Part shown: one piece after another, positions 1-64,000 of the stretch | Layout of the letters: every line of letters begins with the position of its first letter | Numbering within the stretch: position 1 is the stretch's first letter | Source: Limnohabitans sp. | Lineage (GTDB): Bacteria > Pseudomonadota > Gammaproteobacteria > Burkholderiales > Burkholderiaceae_C | Length of the DNA: 64,000 nt | Assembly: GCA_009693505.1 (NCBI GenBank) | Contig: SHXD01000007.1 | Coordinates: forward strand, 1 to 64,000 | Direction of reading: 5' to 3' | Program-made: the position numbers and the translations under genes | Notes under the pieces: generated by a model | Told to the model about the DNA's origin: nothing | Database searches by the model: none | What the model saw: only the letters and a program-made list of their open reading frames with translations

Positions 1-149
1 AGGCGGCAGCCACGCAACCGCAACCCGAATTGCACATTCGCTCACACGCCAAAGCCAAGTACGAAGCGGTGGCACTGGTCATGGCCAGTGCGCAGCGCCT
101 AGGCTTGAACAAACTGGGCATTGTGGGCTCTGAGCAGTTTGTGAATTAA
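1..149 (+). CDS. ExbD/TolR-family biopolymer transport protein, C-terminal fragment (5' truncated by window edge)
   Basis: Open frame from the window start to TAA at 147-149, reading ...ATQPQPELHIRSHAKAKYEAVALVMASAQRLGLNKLGIVGSEQFVN*, typical of an ExbD C-terminus. Not in the supplied ORF track. Confidence 0.75.
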   Translation, partial: AAATQPQPELHIRSHAKAKYEAVALVMASAQRLGLNKLGIVGSEQFVN

Positions 150-180
150 TTTTTGCTTGAGGTCTTGCTTGTTCGCACGA

Positions 181-210
181 AAAAAAACCGCCTCAATGAG
201 GCGGTTTTTT
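181..210. terminator. Bidirectional intrinsic terminator
   Basis: AAAAAAACCGCCTCAATGAGGCGGTTTTTT: GC stem with A/T tracts on both sides, between convergent genes. Confidence 0.9.
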
Positions 211-225
211 CATTGAGCGAGAACA

Positions 226-1209
226 TCAATCAGCATATTTGCCGCTTGCATCTACTGCCACTTTGATTTTCTGGATTTCTGCAGCTACAAACTTTTTGTG
301 CTCGGCAGGTTCCACGCGTTTATCGGTGACAACCATCGCGCCCAAGCCTTCTTGCTTCTTGATGAAATCAGGATCTTTCAGCGCCTTCTTCATGGCGTCG
401 TTCAAGGCTGTTGTGATGGCCGTTGGCGTGCCTTTAGGGGCGTACAAACCGTGCCAGATTGTGAGGTCAAAACCTTTCATGCCCATTTCTTGCAACGAAG
501 GGTAGTACTTCAACAATTTGTGATCAGACAAAGGCTTGGCGGTGGTCACCGCAAATGCTTTGACACGACCAGACTCAATTTGTGCTGTAGTGTTGGTGGT
601 TTGATCGCACATCACATCGACTTGACCGCCTACCAAGGCGTTCATGGCAGGTGCTGTGCCACCAAATGGAATGGTGGTCATGGCTTCTTTAGATTGCACC
701 TGCGCTTGCCACAACATGCCGCAAATGTGCGAAGCAGAACCCAAGCCTGCGTGGGCAATGTTCAAACTTCCGGCGTTAGCACGAATGTAATTTTCGAAGT
801 CACGATAGGTGTTGGCGGGCAGTTGCGGCTTGCCAATGAGGGTCATGGGCACATCGTTGACCATGCCCAAGTACTCAAAGTCTTCCAAGGGCTTGTAGGA
901 AAGTTTGCGGTACAGAGCTGGCGTTGCAGCCATGCCAATATGGAACAACAACAATGTATGACCGTCTGGGTTGGCGCGTGCTACTTTGGTGGCGCCAATG
1001 GTGCCACCGGCACCCGCTACGTTTTCGACCACGAAATTGCCACCTGGCAATGTCTTGGCCATGGCCACGCCAAGGTCACGGGCCACTTTGTCAGTGGGGC
1101 CACCTGCAGCGAAGGGCACCACAATGGAAATAGGCTTTGTGCCTGGGAAATTTTGAGCGTGCGCTACCAAGGTTAAGGCAGCAGCAGCAAGGACCAACAA
1201 GCGCTTCAT
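226..1209 (-). CDS. Bug-family (TctC-like) tripartite tricarboxylate transporter substrate-binding protein
   Basis: Signal peptide; FPGTKPISIVVPFAAGGPTDKVARDLG and VVENVAGAGGTIGATKVARANPDGHTLL motifs. Confidence 0.93.
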   Translation of the reverse strand: MKRLLVLAAAALTLVAHAQNFPGTKPISIVVPFAAGGPTDKVARDLGVAMAKTLPGGNFVVENVAGAGGTIGATKVARANPDGHTLLLFHIGMAATPALYRKLSYKPLEDFEYLGMVNDVPMTLIGKPQLPANTYRDFENYIRANAGSLNIAHAGLGSASHICGMLWQAQVQSKEAMTTIPFGGTAPAMNALVGGQVDVMCDQTTNTTAQIESGRVKAFAVTTAKPLSDHKLLKYYPSLQEMGMKGFDLTIWHGLYAPKGTPTAITTALNDAMKKALKDPDFIKKQEGLGAMVVTDKRVEPAEHKKFVAAEIQKIKVAVDASGKYAD

Positions 1210-1341
1210 CTATATCTCCTAAATTAGACAGGTAAGTGTAGCGTCTTAGCACGCCAAGAAGATTCCGCGCACGAACCAACACCTCATTATTTAGGGGGAT
1301 GCCAAGCCGCAAATGCACCCATTTTGTGCAAGGTCAAACTT

Positions 1342-2604
1342 TCATTGATAGCTTCGCGCGTCTTCAATCACTTTGCCATCATTGGCCAAAGTGCCAGGGG
1401 CCACCAAATGCACATCGCTTCGCAATTTGGTGATGTCCCGAATGGCCTCGGCAATTTGCGCTTTCAACTCAGATTCTGCACCGCTGGCCGCTGTGGTTTC
1501 CACATGCAGCGCCATGCTGTCATTGGCCATTTCGCCCTGCACAATGAGCCGTGCACGCAATGCAGATGGAAAGCGCTTGACGACTTCGGCCACTTGCCCA
1601 GGATGCACAAACATGCCGCGAACTTTGGTGGTTTGATCTGCACGACCCATCCAGCCTTTGATGCGCTGATTGGTTCGACCGGTAGGGCAATGGCCACTCA
1701 AAATAGCCGACAAGTCACCGGTGCCAAACCGTATCAAGGGATAGTCTGGATTCAAACTGGTAATGACCAATTCACCCACCTCGCCTTCGGGCACAGGATC
1801 ACCCGTGCCAGGCCTCACAATTTCAACGATCACGCCTTCGTCAATCACCAGCCCTTGGCGTGCGCTGGTTTCATAGGCAATGAGGCCCACATCTGCAGTG
1901 GCATAGCACTGAAAAGCATTGACGCCGCGTTCAGTCAACCAATCACGCAAGCTTGGCGGAAAGGCTTCGCCAGAGACCAAAGCTTTTTTGACAGAAGGCA
2001 AGGCCACACCCATTTCGGCTGCTTTTTCAAGAATGATTCTCAAAAAACTGGGCGTGCCAATGTAGCCCGCCGGCTGCAACTCAGCCATGGCTTGAACTTG
2101 TTGTTCGGTTTGGCCAATGCCGCCAGGAAACACCGTGCAGCCCAAAGCATGGGCACCTGTTTCCATCATGGAACCAGCAGGTGTGAAGTGATAACTGAAA
2201 CAGTTATGAATGAGTTCACCCGACTGAAATCCAGCCGCCGCGATGGCACGCGCCATGCGCCAGTAATCGGCGCGCGAACCTTCAGGCTCATAAAGAGGAC
2301 CTGGGCTTGAAAACACGCGAGGCATTTGTTGGCCGTAGCTGACTGCACTGAAGCCGCCGAACACGCTGCCACCCGCCGCACGTGAGGTTTTTTGTTTTTC
2401 AAGCAACTCGTATTTGCGAATCACTGGCAACTTGGCCAGTGCGGCGCGCGATGTGATGTCGGCCGCATGGATGTCTTTTAAAATTTCTGCGAAAGCGGGA
2501 GCGTTTTTTTGTGCGTGTGCAATTTGCCCAGGCAATGCCGCCAACAAAGCGGCCTCGCGCGCTGCAGGGTCGCGCGTTTCCAATGCATCCATGTGCGTCT
2601 TCAT
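1342..2604 (-). CDS. Phenylacetate-CoA ligase-like AMP-dependent ligase
   Basis: PaaK-like layout (SSPGPLYEPEG, GYIGTPSFLRIILEKA, YPLIRFGTGDLSAI, GWMGRADQTTKVRGMFVHPGQV). Likely start MKTHMDALE, downstream of the ORF-track start. Confidence 0.85.
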   Translation of the reverse strand: MKTHMDALETRDPAAREAALLAALPGQIAHAQKNAPAFAEILKDIHAADITSRAALAKLPVIRKYELLEKQKTSRAAGGSVFGGFSAVSYGQQMPRVFSSPGPLYEPEGSRADYWRMARAIAAAGFQSGELIHNCFSYHFTPAGSMMETGAHALGCTVFPGGIGQTEQQVQAMAELQPAGYIGTPSFLRIILEKAAEMGVALPSVKKALVSGEAFPPSLRDWLTERGVNAFQCYATADVGLIAYETSARQGLVIDEGVIVEIVRPGTGDPVPEGEVGELVITSLNPDYPLIRFGTGDLSAILSGHCPTGRTNQRIKGWMGRADQTTKVRGMFVHPGQVAEVVKRFPSALRARLIVQGEMANDSMALHVETTAASGAESELKAQIAEAIRDITKLRSDVHLVAPGTLANDGKVIEDARSYQ

Positions 2605-2633
2605 TAAAATCCTTTGAATGTGATTGAAAAAAA

Positions 2634-3443
2634 TTAAGCCAACCAACGCTTGCGTCGTTTGTAGCTCTTCACATCTTTAAAGCTCTTGCGCTCGCCGCCG
2701 CCCATGCCAAGGTAAAACTCTTTCACGTCTTCGTTGGTGCGCAGATCTTCGGCCACGCCGTCCATCACGATGCGACCCGACTCCATGATGTAGCCATAGT
2801 CGGAATACTTAAGCGCCATGTTGGTGTTTTGCTCTGCAATCAAGAACGTGACTTTTTCCTTCTCGTTCAAGTCTTTGACAATGTTGAACACCTCTTCCAC
2901 GATTTGTGGGGCCAAGCCCATAGAAGGTTCATCCAAAAGCATGACGCTAGGGTTGGTCATCAAGGCCCGGCCAATGGCACACATTTGTTGTTCGCCGCCT
3001 GAGGTGTAAGCCGCTTGTGAAGTGCGCCGTGTTTTAAGACCCGGGAAATAGGAGTACACCTTTTCAAGATTGGCTTCAATCTCACCTTTGTCCTTGCGCG
3101 TGTAGCTGCCAGTCATAAGGTTTTCTTCAATGGTCAAATGGGCAAAGCAATGGCGTCCTTCCATCACTTGTACAACACCGCGGTTGACCAAATCGGCGGG
3201 GGTGAGGTTTTCAATTCGCTCACCACGCAGCTCAATGCTGCCCTTGGTAACCTCGCCGCGCTCACCTTTGAGCAGATTGGATATGGCCCTGAGGGTGGTG
3301 GTTTTGCCAGCGCCATTGCCTCCCAAAATAGCCACGATGCCTTGCTCAGGAACTTGCAGAGAGACACCCTTCAACACCAAGATGACGTGGTTGTAAATGA
3401 CTTCGATGCCACTGACATTCAATACAATTTTTTTATCGCTCAT
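2634..3443 (-). CDS. livF: Branched-chain amino acid-type ABC transporter ATP-binding protein
   Basis: Walker A GGNGAGKTT, TSGGEQQMCAIGRALM signature, VMLLDEPSMGLAP; LivF-type length and position. Confidence 0.9.
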   Translation of the reverse strand: MSDKKIVLNVSGIEVIYNHVILVLKGVSLQVPEQGIVAILGGNGAGKTTTLRAISNLLKGERGEVTKGSIELRGERIENLTPADLVNRGVVQVMEGRHCFAHLTIEENLMTGSYTRKDKGEIEANLEKVYSYFPGLKTRRTSQAAYTSGGEQQMCAIGRALMTNPSVMLLDEPSMGLAPQIVEEVFNIVKDLNEKEKVTFLIAEQNTNMALKYSDYGYIMESGRIVMDGVAEDLRTNEDVKEFYLGMGGGERKSFKDVKSYKRRKRWLA

Positions 3444-3551
3444 GCACTTTGCCTTTATGACCAAATGAAAATCTCAAGCGCTGAGACTTTCATTTGGCAA
3501 CTGCTTTCGCAGTTACCAAACTACCGCACAACCGTGTGGTGTTACCAGGAT

Positions 3552-4889
3552 TTAAGACTGGCAATCAGCCGGTGTACGGCGATTGATTTTCTTTTCTGCC
3601 GCATATTTGTCAGCAGCGGCTTTCACCATGGGCTTGATGATTTGCTCATCGGCTTGGTACCAATCGCTGGTGAACTCCCAATTGCTGCCGTTCCATGTGT
3701 GAATGCGGGCCCAGTTGGCACCCATGTGGTCGGCACAAGATGTTGAGATAGGACGTAATACACTTTTGAAGCCGAGGGCATCAAGTTTGGGCTGTGTCAG
3801 GTTCAAGTTCTCATAACCCCAACGAGCTTGTTCGCCGGTCATGACTTTGCCTTTGCCGTATTTCTCTTGGGCTTGACGAACACCTTCAATACCAAACATG
3901 GCGCTGAACAGGCCGCGCATATAAAGCACTTCGCCGACTTCATCCTTGGGGCCTGTGCCTTGGCCTTTGGCGTGCAACTTCTCCAGCACCTCTTTCACAA
4001 CAGCAGAGCCCTTTTCGGCACCGTGTTGCATGGTGAGGGCGTTGTAGCCCTTACCGCCCATGCCAATGTCTTTGACATCTGGCTCTGCACCGGCCCACCA
4101 CACGCCATAAATTTGCTCACGTGGGTAACCTGTGGCTTGCGCTTCTTTGAGCAAGGTGGAGTTCATCACACCCCAACCCCAGTTCAAAACGTAGTCTGGG
4201 CGATCGCGGCGAATTTGCAACCATGTCGACTTTTGCTCCACACCAGGGTGTGTAACGGGTAACAAGCTCAGCTTGAAGCCGTGCATGGCAGCGCGCTCTT
4301 GCAAAATAGGAATCGCTTCTTTACCAAAGGGGCTGTCGTGGTAAACCAAGGCAATGTGTTTGCCCTTGAGTTTGTCAGCACCACCTACTTTTTTGGCTAT
4401 GTCTTGAATGATCACATCGCCTGCAACCCAGTAGGTACCGGCCAAGGGGAAGTTCCACTTAAAGACGCCACCATCAGCTGATTCGCTGCGGCCGTAACCT
4501 GCTGTGATCAAAGGAATCTTGTCGCCAGGGGCTTTTTCGGTCAGCGCAAAAGTAATGCCTGTTGACAAAGGCTGGAACACAGTAGCGCCACCATTTTTGC
4601 CTTTGAGACGCTCATAGCACTCAACACCACGGTCAGTGGCGTAGCCAGTTTCGCATTCTTCGAAGCTGACTTTCACGCCATTGATACCGCCGCGTGCGTT
4701 GACAAGTTTGAGGTAGTCGACGAAGCCGTTGGCGAATGGCACGCCATTGGGTGCGTAAGCGCCGGTTCTGTAGACCAAAACTGGGAAGAATTGCTCTTTG
4801 GCTTGAGCAGTTGCTACGGTGCTGACCAGCGCGCTGGTAAGTCCTGCAGCGGCCATCGTGGCGGCCATAGCGAGTTGACGAAGCTTCAT
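3552..4889 (-). CDS. Liv-type ABC transporter periplasmic substrate-binding protein
   Basis: MKLRQLAMAATMAAAGLTSALVSTVATAQA signal peptide followed by a type I periplasmic-binding fold; sits between livF and livM. Confidence 0.9.
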   Translation of the reverse strand: MKLRQLAMAATMAAAGLTSALVSTVATAQAKEQFFPVLVYRTGAYAPNGVPFANGFVDYLKLVNARGGINGVKVSFEECETGYATDRGVECYERLKGKNGGATVFQPLSTGITFALTEKAPGDKIPLITAGYGRSESADGGVFKWNFPLAGTYWVAGDVIIQDIAKKVGGADKLKGKHIALVYHDSPFGKEAIPILQERAAMHGFKLSLLPVTHPGVEQKSTWLQIRRDRPDYVLNWGWGVMNSTLLKEAQATGYPREQIYGVWWAGAEPDVKDIGMGGKGYNALTMQHGAEKGSAVVKEVLEKLHAKGQGTGPKDEVGEVLYMRGLFSAMFGIEGVRQAQEKYGKGKVMTGEQARWGYENLNLTQPKLDALGFKSVLRPISTSCADHMGANWARIHTWNGSNWEFTSDWYQADEQIIKPMVKAAADKYAAEKKINRRTPADCQS

Positions 4890-4932
4890 GGTTGTCTCCT
4901 GTAAAGTAAAGTGTGAAGCACTGAGGGAAAAA

Positions 4933-6009
4933 TCAATGAGGGAATGGCCATAAACGCAGCTTTTGCTTGGCCACCGACCACAGTTTGGCCAAGCCATGCG
5001 GTTCCACAATCAAGAACCACACAATCAAGGCACCAAAAATCATGAACTCTGAGTGAGAGATGGCTGCAGTGGAAATGACCACGCCCACCAAGCTACCCGC
5101 CCAAGGCAAAAACTGATTGAGGAAAATGGGCAGCACCACAATGAACGCCGCACCAAAAAAGCTGCCCATGATGGAGCCCATGCCACCAATGATCACCATG
5201 AACAGCAATTGGAATGAACGGTCTATTGAAAACGCCGCTGGCTCCCAAGAGCCCAAATGCACAAAGCCCCACAAACCACCTGCGACGCCCACAATGAAGG
5301 AGCTCACCGCAAAAGCGCTGAGCTTGGCGTACATGGGGCGAATACCAATGACAGCCGCAGCCACATCCATGTCGCGAATGGCCATCCACTCACGACCAAT
5401 GGCTGAACGGACCAAATTCTTAGCCAGCAGGCCAAAGACAATCAAGAATACCAAGCAGAACAAATACTTTTCGACGGGTGTCTCAATGGCCAGACCCATG
5501 ATGCTCAAGTTAGAGACCGAAACTGAGCCAGACGGCGTGTTGTTGGTGAACCAACCCACGCGAAGAAAGGCCCAATCACAAAAGAATTGTGCGGCCAGAG
5601 TGGCTACCGCCAAATAGAGTCCTTTGACACGCAAACTGGGGATGCCAAAAAAGATACCGACCAGCGTTGCAAAAAATCCACCGCTCAGAAGCGCAACGAT
5701 GAGGGGAATGCCATCTATTCGAATGTAGGTGTTGTAGGCCATGTAGGCGCCCACCGCCATGAATGCACCCGAGCCCAAAGATATTTGGCCGCAATAACCC
5801 ACCAGAATATTCACGCCCAGCGCCGCCAAGGACAAGATCAAGAAGGGAATCAAGATGGCCCTGAACATGTATTCATCAACCAACAAAGGCACACCCACGA
5901 AGGCAAATGCAATCAACGCGAAGATGGCCCATCGGTCTTGGGTAATTGTAAAAATTTGTTGGTCACTTCGGTAAGAAGTTTTAAATTGACCGTTTTCTCT
6001 GTAGAACAT
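4933..6009 (-). CDS. livM: Liv-type ABC transporter permease
   Basis: Polytopic; NILVGYCGQISLGSGAFMAVGAYMAY and GGMGSIMGSFFGAAFI motifs. Confidence 0.92.
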   Translation of the reverse strand: MFYRENGQFKTSYRSDQQIFTITQDRWAIFALIAFAFVGVPLLVDEYMFRAILIPFLILSLAALGVNILVGYCGQISLGSGAFMAVGAYMAYNTYIRIDGIPLIVALLSGGFFATLVGIFFGIPSLRVKGLYLAVATLAAQFFCDWAFLRVGWFTNNTPSGSVSVSNLSIMGLAIETPVEKYLFCLVFLIVFGLLAKNLVRSAIGREWMAIRDMDVAAAVIGIRPMYAKLSAFAVSSFIVGVAGGLWGFVHLGSWEPAAFSIDRSFQLLFMVIIGGMGSIMGSFFGAAFIVVLPIFLNQFLPWAGSLVGVVISTAAISHSEFMIFGALIVWFLIVEPHGLAKLWSVAKQKLRLWPFPH

Positions 6010-6020
6010 GTTGTGCTTCC

Positions 6021-6950
6021 TTAAACGCGATCAATGATTTTTTCACCAAACAAACCCTGTGGTCGAAACAGCAAAAAGATCAACGCAAGGACATACGCAA
6101 ACCAAATTTCAATGCCACCACCGACATAGGGGCCGAGAAACACTTCTGACAATTTTTCTCCCACGCCAATGATCAAGCCGCCAATGATGGCGCCTGGCAC
6201 CGATGTCAAGCCGCCCAAAATGATGACGGGCAAGGCTCTTAAAGCAACCGTTGTCAAAGAAAACTGAACGCCCATTTTGGAGCCCCAAATGATGCCCGCC
6301 ACCAACGCTGTGATGCCGGCAACAAACCAAACGATGACCCAAATTTGATTCAATGGAATGCCAATCGACTGAGCTGCCTGATGGTCATCTGCAACTGCAC
6401 GCAAGGCTCTGCCTGTGCTTGTTTTTTGGAAAAACAGAGACAATGTGACCACCAGCAAGGCCGCAATCAGGGCAGCGTAAACATCTTCCAAGTTAACCAA
6501 GACACCACCTGGAAAAACAGAATCTAGAAGGAACACAGGTTCTTTGGGCATGCCCACATCGATTTTGTAAATGTCGCTGCCAAAGATGGTCTGACCCAAG
6601 CCGTCAATGAAATACGTAATGCCCAAGGTGGCCATCAGCAAAGTAACGCCCTCTTGGTTGACCAAGTGACGCAACACAAATCGCTCAATGAGCCAAGCCA
6701 ACACAAACATCAAGACTGCCGCCAAGGCAAAAGCGATGACGTTTGAAAGGACTTTGTTGTCGAGCCCCAATATTTGAGGAACCCATTCAGAGAAGCGCGC
6801 CATGGCCAAAGCAGCAAACAGCACCATGGCACCTTGCGCAAAATTAAACACACCAGAAGCTTTGAAAATAAGCACAAACCCAAGCGCAACAAGTGAATAC
6901 AGCATGCCGGCCATCAGGCCGCCTAAAAGAGCTTCTAAGAAAAATGCCAT
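6021..6950 (-). CDS. livH: Liv-type ABC transporter permease
   Basis: Polytopic; ALGFVLIFKASGVFNFAQGAMV and GGLTSVPGAIIGGLIIGVGE motifs. Confidence 0.92.
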   Translation of the reverse strand: MAFFLEALLGGLMAGMLYSLVALGFVLIFKASGVFNFAQGAMVLFAALAMARFSEWVPQILGLDNKVLSNVIAFALAAVLMFVLAWLIERFVLRHLVNQEGVTLLMATLGITYFIDGLGQTIFGSDIYKIDVGMPKEPVFLLDSVFPGGVLVNLEDVYAALIAALLVVTLSLFFQKTSTGRALRAVADDHQAAQSIGIPLNQIWVIVWFVAGITALVAGIIWGSKMGVQFSLTTVALRALPVIILGGLTSVPGAIIGGLIIGVGEKLSEVFLGPYVGGGIEIWFAYVLALIFLLFRPQGLFGEKIIDRV

Positions 6951-6962
6951 GTGATGTGTTCC

Positions 6963-7745
6963 TTAATGACTGGTGCCCAGATAGGCACTGATCACTTCTT
7001 CGTTGTTACGGACTTCTTCGGGGGTTCCGTCGCCAATTTTTTTTCCATAGTCCAAAACCACCACACGGTCTGAGATGTCCATCACGACACTCATGTCGTG
7101 CTCAATCAGCACAATGGTGGTGCCAAACTCGTCGTTGACATCCAAGATGAAACGACTCATGTCTTGCTTTTCTTCCATGTTCATGCCGGCCATGGGTTCG
7201 TCTAGCAAAAGAACTTGAGGTTCCATGGCCAAGGCACGGCCCAAGTCGACACGTTTCTGCAAACCATAAGGCAATTGACCCACAGGTGTTTTGCGATGGG
7301 CTTGAATTTCAAGGAAGTCGATGATGTGCTCGACAAAGTCACGGTGCTCCTCTTCTTCGCGTTGGGCAGGGCCAATGCGCAAGGCTTGCATGAATATATT
7401 GCTTTTAATTCTCAAATTCCTGCCAGTCATGATGTTGTCAATCACGCTCATGCCTTTGAACAATGCCAAGTTTTGAAATGTTCGGGCAATGCCCATTTCT
7501 GCAACTTGCCGGCTGTCCATGTGGCTGAAGGTTTGGCCACGGAAAGAAATGCTGCCCTCTTGGGGTTCATAGACACCGTTAATGCAGTTCAACATGGAAC
7601 TCTTGCCAGCGCCGTTAGGTCCAATGATGGCCCTGACTTCATGCTCACGAACGTTGAATGAGATGTCGGTCAGCGCTTTCACACCGCCGAATCTGAGACT
7701 GATGTTGTTCACATCCAGAATAACGTCACCAATTTTTTTTGTCAT
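6963..7745 (-). CDS. livG: Liv-type ABC transporter ATP-binding protein
   Basis: GPNGAGKSS Walker A, ARTFQNLALF, LGRALAMEPQVLLLDEPMAGMN. Confidence 0.92.
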   Translation of the reverse strand: MTKKIGDVILDVNNISLRFGGVKALTDISFNVREHEVRAIIGPNGAGKSSMLNCINGVYEPQEGSISFRGQTFSHMDSRQVAEMGIARTFQNLALFKGMSVIDNIMTGRNLRIKSNIFMQALRIGPAQREEEEHRDFVEHIIDFLEIQAHRKTPVGQLPYGLQKRVDLGRALAMEPQVLLLDEPMAGMNMEEKQDMSRFILDVNDEFGTTIVLIEHDMSVVMDISDRVVVLDYGKKIGDGTPEEVRNNEEVISAYLGTSH

Positions 7746-7776
7746 AGTGTGTTCTCTGCTTCAGCCTTTGTAGACT

Positions 7777-9723
7777 TCAAGCTGCCGCCTTTACGGGCAC
7801 AAATGTTTGAGCATCTGAAATGTTGAGAGTGGCACTGACACTGCCTGAGCGGCCATCTTCAAACTTCACCACCGTTTCGATGAACTGGGTGGTCAAACCA
7901 CCATACAAGGCGTCTACCAAGGGCAGGTATTTCTCGGCAATGAAGCCGCGACGAACTTTGTTGGTGCGTGTGAGTTCGCCGTCATCGGCATCCAACTCTT
8001 TGTGCAGCACCAAGAAGCGACTCACTTGGCTACCCGCCAACAAGGTGTCTTCGGCCAGGTCGGCGTTGACTTGCTCAACACACTCTCTGATGAGTTGATA
8101 GACTTCTGGCTTTTGCGCCAAGTCGGTGTAACCGGCGTAAGGCAAGTTGCGGCGCTCGGCCCAGTTGCCGACCGCATCAAAATCGATGTTGATCATGACG
8201 CAGACTTTTTCGCGCTGATCGCCATAGGCCACCACTTCTTTGATGTGCGGGAAAAATTTGAGTTTGTTTTCAACATACTTGGGCGCAAACATGGCGCCGT
8301 CGTTGTTGCCCCCTTTGATACGGCCCACGTCTTTCACGCGGTCGATGATTTTCAAGTGGCCATGGCTGTCTAAGAAACCCGCATCGCTGGTGTGGTACCA
8401 GCCATCTGCTGTCAAAACTTCGGCGGTGGCTTCTGGATTTTTGTAATAGCCTTTGAGCAAGCCAGGTGACTTGACCAAAATTTCGCCATTGTCGGCCACT
8501 TTGATTTCAACACCACGGCAAGGCACACCCACGGTGTCGGCGCGTGCTTGGTTGTCGGGCTGCAAGCACACAAACACAGCCGTCTCAGTGGAGCCATAAA
8601 GCTGTTTCAAGTTGACGCCGATGGAGCGAAAGAAGGTGAACAAATCGGGGCCAATGGCTTCACCCGCGGTGTAGGCCACACGCACACGGCTAAAGCCAAG
8701 GCTGTTGCGCAGTGGGCCGTAAACCAACAAATTGCCCAAGCCATACATCAGGCTGTTGAGCAAGCCAATTGATTCGCCTTCCATGCGCTGAGGGCCAACT
8801 TTCATGGCCAAGCTCATAAAGTATTTGTAAATGTTGCGCTTAACGGCGCTGGCATCTTCCATGCGAATGCTCACACTGGTGAGCATGCCTTCAAAGACAC
8901 GAGGCGGCGCAAAGTAATAGGTGGGACCAATCTCTTTCAAGTCGATCATGACAGTGGCCGCAGACTCTGGGCAATTGACCACGTAGCCTGCCACCAACCA
9001 CTGTGCATAGCTGAAAATATTTTGTCCAATCCAGGCGGGTGGCAAATAGGCCAGCACATCTTCATTGGATGTGAGGTGATCAAATTCGGCGCCAGCTTGC
9101 GCGCGGTCAATCAAAGTACCATGCGTGTGAACCACGCCTTTAGGGTTGCCCGTGGTGCCGGATGTGAAGAACATGGCCGCCACATCTTCTTTGGTGCCAA
9201 CTTCAACTTGTTCTTTGTAAAAGTGGGGGTGTTGCTTGGAAAATGCTTCGCCAACTGCCAACAATTCGTCCACCGAGCCGAGTCCGGACTCATCGTATTT
9301 ACGCAAGCCACGTGGATTGTCAAAATAAATGCGCTCGAGCGCAGAATAGGACTCGCGCACTTCCAACATTTTGTCGACCTGCTCTTGGTCTTCCACCACA
9401 CACAAACGCACTTCAGCGTTGGTCATGGGGAACACGCATTCGGCTGCTGCGGCGTCTTGATAAAGCGGGATTGGAATGGCGCCCAAGGATTGCGCAGCCA
9501 GCATCGTGGCATATAAACGTGGGCGGTTTGAGCCCACCACAATCATGTGCTCACCCCGCTTCAAGCCCGCAAGATGCAGTCCGCAAGCCATGTGGGTCAC
9601 CATGTGGGCCATGTCTTGCCAACTGATGGCTTGCCAAATGCCATATTCTTTCTCACGCATGGCGGGCGCATTGGGGCGATCTGCGGCATGCTTCAAAAGC
9701 AATTTTGGAAATGTCGTCTGCAT
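7777..9723 (-). CDS. Long-chain-type acyl-CoA synthetase (AMP-binding)
   Basis: FFTSGTTGNPKGVVHTHG, YGSTETAVF, GWYHTSDAGFLD, IDRVKDVGRIKGG; 648 aa. Confidence 0.93.
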   Translation of the reverse strand: MQTTFPKLLLKHAADRPNAPAMREKEYGIWQAISWQDMAHMVTHMACGLHLAGLKRGEHMIVVGSNRPRLYATMLAAQSLGAIPIPLYQDAAAAECVFPMTNAEVRLCVVEDQEQVDKMLEVRESYSALERIYFDNPRGLRKYDESGLGSVDELLAVGEAFSKQHPHFYKEQVEVGTKEDVAAMFFTSGTTGNPKGVVHTHGTLIDRAQAGAEFDHLTSNEDVLAYLPPAWIGQNIFSYAQWLVAGYVVNCPESAATVMIDLKEIGPTYYFAPPRVFEGMLTSVSIRMEDASAVKRNIYKYFMSLAMKVGPQRMEGESIGLLNSLMYGLGNLLVYGPLRNSLGFSRVRVAYTAGEAIGPDLFTFFRSIGVNLKQLYGSTETAVFVCLQPDNQARADTVGVPCRGVEIKVADNGEILVKSPGLLKGYYKNPEATAEVLTADGWYHTSDAGFLDSHGHLKIIDRVKDVGRIKGGNNDGAMFAPKYVENKLKFFPHIKEVVAYGDQREKVCVMINIDFDAVGNWAERRNLPYAGYTDLAQKPEVYQLIRECVEQVNADLAEDTLLAGSQVSRFLVLHKELDADDGELTRTNKVRRGFIAEKYLPLVDALYGGLTTQFIETVVKFEDGRSGSVSATLNISDAQTFVPVKAAA

Positions 9724-9891
9724 GCGGGTCCTAAATTGTTCGCCGCCTCATCTGAATAAAGAGAGGCTTGTTGAAAACTTAGACTGAATGCTAGACTATA
9801 GTTTGACGCTAAGCTGTCATTTCGACGACAATCTAAGGCATCCTCCATTAGGATTTTCCCTAGTATTTTTAACGTATTACAGAACCTTGAC

Positions 9892-10635
9892 ATGAGATCT
9901 GACCTGTATCAAAGAAGACGGCCTCCTAACAAGGAGGAATTGGTCAATATTCCGTGGCTTTCTTTGTTGCAAGCCAAGGAGCGCGATCGCGCTGTCAATG
10001 CGCTGCGGGTGGGCGATGCAGAAAAAGGCGATTTTGTGTGCCGCGTGGGGCGCCCGGTCACTTTCTGGTTTGGCACCGTCTCGGGTCTGCTCAAAATGAG
10101 CACCGACAACGAGGATGGCCATACCATGACATTTACCGGCGTACCGCCCGGCGGTTGGTTTGGTGAAGGGACTGCTTTGAAACGCGAAGCTTATCGCTAC
10201 AACATCCAAGCCTTGCGCGCCAGTGTGGTTGCGGGTTTGCCGCTAGACACCTTTCACTGGCTGATTGACAACTCACTGGGTTTTAACCGCTTTGTCATGA
10301 ACCAGTTGAATGAGCGCTTGGCTCAGTTCATTGCGGCCAGGGAGTTTGACCGATTGAGCAATCCTGATTTGCGCGTTGCCCGCAATTTGGCGGCACTCTT
10401 TAATCCTGTTTTGTTTTCAGGTGTTGGCGATTTGCTGCGCATTACCCAACAAGAGCTTGCTTATTTGGTGGGGCTTTCCAGACAGCGCGTGAATGAAGCC
10501 ATGATTCACCTGCAAGAAAAGGAACTCATTCGGGTTGAATATGGTGGTGTTCGAATTTTGAATTTGCACGGCCTCCAAACCCGCATGATTGACCGCAGAA
10601 GCAGGGACAATCCGCCCAAAGAAAACGTTTTATGA
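9892..10635 (+). CDS. Crp/Fnr-family transcriptional regulator
   Basis: cNMP-binding-like domain plus C-terminal HTH ITQQELAYLVGLSRQRVNEAMIHLQEKELI. Confidence 0.9.
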   Translation: MRSDLYQRRRPPNKEELVNIPWLSLLQAKERDRAVNALRVGDAEKGDFVCRVGRPVTFWFGTVSGLLKMSTDNEDGHTMTFTGVPPGGWFGEGTALKREAYRYNIQALRASVVAGLPLDTFHWLIDNSLGFNRFVMNQLNERLAQFIAAREFDRLSNPDLRVARNLAALFNPVLFSGVGDLLRITQQELAYLVGLSRQRVNEAMIHLQEKELIRVEYGGVRILNLHGLQTRMIDRRSRDNPPKENVL

Positions 10636-11486
10636 ATCAGCTCCCGCCTAAGCCTAACTTTGCTCGCGCACCACGACCTGCCAACGCGGTTTCAAGCGCA
10701 CACCCCAGTGCTTCTGGCGCCACCACTGTCCGCTTGAACAAGCGCATGGCTGAATTGGGCCTGTGCTCTCGCCGAGAGGCCGATACCTGGATAGAGCGCG
10801 GCTGGGTCATGGTCAACGGCCAAGTGGCCGAGATGGGCATGCAGGTAGGCTCCAACGATCGCATCACGGTTGAGCCTGAAGCCCAAGCCCAACAAGAACA
10901 GCAAGTGACTGTCATTCTGCACAAACCCATGGGCTACGTGAGTGGTCAAGCAGAGGACGGGCACGAGCCTGCAATGGTCTTGTTTCAAGCGCGCAATCAA
11001 TGGACTGGCGACACCACCCGCATTCGCTTTAGCCCGGCACAATTCAAAGGCCTTGCACCTGCGGGCCGCTTGGACATTGACTCTGTGGGCCTGCTGGTCA
11101 TGACGCAAGATGGCCGAGTGGCGCGTCAACTCATTGGTGAAAACGCCGAGATGGAGAAAGAATATTTGGTGCGCGTCACTTGCGCGGGGCCGCAAGGCGA
11201 TGTTGCAGTCAATGTGCAAGCGTATTTTCCAGCGGCACAAATGCAAAGACTGTGTCACGGCTTGAGCTTGGATGGCAAGCCTTTGAAGCCGGCTCAAGTG
11301 GAATGGCAAAACCCAGAGCAACTTCGCTTTGTGCTGAAAGAAGGCAAGAAGCGCCAAATTCGGCGCATGTGCGAACAAGTAGGTCTGAAGGTTGTGGGAC
11401 TCAAACGCATTCGCATGGGCCGCATCAGCCTCGGTGCTTTGCCGGTGGGGCAGTGGCGTTATTTGGGTCCCAAAGAATCTTTTTAA
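10632..11486 (+). CDS. rluF: 23S rRNA pseudouridine synthase, RluF-like
   Basis: S4 domain KRMAELGLCSRREADTWIERGWVMVNG; AGRLDIDSVGLLVMTQDG; GKKRQIRRMCEQVGLKVVGLKRIRMG. ATGA overlap with the upstream stop. Confidence 0.85.
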   Translation: MNQLPPKPNFARAPRPANAVSSAHPSASGATTVRLNKRMAELGLCSRREADTWIERGWVMVNGQVAEMGMQVGSNDRITVEPEAQAQQEQQVTVILHKPMGYVSGQAEDGHEPAMVLFQARNQWTGDTTRIRFSPAQFKGLAPAGRLDIDSVGLLVMTQDGRVARQLIGENAEMEKEYLVRVTCAGPQGDVAVNVQAYFPAAQMQRLCHGLSLDGKPLKPAQVEWQNPEQLRFVLKEGKKRQIRRMCEQVGLKVVGLKRIRMGRISLGALPVGQWRYLGPKESF

Positions 11487-11502
11487 TTTGGAGCAAAACA
11501 GG

Positions 11503-12540
11503 ATGAACTCAATATTGAAAAAAACTTGGAAAACTGCATTGGGCCTGTGCGTCTTAAGTAGCGCGCTGAGCTCTGGCGCTCAGACTGCCACCGTGAATGC
11601 CATTTGCAGCACCGATCAAAGCTGGTGCGAAATGGCGGCGCAAGCATTCACAAAAGCCACAGGCATCACGGTGCTGCAAACACGTAAAGCCACGGGTGAG
11701 GCCTTGGCCCAAATTCGTGCTGAAGCCGCCAACCCCAAAACCGACATTTGGTGGGGCGGCACAGGCGATCCATTTTTGCAAGCTGCTGAAATTGGCTTGC
11801 TCACGCCCTACCGTCCCACCTACATCAATGACCTCTACGGCTGGAGTGTTCGCCAATACGCCATGTCGGAAAACAAAGTGGGCGGCTTCTACACCAGCGC
11901 CATTGGCTTTGGTTGGAACACAGAATTGCTGAAAAAGAAAAACCTCCCTGTGCCCAAGTGCTGGGCAGATTTGATCAAGCCCATTTACAAAGGCGAGGTT
12001 GAAATTTCACACCCCGCTTCCAGTGGCACGGCCTACACCATCTTGGCAGGTCTGGTTCAACTGATGGGCGAGGAAGCCGCTTTTGAATACATGAAAAAGC
12101 TCAACGCCAATGTGACCCAATACACCCGCAGTGGCACGGCCCAAGCGCCCAATGTGGCCAAGGGCGAAGTTGCTGTAGGGATCAGTTTTATGTTTGGTTT
12201 TGACCTTTGGAAACACAACAAGTACCCCGTGCAATCTGGTGCACCCTGCGAAGGGACCAGCTTTGAAATTGGTGGCATCGCGCTCATCAAAGGCGCGCGC
12301 AACGCGGCTGCGGCCAAACAATATTACGACTGGCTCATGAGCGCTGAAGGCCAAAAAATTGGCGGTTTGGCGGGTAGCCTGCAATTTCCAGCTAACAAAA
12401 CTTTCAAGCCCGACCCGCGCATTCCATCGCTCGACGAAGTCAGGTTGATCAAGTACGACTTTGAAAAATACGGCAAGGCCGCAGAGCGCAAGCGCCTGCT
12501 AGACCGTTGGAACAAAGAAGTTGGGGCGCAAGCGAGATAA
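11503..12540 (+). CDS. ABC transporter substrate-binding protein, Fbp/AfuA-like (orphan)
   Basis: Signal peptide; VLQTRKATGEALAQIRAEAANPKTDIWWGGTGDPFLQAAE; no permease or ATPase alongside. Confidence 0.85.
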   Translation: MNSILKKTWKTALGLCVLSSALSSGAQTATVNAICSTDQSWCEMAAQAFTKATGITVLQTRKATGEALAQIRAEAANPKTDIWWGGTGDPFLQAAEIGLLTPYRPTYINDLYGWSVRQYAMSENKVGGFYTSAIGFGWNTELLKKKNLPVPKCWADLIKPIYKGEVEISHPASSGTAYTILAGLVQLMGEEAAFEYMKKLNANVTQYTRSGTAQAPNVAKGEVAVGISFMFGFDLWKHNKYPVQSGAPCEGTSFEIGGIALIKGARNAAAAKQYYDWLMSAEGQKIGGLAGSLQFPANKTFKPDPRIPSLDEVRLIKYDFEKYGKAAERKRLLDRWNKEVGAQAR

Positions 12541-12557
12541 CCCCGCCCCAAAGACCC

Positions 12558-12585
12558 CTTGAAATTGGCCCTCTCACCCCCAAAT
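12558..12585 (+). promoter_or_regulatory. Candidate sigma32 (RpoH) heat-shock promoter for htpG
   Basis: CTTGAAA (12558-12564), N13, CCCCAAAT (12578-12585); consensus is CTTGAAA-N11-16-CCCCATNT. Confidence 0.6.
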
Positions 12586-12594
12586 CTGGGGGTG
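12575..12594 (+). terminator. Hairpin, possible terminator of the upstream binding-protein gene; overlaps the sigma32-like -10
   Basis: CACCCCCAAATCTGGGGGTG, followed by CGGGTCATTTTTT. Confidence 0.55.
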
Positions 12595-12673
12595 CGGGTC
12601 ATTTTTTGACCCCGTTGCCTGATGGGCAGCACGCTGTTAACCCTATTTTCAACCCCTGTTTCTAGATTCGAAG

Positions 12674-14641
12674 ATGACTAAAAAGACACATGCATTCCAA
12701 GCCGAAGTCGCCCAACTTTTGCACTTGGTCACCCACTCCCTTTATTCCAACCCCGAAATTTTTGTACGCGAATTGGTCTCCAACGCTTCGGACGCCTGCG
12801 ACAAACTGCGCTTTGAAGCTCTGAACAACGACGCGCTGTACGAAAGTCAGCCCAATTTGGAAGTCCGTTTGTCGTTTGACACCGAGGCTCAGACCCTGAC
12901 CATTACCGACAACGGCATTGGCATGACGGCCCAAGAGGCCATCGACAACTTGGGCACCATTGCCAAAAGCGGCACCAAAGACTTTGTGAGCAAGCTCTCG
13001 GGTGATCAAAAGGCCGATGCCCAACTCATTGGTCAGTTTGGCGTGGGCTTCTATTCTGGGTTCATTGTGGCCGACAAGATCACAGTGGAAACGCGCCGCG
13101 CCGGCGCGCCTGCATCCGAGGGTGTGCGCTGGATCAGTGGTGGAACGGGCGATTTTGAAGTTGAAAACATCGAGCTCGCACATCGGGGCTCCAGCATCAT
13201 TTTGCATTTGCGCGAAGACGCACTGCAATACGCCAACACTTGGAAATTGAAAGAAATCGTTGGTAAATATTCTGACCATATCAGCTTGCCCATCTTGATG
13301 GAAAAAGAAGAGTGGAAAGATGGCGAACTGATTGGCAAGGACGAAAGCGAAGGCCGTCAACCTGGCAGCATGGTTAAAACTGGCGAATGGGAAGCCATCA
13401 ACAAGGCAACTGCGCTGTGGACGCGTCCTAAAAAGGATGTGACAGAAGAGCAGTACAAAGAGTTCTACAAACACATTAGCAAAGACTTTGCCGAACCGCT
13501 CACTTGGACTCACAACCGGGTGGAAGGCAGCACCGAGTACACGCAACTTTTGTACATTCCTTCGCAAGCACCGCAAGACTTGTGGAACCGCGAAAAGAAA
13601 GCCGGCATCAAGTTGTATGTGAAACGCGTCTTCATCATGGACGACGCAGAGGCCTTGATGCCCAGCTATTTGCGTTTCGTCAAAGGCGTGGTCGACTCTG
13701 CCGATTTGCCTTTAAACGTGAGCCGCGAGTTGCTGCAAGAAAGCCGCGACGTGAAAGCCATTCGCGAAGGCTGTACCAAGCGTGTGTTGTCCATGTTGGA
13801 AGACTTGGCCAAGCACGACGCAGCGCCCTCCACCGCTGCCGACGAAGTGACCGACGTGGTGAGCGAAGAGGACAAAGCCAAACTAGGCCAGTACACAAGT
13901 TTCTACAAAGAGTTTGGCGCAGTGCTTAAAGAAGGTTTGGGCGAAGACTTTGGCAACCGCGATCGCTTGGCCAAATTGTTGCGCTTTGCCTCTACGTCGT
14001 CCGATGAAGTCAGCGTGTCTTTGACCGCCTATAAAGCGCGCATGAAAGAAGGCCAAGAAGCCATCTACTACATCACCGCCGACACTTTGGCTGCAGCCAA
14101 GCACAGCCCGCAACTGGAAGTGTTCAAGAAGAAAGGCATTGAAGTTTTGCTCATGACCGATCGCGTGGACGAGTGGGCCTTGAACTTCTTGAACGAGTTT
14201 GACGGCACCCCCATGCAAAGCGTGGCCAAAGGCGCTGTCGACTTAGGCACCCTGCAAGACGAAGAAGAAAAGAAAGCCGCTGAAGAAGCCGCCGAAGCCT
14301 TCAAACCTTTGCTGGCCAAATTGAAAGAAGCTTTGAAGGACAAAGCCGAAGATGTGCGCGTGACCAGCCGCTTGGTGGACTCACCTGCTTGCTTGGTGGT
14401 CACCGACAATGGCATGAGCATGCAATTGGCCCGCATGCTCAAACAAGCGGGCCAAGAAGCACCTGAATCTAAGCCTGTGTTGGAAGTCAATCCTGAACAC
14501 GCTTTGGTCAAGAAGCTCGAAGGCTCCGTGCACTTCCATGACCTGGCCCATATTTTGTTTGACCAAGCATTGCTGGCCGAAGGCGGTATGCCTGCAGATC
14601 CAGCGGCTTATGTGCGCCGCGTGAACGCGTTATTGGTTTAA
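12674..14641 (+). CDS. htpG: Molecular chaperone HtpG (Hsp90)
   Basis: [59 protein letters not shown]. Confidence 0.98.
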
Positions 14642-15777
14642 ACCACCAAGAGCGGCTCTTGCATTTGCTCGATCTGCTCTTCCAACATTTGCACTTGGCC
14701 GCGCCAGTAATCTGGCGTGCCAAACCAAGGAAAGTTGATGGGGAAAATAGGATCGTCCCAACGGCGCGCTAACCAAGCGCTGTAATGCACCAAGCGCAAA
14801 GTGCGCAGCGGCTCAATCAGTGCCAACTCGCGTCGATCAAAATCGCGCACTTGCTCATAGCCTTCTAACAACATGCTCAACTGTCCTGAGCGTTGCTTGC
14901 GATCGCCAGACAACAACATCCACAAATCTTGCACAGCGGGGCCCATGCGGGCATCGTCTAAGTCAACGAAATGTGGGCCTCCGCCTGGCAAGTCGGCAGG
15001 CGTCCACAAAATATTGCCTGGATGGCAATCGCCATGCAATCGCAGCATTTGAAAATTAGGCCAGTCACTGCCATGTGCAACGCCTAGGCCATTGGCATGC
15101 ATCACATCCATGGCTTGCTGCCAAGTGTCTTGCCATGCGCGCTCTACCTCCATCGGAATGGCTTTGTTCTTGGACAGCCAATCTTTGGGCTCTTGCATGA
15201 AGGTATCGATGCTGAGTGCAGGTCGATTGTGAAATGGCTTGGCAGCACCCACAGTGTGAATGCGCGCCAAAAAACGACCAATCCATTCCAACACTTCATC
15301 GTCGTCCAACTCAGGAGGGCGTCCACCACGCCGCTCACTGACTGAAAAGGAAAAGCCTTGGAAGTCTTTTTGATTCATAGAAAAACCAGAAGCCGGTGTC
15401 TCGGACCTGTTTGCACCGTTTGCAAAAGCCTTCTGATGCAAAGTCCGTCCTTGCAAATTCAAAGGCGGCACCACCGGGACTTCTGCGGCCACCAACTCTG
15501 CCGCGAAGTCGTGCTCTTCTTGTATCTGCGCATCGGCCCACCGACCAGGCCTGTAAAACTTAGCCACCACACTGTCAGGCACAGGCGTGCCATCGGTTTG
15601 GGTCGGCGTGCGTTCTGTTTCCAAGTGGATTTGGTACACGCGGTTCTCGTAAGAACTTAATGCAGTAAGACGACCATCGCCCATCAGACCCGTGTCGGCC
15701 AAAGCGTCTAAAACAAAATCTGGCGTGAGCGAGGTGTAAGGATTGACATGGCTGTTAGCGCTTAGTTCATTGCTCAC
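14638..15777 (-). CDS. srkA: SrkA/YihE-like serine/threonine kinase
   Basis: [52 protein letters not shown]. Confidence 0.9.
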
Positions 15778-15781
15778 AATG

Positions 15782-16585
15782 CTATTTTCCAGTGAACCGA
15801 GCTACGCGTTTTTCGATGAAGGACTGCACGCCCTCTTTGGCGTCTTCGCTGTTAGACAAGGTTTTTTGAACCGCTATAAATTCATGCATGGCAACCAGAG
15901 GTCCTTCCTCTACCGCCTTCAAAACATTTTGTCTTGTGGCCACCACGGCCATCGGCGCTTGCGCTGCTATGGCTTGTGCCATGTTCAGCGCTTCGCTCAA
16001 TTGCATTCCTGCCGGCACCACGCGCTGTACAAAATTCAAGCGCAATGCTTCTGCGCTGCCAAACTCATCGCCCGTGAGCAAATGCAACAAGGCATTGCCC
16101 GTGCCTGCGCGCTCAGCCATGCGCAAGGTGGCGCCACCCGTGGCCATGATGCCGCGCTTGACTTCCAATTGAGAGAAACGGCAATTGTCAGCAGCCACCA
16201 CAATGTCGGCCGCCAGCATCAACTCTATGCCCAAGGTGTAAGTAATGCCTTGCACCGCCACCACCATGGGCTTGGTACGGCGGCGATAGCCTTCCATGCC
16301 CAAATTCAAAGGGTCGACCAAACCCAGCGGCACGGCTTTTTCGCCGCGCTGCATGAGGGGTGCGATAGTTGGCAAATCAAGGCCCGCTGTGAAGTGCTCG
16401 CCCATGGCGTGCAATACGCCAACGCGCAATGACGGGTCGTCGTCCAGCCGCGTGTAGGCCTCGCCTAACTCGCGGTACATCTTGGGCGTGAAGCCGTTGA
16501 GCTTGTTGGGCCGGTTAATGCCGATCAACAGCACACCGCCTCTAACTTCCAAGTCAATGCCGCCTTCAGGATGAATGGTCGTCAT
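15782..16585 (-). CDS. Enoyl-CoA hydratase/isomerase (crotonase) family protein
   Basis: GVLLIGINRPNKLNGFTPKMYREL; MVVAVQGITYTLGIELMLAADIVVAAD. Confidence 0.9.
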   Translation of the reverse strand: MTTIHPEGGIDLEVRGGVLLIGINRPNKLNGFTPKMYRELGEAYTRLDDDPSLRVGVLHAMGEHFTAGLDLPTIAPLMQRGEKAVPLGLVDPLNLGMEGYRRRTKPMVVAVQGITYTLGIELMLAADIVVAADNCRFSQLEVKRGIMATGGATLRMAERAGTGNALLHLLTGDEFGSAEALRLNFVQRVVPAGMQLSEALNMAQAIAAQAPMAVVATRQNVLKAVEEGPLVAMHEFIAVQKTLSNSEDAKEGVQSFIEKRVARFTGK

Positions 16586-16639
16586 AGAAATCCTTGCACT
16601 CAGTTTAAACAGATCTAATCAAAACGCGCTTGCGCAAGA

Positions 16640-17488
16640 TCAATATTGATAAACACCATGACCTGTTTTGCGGCCCAATCTGCCTGCGGCCACCAACTCT
16701 TTCAAAAGGGGACACGGGCGGTATTTGCTGTCGCCAAATTCTTTGAGGTACACCTCCATGACGGCCAGACACACATCCAATCCAATCATGTCGGCCAAGG
16801 CCAAGGGGCCAATGGGTTGGTTGCAGCCCAGCTTCATGCCGGCATCGATGTCGTCGGGTGTGGCCAAGCCTTCTGACAACACAAACAGCGCTTCATTGAT
16901 CATGGGCACCAAGATGCGGTTGACCACAAAGCCTGGCGCGTTCTTCACCGTGATGGGCGTTTTGCCCAAGGCTGTGGCCAAGGCATGCACGGCATCGTGG
17001 GTGGCATTGCTGGTTTGCAAACCGCGAATAATTTCCACCAGCGCCATCATGGGTACGGGGTTGAAAAAGTGCATGCCAATAAAGCGATCGGCACGCGTGG
17101 TCACAGCAGCCAGTTGTGTGATCGAAATCGAAGACGTGTTCGATGCGATGATGACTTCGGGTGCCAGCATGCCATCAAGCTGTTTCAAGATTTTGATTTT
17201 CAAATCTTGATTTTCTGTGGCGGCCTCAATGACCAAATCAGCGTCTTGCAAGTCTTCGTACTGTGTACTGCCTTGAATTTTAGAAAGTGCGGCGGCTTTA
17301 TCGGCCTCCGTTATTTTTTCTTTTTTCAGCAAGCGGTCTAAGCTGCCAGACACCGTGGCAATGCCCTTGGCCACGGCTGCTTCAGAAATATCCACCATCA
17401 CCACTGGAATACCGACGACTGCACACGCTTGTGCAATGCCGTTACCCATGGTGCCTGCGCCTATGATGCCAACTTTTTGAATGATCAT
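16640..17488 (-). CDS. 3-hydroxybutyryl-CoA dehydrogenase (3-hydroxyacyl-CoA dehydrogenase family)
   Basis: VGIIGAGTMGNGIAQACA; ASNTSSISITQLA; GMHFFNPVPMMALVEII. Confidence 0.93.
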   Translation of the reverse strand: MIIQKVGIIGAGTMGNGIAQACAVVGIPVVMVDISEAAVAKGIATVSGSLDRLLKKEKITEADKAAALSKIQGSTQYEDLQDADLVIEAATENQDLKIKILKQLDGMLAPEVIIASNTSSISITQLAAVTTRADRFIGMHFFNPVPMMALVEIIRGLQTSNATHDAVHALATALGKTPITVKNAPGFVVNRILVPMINEALFVLSEGLATPDDIDAGMKLGCNQPIGPLALADMIGLDVCLAVMEVYLKEFGDSKYRPCPLLKELVAAGRLGRKTGHGVYQY

Positions 17489-17532
17489 GATTTTAAAAAT
17501 GGAAAGTTAAAAAATTCTAGCAAGGCTTGATG

Positions 17533-18348
17533 TCAAGCTCTGAAACGCTTGCGCGTTAAGGACAAGGCCACCCAAAAAGCGATAACCGTCACGCCGATCA
17601 GCAAACACAAATTGCTGGCGACATGGGTTGGCCATTGGTCCAAAAACAAAGGCCGAACCAGCTCGATGGCCGCTGTCAAGGGGAAATAGTCAGTGATCGT
17701 TTGCAGCCAGCCTGGCAATTGTGTGCGCGGAAAATAAATGCCCGATAAGAACATCATGGGCGTTAAAAACAAGGTGAAGTAGTACGTGAAAAAGTCATAG
17801 CCTTTGGCCAGGGCATTGAAGATCAGCGCAATGCAACTGAAGGTCACGCCCACCATCCACAACACCGGCCATGCCAACAACAGCTTCCAACTGTGGCTGA
17901 TGCCCAAGACCAGCATGACCCCCAAAATGGCAGTCACTGTGAACAGTGCTTTGAACGAAGCCCACAACATTTCGGCCATGACCACATCGTCCAAACGCAC
18001 TGGCGCGTTCATAATACCGTCCCAGGTTTTTTGCATGTGCATGCGCGAAAAAGCGGAATACAAAGCCTCAAACGAGGCTGCGTTCATGGCACTCATGCAA
18101 ATGCTGCCACTGGCGAAAAACAAAATGTAGGGTACTTGCTGACCGCCCGTACTCACCTCGCCCACCAATGCGCCCAAGCCATAGCCAAAGGCGACCAACC
18201 ACATGAGGGGCTCGGCAATGTTGCCCACCAGGCTGGGAAGCGCCAGCTTGCGCCATACCAAAAGGTTGCGTAAGAAAACAGGCCACCAGCGCATGGACAA
18301 TTGCGGCGGCGCCCAAACAGATGGAATCACATGTTGTTTGCGCATCAT
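17533..18348 (-). CDS. ABC-2 type transporter permease, NodJ-like
   Basis: Polytopic; follows the NodI-like ATPase with overlapping stop/start; FFASGSICMSAMNAASFEALYSAFSRMHMQKTWDGIMNAPV. Confidence 0.88.
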   Translation of the reverse strand: MMRKQHVIPSVWAPPQLSMRWWPVFLRNLLVWRKLALPSLVGNIAEPLMWLVAFGYGLGALVGEVSTGGQQVPYILFFASGSICMSAMNAASFEALYSAFSRMHMQKTWDGIMNAPVRLDDVVMAEMLWASFKALFTVTAILGVMLVLGISHSWKLLLAWPVLWMVGVTFSCIALIFNALAKGYDFFTYYFTLFLTPMMFLSGIYFPRTQLPGWLQTITDYFPLTAAIELVRPLFLDQWPTHVASNLCLLIGVTVIAFWVALSLTRKRFRA

Positions 18349-19274
18349 GCGTTCTCCCTGATTTGTCGACCGGTGAGTTTCAAGAACAAGTCTTCTAAGT
18401 TGGCGGGGCGATGCAGGCTTCGAACCTGCGGCCATGCCTGCAAAGCCATGAGCAAAGGCTGGGCTTGCGACGTGTAGAAGAAAGCCGTTTCGCCGCTGAT
18501 TTCAACACGTGCAGCATGTTGCCTCAAAGGTGAGTCCTCGTCGGCCAAGGCCAAAGCACCTTGCCCATACAACTCAACCACATCGGGTTCTAAATGTTGT
18601 GCAATCAAATCGCGCGGCTTGCCTTCGGCTATTTTTTTGCCATGGTCAATGACCAACAAGCGATCGCACAAACGCTCCGCCTCGTCCATGAAATGGGTGG
18701 TGAGCAAAATGGATTTGCCTTCTTGCATGAGCATTTGCAAACGCTCCCACATGAGGTGTCGCGCTTGCGGGTCTAGGCCTGTGGTGGGCTCGTCCAACAT
18801 CAACATTTGCGGTTGATTGATAAGCGCACGCGCCAAACTCAAGCGGCGTTTCATGCCGCCAGACAACTCTCCCGGCTTGGCTTTGGCTTTGCTGGTCAAT
18901 GCGCCAAACTCCAACAGGTTGGCAATCCTGGATTTGATGTCGCGGTCTTTCATGCCGAAGTAACGACCATACACCAGCAAATTTTCTTCGGCGGTGAAAT
19001 CAGGGTCTAAGGTGTCCATTTGAGCCACGACGCCCAAACGTGCCTTGATGGCCAAGGCTTCGTCGGGCATGGACAGGTTTTCAAAATAAGTGATGCGGCC
19101 TGCGTCTGGTGCGGTCAAACCCAGGCACATCCGAAGGGTGGTCGTTTTGCCAGCACCGTTGGGGCCAATCACACCCAGACATTCTCCGGGTGAGATGCGA
19201 AAGGACAGATCGTCCACAACAGTGTTGCTGCCAAAACTTTTGACCAAGTTTTCGACATTCAATAAATAATTCAT
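18345..19274 (-). CDS. ABC transporter ATP-binding protein, NodI-like
   Basis: GPNGAGKTTTLRM; LSGGMKRRLSLARALINQPQMLMLDEPTTGLDPQARHLMWERL. Confidence 0.92.
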   Translation of the reverse strand: MNYLLNVENLVKSFGSNTVVDDLSFRISPGECLGVIGPNGAGKTTTLRMCLGLTAPDAGRITYFENLSMPDEALAIKARLGVVAQMDTLDPDFTAEENLLVYGRYFGMKDRDIKSRIANLLEFGALTSKAKAKPGELSGGMKRRLSLARALINQPQMLMLDEPTTGLDPQARHLMWERLQMLMQEGKSILLTTHFMDEAERLCDRLLVIDHGKKIAEGKPRDLIAQHLEPDVVELYGQGALALADEDSPLRQHAARVEISGETAFFYTSQAQPLLMALQAWPQVRSLHRPANLEDLFLKLTGRQIRENA

Positions 19275-19383
19275 GCTTTGATTGTGCCTCGCAGACGCCT
19301 GTCAATTGCTGACCCCATGCAGGTTTCTAAAGCTTCTTGGCCCACCGAAGTCAGCCCCTTGTCGTCAGCTTGCCAAGCTTAAA

Positions 19384-19403
19384 TTAATATGTATACTTAT
19401 TAA
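19384..19403 (+). promoter_or_regulatory. Near-perfect 20-bp palindrome covering a likely -10; candidate operator
   Basis: TTAATATGTATACTTATTAA, one mismatched pair, includes TATACT; TTGCCA 16 bp upstream could be the -35. Confidence 0.55.
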
Positions 19404-19431
19404 ATCAAAGAAAATCCTTAGGAGACCGATC

Positions 19432-20493
19432 TTGAACGCCTCTCAACAGACTGATTCCTTAGGCCGTTTAGAAGACTTGCCGGCAGACTACATTGCCGAC
19501 ATGACCGCCCTGTCGATTGCGCCTTTGTGGCCGCAATTGCGAGGTCTGTTGCCTCGCGGAAAGCCATCGCGAGCCACTCAGCCCTTTGTTTGGCATTACA
19601 AAGATGTGCGCCCGCAGCTCATGCGCGCTGGGGAACTCACCCCTATTGAAAAAGCAGAGCGCCGCGTCTTGGTGTTGTGCAACCCAGGGCACGGCATTGA
19701 AAAATTGGTCGCCACCCCGAACATCTACGTTGGCATGCAATTGATATTGCCAGGCGAGGTCGCCCCCAACCACCGTCACACACCCAGCGCAGTGCGCTTT
19801 GTGGTGGAAGGCGAAGGCGGCTTCACCACCGTGCAAGGTGAGAAATGCCCCATGCACAAAGGCGACTTGATCTTGACACCTGCCGGACTTTGGCATGAAC
19901 ACGGCCATGAGGGCCAAGGCCCTGTGGTGTGGATGGATGCACTCGATTTACCCATGGTCTACGGTATGGAGGCTTCCTACGCCATTGAAGGACCCTCGCA
20001 AAATGCCAGCCCAGATTTGGACGCCTCGCAAACCAAATACCAACGTGCAGGCCTGGTGCCTTTCAGTTCATTGAGCCAATCGGTGCGCGCGCCTTATCCC
20101 CAAATTCGTTACCCCTGGGTGGATGTGCGCAAAGCTTTGTTGGCGCTCGAAAAAGGCACGCCCCAACACGATGCTGTTCAATTGGCTTATGTGAACCCAG
20201 AAACAGGCGCGCCTTGTTTGCCCACTTTGGGTTTCTCTGCACAACTTTTAAGAGATGGCCTCGACTTCAGTCCACGTCGTCGTTCAGCCAGTTCGGTCAT
20301 GCATGTGATTGAAGGCCGCGGCGAATCTGAAATCGATGGCGTGACACTGAAATGGTCGGAAGGCGATACGGTGGCCATTCCCACACACGCTCAAATTAAG
20401 CACCGCGCCAGCAACGCCCAAGCCTATCTTTTCCATGTGGACGATGCGCCTACTCAGCGCGCGTTGGGCTTCTATCAGGAGTTCTCTGCATGA
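19432..20493 (+). CDS. Gentisate 1,2-dioxygenase (cupin)
   Basis: TTG start after AGGAGACC; WPQLRGLLP; PGEVAPNHRHTPSAVRFVVEGEGGFTTVQGEKCPMHKGDLILTPAGLWHEHGH. Confidence 0.88.
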   Translation: MNASQQTDSLGRLEDLPADYIADMTALSIAPLWPQLRGLLPRGKPSRATQPFVWHYKDVRPQLMRAGELTPIEKAERRVLVLCNPGHGIEKLVATPNIYVGMQLILPGEVAPNHRHTPSAVRFVVEGEGGFTTVQGEKCPMHKGDLILTPAGLWHEHGHEGQGPVVWMDALDLPMVYGMEASYAIEGPSQNASPDLDASQTKYQRAGLVPFSSLSQSVRAPYPQIRYPWVDVRKALLALEKGTPQHDAVQLAYVNPETGAPCLPTLGFSAQLLRDGLDFSPRRRSASSVMHVIEGRGESEIDGVTLKWSEGDTVAIPTHAQIKHRASNAQAYLFHVDDAPTQRALGFYQEFSA

Positions 20494-21683
20494 GCAGCAC
20501 GGGCAAAAAGTTCATTGTGGTGGGCGGCGGTATTGGCGGTTTGGCTGCGGCAGTCGCACTCAGTCAACAAGGTGTTCATGTCACTGTTTTAGAACAAGCG
20601 ACTGAGTTGGGTGAAATTGGCGCGGGTGTTCAACTGGGGCCGAATGCCTTTGCTGCGCTTGATTCTTTAGGTGTGGGTGAAAATGCTCGCAAACGGGCTG
20701 TGTTCACCGAACGGCTCATCATGATGGATGCTGTGGATGGCTCTGAGATTGGCAGCTTTCCAGTGGGCCAGGCTTTTCGCGACCGCTTCAAAAACCCTTA
20801 CGCCGTGATTCACCGTGCCGACATCCACACCTCGATGTTGGAAGGCACGCAAGGCTCCAATTTGATTGACGTGGAAACCTCGACCAAGGTTGTGAGCGTG
20901 ACTCAAGACCCCAAAGGCGTGACGGCCGTCGACCAAAACGGCCGCGTCTTCAAAGCCGATGCCTTGATAGCAGCCGACGGCGTTCGCTCTGTGATTCGCG
21001 AAAAAATGTTCAACGATCCACCGCGCATTTCGGGCCACGTGGTGTACCGCGCGGTGGTGCCTGTGGCAGAAATGCCCCTCGATTTGCAAATCAATGCCCC
21101 TGTGGTTTGGGCGGGCCCCGACTGCCACTTGGTGCACTACCCGCTGCGCGATGGTCAGCAATACAACCTGGTAGTGACCTTTCACAGCCGACATGAAGAA
21201 GAGTGGGGCGTGACGCATGGCAGCAAGGAAGAAGTGCTGAGTTACTTCGAGGGCATCTGCCCTCGCGCAAGGCAAATGCTGCACCTTCCCAAAACTTGGC
21301 GGCGCTGGGCCACCGCAGATCGCAACCCACTCGAAAAATGGGGCGATGGCCGCGTGACCATGCTGGGTGATGCAGCGCACGGCATGTTGCAGTACATGGC
21401 GCAAGGCGCTTGCATGGCCATTGAAGACGCTGTCACTTTGGGCGAAGCCATGAAGCATTGCCAAGGCGATGTGGTCAAAGCCTTTCAGCTGTATGAGAAA
21501 AGCCGCATTCCACGTACAGCGAGGGTGGTGCTGTCAGCGCGTGAAATGGGGCGTCTGTATCACGCCAAAGGTGTTGAACGCTTGGTTCGAAACCAACTGT
21601 GGGAAGGCCGCACGCCCGAGCGCTTCTACGATGCCCTTGAGTGGCTGTATGGCTGGCGTGCTGAAAAATCATTGACTCTTTAA
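20490..21683 (+). CDS. FAD-dependent 3-hydroxybenzoate 6-monooxygenase-like
   Basis: GGGIGGLAAAVALSQQGVHVTVLEQA; GDAAHGMLQYMAQGACMAIEDA; overlaps the dioxygenase stop. Confidence 0.85.
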   Translation: MSSTGKKFIVVGGGIGGLAAAVALSQQGVHVTVLEQATELGEIGAGVQLGPNAFAALDSLGVGENARKRAVFTERLIMMDAVDGSEIGSFPVGQAFRDRFKNPYAVIHRADIHTSMLEGTQGSNLIDVETSTKVVSVTQDPKGVTAVDQNGRVFKADALIAADGVRSVIREKMFNDPPRISGHVVYRAVVPVAEMPLDLQINAPVVWAGPDCHLVHYPLRDGQQYNLVVTFHSRHEEEWGVTHGSKEEVLSYFEGICPRARQMLHLPKTWRRWATADRNPLEKWGDGRVTMLGDAAHGMLQYMAQGACMAIEDAVTLGEAMKHCQGDVVKAFQLYEKSRIPRTARVVLSAREMGRLYHAKGVERLVRNQLWEGRTPERFYDALEWLYGWRAEKSLTL

Positions 21684-21756
21684 AGACCGCAGTCCCTTCT
21701 TGGCGCCTGTGAAGACCCTTCTACAATAGGCGCTAATGCGAATCTAGGGAGCCTAA

Positions 21757-22599
21757 GTGTCCGATCAATTGGCGGTGATACCGCAATACCTGATGCCCAA
21801 GCTGGCCATGACCCTCTTGGCGGGCCGCGTGGCCAGCGCTGAGTGGGGCTCATTCACCACCTGGGTCATCAAGCGTTTTGTGAAACGCTACAACGTGAAC
21901 ATGAGCGAAGCGGCCAATGCCGACCCCGCGCATTACAAAAGCTTCAATGAATTTTTCACTCGCCCCTTAAAAGACGGTGCCCGTCCCTTGTCTAAAAGCA
22001 CATGGGTTTGTCCAGTCGACGGCGCCATCAGCCAATGCGGGGCCATTGAACGAAACCAGATCTTTCAAGCCAAAGGCCATCAGTACAGCACCCTTGCTTT
22101 GGTCGGTGGCGATGCGGCACTGGCTGCACAATTTCAAAACGGTCAATTTGCAACGCTTTACTTAAGCCCGCGAGATTACCATCGCATTCACATGCCGATT
22201 GGGGGCAAGTTATTGCGCATGATCCATGTACCAGGTGATTTGTTTTCTGTGAATCCCACCACGGCACGCGGAGTCCCAGGCTTGTTTGCACGCAACGAAC
22301 GGGTGGTGTGCGAATTTGAAACCGAAAAAGGTCCCATGGTTTTGATCTTGGTGGGGGCCACCATCGTGGGCAGCATGGCCACTGTGTGGTACGGTCAGGT
22401 GAATCCGCCGCGGCCTGACTCTGTGCGTGAATGGCGCTACGACACGCAAGATGTGCGTCTGCAAAAAGGCGAAGAGATGGGGCGGTTTTTATTGGGCTCC
22501 ACGGTGGTCATGCTTTTTCCAGAAAACAGCATTCAAATTCCAACGGATTGGACAAGCACTCGCCCACTTCAAATGGGCGAGATGATGAGCAGCAACTGA
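21757..22599 (+). CDS. psd: Phosphatidylserine decarboxylase proenzyme
   Basis: GTG start; FNEFFTRPLKDGARPL; YLSPRDYHRIHMP; LGSTVVMLFP self-cleavage motif. Confidence 0.95.
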   Translation: MSDQLAVIPQYLMPKLAMTLLAGRVASAEWGSFTTWVIKRFVKRYNVNMSEAANADPAHYKSFNEFFTRPLKDGARPLSKSTWVCPVDGAISQCGAIERNQIFQAKGHQYSTLALVGGDAALAAQFQNGQFATLYLSPRDYHRIHMPIGGKLLRMIHVPGDLFSVNPTTARGVPGLFARNERVVCEFETEKGPMVLILVGATIVGSMATVWYGQVNPPRPDSVREWRYDTQDVRLQKGEEMGRFLLGSTVVMLFPENSIQIPTDWTSTRPLQMGEMMSSN

Positions 22600-22654
22600 T
22601 CTGCCACAGAACTAAAACTTCGCAGATCAGCTAGAAATTTGATGGCATGCGCCT

Positions 22655-24523
22655 TCAAATTTCAATCTTAGATCCCAACTCCACCACCGAGTTGTTTGGG
22701 AGTTTCAAGAACTCAGCAGCAGCACTGGCGTTCAAGTGCATTTGAGCAAACAATTTTTCTCGCCATGTGGCCATGCCGCCCCCAATGGTGGGAATCACAA
22801 TGTCGCGTGACAGGAAATAACTGGTGCTCATGGGGTTGAGTTCGGCACCATGGAATTTGAGTTGCTCTAACGCCTTGGGCAAATTGGGATCATTTTTGAA
22901 ACCGTAGTTGACAATCACTTGCCAGCAATCATGGCCCAAGGGCTCAATTTCCAAACGCTTGTTTATGCCAATCCAAGGCACTTCTTGGTTGCGCACCGTG
23001 ACGAACAAATTTTGACGGTGCAACACTTTGTTGTGCTTCAAGTTGTGAAGCAACGCGTTGGGCACATTGCCAGGCTCTGCGGTTAAGAACACTGCAGTGC
23101 CTTCTACACGGGCTGGCGGCGCCACAAGAACAGCCTCTAAAAAATCCACCAAGCTGAATGATTCGGCTTTGATCGAATCGTTGAGCAAGCGCCGTCCATC
23201 GCTCCAAGTGATCATGAGCAAGAAAATACCAACCCCAATGACCAAGGGGAACCAGCCACCCTCCAAAAATTTAAGCAAGTTGGAAGCCCAGAAAGCAAAG
23301 TCCACCATAAAGAAAAATCCTGTCGCGCCAATGCAAAGTGAAAGCGGCAATTTCCAGTGGTAACGGATCACAAAGAAAGTCAGGATGGTTGTGATCAACA
23401 TATCGGTGCACACCGCAATGCCATAGGCGGCTGCCAAATTGCTTGATGATTTGAACAAAGCCACGGCCAACACAATCAAGATGAACAAGCCCCAGTTCAC
23501 GAAGGGCATGTAGATTTGACCCAAATCTTTCACACTGGTGTGAAGCACTTGCAAGCGGGGCAAATACCCCAACTGAATCACTTGCTTGGTCACGCTGAAC
23601 GCGCCAGTAATCAAAGCTTGGGAAGCAATCACTGTGGCCATGGTGGCCAAGCACACCAAGGGGATCAGCGCCCAATCGGGGGCCATCATATAAAAAGGAT
23701 TTTTGACAGCTTCGGGGTTGGACAACAGCAAAGCGCCTTGACCAAAATAATTCAAAGTCAATGCGGGCATGACGGTGGTGAACCAGGCCAGTCGGATGGG
23801 CTTCTTACCGAAGTGACCCATGTCAGCATAGAGCGCCTCGCCGCCAGTGACACACAAGACCACTGCACCCAAAATGATGAAGGTGGTGCCAGGGTTCTCC
23901 CACATGAACATCACTGCATAGTGGGGGCTGATGGCCCACAAAATTTCAGGCAGAGTGGCAATGTGATAAGCCCCCAAAACTGCAATAACTGCAAACCAAA
24001 CCAGCGTAATGGGCCCAAAGAATTTGCCAATGCCTGCGGTGCCTCTTTTTTGTAGGGCAAACAAGCAAAACAAAATGACCAAAGTGAGTGGTATCACCGC
24101 CTTTTTAAAGGCGGGAGAAACAATCTCCAAACCTTCCACAGCGGAGAGCACCGAAATGGCCGGCGTGATGACACCATCGCCATAAAACAAACACGTGCCA
24201 AAAATGCCGACCATCAGCAATACTTTGCGCAAACGGGGTTTGTCTTTAACGGACTGAGAGGCCAATGCCAACATGGCGACCAAACCACCCTCGCCGTGGT
24301 TGTCAGCCCTGAGGACAAGGGTCACATACTTAACCGAAACAATGGTGGTAAGTGTCCAAAAGAAAATGGACAAAATGCCATAAACGTTTTGTGGTGTGAA
24401 GTCCACATGGCCAGAACGAAAGACCTCTTTCATGGCATACAAAACACTGGTTCCGATGTCGCCGTAGACCACGCCGATAGCACCGACGGTCAGGGCCGTT
24501 AAAGAGGTTTTGCTTGAAGACAC
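22655..24523 (-). CDS. kup: Low-affinity potassium transporter Kup (start uncertain: GTG 24523, ATG 24541 or TTG 24562)
   Basis: [44 protein letters not shown]. Confidence 0.95.
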
Positions 24524-24530
24524 AAAAAAT

Positions 24531-24554
24531 AAGCCCAGCATCGAGGCTGGGCTT
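24531..24554 (-). terminator. Terminator-like hairpin overlapping the kup start region
   Basis: AAGCCCAGC-atcgag-GCTGGGCTT; the minus strand has ATTTTTTG right after the stem. Confidence 0.75.
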
Positions 24555-24676
24555 TTGTTCAAAATGACCGCAATTTTGCGCCTCTTTTCAAATCTTTGCC
24601 ATGGGGGCTGGCATCAAAAAGACAGTGCTGTCTCGAAATGTTGCACCGCAACAACTTGCGCCAAGTTTCGAATACT

Positions 24677-25972
24677 TTAGTCGTAAACCTCGGCTTCAGG
24701 GTCGGTCGACTCCAGCTCATAACTGGCCGCCAGCATGGCCAAACGGCCAATCACGCCATACATGTAAAAGCGGTTGGGCAGGCTGGCACCAGGCTTCATG
24801 CCCGGCTGGGGAAGGTGGGGGGCTTCGGCAAAAGCCAAGGGTACAAAACTAGCGCCTGGCGCATTCAAGTTTTCGTCGACACCGCGCTCTGCGTGAACTC
24901 GGTAGAACCCGCCCACCACATAACGGTCCATCATGTAAACCACGGGTTCGGCTACCGCATCGTTCATGCGCTCATTGGTCAGTACGCCCTCTTGAATGAT
25001 GACGTCGCTGACCACTTGGCCGTCTTTGATCACGCTCATTTTGTTGCGTGTTTTGCGGTTCAGCTGATCGAGGTCGGAGACATCGCGCACCGTCATGATG
25101 CCCATGCCGTAGGTGCCGTTGTCGGCTTTGACCACCACAAACGGCTTTTCGTTGATGCCGTACTCTTTGTACTTGCGCTTGATTTTGGTCAAGAGCGAAT
25201 CGACGTTGCTGCGCAGAGCTTCAATACCCAGGCCTTCTGCAAAATTGACATCACCGCATTGGCTGAACATGGGGTTGATGAGCCAGGGGTCAATGCCCAA
25301 CAACTTGCCAAAGCGTTTGGCCACTTCTTCATAGCTCTGAAAATGCACGGTTTTGCGACGGACACTCCAACCTGCGTGCAATGGCGGCAACAAGTGCTGC
25401 TCATGCAACTCTTCCAAAATACCGGGCGCGCCAGGCGACAAATCGTTGTTCAGCAAAATGGTGCAGGGGTCAAAGTCTTTCAAACCCAGGCGGTGCTTGG
25501 TGCGAATGACAGGCTCTAAGGTGACTTGCTCGCCACCGGGTAATTCAATGAGTGTGGCTTCTTTGATTTCTGGATTGATGGAGCCAATGCGCACATTGAG
25601 CCCCGCCATGTGAAAGATGCGCTGCAACTGAACCACATTGCTCAAATAAAACGTGTTGCGTGTGTGATTCTCTGGAATGATAAGCAAGTTCTTGGCTTCG
25701 GGGCAAATTTTTTCAATGGCAGCTTGTGCGGCTTGCACAGCCAAAGGCAACATCTCTGTGGACAAATTGTTCCAACCACCGGGAAACAAATTGGTGTCGA
25801 CAGGGGCCAACTTGAAACCCGCATTGCGAATGTCCACCGAGGTGTAAATGGGCGGCGTGTGCTCCATCCACTCCAGTCTGAACCAGCGCTCAATGGCGGG
25901 CATGGAATCAAGAACCCGTTGTTCAAGTTCGTTGATGGGGCCATTCAAGGCCGTGACTAAATGCGGAACCAT
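24677..25972 (-). CDS. gshA: Glutamate-cysteine ligase
   Basis: YTSVDIRNAGFKLAPVDTNLFPGGWNNL; VVKADNGTYGMGIMTV; likely start MVPHLVTALNG. Confidence 0.88.
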   Translation of the reverse strand: MVPHLVTALNGPINELEQRVLDSMPAIERWFRLEWMEHTPPIYTSVDIRNAGFKLAPVDTNLFPGGWNNLSTEMLPLAVQAAQAAIEKICPEAKNLLIIPENHTRNTFYLSNVVQLQRIFHMAGLNVRIGSINPEIKEATLIELPGGEQVTLEPVIRTKHRLGLKDFDPCTILLNNDLSPGAPGILEELHEQHLLPPLHAGWSVRRKTVHFQSYEEVAKRFGKLLGIDPWLINPMFSQCGDVNFAEGLGIEALRSNVDSLLTKIKRKYKEYGINEKPFVVVKADNGTYGMGIMTVRDVSDLDQLNRKTRNKMSVIKDGQVVSDVIIQEGVLTNERMNDAVAEPVVYMMDRYVVGGFYRVHAERGVDENLNAPGASFVPLAFAEAPHLPQPGMKPGASLPNRFYMYGVIGRLAMLAASYELESTDPEAEVYD

Positions 25973-25988
25973 AGAGGCCTTTTTACTG

Positions 25989-27278
25989 TTAATTTCTAAC
26001 TTCACCGTCACCCAGTACCACGTACTTAAGCGAAGTGAGTCCTTCAATACCGACCGGCCCACGGGCATGAAACTTATCGGTAGAGATGCCAATTTCTGCA
26101 CCTAAACCAAATTCAAAACCATCCGCAAAACGGGTGCTGGCATTGACCAGCACGCTGGCTGAATCGACTTCGCGCAAGAAGCGTTGTGCATGCATGTGGT
26201 TGCGCGTGAGGATGGCATCGGTGTGATGGCTTGAATAATGGTTGATGTGGGCAATGGCTTGGTCCAAGCCCTCCACCACTTTGATGCTGATGATGGGTGC
26301 CAAATATTCTTCAAACCAATCTTGCTCGGTGGCGTCGAACAACTTGGCACCAGTGACTTGCGACAAAATCACTTTGGCCTTGGGGCAGCAACGCATTTCA
26401 ACGCCTTTTTCTGCATAGACCTTGCCAATGAGTGGCAAAAATTCTGCGGCCACGCCCTGCGCCACCAGCAAGCCTTCGCTGGCATTGCAAGGGCTGTATT
26501 TTTGAGTTTTTGCGTTGTCGGCCACTTTCACGGCCATGGCCACATCGCATGGGTCGTCAACATAGGTGTGACAATTGCCATCGAGGTGTTTGATGACGGG
26601 CACTTTGGCTTCGCGGCTGATGCGCTCAATAAGGCCCTTGCCGCCACGGGGAATGATGACATCGACATACTCTGGCATGGCAATGAGTTGACCCACCGCC
26701 TCGCGGTCGGTGGTTTGCACCAACTGCACCGCATGGACCGGCAAACCAGATTCTTGCAAGGCTTGCTGAACCAAGAGCGCCAAGGCTTTGTTGGAATCGA
26801 TGGCTTCGGAACCGCCTCGCAATATGCAGGCATTGCCACTTTTGATCGACAAGCCGGCCGCTTCAATGGTGACATTGGGACGGCTTTCGAAAATCATGCC
26901 AAACACCCCCAGAGGGACGCGCATTTGCCCCACGCGAATGCCGCTGGGCTGTTGTTTCATGCCCAAAATTTCACCAATGACATCGGGCATGGCGGCCAAT
27001 TGTTCACAGCCTTCCGCGCAGGTGGCCAGTATTTGGGGCGTGAGGCGCAAGCGGTCGACCATGGGCGCGGCCAAACCCGCCGCCTGGGCACGCGCCAAGT
27101 CTTTGGCGTTGTCAATTTGGAGTGCTTCTGTGTTTTCGCGCAGCAAAGCAGCCAGGCGTTTCAAAGCGCTGTTTTTGGTGGCAGTCGATGCCTTGGCCAT
27201 GGCGGCTGAGGCCACTTTGGCCTGCTGCCCCAAAATTTGCATCGGGGTCTGCAAAGTTGTTTGCGAATTTGCGTTCAT
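25989..27278 (-). CDS. proA: Glutamate-5-semialdehyde dehydrogenase (gamma-glutamyl phosphate reductase)
   Basis: [66 protein letters not shown]. Confidence 0.97.
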
Positions 27279-27302
27279 GCGCCTATTTTCGCACTCTTAG
27301 GC

Positions 27303-28211
27303 TCAAACGGGGAATTGACCTTCCCATTTCTCTACTTCAGGCAGTCCCAAACAGTCGTTGTACTCTTTAGAGCTGAGCTGTCTGTTCTTGGCAGCCAGTG
27401 TATGGCCGTCATTTTGCAAATGCTGAAGCGCCTCGCGCATGGCAAAACCGACCGCGTTGCGCAACAAGGCCGGATAAATAGCCAGCGCCACGCCGTGCAG
27501 GTGCAACATCGATGCAGGCAGGCCCAACAAAGGCCCGCCTGCATCGATGTTCACGGTACAAGGAATAGTCAGCGACTCGGCAATGCGCTTGAGGTCATCT
27601 AGCAAACCGTCATGCGCTTTCAACTCCACAAAAACAGCGTCTGCTCCGGCCTTTTGAAAAGCCTGTGCGCGTTGAATACCGGCGGCCAAACCCTCGGCAC
27701 CCACACTGTCTGTTCTGGCAATGATCATGAGCTGATCGTCTTTGCGCGCTGCCACGGCCGCTTCAATTTTGGCCACTGCTTCTCGAAAGGGCAACACACT
27801 TCGATCACCGGGCAGTTGGGCGCAGCGCTTGGGCGAGACTTGGTCTTCCATGTGAATGGCGGCCACGCCTGCCGCTTCAAACTCTTCAATGGTGCGCCGC
27901 ACACCCACCACATTGCCATAGCCCGTATCGGCATCGCAAATGAGGGGCAGGCTGACACAGGAAGCCACACGCCTGGCGTGACCCGACATGAGGGACAAAT
28001 CAATGAGACCCACATCAGGCCGTCCCAACAAGGACGCTGACACACCATTGCCCGTCATGTAAACGGCTTCGAAGCCCTGCTGCTGCACCATGCGCGCGCC
28101 ATAACCATCGAAAACGCCAGGCGCAATCAATGCGGTGCCGCCTTGTTGGGCGGCTTTTAAACGAGCACGCAGTAAGGTGCGCAGTTGCATGGGAGTTGGC
28201 ATGGCAATCAT
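27303..28211 (-). CDS. Isocitrate lyase/PEP mutase superfamily lyase
   Basis: DADTGYGNVVGVRRTIEEFEAAGVAAIHMEDQVSPKRCAQLPG; likely start MIAMPTPMQ. Confidence 0.9.
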   Translation of the reverse strand: MIAMPTPMQLRTLLRARLKAAQQGGTALIAPGVFDGYGARMVQQQGFEAVYMTGNGVSASLLGRPDVGLIDLSLMSGHARRVASCVSLPLICDADTGYGNVVGVRRTIEEFEAAGVAAIHMEDQVSPKRCAQLPGDRSVLPFREAVAKIEAAVAARKDDQLMIIARTDSVGAEGLAAGIQRAQAFQKAGADAVFVELKAHDGLLDDLKRIAESLTIPCTVNIDAGGPLLGLPASMLHLHGVALAIYPALLRNAVGFAMREALQHLQNDGHTLAAKNRQLSSKEYNDCLGLPEVEKWEGQFPV

Positions 28212-28717
28212 GCTGTGATTTTCCAGTCGGGGTATTTTTTGAGAAAGGGAATGAGGCCGCCTTCGCGCAAAATTGCCCGAATGGCATCCGGCACGGCACC
28301 CAAGGGGCGCGTTAACTGGCGCGAGGCAACACACACTTTTTGGCCTGCGATGTCGACTTCAATGCTGTCACCTTCTTCGATGCCCGAGACATCGCACTCC
28401 ACCACGGGTAAGCCATTGTTGATGGCATTGCGAAAAAACTGCCTGCCAAATGACGGGGCCACAATGGCTGCCACGCCCATGCGCCGCAAAATGTGCACCG
28501 CCTGTTCGCGGGAGGAGTTAATGCCAAAGTGTTTGCCCGCCACAATGATGCCGCCTTCTGAAAATCTTGCAGCAAACCCTGGCGCTATCGCTTCAAAGGC
28601 TTGGGCTGCAATGAAGGCTTCGTCTTTGCCGGGCAAGTATTTACCAGAGCAATTTAAATCGGTATTGACGTCGTCGCCCAACACGTAAACGCGCCCTTGA
28701 ATGGCTTGATCATGCAT
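28208..28717 (-). CDS. LeuD-like aconitase-family small subunit
   Basis: GRVYVLGDDVNTDLNCSGKYL; GKHFGINSSREQAVHILRRMGVAAIVAPSFGRQFFRNAINNGLPVV. Confidence 0.9.
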   Translation of the reverse strand: MHDQAIQGRVYVLGDDVNTDLNCSGKYLPGKDEAFIAAQAFEAIAPGFAARFSEGGIIVAGKHFGINSSREQAVHILRRMGVAAIVAPSFGRQFFRNAINNGLPVVECDVSGIEEGDSIEVDIAGQKVCVASRQLTRPLGAVPDAIRAILREGGLIPFLKKYPDWKITA

Positions 28718-29996
28718 GCGAGGCCTCCCATTGACCGCCGGCCACGGTGCGAGGGTCAGTGATGAAACCGGTCAATGCCGAAGCTGCTACTGTGGCAGCA
28801 GAACCCAACCAAATGTCGGCATCGTGATTGCCCAAGCGACCCTGGAAATTTCGATTGGCACTTGAAATGACCACTTCACGATCGCCTGGAATGAGGTGAT
28901 TGGTAATGCCCACACAAGTGCCGCAGCCTGCCGCCTCAACAGAAGCGCCTGCTTCGGTGAGGGCCTCTATCAAACCTTCGCGTGCCGCCGCCAAATAAAT
29001 TTGGCGCGAGGCCGGTGTGATGATCATGCGAACGCCTTTGGCAACGCGCTTGCCCTTGAGCACTGCTGCGGCTTGGCGAATGTCGTCCAAGCGGCCATTG
29101 GTGCAAGTGCCAATAAGGGCGAAGTTGATTTTCTGACCGATCACTTCATGGGCCGACACAATGTCGTCCACGGCATGTTTGCGTGCCACTTGAGGTGCCA
29201 ACTGCGAGGTGTCAATTTCAAATCGATCTGCGTAATGCGCATCAGCATCTGCACTCAAAGGTGCAGGTGTTTGGGCGCCGTGCGCTTTTAACCAAGCCAA
29301 AGTTTTTTCATCGGCTTCAAGCAAGGCCGCCTTGGCGCCCAACTCAGCAGCGTGATTGCACAGCGTCATGCGATCGTCTATTTCCATGGCCTCTACCGCA
29401 GAGCCCACATATTCAATAGCGCGGTAATTCAAGCCTTCTGCGCCAAACTTGCCCAGCATGTGCAAGGTCACATCCTTGGCCCACACGCCAGCTTGCAAAC
29501 GGCCCTTCAGCACGACACGCACCGATTCAGGTACGCGCAGCCATACTTTGCCCGTGGCCATGACGGCGCTCACGTCGGTGCCTTCAATGCCCGTACCAAA
29601 CGCGTTGAAAGCGCCATAGGTCACCGAGTGGGTGTCGGTGCCGACAATCAAATCGCCACAGGTGAGGTGGCCGCCTTCCGGCAAGACTTGATGGCAAATG
29701 CCATCGCCGATGTCGTACAAAACACTGCCGTGCTCGTCGGCAAATTTGCGCATGGCGGTGTGCCCTTGCGCTGCCTCAAGGGTGGGCGGAGGTGAAAAGT
29801 GATCCAACACCCAAGCCGTTTTGTGGGCAAAGGGCAAAGACTTGGCGCCCATTTTTTCCACCATGCGAATGGTGTTGGGCGCGCGAGCATCGTGCACCAT
29901 GGCAAAGGTCACGCCTGCCACCACCAAGTCACCTGCGCGCACTTGCGGCAGGCCTGCATGCCGCGCCAATAATTTTTCTGCGAGGGTTGAACCCAT
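28710..29996 (-). CDS. LeuC-like aconitase-family large subunit
   Basis: MGSTLAEKLLARHAG; VGTDTHSVTYGAFNAFGTGIEGTDVSAVMATGKVWLRVPE; GTCTNGRLDDIR; GCGTCVGI. Confidence 0.92.
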   Translation of the reverse strand: MGSTLAEKLLARHAGLPQVRAGDLVVAGVTFAMVHDARAPNTIRMVEKMGAKSLPFAHKTAWVLDHFSPPPTLEAAQGHTAMRKFADEHGSVLYDIGDGICHQVLPEGGHLTCGDLIVGTDTHSVTYGAFNAFGTGIEGTDVSAVMATGKVWLRVPESVRVVLKGRLQAGVWAKDVTLHMLGKFGAEGLNYRAIEYVGSAVEAMEIDDRMTLCNHAAELGAKAALLEADEKTLAWLKAHGAQTPAPLSADADAHYADRFEIDTSQLAPQVARKHAVDDIVSAHEVIGQKINFALIGTCTNGRLDDIRQAAAVLKGKRVAKGVRMIITPASRQIYLAAAREGLIEALTEAGASVEAAGCGTCVGITNHLIPGDREVVISSANRNFQGRLGNHDADIWLGSAATVAASALTGFITDPRTVAGGQWEASHA

Positions 29997-30023
29997 GAAC
30001 GTCCCTTGTTGGTATTTGAGCGA

Positions 30024-31040
30024 TTAACTGCCCTTGATGTTTGCTTTGCGAACCACACTGCTCCACTTGTCGCTTTCTGCTTTGATGTAGCGTGCGGCTT
30101 CAGCAGGGCTTGTGGGCGTGGGCTCTAAACCCAATTTGCGCAACTGCGCCACCACACCCGGATCCTTCAAAGTAGCCACCAATGCAGCATTCAAACGCCT
30201 GATCACTTCTGGTGAAGTTTTTGCGGGCGCTGCAAATGCATACCAGTTGGTCGCTTCAAATCCGGGGAAGCCCGACTCAGCAATGGTGGGCACATTGGGC
30301 AAGGCCTCTAAACGCTTGGAACCGGTGGTGGCCAAGGGGCGCAGTTTGCCAGTTTGAATGTGTTGAACGGCATCTGTGGGGCTTGAAAAGATAGACGGCA
30401 AAACGCCCCCCAACAAATCGTTCATGGCAGGCGCGCCACCGCGATAGGCCACATGTTGGTTGTTCAAGTTAGCTGCAATTTTGAGCATCTCGCCGGCCAA
30501 GTGACCGCCCCCACCAATGCCGGATGAGCCAAAAGACATTTTGGAATTGTCTTGCCGGGCTTGCTTCAAATAATCTTCAAATGTTTTGACGTCGCTGGCC
30601 GAATTCACCACCAACACATTGCTGAAAACCACACACAAAGACAATGCCGCTGTATCAATCACGGGGTCATAGTTCAGTTTGTTCAGATGCTGATTGACAG
30701 ACAAAGAACCTACCGTGCCCAACATGATGGTGTGGCCATCAGGCGTCGCCTTGGTGAGCAAGTCAGTGGCTATGTTGCCACCAGCACCGGGTTTGTTGTC
30801 AATCACCACAGTTTGCTTGAACAACTCTGTGAGCTTGGGCACCATGATGCGCGCCACCGTATCGGAGCTTCCACCAGGTGAAAAGCCAATCAAAATTTTG
30901 ATGCTTTGCGTGGGGAAGTTAGCCTCTGCACTTTGGGCTTGCGCGTTCAAAGTCAGCATGGCCAGCGCATTTAAAAATACGGTGGCCAACAGGGCCCATC
31001 GGCGAGTTTTTTCAATCGAGAATGGCAAGTTGAGTAGCAT
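30024..31040 (-). CDS. Bug-family (TctC-like) substrate-binding protein
   Basis: ILIGFSPGGSSDTVARIM; VVIDNKPGAGGNIATDLLTKATPDGHTIMLGTVG. Confidence 0.93.
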   Translation of the reverse strand: MLLNLPFSIEKTRRWALLATVFLNALAMLTLNAQAQSAEANFPTQSIKILIGFSPGGSSDTVARIMVPKLTELFKQTVVIDNKPGAGGNIATDLLTKATPDGHTIMLGTVGSLSVNQHLNKLNYDPVIDTAALSLCVVFSNVLVVNSASDVKTFEDYLKQARQDNSKMSFGSSGIGGGGHLAGEMLKIAANLNNQHVAYRGGAPAMNDLLGGVLPSIFSSPTDAVQHIQTGKLRPLATTGSKRLEALPNVPTIAESGFPGFEATNWYAFAAPAKTSPEVIRRLNAALVATLKDPGVVAQLRKLGLEPTPTSPAEAARYIKAESDKWSSVVRKANIKGS

Positions 31041-31125
31041 GGTGACAGTCTCTCGTTTGTTAGTGAGTGAAGTGTAGGCCTTTGCCCCGACTTTTTACCG
31101 CAATCAAGTGTGTAGCGCGTGCATT

Positions 31126-31144
31126 CTGTGAGTTGCTCTCACAG
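31126..31144. promoter_or_regulatory. Perfect inverted repeat upstream of the Bug/leuCD-like/ICL-like operon; candidate operator
   Basis: CTGTGAG-ttgct-CTCACAG with no adjacent T-tract. Confidence 0.4.
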
Positions 31145-31154
31145 CCCTCAAACC

Positions 31155-32210
31155 CTAGGCTTTGGTCGCACAGACGCTAGACACTCTCAAAGCCAATCGC
31201 TGCAAGGCTTGCCAGGGGTCGGTGGGCCAATCGGCCACTTTCAAGCCTTTCACAATGCCGTCCACTTGGTGGGCGTTTTTCAGCAACTGCGCCAAGCGAG
31301 CCGTTGACAATTTGGGCAACACACGCTCAAATAGTTTTTCACGAACACCCCAAATTCTTTGTTCGCGCAAAGCCATGGGCAGGGGCCGGCCCTCTGCGAT
31401 GGCATCTTTGACTCGCTTTAAAGCTCGGATGTCTTCTGCCAAGGTGTAGTGCACCAAGACGGCCGCCTCACCCTCAGCTTGCAAACCATCTAGCATGCGT
31501 TGCACGCGGGCCACTTGGCCCGCCAAGACCGCTTCCGACAATTTAAAAACATCGTAGCGCGCCACATTCATGACAGCACTTTCAACTTGCGCATGTGTCA
31601 GTTCACCGGCGGGGTACAACAAACTCAGCTTTTGAATCTCTTGGTGGGCTGCCAGCAAATTGCCTTCCACGCGGTCTGCAAAAAATTGCAAACAGTTTTG
31701 GCCATCTTGTCCAGATGCAACGCTTTGATTTTGCAACTTCAAACGCTGTGCAATCCACTGCGGCAATTGGGCTCTGTCTAAAGAGTCAATTTGCAAAGAA
31801 ACCCCAAATTGTTCCAAGGCCCCAAACCATGCGCCCTTTTTAGTGGCGCTGTCTAAGCGAGGTAAAACAAAAAGCGTCAAGGTGCTGTCGTTGCCGTCTG
31901 CGCTCTGTGCCAGTTGCTGAATCATGGGGCTGCCCTCTTTGCCGGGCTTCCCAGTGGGCACGCGAATTTCTAGAATTTGTCGCTCGGCAAAAAGACTCAT
32001 GGAGCCGCCTGCTGCCAGCACCTCGCTCCAATCAAAGTGAGCGCCCGACACCACATGCATGCTGCGTTCGGTATAGCCTTGTTGTCGCGCTGTTGCGCGA
32101 ATGGCATCTGCCGCTTCTTGCACCAACAAAGCCTCATCACCGTGCAAGGTATAAAGACTTCGCAAGCCTTTTTGCAAATGTGATTGAAGCTGAGGCAGGG
32201 CCAATTGCAT
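31155..32210 (-). CDS. holA: DNA polymerase III subunit delta
   Basis: LYTLHGDEALLVQEAADAIR; VEGNLLAAHQEIQKLSLLYP; upstream neighbour is lptE. Confidence 0.95.
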   Translation of the reverse strand: MQLALPQLQSHLQKGLRSLYTLHGDEALLVQEAADAIRATARQQGYTERSMHVVSGAHFDWSEVLAAGGSMSLFAERQILEIRVPTGKPGKEGSPMIQQLAQSADGNDSTLTLFVLPRLDSATKKGAWFGALEQFGVSLQIDSLDRAQLPQWIAQRLKLQNQSVASGQDGQNCLQFFADRVEGNLLAAHQEIQKLSLLYPAGELTHAQVESAVMNVARYDVFKLSEAVLAGQVARVQRMLDGLQAEGEAAVLVHYTLAEDIRALKRVKDAIAEGRPLPMALREQRIWGVREKLFERVLPKLSTARLAQLLKNAHQVDGIVKGLKVADWPTDPWQALQRLALRVSSVCATKA

Positions 32211-32236
32211 AAAGAAGGAGGACCTGTGCGCTGGCT

Positions 32237-32794
32237 TTAAAGGGATTTGACAGAAGCCAAACGGCGCAAAATTTGTTGCACGATGTCGACCTGCATGTCT
32301 CGGTACATCATGTTTTCTTCAATTTCTTTGGAAAGGGCTGCAGACTCCAAGAAGCTCAAATCGCGCTGCTGCTGCAACTCAACTTCTGGAATGAGGTTTT
32401 GACCTTGCGGCGTGCGCAATCGAAATTTCACTTTCAAGCGCAGTTGCAATTCACGCACCTGACCGGATGCATTCAAACCCACCACCACGCGTTCGCGCAC
32501 TTCAGACATGACATCCAACACCACCTCAGAAGTGGCCATGTCAGGGCCTTCAGTGAAAACTTTCAAGTTGGCTTGACTGGCCAAATTGCGCCTCAGGTCT
32601 GTGCCCAAGGCAGATTGTCGCGGCAAGATCAAAAACAAAGTTTTGAAAGGCAAGTCTGCGCTTTGGCGCAATTGAAAACCACAGCCCGACAAACCAGTTG
32701 CCGCGAGGCCGCTGACGAGCGCGCCGCCCGCCAAGCTGCGCCCCAGGGCTTGCAGCGATTGGCGACGGTTCAGCAACTGCGGAGAAACGTTCAT
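32237..32794 (-). CDS. lptE: LPS-assembly lipoprotein LptE
   Basis: Lipobox ATGLSGCGFQLR; located between leuS and holA. Confidence 0.92.
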   Translation of the reverse strand: MNVSPQLLNRRQSLQALGRSLAGGALVSGLAATGLSGCGFQLRQSADLPFKTLFLILPRQSALGTDLRRNLASQANLKVFTEGPDMATSEVVLDVMSEVRERVVVGLNASGQVRELQLRLKVKFRLRTPQGQNLIPEVELQQQRDLSFLESAALSKEIEENMMYRDMQVDIVQQILRRLASVKSL

Positions 32795-32848
32795 TTTGTG
32801 TGCGTGCGGGCGCTGTAATTGAAGGTGCTGTAGTTCAAAGCGATCGGT

Positions 32849-35521
32849 TTACAGCACCACGTTGACCAAACGGCCAGGCACCACAATGATCTTCTTGGGT
32901 GCGGCGCCAGCGGCTTGCTTGGTCACTTGCTCGTGCGCTGCAGCCGCCTGTTCAATGCTCGCCTTGTCGGCGTTGGCGGGCACCGTGAGCGAGCCACGCA
33001 ACTTGCCGTTGATTTGCAACATGAGTTCAATCTCGTCACGCTGCAAAGCGGTTTCGTCCACACCCGGCCACGCCACGTCGAGCAAATCGCCGCAGCAAGC
33101 GCCGTAACCCAATTCGTTCCACAACTGGAAAGCCAAGTGCGGGCAAGCGGGGTACATGACGCGTAGCAAAATGGAATAGCACTCTGCCAATGCGGCGTGG
33201 TCATTCACGTCTTGAGAAGCCGACAGCGGTGAATCTTCCAGCGTGTTGAGCATTTTCATGAGTGCAGACACCACGGTGTTGTATTGCATTCGCTCGTAGT
33301 CGTAATTGGCTTGGCGCAATACCGAGTGAATTTCCAGGCGCAGTTTTTTGGCATCGGGGCTGAAGGTGATGGGCTGCAAAAGGTCTATGGCGATGCCCAT
33401 CTTCAAAGCACTTTCCACTTTGACGGCATAGTTCCACACACGCCGCACAAAACGGTAGCTGCCTTCCACGGCCGCATCGTTCCACTCCAGCGTGGCTTCG
33501 GGCGGTGCGGTAAACATGGTGTAGAGGCGAGCGGTGTCGGCGCCGTATTTTTCAATCAGGTCTTGTGGGTCGACGCCGTTGTTTTTCGACTTGGACATGG
33601 TGCCCACGCCTTCGTAGTCGATGGCCGTTCCTTCAGGCAAATTGCCTACGGCTTTTTTCAAACGCGCACCTGTCACTTTGCCGTCTTCGGCCAAGACATT
33701 CTCCACATCTTGTGGCCAGAAATAATCTTTACCGCCTTTGTCGGTGCGTCGTGAGTAAATGTGGTTCAGCACCATGCCTTGCGTGAGCAACTTGGTGAAG
33801 GGTTCGTCCACTTTGACCAAGCCCAAATCGCGCATGACTTTGGTCCAGAAGCGCGCATAGAGCAAGTGCAGAATGGCGTGCTCTATGCCGCCAATGTACT
33901 GATCCATGGGCATCCAGTAGTCGGCGCCTTCGGCCACCATTTGATCGGTGTTCTTGGGGTCGCAATAGCGCATGAAGTACCAAGACGAATCGACAAAGGT
34001 GTCCATGGTGTCGGTCTCGCGGCGCGATGGTTTACCGCACACAGGGCACACCACGCCAGCATGAAAACCTTGGTGTTTGTTCAGCGGATTGCCCGAGCCA
34101 TCGGGAATGCAATCAAGCGGTAAAACCACGGGCAAATCTTTTTCAGGCACGGGCACTGCGCCGTGTTCATCGCAATGGATGATGGGAATGGGCGTACCCC
34201 AATAGCGCTGACGGCTGACACCCCAGTCACGCAGACGCCAAGTGGTTTTCTTCTCGCCCAAGCCTTTGGCGGCCAAATCAGCCGCTACGGCTTCGAGGGC
34301 ATCTTTGAAACTCAAACCATCGTATTGGCCAGAGTTGACCAATACGCCATTGGCCTTGTCGCCAAAGCCATCGTGCCATTCGGTGTGGCTGAAGGCCACG
34401 CCTTTGGAGGCCACCACTTGTTGAATGGACAATTGGTATTTGAGGGCAAACTCAAAATCGCGCTCGTCGTGCGCAGGCACACCCATGACGGCGCCATCGC
34501 CGTAGCTCATGAGCACATAGTTGCCCACCCACACTTCAACAGGTTTGCCTGTGAGGGGATGCGACACAAACAAGCCCGTGGGCATGCCTTCTTTTTCTTT
34601 CACCGCCAACTCGGCTTCGGTGGTGCCGCCTTTTTGGCAGATCTGGATGAACGTGGCCAATGCCGGTTGCGTGAGCGCTGCATGAGTGGCCAGCGGATGC
34701 TCGGGCGCCACTGCGCAAAAGGTCACGCCCATGATGGTGTCGGGGCGTGTTGTAAAAACATACATCTTGCCGTCTTGAATGAGCTGACCCTCTGCGCCGC
34801 GAATGACATGCGGGAACGCAAAGCGCACACCGGTGGATTTGCCAATCCAGTTTTCTTGCATGAGTTTGACGCGATCGGGCCAACCAGGCAACTTGTCGCC
34901 CGTCACAAAGTCGAGCAGCTCTTCCGCGTAATCGGTAATCTTTAAATAGTAGCCAGGTATCTCGCGCTTCTCAACCACCGCACCCGTGCGCCAGCCCTTG
35001 CCGTCGATCACTTGCTCGTTGGCCAACACGGTTTGATCAACCGGGTCCCAGTTGACGACTTGTGTTTTGCGATAGGCCACGCCCTTCTCTAACATCTTCA
35101 AGAACAACCACTGGTTCCACTTGTAGTAGCTGGCATCACAGGTGGCCACTTCGCGGCTCCAGTCGATGGCCAAGCCCATGGCCTGCATCTGCTTCTTCAT
35201 GTAAGCGATGTTTTCGTAAGTCCACTTGGCGGGCGGCACGCCGTTTTTAAGCGCCGCATTTTCTGCAGGCAAACCAAACGCGTCCCAGCCCATGGGCATG
35301 AGCACGTTGTAGCCGTTCATGCGCAAATAGCGCGTGAGCATGTCATTGATGGTGTAGTTGCGCACGTGTCCCATGTGCAGCTTGCCGCTGGGGTAGGGCA
35401 GCATGGAGCAGGCGTAAAACTTCTTTTTATTGGCGTCTTCTGTCACGCGGTAGGCGTCGCGAGCGTTCCACTGGCTTTGCGCCGCGGGCTCAACTTCGAG
35501 GTGGTTGTACTTGTCTTGCAT
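32849..35521 (-). CDS. leuS: Leucyl-tRNA synthetase
   Basis: [38 protein letters not shown]; start [11 protein letters not shown]. Confidence 0.98.
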
Positions 35522-35614
35522 GGTGCAAATTGTAGGTGTTTGGCGAGGTGAAATTCCTCTGCAGGATGCCCTGAGCCCTGATTGACCCGCAAAGGACGCC
35601 TGCATTGCAAAAGA

Positions 35615-36079
35615 TCAGCGCGTGGCAGCCTTTTGAATGTCCCTTTGACCGCCTCTTTGGGCATCCGTTCCAGGTGCCGTCACAAAGCCTATCCGGCTTA
35701 AGCCAGCCTGCTGAGCCAGGCCCATGAGCTCAAGGACTTGACCATAAGGCACTGCCTGATCCACCCGAAGCTGAACTTCCAAGTTGGGCTTCTGATTTGC
35801 CAATTGCTGAAGCTCAGTTGGCAAGGCCGCCAGCGTGACGGGCTTGTCATTGATGAAAAGTTCGCCAGATGCTTTAAGGCTGAGGCTAAGCGCCTCGGGC
35901 GCTTCCCCCGCTTGAGCGGCTTTGGATTGAGGCAAGTCAAGACGAATAGCGCTGGTTAGAAGGGGCGCCGTGAGAATGAAAATGACCAACAACACCAGCA
36001 TCACGTCCACCAAAGGCGTGACATTGATGTCACTGAAGGGTTTGGCTTGAGCAGCGCGAGGGAATCGACCAAATGCCAT
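35615..36079 (-). CDS. exbD: ExbD/TolR-family biopolymer transport protein
   Basis: INVTPLVDVMLVLLVIFILTAP. Confidence 0.93.
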   Translation of the reverse strand: MAFGRFPRAAQAKPFSDINVTPLVDVMLVLLVIFILTAPLLTSAIRLDLPQSKAAQAGEAPEALSLSLKASGELFINDKPVTLAALPTELQQLANQKPNLEVQLRVDQAVPYGQVLELMGLAQQAGLSRIGFVTAPGTDAQRGGQRDIQKAATR

Positions 36080-36098
36080 GGCTTTGCCTTCTGGCCTG

Positions 36099-36743
36099 TT
36101 AGTTGTGTCGACCGGTGAGCAAGTTCATCAGGTCTTGTGCAAACCCCTCTAGCTCAATTTCAATTTGCGCCACCGTGCGGCCCAACACGTTGTAGGCCAA
36201 AACCGCAGGAATGGCCACTGCCAGACCAGCGGCAGTCATCACCAAAGATTCACCCACGGGGCCGGCCACGCGGTCAAGGGTAATTTGGCCCACCTCTGCC
36301 ATGCCACTCAGGGCATTGAAAATGCCCCACACTGTGCCTAGCAAGCCCACAAATGGCGAGATGGCACCCACCGTGGCCAGCAGCAATTGCCCCCATTGCA
36401 GCCGGTTGACCGTGGCTTGCAAACTGTCGCGCAAAACACGGGTGAGTTGATGCTCGCGTTCGCCAGCGGCCGCCAAAGTGCCGACCAAGGGCAACAAAGT
36501 GGCCTTTAAAAGTGGGGTGACAGATTGATCGCGGTCAAATTGCGCAACGCGGGCCTGCGCATCTTCAAATTGAACGGACTGCCAAAAAGCGGCAGTGCTT
36601 TGCGGCACGTCTAGTTTCACGCGGCGCAGCAAATTGAGTTTCCAAAAAATGACCACCCAAGTGCTAACCGACATGGCCAACAATGCCACCGCCACAAAGC
36701 GGGTGACCCAGTCACCTTCAGCCCAAAAGGTCAATAAATTCAT
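36099..36743 (-). CDS. exbB: MotA/TolQ/ExbB proton channel family protein
   Basis: ATVGAISPFVGLLGTVWGIFNAL; precedes exbD. Confidence 0.93.
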   Translation of the reverse strand: MNLLTFWAEGDWVTRFVAVALLAMSVSTWVVIFWKLNLLRRVKLDVPQSTAAFWQSVQFEDAQARVAQFDRDQSVTPLLKATLLPLVGTLAAAGEREHQLTRVLRDSLQATVNRLQWGQLLLATVGAISPFVGLLGTVWGIFNALSGMAEVGQITLDRVAGPVGESLVMTAAGLAVAIPAVLAYNVLGRTVAQIEIELEGFAQDLMNLLTGRHN

Positions 36744-36754
36744 CGGCTGTGGCT

Positions 36755-37597
36755 TTATCTCAAGGACAGCACATCGAACATGTCGAAGAGGCCCGTTTTT
36801 TGGTCCGCTAAAAATCGGACAGCCCGCAAACTACCTTGCGCATAGGTGGCCCGGCTGGAAGCCTTGTGCGTGACTTCAATGCGTTCGCCGGTACCCGCAA
36901 ACAAAACGGTGTGATCGCCCACAATGTCGCCACCGCGGATGGTGGCAAAGCCAATGCTGGAAGGGTCTCGCTCACCCGTGACACCTTCGCGGGCATACAC
37001 AGCGTAGTCTTTCAAGTCTCGGCCCAAAGCATCGGCAATGACCTCGCCCATTTTGAGGGCAGTGCCCGATGGCGCGTCTACCTTGTGGCGGTGATGGGCT
37101 TCGATGATTTCAATGTCATAACCCGTGGCCAGCGCTTTGGCCGCCATTTCAAGCAATTTGAGCGTGACATTGACACCCACGCTCATGTTGGGTGCCATGA
37201 CGATGGCCACGTCTTTGGCGATGGCTTTGATTTCATTTTTCTCAGCATCGGAAAAACCGGTGGTGCCGATGACCGCCTTGACACCCAAGGCTTGGCAAAT
37301 TTTCAAATGCGCCAAGGTGCCTTCAGGGCGTGTGAAGTCAATAAGGTATTGGGAGTTTTGCAAGCCTGCTTTGAGATTGCCGGTGACGAAGACGCCACTG
37401 GCTTTGCCCATGGCAGCGCCAGCGTCAGTTCCGACAGCCGTACTGCTGGCCAAATCGAGCGCACCCGTGAGGCGGCAATCTGGGGCATTGGCGATGGCCT
37501 CAATGAGCATATGGCCCATGCGGCCAGAAGCGCCAGCAACAGCGACAGCATGCAGGAGCGCAGAATGTGAAGAAGCAACTTGTGTCATGTGATTCAT
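36755..37597 (-). CDS. dapB: 4-hydroxy-tetrahydrodipicolinate reductase
   Basis: [40 protein letters not shown]. Confidence 0.97.
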
Positions 37598-38169
37598 CAG
37601 CGCTTGGCTGGTTCAAGCGGAGGGTAAGAACTGGGCAGCGGCAAGGCCGTGGCTGGAACAGGGTCAGCTTTGCGAACGGGTGCTGGAAATTTGCGCAAAT
37701 CTTCTTCTTTGGCTTCTAACTCTGGCACCTTGCTACTGGATTTTTTGGCCACCAATTTGGTGACGAACTCAGTTTCGCTGGGCAACTCGTCGCCTGTGAC
37801 GCGATCGAGCACATCGCCTTTGAACCAAACACTGAGGCTAAAGCTTTGCGCTGGCACACTTTGGCGGCGAATGGTGAAGACGTAATCCCAGCGTTGCTCG
37901 TGAAACACGCTGGCAACCAAGGGCGTGCCCAACACTTCCCGCACCTGCAGGCGTGACATGCCAGGCTTGAGAAATTCCTTTTGCTCAAGCGACACAAAAT
38001 TGCCTTGAACCACCTCAGGGATGTACAAAATGGCATCCGTGGCCACATTGAGGCGGGGCAAACTGCACGCACTCATAAGGGCCAGCAACAAAGGCACAGC
38101 CACGCCCAAAGTCAGGGTGTTGCGCAGAGAAATAAGAATTTGTTTTTTCATGGATGCTTGGCAGGCCAT
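37597..38169 (-). CDS. bamE: Outer membrane protein assembly factor BamE
   Basis: Lipobox [39 protein letters not shown]; divergent from fur. Confidence 0.93.
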
Positions 38170-38256
38170 ATGATTGGGTCATTGTAGCGGTAGCATTCGG
38201 CTCTGGCGAAGCCCCTTTGACCAAACCCCTTCTCATTCATTTGCAACTGAAAACAC

Positions 38257-38679
38257 ATGGACGAACTCAAAAGCACTGGGCTGAAAACCACCATTCCCCG
38301 GCAAAAGATTTTAGAAATCTTTCAAAAGGGGGCGCAAAGGCACATGACGGCCGAGGATGTTTTCAAGCATCTGCTCAATGACAATGCCGTCATCGGTTTG
38401 GCCACGGTGTACCGAGTCCTCACCCAGTTTGAACAGGCTGGGCTTTTAAGCCGAAACCATTTTGAAAGTGGCAAGGCGGTGTATGAGTTGAACGAGGGGC
38501 AGCACCATGACCACATGGTGTGCCTAGACTGCGGCAAAGTTGAAGAGTTTTACGACGCCGAAATTGAAAAAAGGCAACATGACGTGGCCTTGGCCAAGGG
38601 TTTTGTGATTGCCGATCATGCCCTCAGTTTGTACGCTCACTGCACCCAAAACCCCTGCCCCCATCGCAACCGAACCTAA
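38257..38679 (+). CDS. fur: Ferric uptake regulator
   Basis: [68 protein letters not shown]. Confidence 0.97.
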
Positions 38680-38706
38680 GTCATCAGCAGGTTAAGTCAG
38701 GCTCAC

Positions 38707-39648
38707 TCAGCCCATGGCCGCACGTTGGGCCGCCATGAAGTCTTGGTAGGTGTCAATGCCCCGCATTTGCAAAATGGTGTTGCGAACGGCAGCCTCCACC
38801 AGCACCGCAATGTTGCGGCCAGCCACCACCTGTATGACCACTTTGCGAACCGGAATGCCCAGCACATCTTGGGTGAGTGTCTCTGTGGGAATGCGTTCGT
38901 AATCACGCTCAAAGTTTTCGTGACGCACCAAGTGCACAATGAGTTTCAAACGCATTTTGCGACGAACCGCGGTTTCACCAAAAATACCGCGAATGTCCAG
39001 CAGGCCAATGCCGCGGACCTCGAGCAAGTTTTGCAGCAACTCTGGGCAGCGGGCCTCAATGGTGGTTTGGTTGATGCGAAATAAATCAACGGCGTCATCG
39101 GCCACCAAGCCATTGCCCCGGGAAATCAACTCCAGGCCCAACTCGCTCTTACCGAGGCCTGACTCGCCCGTGATCAAGACACCCAAACCCAAAATATCCA
39201 TGAACACACCGTGCATGGTGGTGCGGTCGGCAAAGTGTTTGGACAAATAAGCCCTGAGCACATCAATTACAAAAGCCGACGACTCGGGCGTCGAGAACAT
39301 GGGGATTTGCGCGCCCTCACACACTCGAAGCAAGGCCTCTGGCGCGGTTTGGCCATCGGCCAAGACCAACACAGGGGGCTCCAAGGTGACGATGCGTGAA
39401 AAACGCCTCAAGCGATCCTCTTCGCTGCCTCGCACCAGATAGGAGACCTCGCGTTCACCCAAAATTTGAACCCGGTAAGGATGGATGTAATTTAAATAGC
39501 CCACCAAATCGGCACCTGAGCGAGCGGCACGAACGGCGACTTCATCAAATCGGCGCTCTGAGGCACCTAAGCCCGCAATCCACTGCCACTTGAGTTTGCC
39601 TCGGTGGTCTTCAAACATTGCATCTGCGCTGACGGCGGTAGGCTTCAT
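38707..39648 (-). CDS. hprK: HPr kinase/phosphorylase
   Basis: [55 protein letters not shown]. Confidence 0.97.
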
Positions 39649-39687
39649 CTCAACCTCGTTTCGTTGATGGGCTAAAGAGCAGCATTC

Positions 39688-40149
39688 TCACTTGGCAGGC
39701 AACCAATTGTCGATCAGATTGTGCAAGCTTAACGCCGTTGCGCTGCTGATCATGTTGTCGCGTGTACTGGCATTGCTCAAAATTTCAGCAATTTCAGACA
39801 AAATTTCCAAGTGCTTTTGGGTGGCCGCTTCGGGCACCAACAAGAAAATGAGCAACTTCACAGCTTGCTCATCGGGCGCATCGAAGCCAATGGCTTGAGC
39901 CAATTGAAACACTGCCGCCATGGGTGACTTCAAGCCCTTGATGCGGCCATGTGGAATGGCCACGCCATGGCCCAAGCCCGTAGAGCCCAGACGCTCCCTG
40001 GCAAACAAACTGTCGGTGACCAAGGCTCTGGACAGGCCATGCAAACTTTCAAACAACAAACCCGCCTCTTCAAAAGCGCGTTTCTTGCTGGTGGCATCTA
40101 CGCCAACCAGCACTTGTTCAACAGGGAGAATGGCTGCAAGTCTGTTCAT
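39688..40149 (-). CDS. ptsN: PTS IIA-like nitrogen regulatory protein
   Basis: RERLGSTGLGHGVAIPHGRIKGL; between hprK and hpf. Confidence 0.95.
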   Translation of the reverse strand: MNRLAAILPVEQVLVGVDATSKKRAFEEAGLLFESLHGLSRALVTDSLFARERLGSTGLGHGVAIPHGRIKGLKSPMAAVFQLAQAIGFDAPDEQAVKLLIFLLVPEAATQKHLEILSEIAEILSNASTRDNMISSATALSLHNLIDNWLPAK

Positions 40150-40190
40150 ATCGAGGGCGGATTATGCACCTTGCGAAAGGCGATCTTCCA

Positions 40191-40216
40191 AAAAAACCGC
40201 ACCTCAGAGGTGCGGC
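40191..40216 (-). terminator. Intrinsic terminator downstream of hpf
   Basis: Minus strand CCGCACCTCTGAGGTGCGGTTTTTTT. Confidence 0.85.
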
Positions 40217-40245
40217 GGTGTTTTTGACTTCAAAAAATAGGGCTT

Positions 40246-40575
40246 TTACGTCATGCGCTTGGGCGCAACATGGTGATGGTCCAAGATTCGGTTTTTGTGC
40301 TTCACCACTTGGCGGTCCAATTTATCGACCAAGTCATCGACGGCCGCATAAAGGTCTTGGTGCGAACTTTCTGCAAACAAATCATTGCCTTTGACATGAA
40401 TATTGCACTCTGCTCGCTGACGTTTATCTTTCTCTTTTTGTTTTTCAACCGTGAGCAACACTTTCACATCCACCACTTGGTCAAAATGCCGAGTAATTCG
40501 GTCTAGCTTGCCAGTGACATAGCTTCTGAGTGCGGGGGTAACTTCGAGGTGGTGACCACTGATCGTCAGATTCAT
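40246..40575 (-). CDS. hpf: Ribosome hibernation promoting factor
   Basis: [45 protein letters not shown]. Confidence 0.95.
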
Positions 40576-40764
40576 AAAAAAGCCTCCTGTTGCTCTCTGG
40601 GATAAACAACCACCTACCCAAAATGGGGGTGGGCTGAATCCACTATGCGCCCCCCTATCGTGAAACGCAAGCTTGGCTATTTAAACCCTTTGATTTATTC
40701 AAGTCTTGCGCTTTTCTTGCAGAAAAGCTGATAAATTCCTATCTTGAGACAATTCGCAAATTGT

Positions 40765-41991
40765 TCAAGCTGGCGCTTCACCATGTAGCCTCAGTTTGCT
40801 CGCCAACACAAAGCTTAAAAAGCTGGCGCCCCCTCCCAGCAAAGCCGCTATCCAATAATGGGTCAAATGCCCATTGCCATCGCGACCCAAAATTTGCCCA
40901 CCCACCAGTGCCGCCAAGCCCATGGCAAGTGACTGGACTGCTGAATTCAAGGTCATGAAACTGCCGCGCCTGCGAGGATCGGCGGCGGCGCCAATCAAGG
41001 CCATGCCAGGAATCATGCGGCCGCTCATCACCACAAACAACACGGACGAAACCAGCAACACGCCCACCATGGGCAAGCCTGCAGACAAGGTCATGGCCAG
41101 CAAGGGCATGGGCATCAGAAGGGCCAAGCGGCGAAACGCATAGGCTTTGCCCGCGCGATCTGACCAATGCCCAATCAAGCGCGCAGAAATCAAGGTGCAA
41201 ATTCCGCCCGTCAAATAAACATAAGGAATTTGCTCTGGCTTAAAACCCGCATTGCCTTGCAAATAAAGCGCGATGTAGGGAATCACCGCAAAACCCGCAA
41301 ACACCATGCTCGCTGACATGGCATAGGCTCTCAGGTGATTGGGGTCGACCAACACCAAGCGCAGGTTGGCCAACATGTTCGGTGCTGAGTCGCCAACGGG
41401 GTGCGCCGCCAGATGGCCCTCCAAACTTGGCAGCGTTTTGGCAGCACCCAGAGCACACACGCTGACCATCAGCGCAATGGCCAAAAATGGCGCATGCCAA
41501 TTGAAATGCGATGCTAAGAAAAGAGCCAAGGGCACACCCGCTACCGTGGCCACGGAGAAGGATGTCATGACCACGCCCATCGCCCGGCCCCGGCGCTCAA
41601 ACGGAATGACTTCTGCCACGATGGTTTGAGACAAAGCCATCAAGACCCCACCAAAAAATCCCGATGCTACTCGCGCCACCATAAGCCACGCAAAGGTGGG
41701 GGCGATGCTACAAGCCAATGCTGCCGCCCCAAACAAGGGGTACAGGGTGAGCATCATTCGCTTGCGGCCAAAGCGGTCAATGTAGGTGGCAGCCAAAAGA
41801 CCTGACAAGCCCGCCGAAAAGGTGTAGGCCGACACCAAGAACCCAAACTCACTCGCAGAAATGCCAAACAGCTCTGTCAATTGAGGCCCCAAAGGCATCA
41901 TGATCATGAAGTCAAGGACGCTGGTGAATTGGATGCTGGCGAGTGTCAATAAAAGCCAGCGTTCGCGCTTTGGCGTCAAATGTGAGGTCAT
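40765..41991 (-). CDS. MFS transporter
   Basis: 12-TM pattern; MIMMPLGPQLTELFGISASEFGFLVSAYTFSAGLSGLLAATYIDRFGRKRMML. Confidence 0.92.
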   Translation of the reverse strand: MTSHLTPKRERWLLLTLASIQFTSVLDFMIMMPLGPQLTELFGISASEFGFLVSAYTFSAGLSGLLAATYIDRFGRKRMMLTLYPLFGAAALACSIAPTFAWLMVARVASGFFGGVLMALSQTIVAEVIPFERRGRAMGVVMTSFSVATVAGVPLALFLASHFNWHAPFLAIALMVSVCALGAAKTLPSLEGHLAAHPVGDSAPNMLANLRLVLVDPNHLRAYAMSASMVFAGFAVIPYIALYLQGNAGFKPEQIPYVYLTGGICTLISARLIGHWSDRAGKAYAFRRLALLMPMPLLAMTLSAGLPMVGVLLVSSVLFVVMSGRMIPGMALIGAAADPRRRGSFMTLNSAVQSLAMGLAALVGGQILGRDGNGHLTHYWIAALLGGGASFLSFVLASKLRLHGEAPA

Positions 41992-42029
41992 GGGTGGTTT
42001 TCCTGAAGCTCTGACTCTATCATTCGCAC

Positions 42030-43289
42030 ATGCACCTTGATGACCTCACTCAAACTGACACCCTGGGTGGCCGCTTGAGCCTGCCGCCACATCACATCAC
42101 GCGTGGTTTGGTGCTCATGGGAGGTGGCGCCAGAACGGCCTACCAAGCCGGCGTTTTGAAGGCCTTGGCTGAGTTGATCAAGCCGCCGGGTGGCAAGGCC
42201 ACCGCCTTTCCCTTCCAAGTCTTGGTGGGTACTTCGGCAGGCGCTCTGAACGCCACCTATTTGGCCAGTCGGGCCATTGACGGCTTAGCAGCATTGAGCG
42301 GACTGGGCGAGTTTTGGCAGGGTCTGCATTCTCGTTGGGTCTACCACCTGCCCGAAACACCCATGGCTCAGTTCAGCCGCTGGGCAACGGCATTGGGCGT
42401 CACCCTGTCGGCCCGCAAACAAGGCGCCGCGCTTGACAGCATGCCACTGGTGGACACCTTGCACCGACGAATTGCCCTGAACAACATCGATCTGGCATTG
42501 ACACGGGGAGACCTGAAAGCCTTGGCCGTCACGGCCTCCAGTTACACCACGGGGGTGCACTGGACTTTTTGTCAAACTCACCAACTGCAAAGTGCTCAGG
42601 CATGGAATAGGCCCGGGCGCCGCGCCGAATTGCAAGACATCACCATAGAGCATCTGATGGCCTCGAGTGCCATTCCTTTTTTATTTCCAGCCACACCGCT
42701 TTGGGTCGACGGCAACATGGAATACTTCGGCGATGGCTCAATGCGGCAAAGCTCACCGCTTTCTCCTGCCGTGCACTTGGGCGCCAACAAAATTTTGGCC
42801 ATTAGCGTTGGGCAACATCAACGAAGTTCCATGGACCTATCGGGTTCTAGCTTTCAGGCCAGCCCAGCCAGCAAACAGAGGCCCAGTCTTGGCAACATTG
42901 CAGGACATGCGATGGCCAGTGTGTTCAACGACACCTTGATGGCCGATGTTGAACAAGTCCAACGCGTGAATCAAAGCATTCAACAGCTAAAAAATCACCT
43001 TTCTGAGCACCACGGTCTGGCCCTGGCTCAGTCCCTGCCATTTCGAGAGGTGGAAGTTTTGGCCATGCAGCCCAGTGAGTCACTTGACGCCTTGGCCCAA
43101 GCGCATGTCCATGAACTGCCGCGGCCAGTGCACCGTGTCTTAGAGGGGCTCGGTGCATTGAATGGCTCGGGCGCCGGGCTTGCGAGTTATCTTTTATTCG
43201 AACCCGGATTTTTACGCGCACTCATGGCTCTGGGTGCTCAAGACGTGACATTGCGCAAAGAAGAACTCTTGGATTTTTTCAGCGATTAA
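42030..43289 (+). CDS. Patatin-like phospholipase family protein
   Basis: LVLMGGGARTAYQAGVLKAL; GTSAGALNA; DGSMRQSSPLSPAV. Confidence 0.92.
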   Translation: MHLDDLTQTDTLGGRLSLPPHHITRGLVLMGGGARTAYQAGVLKALAELIKPPGGKATAFPFQVLVGTSAGALNATYLASRAIDGLAALSGLGEFWQGLHSRWVYHLPETPMAQFSRWATALGVTLSARKQGAALDSMPLVDTLHRRIALNNIDLALTRGDLKALAVTASSYTTGVHWTFCQTHQLQSAQAWNRPGRRAELQDITIEHLMASSAIPFLFPATPLWVDGNMEYFGDGSMRQSSPLSPAVHLGANKILAISVGQHQRSSMDLSGSSFQASPASKQRPSLGNIAGHAMASVFNDTLMADVEQVQRVNQSIQQLKNHLSEHHGLALAQSLPFREVEVLAMQPSESLDALAQAHVHELPRPVHRVLEGLGALNGSGAGLASYLLFEPGFLRALMALGAQDVTLRKEELLDFFSD

Positions 43290-43304
43290 GTGCCATAATC
43301 CGAC

Positions 43305-43486
43305 CCATCATTATTTTGGAGTTTGCTCCGTGGAAAGCCACCCTAGTTGGTAGCTTTCGAATGAGATGGTTCCAGTGCTGCGCACCTAGATGCAGCTTAG
43401 CCAGTCGTTCGAAAGCTGCTTTGCCCTCATTGCCGCCTTATCGAACACTTGGCCCCCCAGTTTTTGGGGGCTGAAGGAGATCTGCC
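43305..43486 (+). promoter_or_regulatory. Structured corA 5' leader with candidate leader-peptide ORF and competing helices
   Basis: Possible SD GGAG (43318-43321), GTG GAA AGC CAC CCT AGT TGG TAG (43330-43353); arms GAAAGC 43333-43338, GCTTTCGAA 43353-43361, TTCGAAAGC 43408-43416; hairpin CCCCCAgttttTGGGGG 43454-43470 beside AAGGAGA. Confidence 0.6.
43330..43353 (+). CDS. Candidate leader peptide, M(V)ESHPSW
   Basis: SD-like GGAG 8 nt upstream of GTG; seven codons, then TAG placed against the first nucleotide of a helix arm. Confidence 0.45.
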   Translation: MESHPSW

Positions 43487-44473
43487 ATGCTCAACATTTT
43501 TACGCTAGCCAACGGCCGCTTGGTCCAGGAAGAGATTGAATCTCTGGAAGAGTTGTCCAAGTTCCAGCCTATTTGGGTCGACCTTGAGTCGCCCACTGTG
43601 GAAGAAAAACGTTGGATCAAACAATACTACGGCCTGTCCATTCCAGAAGATGCGATGGACGAGGACATTGAAGAATCTGCGCGCTTCTACGAAGAAGACA
43701 ACGGCGAGTTGCACATTCGCTCTGACTTTTTAATTGCCGACGAAGACGAGCCCCGCACAGTTCGCTGCGCCTTCATTCTGAATCTGCAAAACGCCGACCT
43801 GCGCAGCATCGGCGTACTGTTTTCCATCCACGACGAAGACGTGCCTGTGTTTCGCTTGCTGCGTTTGCGTGCGCGCCGTGCGCCAGGCCTGCTGGAAGAT
43901 GCCAAAGCCGTGTTGCTTAAGCTGTTTGATGCCGACGCGGAATATTCAGCTGACACACTGGAGAACATTTACGACAAACTTGAAATTGCGGGCAAGTTAG
44001 TCTTGTCTGGCGACGTGACCGATGCCATGGCCGGTGAAGTGCTGGGCGCCATTGCACGCCAAGAAGATTTGAACAGCCGCATTCGCCGCAACGTGATGGA
44101 CACACGCCGCGCGGTGAGTTTCATGATGCGAAGCAAGATGCTCAATGCCGAGCAGTTTGAAGAAGCACGTCAAATTTTGCGCGACATTGATTCACTCGAG
44201 TCGCACACTGAATTTTTGTTTGAAAAGATCAACTTCTTGATGGACGCCACTGTGGGTTTCATCAACATCAACCAGAACAAGATCATCAAAATCTTTTCAG
44301 TGGCCAGTGTGGCCTTGCTGCCGCCCACGCTCATTGCCAGTTTGTACGGCATGAACTTTCAGTACATGCCCGAGCTGTCGCAAACCTGGGGCTATCCGTA
44401 TGCGCTGTGCCTCATGGTGGCCAGTGCCGTGGTGCCCATGTGGTACTTCCGCAGACGCGGCTGGCTTAAGTAG
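43487..44473 (+). CDS. corA: Magnesium/cobalt transporter CorA
   Basis: Two C-terminal TM segments with YGMNFQYMPEL (GMN motif). Confidence 0.95.
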   Translation: MLNIFTLANGRLVQEEIESLEELSKFQPIWVDLESPTVEEKRWIKQYYGLSIPEDAMDEDIEESARFYEEDNGELHIRSDFLIADEDEPRTVRCAFILNLQNADLRSIGVLFSIHDEDVPVFRLLRLRARRAPGLLEDAKAVLLKLFDADAEYSADTLENIYDKLEIAGKLVLSGDVTDAMAGEVLGAIARQEDLNSRIRRNVMDTRRAVSFMMRSKMLNAEQFEEARQILRDIDSLESHTEFLFEKINFLMDATVGFININQNKIIKIFSVASVALLPPTLIASLYGMNFQYMPELSQTWGYPYALCLMVASAVVPMWYFRRRGWLK

Positions 44474-45188
44474 GCAAGCGCTTTAAAAATTCAGAAACGA
44501 TGGCCACGCTGTAATGGCTGGCCACCTCTTTCACGAATTTTGGAAAATCGATGTGGGCCTCATCGTCTGCTCTGTCGGACAAGGTTCGCACCACGCACAA
44601 AGGTACGCCGTAATCGCGGCAAACTTGAGCCAATGCCGCACCTTCCATTTCAACGGCCAAGGCCTCTGGCAGGGCACTTTGCAAGCGCAAACTTTCAGAA
44701 GCGCTGGCCACAAATTGATCGCCACTGATGATCAATCCAGCATGCACTTGAACTTGCGGCAAGGTATGCCGTGCGCTATCTAAAAGGATGCGTGTGAGGT
44801 GTTCGTCTGTTTTGAATTTGGCGCATCCAGACAAGGGCACGACATACTGAGGGAACAAAGGCTCTGCATTCATGTCGTGCTGCAACAACTCACTGGCCAC
44901 CACCACATCGCCAACGCTGACATGCGGCGCTAAGCCACCCGCTACACCCGTGAACAACATGCGTTTGACTTGGAATTTTTCTAGCAAAACTGTTGCGGTG
45001 AGGGCTGCCGCCACTTTGCCAATGCCCGACAAAACAGCGACCACTTCATGGCCCTGAAAATGACCAACCCAGAATTGTCGACCCGCTACGTTTTCGCAAT
45101 GCGCCTCAGGCATACAGGCCAGTACTGCCGACAACTCTTCTTGCATCGCACCAATCAGCGCAATACGCAATGGCTCACTGGGGGGCAT
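44466..45188 (-). CDS. mtnN: 5'-methylthioadenosine/S-adenosylhomocysteine nucleosidase
   Basis: IALIGAMQEELSAVL; FTGVAGGLAPHVSVGDVVVASELLQHDMN; VEMEGAALAQVC. Confidence 0.93.
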   Translation of the reverse strand: MPPSEPLRIALIGAMQEELSAVLACMPEAHCENVAGRQFWVGHFQGHEVVAVLSGIGKVAAALTATVLLEKFQVKRMLFTGVAGGLAPHVSVGDVVVASELLQHDMNAEPLFPQYVVPLSGCAKFKTDEHLTRILLDSARHTLPQVQVHAGLIISGDQFVASASESLRLQSALPEALAVEMEGAALAQVCRDYGVPLCVVRTLSDRADDEAHIDFPKFVKEVASHYSVAIVSEFLKRLPT

Positions 45189-46860
45189 CGCGCAGTTCAC
45201 GTCGAAGGATTTTGCCCACTGCAGTTTTGGGCAACTCTTTTTTGAACTCAATGACCTTGGGCTGCTTGTAACCTGTTATGTTGGCTTTGCAATATTCACG
45301 CACCGCCATCTCCGTGAGGGCTGAGTCTTTTTTCACGATCACCAATTTAACAGCTTCGCCTGTTTTTTCATCGGGCACACCTACCGCGGCGCACTCCAAA
45401 ACACCTGGACACAAAGACACTGTTTCTTCCACATCGTTGGGGTAGACATTGAAACCACTCACCAAGATCATGTCTTTCTTGCGATCGATGATTTTAAAAA
45501 ATCCATGTCCGTCTCGAATGCCAATGTCACCCGACTTGAAATAGCCATCAGGGGTCATGCTGCGCGCAGTTTCATCGGGACGCTGCCAATAACCCGCCAT
45601 CACTTGGGGGCCTTTGATGGCAATTTCTCCGGGTTGGCCCAACTCGGTTACTTCATGGCCTTCATCATCCAAGAGTTTCATGTACGTGCTGGGCAAGGGG
45701 ACGCCAATGTTGCCTGTGAACTGTGTGCTGGTGGTGGGGTTGCAACTGGCAGAAGGACTGGTTTCAGACAAGCCATAGCCTTCGCAAATGGGGCAACCGG
45801 TTTTTTGTAACCACAATGCCGCCACCGCGCTGGTAACCGCCATGCCACCGCCCACCGACACCTTGAGATTTTTCCAATTGACTGTGTCAAAGTCTGGGTG
45901 ATTGGCCAAGCCATTGAACAAGGTATTGACCGCCGGAAAACTGTGAAATGTTTGTGTCGACAGCGCTTTCAACACCGCGGGTAAATCGCGTGGGTTGGGG
46001 ATCAAAATATTTTTGCCACCCGTGCGCATGCCCAGCATCATGTTGACCGTAAAAGCAAAGATGTGATATAGCGGCAAAGCACACACCGAAGTGGGCTGCT
46101 CGTTGGCGGGCACCCGCTTCATGACAGGCTCGTTCCAAGCTTCTGATTGCAACAAGTTGGCAATGACGTTGCGGTGCAAGAGCATGGCCCCTTTGGACAC
46201 ACCCGTGGTACCACCGGTGTACTGAAGGACGGCAATGTCGTCGCTTGTGACCACTGGTTTGACAAACGTGGCACGCTCTCCGCGACTCAAGGCTTGATTG
46301 AATTTGACAGCGCCTGGTAAGTCAAAGTCTGGCACCAGGTTTTTCACATTTCGAACCACAAAGTTCACCAAAGCCCCTTTGGGCACGCTGAGCATGTCGC
46401 CCATGGCACACAGCACCACGTGCTTGATTTGAGTTTCTGCGATGCACTTTTGCAGCGTGATTGCAAAGTTTTCAATGATCACAATGGCCTTGGCACCAGA
46501 GTCTTTGAGTTGGTGCTCAAGTTCGCGCGGGGTGTACAAGGGGTTTACATTGACCACCACCAAGCCCGCACGCAAAATGGCCGCTACCGCGACGGGGTAC
46601 TGCGGCACGTTGGGCATCATGATGGCAACACGATCGCCTTTGTCCAATCCTAGAGATTGAAAGTAAGCTGCAAGTGCTTGGCTTTTGACATCGGTTTCTT
46701 GGTAAGAAATGTCTTGGCCCATGAAGCTGTAAGCCGTTCGGTTGGCGTATTTGACAAAGCTGTCTGCCATCAAGCCAAGCAAAGACTCATACTGAGAAGC
46801 GTTTATGTCAGCCGGTACGCCCTCAGGGTAACTGTCTAACCAAACGCGTTCTTCAGTCAT
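45175..46860 (-). CDS. fadD: Long-chain-fatty-acid-CoA ligase
   Basis: LQYTGGTTGVSKGAMLLHRN; CEGYGLSETSP; GYFKSGDIGIRDGHGFFKIIDRKKDMILVSGFNVYPNDVE. Confidence 0.94.
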   Translation of the reverse strand: MTEERVWLDSYPEGVPADINASQYESLLGLMADSFVKYANRTAYSFMGQDISYQETDVKSQALAAYFQSLGLDKGDRVAIMMPNVPQYPVAVAAILRAGLVVVNVNPLYTPRELEHQLKDSGAKAIVIIENFAITLQKCIAETQIKHVVLCAMGDMLSVPKGALVNFVVRNVKNLVPDFDLPGAVKFNQALSRGERATFVKPVVTSDDIAVLQYTGGTTGVSKGAMLLHRNVIANLLQSEAWNEPVMKRVPANEQPTSVCALPLYHIFAFTVNMMLGMRTGGKNILIPNPRDLPAVLKALSTQTFHSFPAVNTLFNGLANHPDFDTVNWKNLKVSVGGGMAVTSAVAALWLQKTGCPICEGYGLSETSPSASCNPTTSTQFTGNIGVPLPSTYMKLLDDEGHEVTELGQPGEIAIKGPQVMAGYWQRPDETARSMTPDGYFKSGDIGIRDGHGFFKIIDRKKDMILVSGFNVYPNDVEETVSLCPGVLECAAVGVPDEKTGEAVKLVIVKKDSALTEMAVREYCKANITGYKQPKVIEFKKELPKTAVGKILRRELRDAPQ

Positions 46861-48299
46861 TACTCGATCGCTTTCACCATGTCTTCCACCACTTTCTTGG
46901 CGTCACCAAACACCATCATGGTTTTGTCCATGTAGAACAGTTCATTGTCTAAGCCCGCGTAACCTGCGGCCATAGAGCGTTTGTTGACGATGATGGTTTT
47001 GGCTTTGTAGGCCTCCAAAATGGGCATGCCATAAATGGCGCTGCCCTTAATGTGCGCTGCGGGGTTGACCACATCGTTGGCACCCAAAATGATGGCCACA
47101 TCGGCTTGGCCAAATTCGCCATTGATGTCTTCCATTTCGAACACTTGGTCGTAAGGCACTTCGGCCTCGGCCAACAGCACATTCATGTGACCTGGCATGC
47201 GGCCCGCCACAGGGTGAATGGCGTACTTCACCGTAATGCCTTTTTCTGTGAGCTTGGCGGCCAACTCTTTCACCGCGTGCTGCGCTCGCGCCACGGCCAA
47301 ACCATAACCGGGCACGATGACCACGGTTTCGGCATTGCCCAACACGAAGGCTGCGTCGTCGGCGCTGCCGGTTTTCACGGGACGTTGTTCTTGCGCACCC
47401 GCAACGGCTGTTGCAGCTTCTCCGCCAAAGCCACCCAAGATGACGTTGAAGAAGGAGCGGTTCATGGCCTTGCACATGATGTAGGACAGGATGGCACCCG
47501 AAGAGCCCACCAAAGATCCCGCAATGATCAGCATGCTGTTGTTCAAGCTGAAGCCGATGCCCGCAGCAGCCCAACCTGAATAGCTGTTGAGCATGGACAC
47601 CACCACCGGCATGTCAGCGCCGCCAATGGGGATGATGATGAGCACGCCCATGACAAAGGCCAGCGCCAGCATGGCAAAGAAAGCCGTCCAGCTTTCTGTG
47701 AACATGAACACCAAGCCCAAGCCCACCGTGGCCAAGCCCAAAATCAAATTCAATTTGTGCTGACCTACAAACTGCACAGGCGCACCTTGAAACAAACGGA
47801 ATTTGTACTTGCCAGACAACTTGCCAAATGCAATGACAGAGCCACTGAAGGTGACGGCGCCAATGGCGGCACCTAAAAACAACTCCAGCAAGTTACCTTT
47901 GGGAATGGGGGGCACGGTGCCGTCAGCCGCTTTGGTGACGATGCTGAAGGCATAAGGCTCAACCACCGCCGCAACGGCAATGAAGACCGCAGCCAAGCCA
48001 ATCATGCTGTGCATGAAGGCCACGAGTTCTGGCATTTTGGTCATTTCAACTTTTTGGGCCATGTAGGCACCCAAGCCGCCACCGACCACCAAACCACCCA
48101 AGACATAGGTCATGCCCAATGCCTGGCCACCCGACAACTCCACAATCAAGGCCGCCGTGGTCAATGCGGCAATGAGCATGCCGGTCATGCCAAACACATT
48201 GCCACGTATGGAAGTGGTGGGATGCGACAAGCCTTTCAGGGCTTGAATGAAACAAATACTGGCAATCAAATACAAGAAGGTGACAAGGTTCATGCTCAT
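46860..48299 (-). CDS. pntB: NAD(P) transhydrogenase subunit beta
   Basis: VVIVPGYGLAVARAQHAVKELAAKL; FAIHPVAGRMPGHMNVLLAEAEVPYDQV-like domain III. Confidence 0.97.
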   Translation of the reverse strand: MSMNLVTFLYLIASICFIQALKGLSHPTTSIRGNVFGMTGMLIAALTTAALIVELSGGQALGMTYVLGGLVVGGGLGAYMAQKVEMTKMPELVAFMHSMIGLAAVFIAVAAVVEPYAFSIVTKAADGTVPPIPKGNLLELFLGAAIGAVTFSGSVIAFGKLSGKYKFRLFQGAPVQFVGQHKLNLILGLATVGLGLVFMFTESWTAFFAMLALAFVMGVLIIIPIGGADMPVVVSMLNSYSGWAAAGIGFSLNNSMLIIAGSLVGSSGAILSYIMCKAMNRSFFNVILGGFGGEAATAVAGAQEQRPVKTGSADDAAFVLGNAETVVIVPGYGLAVARAQHAVKELAAKLTEKGITVKYAIHPVAGRMPGHMNVLLAEAEVPYDQVFEMEDINGEFGQADVAIILGANDVVNPAAHIKGSAIYGMPILEAYKAKTIIVNKRSMAAGYAGLDNELFYMDKTMMVFGDAKKVVEDMVKAIE

Positions 48300-48619
48300 G
48301 CTTTGTCTCCCTCGGTGCTGATCACTTTTTTCTCTTTCTTTCTGAACATCTCGAGCATGCGCCGAGTGACCAAGAAGCCACCAAACACATTGACTGCGGC
48401 CAAAGCCACCGCCAGCACGCCCATGGTTTTGCCCAAAGTGGTTTCAGTCAAAGCGGCCGCCAACATGGCGCCCACAATGACGATGGCTGAAATGGCATTG
48501 GTCACCGCCATGAGGGGCGTGTGAAGCGCGGGGGTAACGGTCCAGACCACGTGGTAACCCACGTAGATGGCGAGTACAAAAATAATCAAATTGAGAAGGG
48601 TGGGGGACACTGCTTCCAT
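48296..48619 (-). CDS. pntAb: NAD(P) transhydrogenase subunit alpha, membrane part
   Basis: YVGYHVVWTVTPALHTPLMAVTNAISAIVIVGA; between pntAa and pntB. Confidence 0.95.
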   Translation of the reverse strand: MEAVSPTLLNLIIFVLAIYVGYHVVWTVTPALHTPLMAVTNAISAIVIVGAMLAAALTETTLGKTMGVLAVALAAVNVFGGFLVTRRMLEMFRKKEKKVISTEGDKA

Positions 48620-48662
48620 GGAGATCTCCGGTTTTTTTAAAATAAGGTTGGAAGGGTTGGGC

Positions 48663-49793
48663 TTATTTGCGCTTGACGTCGCCGCCTTGCGTCATTAAAC
48701 AAGCCGCCACGATGTCGTCTTCCATGTCCACTTTGAATTCACCTTCTTTGGTGATCACGAGTTTCAAAAAGTCGAGCACATTGCGGGCATACAGAGAAGA
48801 CGCGTCAGCCGCTACCAAAGCAGGCAAATTGGTCTCGCCCACCAAAGTCACGCCGTGTTTGACCACTGTTTTGCCCGCTTCAGTGAGCAAACAATTGCCG
48901 CCCACGCCATCGGCCGCTTTGCCCGCGGCAATGTCCACAATGACCGAGCCTGGCTTCATGCTTTTGACCATGTCTTCTGTGACAAGCACAGGTGCCGCAC
49001 GTCCGGGAATGAGCGCTGTAGAAATAACCACATCGGCCATGGCCACACGTTTGGCCACTTCCACTTTTTGGCGCTCTAGCCAGCTGGCCGGCATGGGCCT
49101 GGCGTAGCCGCCCACACCTTCAGCGGCTTCTTTTTCTTCAGCCGTTTCGTAAGGTACATCGATGAATTTGCCGCCCAAAGATTCGACCTGCTCTTTCACA
49201 CTGGGTCTGACATCGGAGGCTTCAATGACGGCGCCTAAACGTTTGGCGGTGGCAATGGCTTGCAAGCCCGCAACGCCCACACCCAAAATGACCACACGGG
49301 CGGCTTTGACGGTACCCGCCGCAGTCATGAGCATGGGGAAAAAACGTTGGTATTTGTCAGAGGCCACCATGACGGCTTTGTAGCCTGCAATGTTGGCTTG
49401 AGATGACAAAACGTCCATGCTTTGAGCACGCGTGGTACGAGGTGCAGCCTCAAGTGCAAAACTGGTGAGGCCAGCGCCCGCCAATTGGACCAAGCCTTCA
49501 GCGTCAAACGGATTGAGCATGCCCACCAAGGCTGCGCCTGACTTCATGTGTTTGAGCTCGGCAGCACTTGGGGCGCTGACTTTGAGGACCAGCTCACAAG
49601 AGAGTGCGCCTGCAGCATCGGTGATTTCCACACCAACCGCTTCATAGGCTGCGTCAGTGACACTGGCAGCAAGGCCAGCACCCGACTGAACGTGCAAGGT
49701 GTGGCCTTGGGCTTTTAATTTTTTGGCCGTCTCGGGCGTCATGGCGACGCGTGTCTCGCCAGCTCGTGTTTCGGCAGGTACGCCAATGCGCAT
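48663..49793 (-). CDS. pntAa: NAD(P) transhydrogenase subunit alpha, soluble part
   Basis: MRIGVPAETRAGETRVAMTPETAKKL; VVILGVGVAGLQAIATAKRLGAVIEASDVRP. Confidence 0.96.
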   Translation of the reverse strand: MRIGVPAETRAGETRVAMTPETAKKLKAQGHTLHVQSGAGLAASVTDAAYEAVGVEITDAAGALSCELVLKVSAPSAAELKHMKSGAALVGMLNPFDAEGLVQLAGAGLTSFALEAAPRTTRAQSMDVLSSQANIAGYKAVMVASDKYQRFFPMLMTAAGTVKAARVVILGVGVAGLQAIATAKRLGAVIEASDVRPSVKEQVESLGGKFIDVPYETAEEKEAAEGVGGYARPMPASWLERQKVEVAKRVAMADVVISTALIPGRAAPVLVTEDMVKSMKPGSVIVDIAAGKAADGVGGNCLLTEAGKTVVKHGVTLVGETNLPALVAADASSLYARNVLDFLKLVITKEGEFKVDMEDDIVAACLMTQGGDVKRK

Positions 49794-49920
49794 AAATGTC
49801 TCCTGAAAACTTACAACCCGCTATTGTCCTCGATAAATGACTTGAGCGAGTCACAACCAAGGCCGGTAAAACCTGATCTTGCAACCTGAAAAATTCGGCT
49901 ACAGGCTTGAGCCCTGGGCA

Positions 49921-50679
49921 TCAGGGTTGTGTGCTGACTTTTTCACCCGCAGCAACTTGGTCCAAGCGAGCTTGTTCTGCAAGCACTTTGGCCACATAGC
50001 CCGTGTCACTTTGCAGGGCGTCGCCCCCTAAGTAGAAAAGCAGGCCATCCTCCACCACCCCGCCCTTCAAACGAATGTATTCTTGAAGCACCTGGGTGCC
50101 AACACGCATGTTGGTGAGTGGGTCAAATGCTGCCAATTTGCCACCATATTTATCATATTTTTTGACATGGATCTCCGTCATCACCTGCATCAAACCCTGC
50201 GCCCCCGCTTGGCTTTGAATGTACGGATGAAAGCTCGATTCGATGGCCATCACGGCCAAAAGCAAATGCGGCTTGATCTTGGTCGATTCCGACAGCACAT
50301 AGGCCTCGGCCACAAGGGCGGCAATGGGCTCTGGCGCAACCCGGTACTTGCTAGCCAGCCAAGCCGCAACAGCCGCTTGCTTGCGCGGAATATCTTTCAA
50401 ATCGGTGGCGGTGGCCCGGTCAGCTGTGTTTTGCGGTTCCCACCACAAACTGAACTGGCGCGAGCGAAGCCATTCATAAACCGTTGACTCTGTTTGAGCC
50501 AGGATATCGGGCCGAAACAGGGCAACGCTGAGTCCCATGACCACCACCAAGCCCAGCATCGCCAAGCCACTGTGCGTCAGTGAGAACACGCCTTTGCCAA
50601 CATCTTGCAAAAAGATGCTGGCGGCTGCTCTTACTTTGGCTGAGGTGGAAAGGTTTGAAATGAATGACATGAGGTGCAA
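49921..50679 (-). CDS. Lytic transglycosylase (SLT domain)
   Basis: [50 protein letters not shown]. Confidence 0.9.
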
Positions 50680-50713
50680 GTATAGGTATTTAGATCAGGG
50701 GATAATTAGTACC

Positions 50714-51832
50714 ATGAAGCATCACCGAATTGTTGTGGGTTTGTCTGGCGGCGTCGACTCCGCAGTCACCGCTCACTTATTGAAAAAGCAAGGCCACGAA
50801 GTGGTCGGCATTTTCATGAAAAATTGGGAAGACGATGACGACAGCGAGCTTTGTTCGTCCAACATTGACTTTGTCGATGCGGCTGCCGTGGCTGATGTGG
50901 TGGGCATTGAAATTGAGCACGTCAACTTTGCGGCCGATTACAAAGACCGCGTGTTTGCAGAGTTTCTGCGTGAGTACCAAGCCGGCCGCACGCCCAACCC
51001 CGACATTCTGTGCAACGCCGAAATCAAGTTCAAATCTTTTTTAGACCATGCGCTGCACGTGGGTGCAGAAAAAATTGCCACAGGTCATTACGCGCGCGTT
51101 CGCCTGAATGAAACGACGGGCCTGCACGAGTTGCTAAAAGGTTTGGACAACAGCAAAGACCAAAGTTATTTTTTGCACCGCTTGAATCAAGCACAACTCT
51201 CTAAAACTTTGTTTCCAGTGGGTGAGTTGCTGAAAACGCAGGTCCGTGAAATTGCAGAAGAGATCGGCTTGCCCAATGCCAAGAAAAAAGACTCTACGGG
51301 CATTTGTTTTATTGGTGAGCGGCCTTTCAGAGATTTTTTGAATCGTTATATTTCCAAAGAACCCGGCCCCATCAAAGACGCGACAGGCCGAACCATTGGT
51401 AAGCATGTGGGCTTGAGTTTTTACACCTTGGGCCAACGCCAAGGTCTGGGCATTGGCGGCATCAAAGCCAAAGGCGCACAGCGCGGCGGTGGTGAACACA
51501 CGCCTTGGTTTGTGGCCCGCAAGGACATGACCCAAAACATTTTGTGGGTGGTGCAAGGGCATGATCACCCTTGGCTCTTGTCACCCCAACTTGAAGCCGC
51601 CGACGCCAGTTGGTGTTCGGGCAGCGCGCCCACGGCCGGTCTGTACGCTGCCAAAACACGCTATCGACAAGCCGATGCCCACTGCGCATTGACATCGCCC
51701 AATGCAGCTGAATTCGGTTTGTCGTTTAACGAAAGCCAATGGGCTGTCACGCCGGGTCAAAGTGCCGTTTTATATGACGGCGAAGTGTGCTTAGGCGGTG
51801 GCGTCATCAACTCGGCTGTGACCTTGATTTGA
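50714..51832 (+). CDS. mnmA: tRNA-specific 2-thiouridylase
   Basis: [60 protein letters not shown]; true ATG is internal to the ORF-track entry. Confidence 0.96.
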
Positions 51833-51834
51833 TT

Positions 51835-53007
51835 TCAATCAGCGCCCAAAGTCAACTTGCTGGGCTGTCTCTTTTCAACGGCAAATCTGAGCAAGGCCGC
51901 AGTTCTGAAAATGCCGTGTGCAAATTTGCCGTAGGGCAAAGTTAAGAACAAGGCCATGACCATGCCCAAATGCAAAGCCAACAACACAGGCATGGCGGCG
52001 GTGTTTTTGGACAGCATCAAAGCCAGACCTGTCACACTGATGAAAAACAGCAAGGCAATGAATCCGCGGTCCATGGGTCTTTGTTGAACATCGCCATGTT
52101 GGGGGTCTCGCGCCAAATTCAAACGCCACAAACCCAGGGTTCCAATTGCCAAAGAAATACCGCCCACCGTGCCCAATATTTTGGGCAGGCTGGTGAAGTC
52201 ATAAGGCGCGGGCCAACCCAATGCATAGTGATACACCGTGGCAACGCTGGTGGCTGCAAAGCACAGCATGAAGCCATAAAAAGTGAGGTGGTGCATGCGC
52301 TTGCGCGCCAGCGTGAATGCGTCGTCTTCGTTGTTGCAACCATCGCCATGGCCACCGCCCAAGTATTTCAAACGCAAGGTATCGTGCGCCGCTTCAGCTG
52401 CTGCGGGAGAGCTTAAAGGCGCACCACTGGTGGCAGGTGTGACTTCGCGCCAAAACTTCGTCACGCCCAAAGCCAGCGCCAGCACAGACCACAGAAAAAT
52501 GGGCGCAAACATGCTCACCATGAGGTTGTGAGGGAAGATGGCATAAAAACCATTTTCAACAGGACCGCCCCACAGCGTGCCGTTGCTTTGAATGGCCAAG
52601 ATCAAAAACAAACTCAAGCTGAGCGCCAAGGCCATTGACACGGTCAGGCCATTGCTTTTGTAGAGCCCACCCAAGGCTTTGGGCCATGCGTAATCGGCGT
52701 AGGTTTGTCCGCGCACCGTGGCCATAGACTTGGGCACATTGATTGCAAATTCATGCGGTGGCGCATATTGACAGGCATGCAAACAGGCACCGCAGTTGTG
52801 ACACAAGTTGGCCAAGTAATGAATGTCTGCTTTGCCAAATTCCAAGCGACGCGTCATGGCGGGGAAAACCGCACAGAAGCCCTCGCAATAGCGACAGCCA
52901 TTGCAGATTTGAAGTTGGCGCGCCACTTCTTTTTCAGCGCTTGTTAAAAGTATTTCGCCGCGCGCCAAAGCCTGCGCTTCTTGAGTCAGTTGTTGAAGTG
53001 TTTGCAT
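51835..53007 (-). CDS. tcuB: TcuB: tricarballylate/citrate utilization membrane Fe-S protein
   Basis: [17 protein letters not shown] and [22 protein letters not shown] clusters plus TM segments. Confidence 0.92.
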
Positions 53008-53017
53008 GGTGTTCTAT

Positions 53018-54508
53018 TCAAGCGGCAACCCGCGTGTCCTTGTCAGCTGTGTCCTGCATCACTTGCTCTGCCAAACGCGGCACCGAGTCAGGAATGCCCA
53101 AAGCAGCCCGCGCTGCTTCCTGGCCAGCTATGCGGCCAAAAGCTGTGCCAATGGTCATGCCAACGCCCGCGGTGTAGCCTTTGCCCAAAACATTGCCAGC
53201 CATCATCTCGCCAGCCACAAACAAATTGGGGCTTGGTTCATTGTTGAACCGAACGGCTGCGGTGTCATCGGTTTTCAAACCAAGATAGGTGAAGGTGACG
53301 CCTGGTTTGACGGCGTAAGCATAGAAGGGCGCCGTGTCGAGCGGGAGCGCCCAATGCGTTTTGGCAGGCGTCAGGCCTTCGGTATGGCAATCGTCCAAGA
53401 CTGTGTGGTCAAAATGACCAGGCACACAGGCTTGGTTGTAGGCGGTCAAGGTGGCCATGAAGGTGTCCACATTCAAGCCCAGTTTTTGCGCCAACTCTGG
53501 CAGAGATTGAGCGACGGTACCTTCAAACACGGGCGGCATAAAACGGCCCACTGCTTTGGCATCTGAAATGGAGTAGCCAATTTGACCTGGTTGCTGAGCC
53601 ACCAAGCGGCCCCAAATGGCGTAGCGCTTGGGCCAAAAATCTTCACCTTCGTCGTAAAAACGTTCGGCGTTTTTGTTCACCACCACACCCAAAGACACAC
53701 AGTCGATGCGGGTGCAAATGCCGCCGTCGTACAAAGGTGCACGCGCATCAATGGCCACCATGTGCGCTTGGGTAGGATCGCTGATTTGATCAGCCCCCAA
53801 GTTAAGCAAGTGCTTGAGCAATGTGCCTTGGTTGAATCTGGTGCCACGAATTAAAAAATTGTCGGCTGGGAATTCGCCTAGCGCGTTTTGACCCCAGGCT
53901 TCACGCAGCCAGCCCAAGTTGGATTCAAAACCACCGGCCGCCATCACGCATGTTTTGGCAGTGATGTGCTCAGTTCGGAGCAACCCGCCTGTGGGCGTTT
54001 TGTGATTCACGATCGCAGCTTTGAAGACGCCATTTTCAATGTCGATTTCATTCACTTCTGCGTTGTAATGAATTTGGATACCTAACTTTTCTGCGCTTCG
54101 GTAATAGGCATTGATGAGCGCTTTGCCACCGCCCATGAAAAAAGCATTGGTGCGCGCTGTGTGCAAAGCTCCCGACAAAGAAGGCTGGAACCGCACGCCA
54201 TGTTTGAACATCCAAGGCCTGCAATGGTGCGAGTGCCGAATGGCCAATCTGGCCATGTGCTCATCGGTCAGGCCGCCCGTTACTTTCAACAAATCTTGCC
54301 AAAATTCTTCTTCAGGATAAGCTTGTTCCAACACATCTTGTGGTGCATCGTGCATACAGCGCAAGTTGCGTGTGTGTATGGAATTGCCACCGCGCCATTC
54401 ACGTGGCGCTGACTCAAGCACCATGACGCTGGCGCCGGCTTCGCGGGCCATGAGTGCCGCACTTAAGGCTGCGTTGCCGCCACCAATGACCAACACATCC
54501 AGGCTCAT
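53018..54508 (-). CDS. tcuA: TcuA: FAD-dependent tricarballylate dehydrogenase
   Basis: MSLDVLVIGGGNAALSAALMAREAGASVMVLESAP; GEMMAGNVLGKGYTAGVGMTIGTAFGRIAG. Confidence 0.92.
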   Translation of the reverse strand: MSLDVLVIGGGNAALSAALMAREAGASVMVLESAPREWRGGNSIHTRNLRCMHDAPQDVLEQAYPEEEFWQDLLKVTGGLTDEHMARLAIRHSHHCRPWMFKHGVRFQPSLSGALHTARTNAFFMGGGKALINAYYRSAEKLGIQIHYNAEVNEIDIENGVFKAAIVNHKTPTGGLLRTEHITAKTCVMAAGGFESNLGWLREAWGQNALGEFPADNFLIRGTRFNQGTLLKHLLNLGADQISDPTQAHMVAIDARAPLYDGGICTRIDCVSLGVVVNKNAERFYDEGEDFWPKRYAIWGRLVAQQPGQIGYSISDAKAVGRFMPPVFEGTVAQSLPELAQKLGLNVDTFMATLTAYNQACVPGHFDHTVLDDCHTEGLTPAKTHWALPLDTAPFYAYAVKPGVTFTYLGLKTDDTAAVRFNNEPSPNLFVAGEMMAGNVLGKGYTAGVGMTIGTAFGRIAGQEAARAALGIPDSVPRLAEQVMQDTADKDTRVAA

Positions 54509-54525
54509 GACAGGTACTCCGACAT

Positions 54526-55281
54526 TTAGAACTGGTAGCGGCGCAAGCCACCGTCCACAGGAATCACAGCACCCGTGATGTAGCTGGCCAAAGGCGAAGA
54601 CAAGAACGTCACCAAATTGGCCATGTCTTCTGGTTCGCCATAACGACCCATGGGGATTTCGTTTTCGCACTGCCACTGCCTGTATTCAGGTGTGTAGTTG
54701 CGGAAAATTTGTTCGGAGTGAATGCGGCCAGGCGGAATGCAATTCACCGTGATGCCGTGCGGCCCCACCATGCGCGACAAGCCTTTGGCCCAGCTGTGAA
54801 TGCCAGCCTTGGCACAGAAGGCACCGTTCACGTGATCGGGCTCGCTCTTGCCAGTGATGTTGATGATACGGCCCCATTTGCGCGCAATCATTTGATCCAC
54901 CAAGGCATCGGCCACCTGACGTGGGCGGTGGAAATTCAAAGTGATGGCCTCATGCCAAGCTTCTTCGCTCACATGCAAATCTTTGAAGCTGCGCGAACCG
55001 CCCGCGTTGTTGATCAAGATGTCAACGTGGCCTAGGCCTTGGATGGCGGCGGACGTGAGCTTGGCGGCGGCCTCTTCTGGGTACAAGTCTGATTCAATGA
55101 TGACAGGGCGGTATCCGCCCGCAGCCACGATTTCATCGGCCACTTCTTGCAACTTGTCGGCACGGCGTGCAGAGATGGCCAATTTCACGCCTTCTGCGGC
55201 CAAAGCCTTTGCAATGCCTCGGCCAATGCCAACGCTGGCACCTGTCACAAGCGCCGTTTTGTCTTTGAGTTGCAAGTCCAT
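54526..55281 (-). CDS. SDR-family oxidoreductase
   Basis: ALVTGASVGIGRGIAKALAAEG; LINNAGGSRSF; ITGKSEPDHVNGAFCAKAGIHSWAKGLS. Confidence 0.92.
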   Translation of the reverse strand: MDLQLKDKTALVTGASVGIGRGIAKALAAEGVKLAISARRADKLQEVADEIVAAGGYRPVIIESDLYPEEAAAKLTSAAIQGLGHVDILINNAGGSRSFKDLHVSEEAWHEAITLNFHRPRQVADALVDQMIARKWGRIINITGKSEPDHVNGAFCAKAGIHSWAKGLSRMVGPHGITVNCIPPGRIHSEQIFRNYTPEYRQWQCENEIPMGRYGEPEDMANLVTFLSSPLASYITGAVIPVDGGLRRYQF

Positions 55282-55364
55282 GGTGCCCCTTTTGCGATGA
55301 ATATTGGTGTGATGGGTATTACTTTAACTGCCCTAGATGGCCCTTGTTTAACCGCAGAAGAATC

Positions 55365-55389
55365 GGGGTATCAAAAAAAGTGATACCCC
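55365..55389 (-). promoter_or_regulatory. Candidate LysR-type regulator binding site (ATC-N9-GAT palindrome)
   Basis: GGGGTATCA-aaaaaag-TGATACCCC, perfect 9-bp arms. Confidence 0.6.
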
Positions 55390-55405
55390 TTGCGCTTGAC
55401 GCTGA

Positions 55406-56359
55406 TTAGGATTTGACGTGTGCGCCGGTCCAAACACCTTGAGACACCAGTTGCTGAGCGCAGTCTTTGAGAACCACGCGCGCTGCCAAGGCCACCGGCG
55501 ACAGTTCATCCTCGGACAAACTGCACAGCACATTGACCCGCTGCACATTGGCTTGCGAAATGCGGGCCATGTGGAACCTTTGCGCGGCATCCGGAAATCT
55601 GGCCACAGCGGCCCAAGGTTGCAAAGTAGCGCCCAAGCCAGCATCCACAGCATCCATGAGCAAGGCCAAAGAGTCAATTTCCAAGACCACATTGGGCACC
55701 AGTTTGATCCTTGCGAAGGCGGCATCGAGCGTGCTTCTTAAGCCATGCGGGCCCGTTGGCAAAATGAGGGCCTCGTGCTTTAACTGGCTCAATTTGATCG
55801 TGCTGGGCATCTTGGCGCGGGTGTTCTTTTTGGCACTGATGAAGAACAAATCCTCCTCCAACAGCGGCATGACGCTCCAGCGCCGCGCTGTTTTCAAATC
55901 GGGGCTGGGCAACAAATGCGAGTCGAACAAAACCGCCAAGTCCAACTGGCGTGCATTCAGCATGCTGGTTAAGTGCCCTGAAAGACTTTCAACCATGTGC
56001 AGGCGAACATCGGGGTAGCGCTCTCTTAAAGCGCGCATCAAAGGCATACCCAACACCGCGGCTGTGGTAGGCGCCAGGCCCACACTGACGGTGCCTGACA
56101 AGCGCGACTCTTGGGCGACGCGAACAGCTTGTTCAGCATGCCTCAGCGTGAGTTGAGCTTCTCGGAAAAAAGCCACGCCCGCTTCGGTCGGCGTAACGCC
56201 CTGAGGCGAGCGTTGAAGGAGCCGCGTAGACAACTCGCTTTCTAGCTTGGTGATTTGTTGACTTAATGCGGACTGAACCACATTCAAGTCAAGCGCGGCA
56301 CGGCTGATGCTGCCGACCTCGACCACCTTCACAAACGCACGCAACTGCCGAAGCTCCAT
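55406..56359 (-). CDS. LysR-family transcriptional regulator
   Basis: MELRQLRAFVKVVEVGSISRAALDLNVVQSALSQQITKLESELSTRLLQRSPQGVTPTEAG. Confidence 0.95.
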   Translation of the reverse strand: MELRQLRAFVKVVEVGSISRAALDLNVVQSALSQQITKLESELSTRLLQRSPQGVTPTEAGVAFFREAQLTLRHAEQAVRVAQESRLSGTVSVGLAPTTAAVLGMPLMRALRERYPDVRLHMVESLSGHLTSMLNARQLDLAVLFDSHLLPSPDLKTARRWSVMPLLEEDLFFISAKKNTRAKMPSTIKLSQLKHEALILPTGPHGLRSTLDAAFARIKLVPNVVLEIDSLALLMDAVDAGLGATLQPWAAVARFPDAAQRFHMARISQANVQRVNVLCSLSEDELSPVALAARVVLKDCAQQLVSQGVWTGAHVKS

Positions 56360-56439
56360 GCTTGGTTCTAGCCCCGCAACACTGTCAGCAAGTCAATTGG
56401 AATCATGGGGCATTTTGCATTTGGTGGGCTTGTAACAAC

Positions 56440-56934
56440 TTAAAACGGAATGTCGTCATCCATGTCGTCAAAACCACTGGCAGGCTTGGCGGCAGGTTTG
56501 CTAGCTGGCGCGCCAGCTGCTGCTGGACGGGCTGTTGCTGGACGGCGAGCCGGTGCGCCACCCTCATCATCGCCACCACCACTGGGGCCGCCCATGCCTT
56601 CACGGGCGCCGAGCAATTGCATTTCAGTGGCAATGATGTCGACCGTGTTTTTCTCAACACCCGCTTGGTCGGTGTACTTGCCGTATTTCAGGCGGCCTTC
56701 GATGTAAATGGGCCGGCCTTTTTTGACGTATTCGCCAGCGATTTCGGCCAAGCGGTCATAAAACGTGACACGGTGCCATTGAGTGTCTTCAACGGTTTCG
56801 CCAGACGTGCGGTCTTTGCGGCGGCTGGTGGTGGCGATGCTGATATTGGCCACGGCCTGGCCGGAGGGCAGGTAGCGAATTTCGGGGTCTCGGCCGCAGT
56901 TGCCGATCAGAATGACTTTGTTGACGGATGCCAT
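56440..56934 (-). CDS. ssb: Single-stranded DNA-binding protein
   Basis: MASVNKVILIGNCGRDPEIRYLPSGQAVANISIATT; acidic DDMDDDIPF tail. Confidence 0.97.
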   Translation of the reverse strand: MASVNKVILIGNCGRDPEIRYLPSGQAVANISIATTSRRKDRTSGETVEDTQWHRVTFYDRLAEIAGEYVKKGRPIYIEGRLKYGKYTDQAGVEKNTVDIIATEMQLLGAREGMGGPSGGGDDEGGAPARRPATARPAAAGAPASKPAAKPASGFDDMDDDIPF

Positions 56935-56982
56935 GTTTATTTCCTTGAAATCTCTTGCGATGAACAGGTGCAATTATGCTTG

Positions 56983-58227
56983 TTAGCGGGCCGGTGCTTC
57001 AATGGGTTCCATGAACCATGCAACCAAAAGCCAGACTAAGGTGGCGAGGCCACAAACCCCAAATAAAACCTGAGCACCGCCTGATTTCATGAGGGCGCCT
57101 CCTACTGCGCCCCCCACAAAGAAGCCTAGGGACTGCAAGGTGTTGTAAAAGCCCATGGCCATGCCGCGCGCATGGGGCGGGGCTCCCCGAGAGGCGATGC
57201 TAGGCTGACAGGCTTCCAAAATGTTGGAGGCCGAAAAGAAGACACACAAAATGCCAGCAATGCACCATAAGTTGGGCGTACCGCCAGACACCAAGGCCAA
57301 GCTGAACATGGCCAGCGCAATGACCATGGCTGAGCTCAGGAACACCGCACGCAGATAACCTTTTCGCTCAAGCGGAAAAAGCGTTTTACCCATGACCAAA
57401 AATCCAAATAACACGGCAGGCAAATAAATCCACCAATGATGCTCTTTGGGTAAACCAGCATCGACCATCATTTGCGGCACCGCCACCCACATGGCCAAAA
57501 GCACGCCATGCAGCACAAACACACCCAAGTTGTTCCGCAAAGAGGGGATGTGGGTCAGAACTTCCTTTAAACTGCCTTTGGACACCGCTATTAGCTGGGC
57601 AGGCTCCGGCGGCACACCCCAAATGACCACCGCCATGCCGCCCAAAGCCAAGAGGCCCGTCATCACGAACAAGCCTGACAAACCCGCAATGGTATTGAGA
57701 GCCGGCGCCAAAACCAATGACACAGCGAACATCAGGCCAATGCTGGCCCCAATCAAGGCCATGGCCTTGGTTCTAACGATGTCGCGCGTTTGATCGGCCA
57801 ACAAAGCCGTCACCACGGCTGAGACGGCGCCCGCCCCTTGCAAAGCGCGACCCATGAGCAAACCGAACAAGGTGTCGGCTGCTGCGGCCCAAAAACTGCC
57901 CGCAGCCAAGATCAACAAGCCAAACACAATGACTTTTTTACGCCCTAACTTGTCTGAAGCAGCCCCAAACGCCAACTGCAAAGCCCCCTGTGTCAGCCCA
58001 TAAATGCCCATGGCCAAGCCCACCAAGCCGGGATCGTCCCCACCTGGGTAATGAGCAGCCTCAATGGCAAATACAGGCAACACCAAAAACAAACCCAACA
58101 TGCGCAAGCCATAAATGGCCGCCAGTGAAATGCTGGATCGCTTCTCCAACGAGGTCATGAGCGAAGCATTCAAAGCCTCTACGGGCTCGGAAGGCAAAAC
58201 GGCGGTGGGGTTGGGTGATGCGTTCAT
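56983..58227 (-). CDS. MFS transporter
   Basis: 12-TM pattern; GLAMGIYGLTQGALQLAFGAASDKLGRKKVI. Confidence 0.92.
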   Translation of the reverse strand: MNASPNPTAVLPSEPVEALNASLMTSLEKRSSISLAAIYGLRMLGLFLVLPVFAIEAAHYPGGDDPGLVGLAMGIYGLTQGALQLAFGAASDKLGRKKVIVFGLLILAAGSFWAAAADTLFGLLMGRALQGAGAVSAVVTALLADQTRDIVRTKAMALIGASIGLMFAVSLVLAPALNTIAGLSGLFVMTGLLALGGMAVVIWGVPPEPAQLIAVSKGSLKEVLTHIPSLRNNLGVFVLHGVLLAMWVAVPQMMVDAGLPKEHHWWIYLPAVLFGFLVMGKTLFPLERKGYLRAVFLSSAMVIALAMFSLALVSGGTPNLWCIAGILCVFFSASNILEACQPSIASRGAPPHARGMAMGFYNTLQSLGFFVGGAVGGALMKSGGAQVLFGVCGLATLVWLLVAWFMEPIEAPAR

Positions 58228-58284
58228 ATGAGTAAGCTACAGCTTAGATTGTCCCTGATTCAGGAGGGGTTCTCAAATAGCGAA

Positions 58285-58362
58285 GTTGAGCAGACAGCTT
58301 AAGGCGGCTGAACGATTTCTGGTACTCCATATGAGGAAGCCGCCTTAAGCTGTCTGCTCAAC
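58285..58362. repeat. 25-bp perfect inverted repeat with 28-nt spacer
   Basis: GTTGAGCAGACAGCTTAAGGCGGCT (58285-58309) / AGCCGCCTTAAGCTGTCTGCTCAAC (58338-58362). Confidence 0.95.
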
Positions 58363-58470
58363 CCTCCCAAGAGAAATCTATCGCTATTCAGCTAAAAGCT
58401 TCCGACAAACTTTCGTTTTTAACGTTAACATTCGTCCGTTCAGATTTTTAGCAACCTCATTGGAAATTTT

Positions 58471-58779
58471 ATGAAACAAACCAATCGTCGCGTATTCATG
58501 ATGCAAATGGCTTTGGGCGGCACAGCCTTGGCTGCACAACAAGCGATGGCCCAAGCCATGGTGAACGAAAAAGACCCTCAGTCTGCTGCTTTGGGTTATG
58601 CCGCAGACACCACCAAAGTTGACGCGAAAAAATTCCCTAAACACGCCGCCGCACAAAAATGCAACAACTGCGCCTTGTATCAAGGCAAAGCCACTGATCC
58701 TGCTGGCGGTTGCCCCTTGTTTGCAGGCAAACAAGTTCACGGCAACGGCTGGTGCACTGCTTGGGCCAAGAAGGGCTAA
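58471..58779 (+). CDS. High-potential iron-sulfur protein (HiPIP)
   Basis: Tat-type signal TNRRVFMMQMALGG; four-Cys pattern CNNCALYQGKATDPAGGCPLFAGKQVHGNGWCTAW. Confidence 0.95.
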   Translation: MKQTNRRVFMMQMALGGTALAAQQAMAQAMVNEKDPQSAALGYAADTTKVDAKKFPKHAAAQKCNNCALYQGKATDPAGGCPLFAGKQVHGNGWCTAWAKKG

Positions 58780-58835
58780 TGCTCTTTCAGCGTGTGCATT
58801 CTCAATGTCCACGCTGAGCCTCTCCAAGTGCACCG

Positions 58836-60089
58836 TCAAGGGTTCAAAAACATTTGTTTGACAGCCTCGCGGGCCTTCACTCTTTGCGGCTCTTCTGCGT
58901 GATTCAACTCACGCAGGGGGCCGTTCATCATTTTCTTCATCATGCCCACCGAAAGCGACTCTAAAACGCTTTCAATGCTCTGACCTTTGTCTAGCAATTT
59001 GCGAGCGCGCATCACTTCGGCTTGACGCCAACTGTCTGCTTGAAAATTCAAGTCTTGAATCAAGGGCACGTCGTTTCGGTGCGCCAGCCAAGTCATGAAT
59101 TTTTGCACGCCATCGTCAATGATCACTTCAGCATCGACCACGGCCGCTTGCCTGTGCACTTGACCGCTGTTGATCACTTCTGTGAGGTCGTCCACGGTGT
59201 AAAGGTACACATCGCGAAGGTCTTTGACTTCAGGCTCAATGTCGCGCGGCACAGCCAAATCGACCATGAAAATAGGTTTGCTTTTGCGGGCGCGCAAAGC
59301 ACTTTTGACAGCGCCCAAACCAATCAGGGGCAAGGTGCTGGCAGTGCAACTGATGACGATGTCAAACTCGTGTAAACGTTTTGGCAGATCTGCCAAGGAG
59401 ATGCTTCGACCCCCGTGTACTTGCGCAAGCAGATCGGCCCGTTCGGCAGAGCGATTGGCAATCGTGATGGTTTTGGGCGACTTGGCTGCAAAGTGCGCCA
59501 CGCACAACTCAATCATTTCACCGGCGCCCACAAACAAAATATTGGTTTCTTTGATGTTTTCAAAAATACGCCCTGCCAAGCGCACAGCGGCCGCTGCCAT
59601 GCTGATGGAATGCGCGCCAATTTCCGTGGTGCTTCTGACTTCCTTGGCTACCGCAAATGAGCGCTGAAACAATTGGTTGAGCGTGGTGCCCAAGGCACCT
59701 GAGTCGCTGGCCGTTCGCACGGCTTCTTTGAGTTGCCCCAAAATTTGAGACTCGCCCAAGACCATCGAATCAAGGCCGCTGGCCACTCGAAACGCATGCC
59801 GCGCAGAAGCATCTCCCTCAAAGCGGTAAGTGTGCATGGCCAAAACGTCAACATGTGTTTTGCCAGCATCTGCCAACCAACTCAAAGTTTGTGGAATTTG
59901 AACTTCATCGCCCGCACAGTAAATTTCTGTTCGATTGCACGTGGACAAAATAGCCACTTCCTTGTGCGTGGCAAAACTTTGGCGCAAACCCTTCAACGAC
60001 TGATCCAACCTCTCCGAGGCAAACGCAAAGCGTTCGCGCAAATCAATCGGCGCAGTTTTGTGGTTCAGCCCTAAGGTCCAAACAGCCAT
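58836..60089 (-). CDS. hemA: Glutamyl-tRNA reductase
   Basis: TLGLNHKTAPIDLRERFAF; STCNRTEIYCA; LGESQILGQLKEAVRTA. Confidence 0.97.
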   Translation of the reverse strand: MAVWTLGLNHKTAPIDLRERFAFASERLDQSLKGLRQSFATHKEVAILSTCNRTEIYCAGDEVQIPQTLSWLADAGKTHVDVLAMHTYRFEGDASARHAFRVASGLDSMVLGESQILGQLKEAVRTASDSGALGTTLNQLFQRSFAVAKEVRSTTEIGAHSISMAAAAVRLAGRIFENIKETNILFVGAGEMIELCVAHFAAKSPKTITIANRSAERADLLAQVHGGRSISLADLPKRLHEFDIVISCTASTLPLIGLGAVKSALRARKSKPIFMVDLAVPRDIEPEVKDLRDVYLYTVDDLTEVINSGQVHRQAAVVDAEVIIDDGVQKFMTWLAHRNDVPLIQDLNFQADSWRQAEVMRARKLLDKGQSIESVLESLSVGMMKKMMNGPLRELNHAEEPQRVKAREAVKQMFLNP

Positions 60090-61975
60090 TAGCCCACCAC
60101 CCTCAAGAAAGGTGCGGCCTTCAAATCGGGCCAGCAGTCTTCAATGCGTTTTTGAATGCCGGGTGCAGTCAAGCCATATTGCTGCATCAACTTTTGCGGG
60201 TCGCCATGCTCGGTGAATTCATCTTCAAAGCCCACCACCAACACCGGCATGGCAATGCCCATGTCTTGCAAAGCTTCCAGCACAGCCGAGCCTGAACCGC
60301 CCTTACGCGTGGCATCCTCTAGGGTGACCAGACGATCATGTGAAAGCGCAATTTGCTTCAAGGTTTCAACATCCAAGGGCTTGGCCCAACGCATGTTGAC
60401 CACCGTGGCGTTCATGCCTTCAGCCACCTTGAGCGCTTCGTACAAAAGCGGGCCAAATGCAAGCAGCGCCACGCCTTGGCCTTGGCGCCTGATTTCAGCT
60501 TTGCCAAAAGGCAAAGTTTCTAAGTCTGTTCCCACTTGTGCGCCCACACCCGCACCCCTTGGGTAGCGAACAGTCACCGCATGATCTTGCGCGTAAGCGG
60601 TGCTGAGCAACTGTCTGCACTCCGCCTCGTCCGCAGGGCACGCAATGCTCATGTTGGGAATGCAACGCGTGAAAGCAATGTCGTACATGCCAGCGTGCGT
60701 AGGGCCATCGGCACCCACCAAACCTGCACGGTCAAGTGCAAACACCACGGGCAAGTTTTGCAAGGCCACATCGTGAATCAGTTGGTCGTAGGCACGTTGC
60801 AAGAAGGTTGAATAAATGGCCACGACGGGCTTCAAGCCTTCGCAGGCCATACCGGCGGCAAAGGTCACAGCATGTTGCTCTGCAATGCCCACATCGTGAT
60901 AGCGATGGGGGTACTGTTGACTGAAGCCCACCATGCCCGAGCCTTCTCGCATGGCCGGTGTGATGCCGACCAAGCGTTCATCTTTCGCGGCCATGTCACA
61001 CAACCACTGACCAAATACGTTTGTGAACGTCGGCTTGGCAGGGACAGGCGACGCGGCACTGACAATGCCAACAACAGGATCAAATTTGCTAGGCCCGTGA
61101 TAGGCCACAGGGTCGGCTTCTGCTTTGGCATAGCCCTTGCCTTTGCGCGTGACCACATGCAAAAACTGTGGGCCAGGTTTGTTGTACAAACTCTTCAAAG
61201 TGCCGACCATCGCATCGACATCGTGGCCATCCACGGGGCCTGTGTACTCGAAGCCCAAATTTTCAAACATGGTTTGAGGTTGGATGAAGCTTTGCGTTTG
61301 CTGCTCAATCATTTGTGCCAGGGCATACAAAGGCGGCGCATTTTTAAGCACCTCTTTGCCAATTTTTTTGGCATCGGCATAAAACCGGCCGCTCATTAAT
61401 TCATGCAAATAATGGTTCAAAGCACCAACCGGTGGGCTGATGGACATGTCGTTGTCGTTCAAGATGACCAGCAAGTTGCAATCGCTCGCGCCAGCATTGT
61501 TCAAGGCTTCGTAGGCCATGCCTGCTGTGAGTGCGCCATCGCCAATGATCGCTACTGCTTTGCGGCGGCTGCCCATTTGTTTGGCGGCCATGGCCATGCC
61601 CAATGCGGCCGAAATGCTGGTGGACGAGTGAGCGGTGCCGAAGGCGTCGTAAATACTTTCTTCACGGCGCGGAAAGCCGCTTAAACCACCAATTTGGCGC
61701 ATGCTGCCCATCTGCTCGTTTCGGCCCGTCAGAATTTTGTGGGGGTAAGTTTGATGGCCCACATCCCACACCAAACGGTCTTCAGGGGTGTTGAAAACGT
61801 AGTGCAGCGCCACAGTCAGCTCAACCGTTCCCAAGTTGGAGCTGAAATGCCCGCCCGTTTGCGAGACCGACTGAATCAAACGCTCCCGCAACTCTGTGGC
61901 CAAAGGGGCCAAGTTGTCTCGGGACAGTTTTCTAAGCTGCGCTGGGGATTTAATCCAATCAAGCAGGGCACTCAT
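60089..61975 (-). CDS. dxs: 1-deoxy-D-xylulose-5-phosphate synthase
   Basis: [46 protein letters not shown]; start [11 protein letters not shown]. Confidence 0.97.
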
Positions 61976-62030
61976 CATTTGCCTCAATATCTGTTCAATG
62001 AAGCCATAATTTAACTGGATTTGACAAAAC

Positions 62031-62048
62031 GTCAAGTTAAATTGACAC
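62031..62048. promoter_or_regulatory. PpsR/CrtJ-like palindrome (TGT-N12-ACA, one mismatch)
   Basis: CGTCAAGTTAAATTGACA in the divergent dxs/bchI intergenic region. Confidence 0.5.
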
Positions 62049-62111
62049 TTTGTATAATTTTTTTAGTTGACACTTTGTCATCCGGCCGTTTTAAACTTCA
62101 TATTGAATTAG

Positions 62112-63170
62112 ATGCCTTTGACCTTCCCCTTCTCTGCCATTGTTGGCCAGGACGACATGAAACTGGCCATCATGCTGACAGCCATCGACCCCAACATCGG
62201 GGGCGTTTTGGTGTTCGGTGATCGCGGCACTGGCAAATCGACGGCCGTGAGGGCCTTGGCTGCTTTATTGCCCAAAATGCGCGCTGTGGTGGGTTGCCCC
62301 TATGGTTGCGACCCTGAAAATGCCAAGTGCCCAGACTGTTTGGCGAATGCGGCAGTGGGCGGCAAAACAGAAAGCACGCAAAAAAACAGCCATTTGGTCC
62401 CGGTACCGGTGGTTGACCTGCCCTTGGGCGCCACAGAAGACCGTGTGGTCGGCGCATTGGATTTAGAACGCGCCCTGTCGCAAGGCGTGAAAGCCTTTGA
62501 GCCTGGACTGTTGGCGCGCGCCAATCGCGGTTATTTGTACATCGATGAGGTCAATTTGCTGGAAGACCATTTGGTCGACTTGCTGATTGACGTGGCGGCT
62601 TCGGGAGAAAACGTGGTGGAGCGAGAAGGCCTGAGCGTGAGGCACCCAGCGCGCTTCGTTCTCATTGGCAGTGGCAATCCAGAGGAAGGCGAATTGAGGC
62701 CCCAGTTGTTGGACCGCTTTGGCTTGTCCGTGGAAGTTAAAACTCCCAACACGCTGGCACAGCGCGTGGAAGTGGTGAAGCGCCGAGACGCCTTCGAGCA
62801 AGGACCTCAAGCCTTTACGGACGCATGGAAAAAAGAAGACGACCGCGTCAGGCGAAGCATTGTGGCAGCCCGCAAACGTTTACCAAACGTGGCCATTCCC
62901 GATGAGGCCCGCGAATTTGCCGCCAAACTCTGCATGAGCTTAGGCACCGATGGCTTGCGCGGCGATCTCACGCTGGTTCGTGCAGCGCGGGCCAAGGCGG
63001 CCTTGCAAGGCGCCTCCAAAGTTGAGCAAGCGCATCTGATTCGGGTGGCGCCCTCTGCGCTTCGTCATCGGCTTCGCCGCAACCCCCTCGATGATTCTGG
63101 CTCGTCGACGCGCGTGGAAAGAGCCTTGGCAGAGCTCACGGCGCCCAAGCCTAAAGCACTCAACACTTAA
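62112..63170 (+). CDS. bchI: Magnesium chelatase ATPase subunit I
   Basis: PFSAIVGQDDMKLAIMLTAIDPNIGGVLVFGDRGTGKSTAVRALAALLP; RANRGYLYIDEVNLLEDHLVDLLIDVAASGENVVEREGLSVRHPARFVLIGSGNPEEGELRPQLLDRFGL. Confidence 0.97.
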   Translation: MPLTFPFSAIVGQDDMKLAIMLTAIDPNIGGVLVFGDRGTGKSTAVRALAALLPKMRAVVGCPYGCDPENAKCPDCLANAAVGGKTESTQKNSHLVPVPVVDLPLGATEDRVVGALDLERALSQGVKAFEPGLLARANRGYLYIDEVNLLEDHLVDLLIDVAASGENVVEREGLSVRHPARFVLIGSGNPEEGELRPQLLDRFGLSVEVKTPNTLAQRVEVVKRRDAFEQGPQAFTDAWKKEDDRVRRSIVAARKRLPNVAIPDEAREFAAKLCMSLGTDGLRGDLTLVRAARAKAALQGASKVEQAHLIRVAPSALRHRLRRNPLDDSGSSTRVERALAELTAPKPKALNT

Positions 63171-63188
63171 GGCGCGCAGACACCTCTT

Positions 63189-64000
63189 ATGCAAGGCGAC
63201 GCCGCAACCATCGCAGCACTTTTTGCAGTCGATCCAGTGGGGCTGGGCGGTGTGGCACTTCGATCCACTGCCTGTGAAAATCGCGACCAGTGGCTGGCCC
63301 TTTTAAAAAGCCTTCTGCCACCTCAAACGCCGCTTCGGCGCGTGCCCCTGAACATCAGTGACACCGCCTTGTTGGGAGGGCTTGACCTGGGCGCTACCCT
63401 GCAAGCGGGCAAGCCCATCGCCCTCAAAGGCTTGCTGTCACAAGCCGATGGTGGCGTGTTGGTTTTGGCCATGGCCGAGCGCATGAGCTTGTCCTCAGCC
63501 GCTCGCTTTGGCAGCGTGCTTGACACGGGGCTGGTGGCTTTACAACGGGATGGTTTAGACGCATCGGCAAAGGCCAGCTTGGGCTTGGTAGCCCTTGATG
63601 AAGGCGCCAGCGACGACGAGCAAATGCCGGCCGGCCTGGCGGATCGACTGGCCTTTCGCTTGCTGATGGGCGCGCAAGACGAGGACGAAGAAGGGCCCGA
63701 ATGGACAGCTCAAGAAGTGCTCAATGCTCGGCAGCGTTTGTCGCAAGTGACGATTGACGACGAAGCTGTGCAAGCCCTGTGTGCCGCTGCATTGGCGCTG
63801 GGTATAGATTCCCTCAGAGCCAGTGTGTTTGCCGTGCGCGTAGCGCGGGCCGCCGCTGCGCTAGCCGGCAGCAACACCGTCGAAGAAGAACACACCGGCG
63901 TCGCTGCGCGATTGGTGCTTGCACCTCGCGCAACACGTCTGCCGCCAGCAGCGCCGCCAGAGAATGAAGCGCGAGACACGCCTGCAGAAGCTGAAGCGCC
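63189..64000 (+). CDS. bchD: Magnesium chelatase subunit D, N-terminal part (truncated by window end)
   Basis: Continuous + frame from ATG 63189 (MQGDAATIAALFAVDPVGLGGVALRSTACENRDQWLALLKSLLP...DRLAFRLLMGAQDEDE...) to the window end, right after bchI. Not in the ORF track. Confidence 0.88.
   Translation, partial: MQGDAATIAALFAVDPVGLGGVALRSTACENRDQWLALLKSLLPPQTPLRRVPLNISDTALLGGLDLGATLQAGKPIALKGLLSQADGGVLVLAMAERMSLSSAARFGSVLDTGLVALQRDGLDASAKASLGLVALDEGASDDEQMPAGLADRLAFRLLMGAQDEDEEGPEWTAQEVLNARQRLSQVTIDDEAVQALCAAALALGIDSLRASVFAVRVARAAAALAGSNTVEEEHTGVAARLVLAPRATRLPPAAPPENEARDTPAEAEA

Follow-up and report, generated by a model that had tools for sequence, protein, structure and literature searches.

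The leader of the magnesium transporter gene corA in Comamonadaceae, analysed here from a window (the whole stretch of 64,000 nucleotides studied) of a Limnohabitans-type genome of that family, is probably a translation-responsive switch governed by an upstream open reading frame (uORF) of only seven codons. Because this mini-gene resembles CorL of E. coli, its translation probably sets the amount of CorA that is made. Leaders in which a uORF controls a Mg2+ transporter gene are already known as a kind of system; what appears to be new is the RNA described here, with its division into two classes, its distribution and its seven-codon peptide, and no description of the RNA, of its classes or of the peptide was found in the open-access literature. 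The sequences show the uORF, the conservation of its amino acids, three co-varying pairings and the restriction to corA, and we infer the direction of regulation, the Mg2+ signal, a sensor based on ribosome destabilisation and the precedence of translation over Rho as the main output.

In the window, the elements follow one another on the forward strand, starting with an extended -10 sequence (TGCCATAAT, 43291–43299). A Shine–Dalgarno (SD) sequence, GGAG (43318–43321), stands 8 nt before the start codon of the uORF (43330–43353), which reads GTG GAA AGC CAC CCT AGT TGG TAG and encodes MESHPSW. Codons 2–5 make up arm A (43333–43342), which is complementary to arm B1 (43349–43358), formed by codon 7, the stop codon and the next 5 nt. 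The pivot, arm B (GCTTTCGAATGA, 43353–43364), can pair with arm A or with arm C (TCGTTCGAAAGC, 43405–43416), and its 3' part (B3) has the corA ribosome-binding site (RBS) as partner in relatives; arm C in turn has in the window's genus an alternative partner for its positions 43407–43412, arm D (TCGAAC, 43441–43446). A linker from arm C to the RBS (43417–43453), C-rich and G-poor across the family in a rut-like manner, leads to a G/C hairpin (43454–43470), the corA SD AAGGAGA (43474–43480) and corA itself (43487–44473), which encodes a magnesium/cobalt transporter of 328 amino acids, scoring 225.7 bits against the TIGR00383 cut-off of 200.75. Some 130 nt separate the end of the window's uORF from corA. 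Directly 5' of the corA promoter ends a gene (42030–43289) for a 419-residue patatin-like phospholipase, with a weak NCBIfam similarity, far under the cut-off, to a CBASS phospholipase.

The initial annotation of this stretch had proposed an attenuator-like leader with mutually exclusive helix arms, and each motif that it named lies exactly where it was placed: GAAAGC at 43333–43338, GCTTTCGAA at 43353–43361, TTCGAAAGC at 43408–43416, AATGAG at 43360–43365, CTCATT at 43426–43431, the hairpin halves CCCCCA (43454–43459) and TGGGGG (43465–43470), the corA SD and the ATG at 43487. That account did not include the uORF, arm D or the conserved extended -10. Single-sequence evidence for the structure is modest: perfect inverted repeats in the window leader are up to 10 nt long, one of 9 nt was reached by 7 of 300 shuffles, and the fold has a z score of -2.29. 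It is comparison that makes the evidence strong.

corA was present in 89 of the 90 genomes of the genus, and 88 upstream regions were extracted. A covariance model built from these genus leaders (R1) matched 95 of 351 genomes of the family; 90 loci were examined and all 90 lie just 5' of corA, with automatic peptide picks for 85 of the R1 loci. A second model (R2), for what we call class I, with its TAG-GCTTTC hairpin, matched 138 of 301 genomes and 64 of the 126 sampled genera of the family. Outside the family, R2 gave only three weak matches, none adjoining corA, which were taken as chance rather than true leaders. Among 20 genomes without an R2 match, 19 have corA; the leader in 11 or 12 of the 19 belongs to a sister class, class II, in which TTG GAC AGC GAT CAC CCT CGG TGA – encoding MDSDHPR – is followed by an ACCGTC/GACGGT hairpin at the same position before corA as in class I (L368–L380 and L381–L410). 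Its own model (R3) matched 55 of 201 genomes and up to 38 of the 126 genera, the weakest three or four matches being probably chance; besides MDSDHPR, the peptides are MDQSHPR, MDSSHPR, MDHSHSR, MDKPPSR and MDTTPPR, each followed by a stop. The inspected leaders of both classes all stand 5' of corA, with a uORF that has its own SD directly before the gene.

Some genomes depart from this pattern. In one Limnohabitans-type leader (L086, genome G071), both the uORF and the promoter-like -10 are gone next to an intact corA, a natural loss, and L335 is the same leader. Five genomes of the family (L362–L366), whose corA shows 79–85% identity, have neither class, their leader seemingly lost or replaced.

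The 24-nt frame of the uORF occupies the same position in 85 of the 88 genus leaders, nearly always with GGAG upstream; the other three are the degenerate L086 and two (L027 and L057) cut by contig ends. The genus peptides are MESHPSW, METTPSR, MESYPSW, MDATPSR and similar ones, and between METTPSR and MESYPSR types there are compensating one-base shifts that leave the total length of the uORF unchanged, as the reading frame requires. Across the family, a search that demanded GA at codon 2 identified a frame in 108 of 109 loci, most of which, with hardly an exception, had come from the RNA model. The frame has 24 nt in 106 of the 108 leaders. The start codon in the standard-length leaders is TTG (47), ATG (34) or GTG (25). 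Codon 5 is CCC (45), CCT (39), CCG (19) or CCA (1), so that proline holds position 5 in 104 of the 106 frames; codon 6 is AGT in 103 and TCT in 3. As the passage from AGT to TCT takes two changes and retains serine, the residue is conserved at the amino-acid level. Variovorax leaders have TCT, or a proline codon (METVPPRQ), at codon 6. Asp or Glu stands at codon 2 in 106 of 106 standard-length frames, a count to be read with the GA imposed by the frame search; the acidic residue is absent in MLPVPSC and MKSCPSC, from named genomes in which the frame was traced backwards from the hairpin. Arg and Trp alternate at codon 7, where Cys and Gly are also found, and the leader L132, read by eye, encodes METYPSR. 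In leaders that have lost the TAG, the frame runs on, still open, for a few further codons, as in METAPSRQLSTPLRRRA, and the hairpin keeps its position.

The family consensus is M-[DE]-x-x-[PH]-[SP]-[RWC]-stop, its most conserved part being the Pro-[SP]-[RW] that immediately precedes the stop, and the codon patterns indicate that the uORF is under selection as a protein. The initial annotation had also thought of a translation-responsive leader, which a conserved seven-codon uORF overlapping two of the arms strongly suggests.

Signals for expression are conserved as well. The motif TGNNATAAT occurs in 45 of 59 dereplicated leaders of the family, against 0.12 expected from shuffles, and ends 26–41 nt (mostly 28–31) 5' of the uORF; an SD-like motif precedes the uORF in 44 of the 59. 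From this conserved extended -10, a transcription start at about 43306 is predicted in the window, well before the point, around 43420, beyond which a start would have spoken against the arms first described. A canonical sigma-70 site was sought and none was found. A further candidate, a hairpin of the uORF SD (GGAG-CTCC), was set aside, being without covariation (z -0.5).

Compensatory substitutions among relatives, whose absence would have spoken against the initial annotation, are present, and they concern three pairings. MAFFT alone aligns both arms of B:C, which is paired in 92.8% of cells of the family alignment against 36–57% when the arms are slid, and double changes fill 52 cells, against 16 after shuffling (0 of 500); the 9-nt match between GCTTTCGAA and TTCGAAAGC is part of this helix. 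A:B1 is paired in 88% of cells (slid controls 16–50%). The pairing of GAAAGC with GCTTTC co-varies in relatives, and in the window copy a C-A mismatch weakens it (probability 0.01). The covariation statistics are other tests than R-scape: the duplex energy between arms of one species was compared with that obtained when arms came from other species, and phylogeny was controlled by swapping arms between sister pairs. The first gave z scores of -11.6 for B:C, -7.5 for A:B1 and -6.9 for B3:RBS (each 0 of 2000), against -1.5 to 0.2 for loop, linker and upstream controls; the swaps favoured B:C by 30:5 (p 1e-5), B3:RBS by 28:10 (p 0.0026) and A:B1 by 14:2 (p 0.002), the controls not being significant. 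For B3:RBS, the signal has its maximum precisely at the RBS (-16 to -4) and the end of arm B, and it persists after stricter dereplication. The sister class differs in sequence and shows B3:RBS pairing again (z -4.6, 0 of 5000), for example as CTCCAGCG with CGCTGGAG and CTCCGGCG with CGCCGGAG.

The window's own genus differs in this respect: B3:RBS pairing is not seen there, and C:D is used in its place. C:D is paired in 91.5% of cells of the genus alignment (slid controls 20–65%), with one double change, in L094, where arms B, C and D have changed together (GCTTTCAGA, TCTGAAAGC and TTTTGGAC); within the genus alone, variation is too little for a conclusion on covariation. The idea of mutually exclusive arms acting as a leader switch is borne out by independent covariation tests, except for its third pairing, that of AATGAG with CTCATT, which just 6 of 23 close relatives retain. 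Next to the corA SD, the G/C hairpin exists as described but is confined to the window's sub-clade.

Folding with a ribosome footprint suggests how the arms may exchange partners. The family means are 0.75 for B:C and 0.19 for B3:RBS when the ribosome sits at codon 2, and 0.00 and 0.55 when it sits at the uORF stop. In the window, the same two positions give 0.97 and 0.00 for B:C and 0.03 and 0.99 for C:D. Several leaders of the family, folded with no ribosome, have A:B1 and B3:RBS formed together. The predicted unpairedness of the corA RBS is nearly constant across ribosome positions (0.31–0.39), so thermodynamics alone does not show its release.

We propose that a ribosome which starts on the uORF may be slowed or drop off within the first codons, as expected at low Mg2+; halted early, it would keep arm A from pairing and leave arm B free, so that B:C forms. 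This hairpin would sequester the sequence that otherwise masks the corA RBS, and corA would be ON. At sufficient Mg2+, completion of the uORF would bring the ribosome to open B:C and turn corA OFF: in most of the family the 3' part of arm B would then pair with the corA RBS, and in the window's genus C would pair with D, whose connection to the RBS is only proposed. Rho may add to the OFF state by acting on the C-rich linker. RNA free of ribosomes, with A:B1 and B3:RBS formed, would be OFF by default in several relatives. That the signal is Mg2+ is plausible from the gene context and the similarity to CorL of E. coli.

This similarity is close in some respects and absent in others. At the same position, E. 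coli K-12 has an annotated gene of 18 codons, ysgD (corL), beginning UUG-D-T-P-S-R-Y-W; corL of E. coli and Salmonella shares with our leader the gene, the SD-led uORF with a UUG, GUG or AUG start, alternative leader helices and a pyrimidine-rich stretch, and its translation is inversely related to corA (PMC11552253), a relation with which the proposed switch agrees. Its peptide starts M-D-T-P-S-R where that of the family starts M-E-T-Y-P-S-R, and it has 18 codons where the family uORF has seven and usually stops exactly at the hairpin base. The helices have no sequence similarity. The enteric RNA forms a three-way junction with its stem A over the uORF SD; in the family another architecture, that of A:B1, B:C and B3:RBS, co-varies, and the pivot arm is mostly itself complementary to the corA RBS.

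The CorL motif occurs in six other leaders of E. coli's order, the order having MDTPSR or MDTPSK in five, MDIPSR in L277 and MDIPGR in L263. Eight genomes of another family (f202) have M-D-S-H-S-R in their corA leaders. These Pasteurellaceae-like genomes of about 2 Mb (L225, L269, L272–L276 and L278) have a uORF reading M-D-S-H-S-R-[YN], without the enteric proline. The CorL N-terminal motif is present in our leaders in the shared form M-[DE]-x-(x)-[PH]-[SP]-[RW]; the H-[PS]-R of the sister class resembles that of f202, and the P-S-R of class I that of the enterics. In shuffled E. coli leaders, P-S-[RW] appeared in 16 of 20000, and in class-level CorA leaders outside the family and in other orders the CorL motif is absent. 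We take it to be a shared functional motif, by homology or convergence.

Other Mg2+ leaders follow related logic. MgtL of mgtA, a case of intrinsic ribosome destabilisation, carries an EPDP motif; the family uORF likewise has an acidic residue at position 2 and a proline near the N terminus, but is much shorter, mostly with one acidic residue only, weaker than EPDP, and with a conserved [PH]-[SP]-[RWC] ending. One uORF, MEPDPSWQLSTPA in L255, reads MEPDPSW, near the EPDP start of MgtL. Acidic residues and proline in the first codons, as in the family uORF, also mark the 8-residue mgtQ ORF of Salmonella mgtB (Asp2, Pro4 and Glu5), where translation is aborted by the acidic codons and the RBS of mgtB becomes free: a ribosome on mgtQ disrupts helix 1:2, and helix 2:3 forms (PMC8092293). 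At low Mg2+, ribosomes are known to be destabilised by acidic residues and prolines early in the peptide (PMC11282234). The mgtQ logic is that of A:B1, B:C and B3:RBS; mgtQ, however, lies between mgtC and mgtB, belongs to a different gene family and has no sequence in common with our leader, in which a single arm B carries both the anti-A and the anti-RBS parts.

Several other explanations deserve attention. It is possible, though rather unlikely, that the same uORF switch acts mainly through Rho-dependent termination in the C-rich linker, and not through masking of the RBS. The linker has a family mean of 44% C and a C/G ratio of 2.3 – though G+C-rich leaders are commonly high in C – and Rho regulates corA in E. 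coli and Salmonella (PMC11552253). An intrinsic terminator (a G+C hairpin with a U-tract) was not found in 43150–43560, which gives no support to an attenuator in the strict sense; the leader resembles trp-type attenuators in a leader ORF overlapping mutually exclusive helices and departs from them in this lack and in having no run of one regulatory codon. As B3:RBS pairing is missing from the window's genus, regulation there may end in Rho action on the linker. Against Rho as the general output, RBS pairing co-varies in two classes of unrelated sequence, which Rho control alone does not require.

The uORF might instead sense another translation problem – for example the supply of Arg-, Trp-, Pro- or Ser-tRNA, EF-P, ABC-F proteins or antibiotics – with corA part of a general translation-stress response. 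We consider this improbable: the strong conservation of the residues just before the stop and the few leaders lacking the acidic residue would suit it, as would the existence of leaders sensing several drug classes (PMC12121999), yet every inspected copy precedes a Mg2+ transporter gene, the alternation at codon 7 speaks against charging of one tRNA, and corA of E. coli, with a similar peptide, answers intracellular Mg2+ (PMC11552253). Less probable still is a leader that serves only for the coupling or timing of corA translation, without any physiological signal; short leader ORFs in general can raise downstream translation, but three competing co-varying pairings and conservation at the amino-acid level exceed such needs, and the uORF of the window ends far from corA. 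A riboswitch that binds Mg2+ directly and needs no uORF translation is very improbable, for although the leader has mutually exclusive folds and precedes a Mg2+ transporter gene, as the M-box does, and mgtA leaders are reported to fold in a Mg2+-dependent way (PMC11552253), no Rfam family (M-box, yybP-ykoY or others) matches the leader at gathering score – as the initial annotation had surmised – the M-box architecture is absent, no conserved loop or junction was seen beyond helices and uORF, the loop ranges from 4 to 72 nt, and conservation is concentrated in the uORF codons.

The uORF-governed switch, as we prefer to read it, adds to annotation a new RNA family, found as class I in 64 and as class II in up to 38 of the 126 sampled genera. 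corA has long been regarded as constitutive. It is quite possible, if short of probable, that M-[DE]-x-(x)-[PH]-[SP]-[RW] marks an ancient, dedicated corA Mg2+ sensor common to Beta- and Gammaproteobacteria, in which Mg2+ governs whether the nascent peptide itself arrests or destabilises its ribosome and the RNA switch around it has been rewired in each lineage, into two unrelated hairpin classes in this family and another fold in the enterics. The family supplies an example of a coding leader that retains its peptide while the surrounding RNA is replaced. Hundreds of natural seven-codon variants whose arms co-vary, set in two unrelated RNA frames and in non-model freshwater and soil bacteria, are now at hand, and as their conserved and replaceable residues are now listed, Mg2+ sensing by CorL may be reduced to a short mutagenesis experiment.

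Follow-up and report, generated by a model that had tools for sequence, protein, structure and literature searches.

A probable CorL-type leader peptide of seven codons and competing RNA helices upstream of corA in Comamonadaceae

Introduction

The corA gene of the window (the whole 64,000-nucleotide stretch of DNA analysed here, from the freshwater bacterium Limnohabitans sp.) is preceded by a leader that probably represents a short betaproteobacterial CorL, that is, a translated seven-codon upstream open reading frame (uORF) that serves as a cis switch for corA. Comparison across related corA leaders brings out the coding frame of the uORF, its CorL motif and a helix between two RNA arms, B and C.

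corA was long treated as a constitutive housekeeping gene for a Mg2+ channel. A response of the E. coli gene to Mg2+, exerted through its leader and corL, was demonstrated only recently (PMC11552253). On sequence comparison, what appears to be new here is a seven-codon CorL variant in Betaproteobacteria whose stop codon abuts arm B; no description of a corA leader peptide in Betaproteobacteria was found in the literature searched, outside which the original Salmonella corL paper lies. A seven-codon CorL-like peptide that shows the key residues (an acid at position 2, P or H followed by S or P, then R or W) across a large betaproteobacterial family offers a small natural test case for the idea that the first nascent residues let the ribosome sense Mg2+.

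The corA leader in the window

All features of the leader lie on the forward strand. An extended -10 promoter element (TGcCATAAT, 43291-43299) would start transcription near 43306. A patatin-like open reading frame (42030-43289, named from its sequence) ends just 5' of this conserved box, and its last codons would therefore contain any -35 region that the corA promoter has. A Shine-Dalgarno (SD) sequence, GGAG (43318-43321), is followed after 8 nt (43322-43329) by GTG GAA AGC CAC CCT AGT TGG TAG (43330-43353), seven codons and a stop that encode MESHPSW. The uORF end is separated by 133 bases from the corA start codon, an ATG at 43487 that stands behind the SD sequence AAGGAG (43474-43479). 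corA itself (43487-44473) encodes a Mg2+/Co2+ transporter of 328 aa that shares 44% identity with E. coli CorA along its length.

Arm A, GAAAGC (43333-43338), coincides exactly with uORF codons 2-3 and is complementary to GCTTTC (43353-43358), the first base of which is the last base of the TAG. Arm B (43349-43364, core GCTTTCGAA at 43353-43361) overlaps the uORF end and can pair with C or A. An earlier sequence-only reading of this DNA had described the spacing of GGAG and uORF, the position of arm A and the overlap of stop codon and arm B in the same way, and the sequence agrees on each count. That reading had further proposed that GGAG pairs with CTCC (43326-43329), between the SD sequence and the uORF start, as a gate on leader translation. 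Such pairing is available in 60 of 171 leaders, and a leader's own partners pair no better than species-swapped ones, which leaves the hairpin gate unsupported.

Conservation of the uORF and evidence for its translation

An SD sequence and an eight-codon frame in one genome are no evidence of a gene; it is comparison that takes the case beyond chance. corA loci were gathered from named genomes and from the genus, order and family, together with 80 further family leaders. The uORF is present in 199 of 226 Comamonadaceae corA loci, corresponding to 174 distinct leaders. Its SD sequence is GGAG in 149 of the 174 and SD-like in 164. The -10 box [CG]ATAAT occurs in 168 leaders (159 with TGn) at a median of 30 nt upstream of the uORF start, and the same pattern occurs in 1 of 160 for a control stretch. 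The exact motif pattern matches 43 of 151 family genomes at one site each, and every site with known corA coordinates lies just upstream of corA; a control pattern has no match.

The codons of the uORF vary in the manner of a coding sequence. Because the search pattern required NTG, invariance of the second and third start-codon bases is partly built in; C at the first base was permitted and never found, the 174 leaders having A in 48, G in 58 and T in 68 and thus starting with ATG, GTG or TTG. Glu or Asp is encoded at codon 2 (GAN) in 170 of 174, the exceptions being Lys (L065, L174) and Leu (L056, L062). A single leader lacks CCN at codon 5, whose third base is C in 55, G in 59, T in 58 and A in 2; codon 6 is serine encoded by AGT or TCT, and codon 7 is CGG or TGG. 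Codon 8 is TAG in 136 of 174 leaders; in Variovorax and several other lineages it is CAG, GTG, ATG or CTG, and the frame continues through arm B.

Substitutions mapped on a corA tree of 119 leaves follow the same pattern. Position 1 of the uORF changes 12 times, always among ATG, GTG and TTG, and positions 13-14 never change. Position 15 changes 16 times, near the average of 18.8 for corA third codon positions, and the first base of codon 7 changes 22 times. Among 59 independent species pairs, all changes in codons 5 and 6 are synonymous, changes in codon 2 are mostly Glu to Asp or the reverse, and all seven start-codon changes exchange one start for another. The interchange of starts without C, the acidic codon 2 and the fixed CCN with a free third base argue that the seven-codon leader uORF is almost certainly translated. 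Amino-acid conservation with synonymous bias, which the sequence-only reading had put forward as a check, is thus found family-wide.

A broken uORF is rare. Frame-breaking indels and lost starts in relatives, which that reading had named as counter-evidence, are confined to a frame-breaking deletion at locus L188 and to start-codon loss at loci L214 and L228 of a single genus (g227). The entire corA leader is lost at L114, L193, L171, L204, L208, L231, L237 and L240, which belong to several genera. Loci with a broken uORF or a lost leader are natural knock-outs and leader-less comparators. In several leader-less loci, the -10 box lies near the corA ATG. At locus L256 (G789), the CorA match contains one in-frame TAG, possibly a pseudogene, a sequencing error or a recoded stop.

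Kinship with CorL

E. coli K-12 YsgD (b4799) is a small protein annotated without function and encoded where corL lies, upstream of corA (L249:1719-1775, equal to NC_000913.3 4001218-4001274). It has a TTG start and the sequence MDTPSRYWLTILSSRINS, and reads as CorL. Other Enterobacterales leaders encode MDTPSRCW..., MDTPSKYW..., MDIPSRPSLL and also MDSHSR, and a Pasteurellaceae leader encodes MDSHSRYRISL. Enterobacterial CorL extends over 10-18 codons, with an N-terminus like that of the Comamonadaceae uORF. The family peptide profile is M[ED][TS]xPS[RW], with T or S as third residue, and the motif common to E. coli CorL, the Pasteurellaceae leaders and the family is M-[DE]-x(1-2)-[PH]-[SP]-[RW].

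Against the family profile, E. coli CorL (MDTPSR) scores 13.0, which corresponds to P = 2.5e-5 among random peptides and P = 2.6e-4 among shuffles of its own sequence. Deep family lineages encode MDSDHPR, MDQSHPR, MDVPPSR and MDSDHSR, peptides that, as sequences, bridge the family motif to Pasteurellaceae MDSHSRY. The profile match and the bridging peptides overturn the earlier view that the window's peptide is unrelated to CorL in sequence.

The likeness to CorL might also be a product of convergence on a ribosome-destabilising motif (acidic residues plus proline, as in the EPDP of MgtL) instead of descent, an account that deserves serious weight without being the one to bet on. It concerns origin and can hold together with a CorL-type switch function. 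Consistent with convergence, the corA upstream regions sampled from other Burkholderiales and other Gammaproteobacteria did not contain the motif. One family member, locus L197 (G634), encodes MEPDPSW (MEPDPSWQLSTPA), the residues 2-5 of which are the exact EPDP of E. coli MgtL; EPDP is found only there, and the acidic residue 2 and P5 are conserved across the family. E. coli MgtL as a whole scores 3.8 against the family profile (random-peptide P = 3.9e-3). Convergence is harder to reconcile with the occurrence of the motif at the same gene, in the same position and often with the same TTG start, and with the shared order [DE]-[TS]-x-P-S-R at the low random-peptide probability given above for CorL.

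Competing helices

The core of arm B is complementary to TTCGAAAGC (43408-43416), the core of arm C (43400-43420), and the predicted minimum-energy helix joins 43349-43364 with 43405-43420. Outer B:C pairs are standard in 86.6% of cases, as against 27-64% (maximum 63.5%) when the arms are slid along each other, and own duplexes are better than species-swapped ones in both leader groups. Deep lineages have replaced both arms wholly (ACCGTCCACTCC with GGAGTGAGACGGT) yet keep them complementary, with a duplex energy of -21.7 for own and -19.4 for swapped partners (sd 0.43). Swapped-partner tests leave some shared ancestry, and the sliding and wholesale-replacement results are more robust. The comparative evidence for the B:C helix is strong.

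Arm C has an alternative partner in arm D (TCGAACACTTGGC, 43441-43453), which pairs with 43400-43412 and is predicted to do so when B is masked. In the Limnohabitans-type group, the C:D duplex energy is -9.63 for own and -8.20 for swapped partners (sd 0.26). In 116 leaders, the corA SD sequence can base-pair with the distal half of B (own -10.45, swapped -8.94, sd 0.15), in lineages with ACTCCC/GGGAGT; the window's own group shows no B:SD covariation (own -4.00, swapped -3.95). A:B pairing is weakly supported by the sequences, own partners pairing slightly better than swapped ones and most leaders having a mismatch at pair 8-25. Covariation and folding thus define two mutually exclusive leader structures, B:C and C:D (with A:B or B:SD). 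The earlier claim that a leader peptide is translated ahead of corA, next to mutually exclusive helices, is supported.

In predicted folds, 97-98% of leaders favour B:C immediately after transcription of C, and B:C is still possible with a ribosome whose P site holds codon 3. A ribosome at the uORF stop reduces B:C to 0, and C:D gains 12-14 pairs. In full-length folds, B:C and C:D are near-balanced.

The RNA between C and the SD sequence is 49% C and 14% G in 116 leaders, and a C-rich, G-poor stretch (C/G reaching 2) occurs in 35% of the window's group versus 94% of the other group. This composition is suggestive of Rho loading, less so in the window's group. A predicted G+C hairpin, GGCCCCC-loop-GGGGGC (43452-43471), stands right before the corA SD sequence; in the leader sequences it is limited to the window's clade, within which the stem sequence varies. 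The hairpin recalls stem E in the corA leader of E. coli, a structure reported to prevent Rho termination before corA. An intrinsic terminator was rejected, as no T-run follows either this hairpin or C.

A predicted switch

The folds predict a switch in which the position of the ribosome on the uORF selects the helix. By translating the uORF through to the stop, a ribosome would cover B, so that B:C cannot form, and C would pair with D once B is masked. After the ribosome departs, B would pair with the corA SD sequence in lineages with ACTCCC/GGGAGT and turn corA off; in many lineages, Rho could also load, to the same effect, onto the C-rich RNA that separates C from the SD sequence. Early fall-off or slowing at the acidic and proline N-terminal codons, or failure to initiate, would leave B free while C is made, B:C would form, and corA would be on. 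Completion of the uORF should thus give C:D (with B:SD), and early loss or no initiation should give B:C.

The signal and the sign of the response are suggested by known leaders. E. coli corA goes down as corL is translated more and goes up when the corL start codon is lost, and corA expression depends on Mg2+ and Rho (PMC11552253). At low Mg2+, acidic residues and prolines close to the N-terminus of MgtL make ribosomes drop off (PMC11282234). By analogy, we infer that low Mg2+ would promote early ribosome loss and turn corA on, and that high Mg2+ would permit completed translation and turn corA off, with Rho or the SD sequence as the output. The least certain steps are Mg2+ as the signal and the choice between Rho and SD pairing as the route to the off state. 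More tentatively still, the CorL start M-[DE]-x(1-2)-[PH]-[SP]-R might be a dedicated Mg2+-responsive nascent-chain signal common to Beta- and Gammaproteobacteria. If true, the Comamonadaceae version would need only seven codons and rank with the shortest leader peptides that sense metals, the ribosome itself being the sensor.

It is unlikely that the switch is set by ribosome arrest or slow termination at PS[WR]-stop instead of by early drop-off, perhaps in response to a signal other than Mg2+ such as arginine or tryptophan supply or release-factor activity. The predominance of TAG at codon 8, directly before B, and the loss of B:C in folds with a ribosome at the stop would fit such an arrest. 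The sequence-only reading, in which a terminating or stalled ribosome decides which helix forms, proves too narrow, since Variovorax and other lineages have a sense codon in place of the stop, which speaks equally against arrest, as does the longer enterobacterial CorL with the same N-terminus. The frequent exchange of CGG and TGG at codon 7 implies that no single tRNA is monitored; tRNA-specific attenuation on that codon was considered and set aside, R and W interchanging freely. Across the compared leaders, the conserved properties are the N-terminal motif and the coverage of arm B rather than arrest at the stop.

That conservation is mainly of RNA (arms A and B and the promoter) with an incidental frame is very improbable: codons 2-4 and 7-8 do overlap arms A and B, and, as GAN and CCN always encode an acid and proline, those residues would persist under RNA constraint alone, but the start varies among A, G and T without C in any change, C14 is invariant though unpaired in A:B and base 15 is free, serine switches between AGT and TCT, the leader SD sequence is conserved, and deep lineages replace arms A and B completely and keep M-D-x-x-[HP]-[PS]-R-stop, and a pure-RNA reading was rejected on the start-codon and third-base evidence.

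Comparison with known systems

The closest counterpart of the translated seven-codon leader is CorL (E. coli YsgD, b4799, and Salmonella corL), likewise a uORF with a ribosome-binding site in a corA leader, with weak start codons (TTG) and alternative leader structures. The N-termini correspond, MDTPSR in E. coli and M[ED]TxPS[RW] in the family. Unlike the longer CorL, the family uORF has its stop at arm B, its arms differ in sequence, and B appears to pair with the corA SD sequence in most of the family. The MgtL leader of mgtA, with its EPDP and intrinsic ribosome destabilisation, also precedes a Mg2+ transporter gene and shares the acidic residue 2 and proline 5, whereas the window's uORF precedes corA, not mgtA, and has ESHP instead of EPDP.

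As in attenuators of the trp and his type, four RNA arms would compete (A:B with C:D, or B:C) under the control of a translating ribosome, but the leader has no intrinsic terminator in C:D and no run of control codons. No Rfam family matches the window's leader or the Comamonadaceae loci scanned above the gathering score, RF02899 among them. The comparison identifies RF02899 (AaHKsRNA54, Aggregatibacter sRNA 54), catalogued as an sRNA, as the Pasteurellaceae corA leader itself in sense orientation, corL included, with matches at L303:1270-1380, L250:2572-2688 (minus strand) and L297:1298-1420; it may be an attenuated leader transcript instead of a free-standing sRNA.
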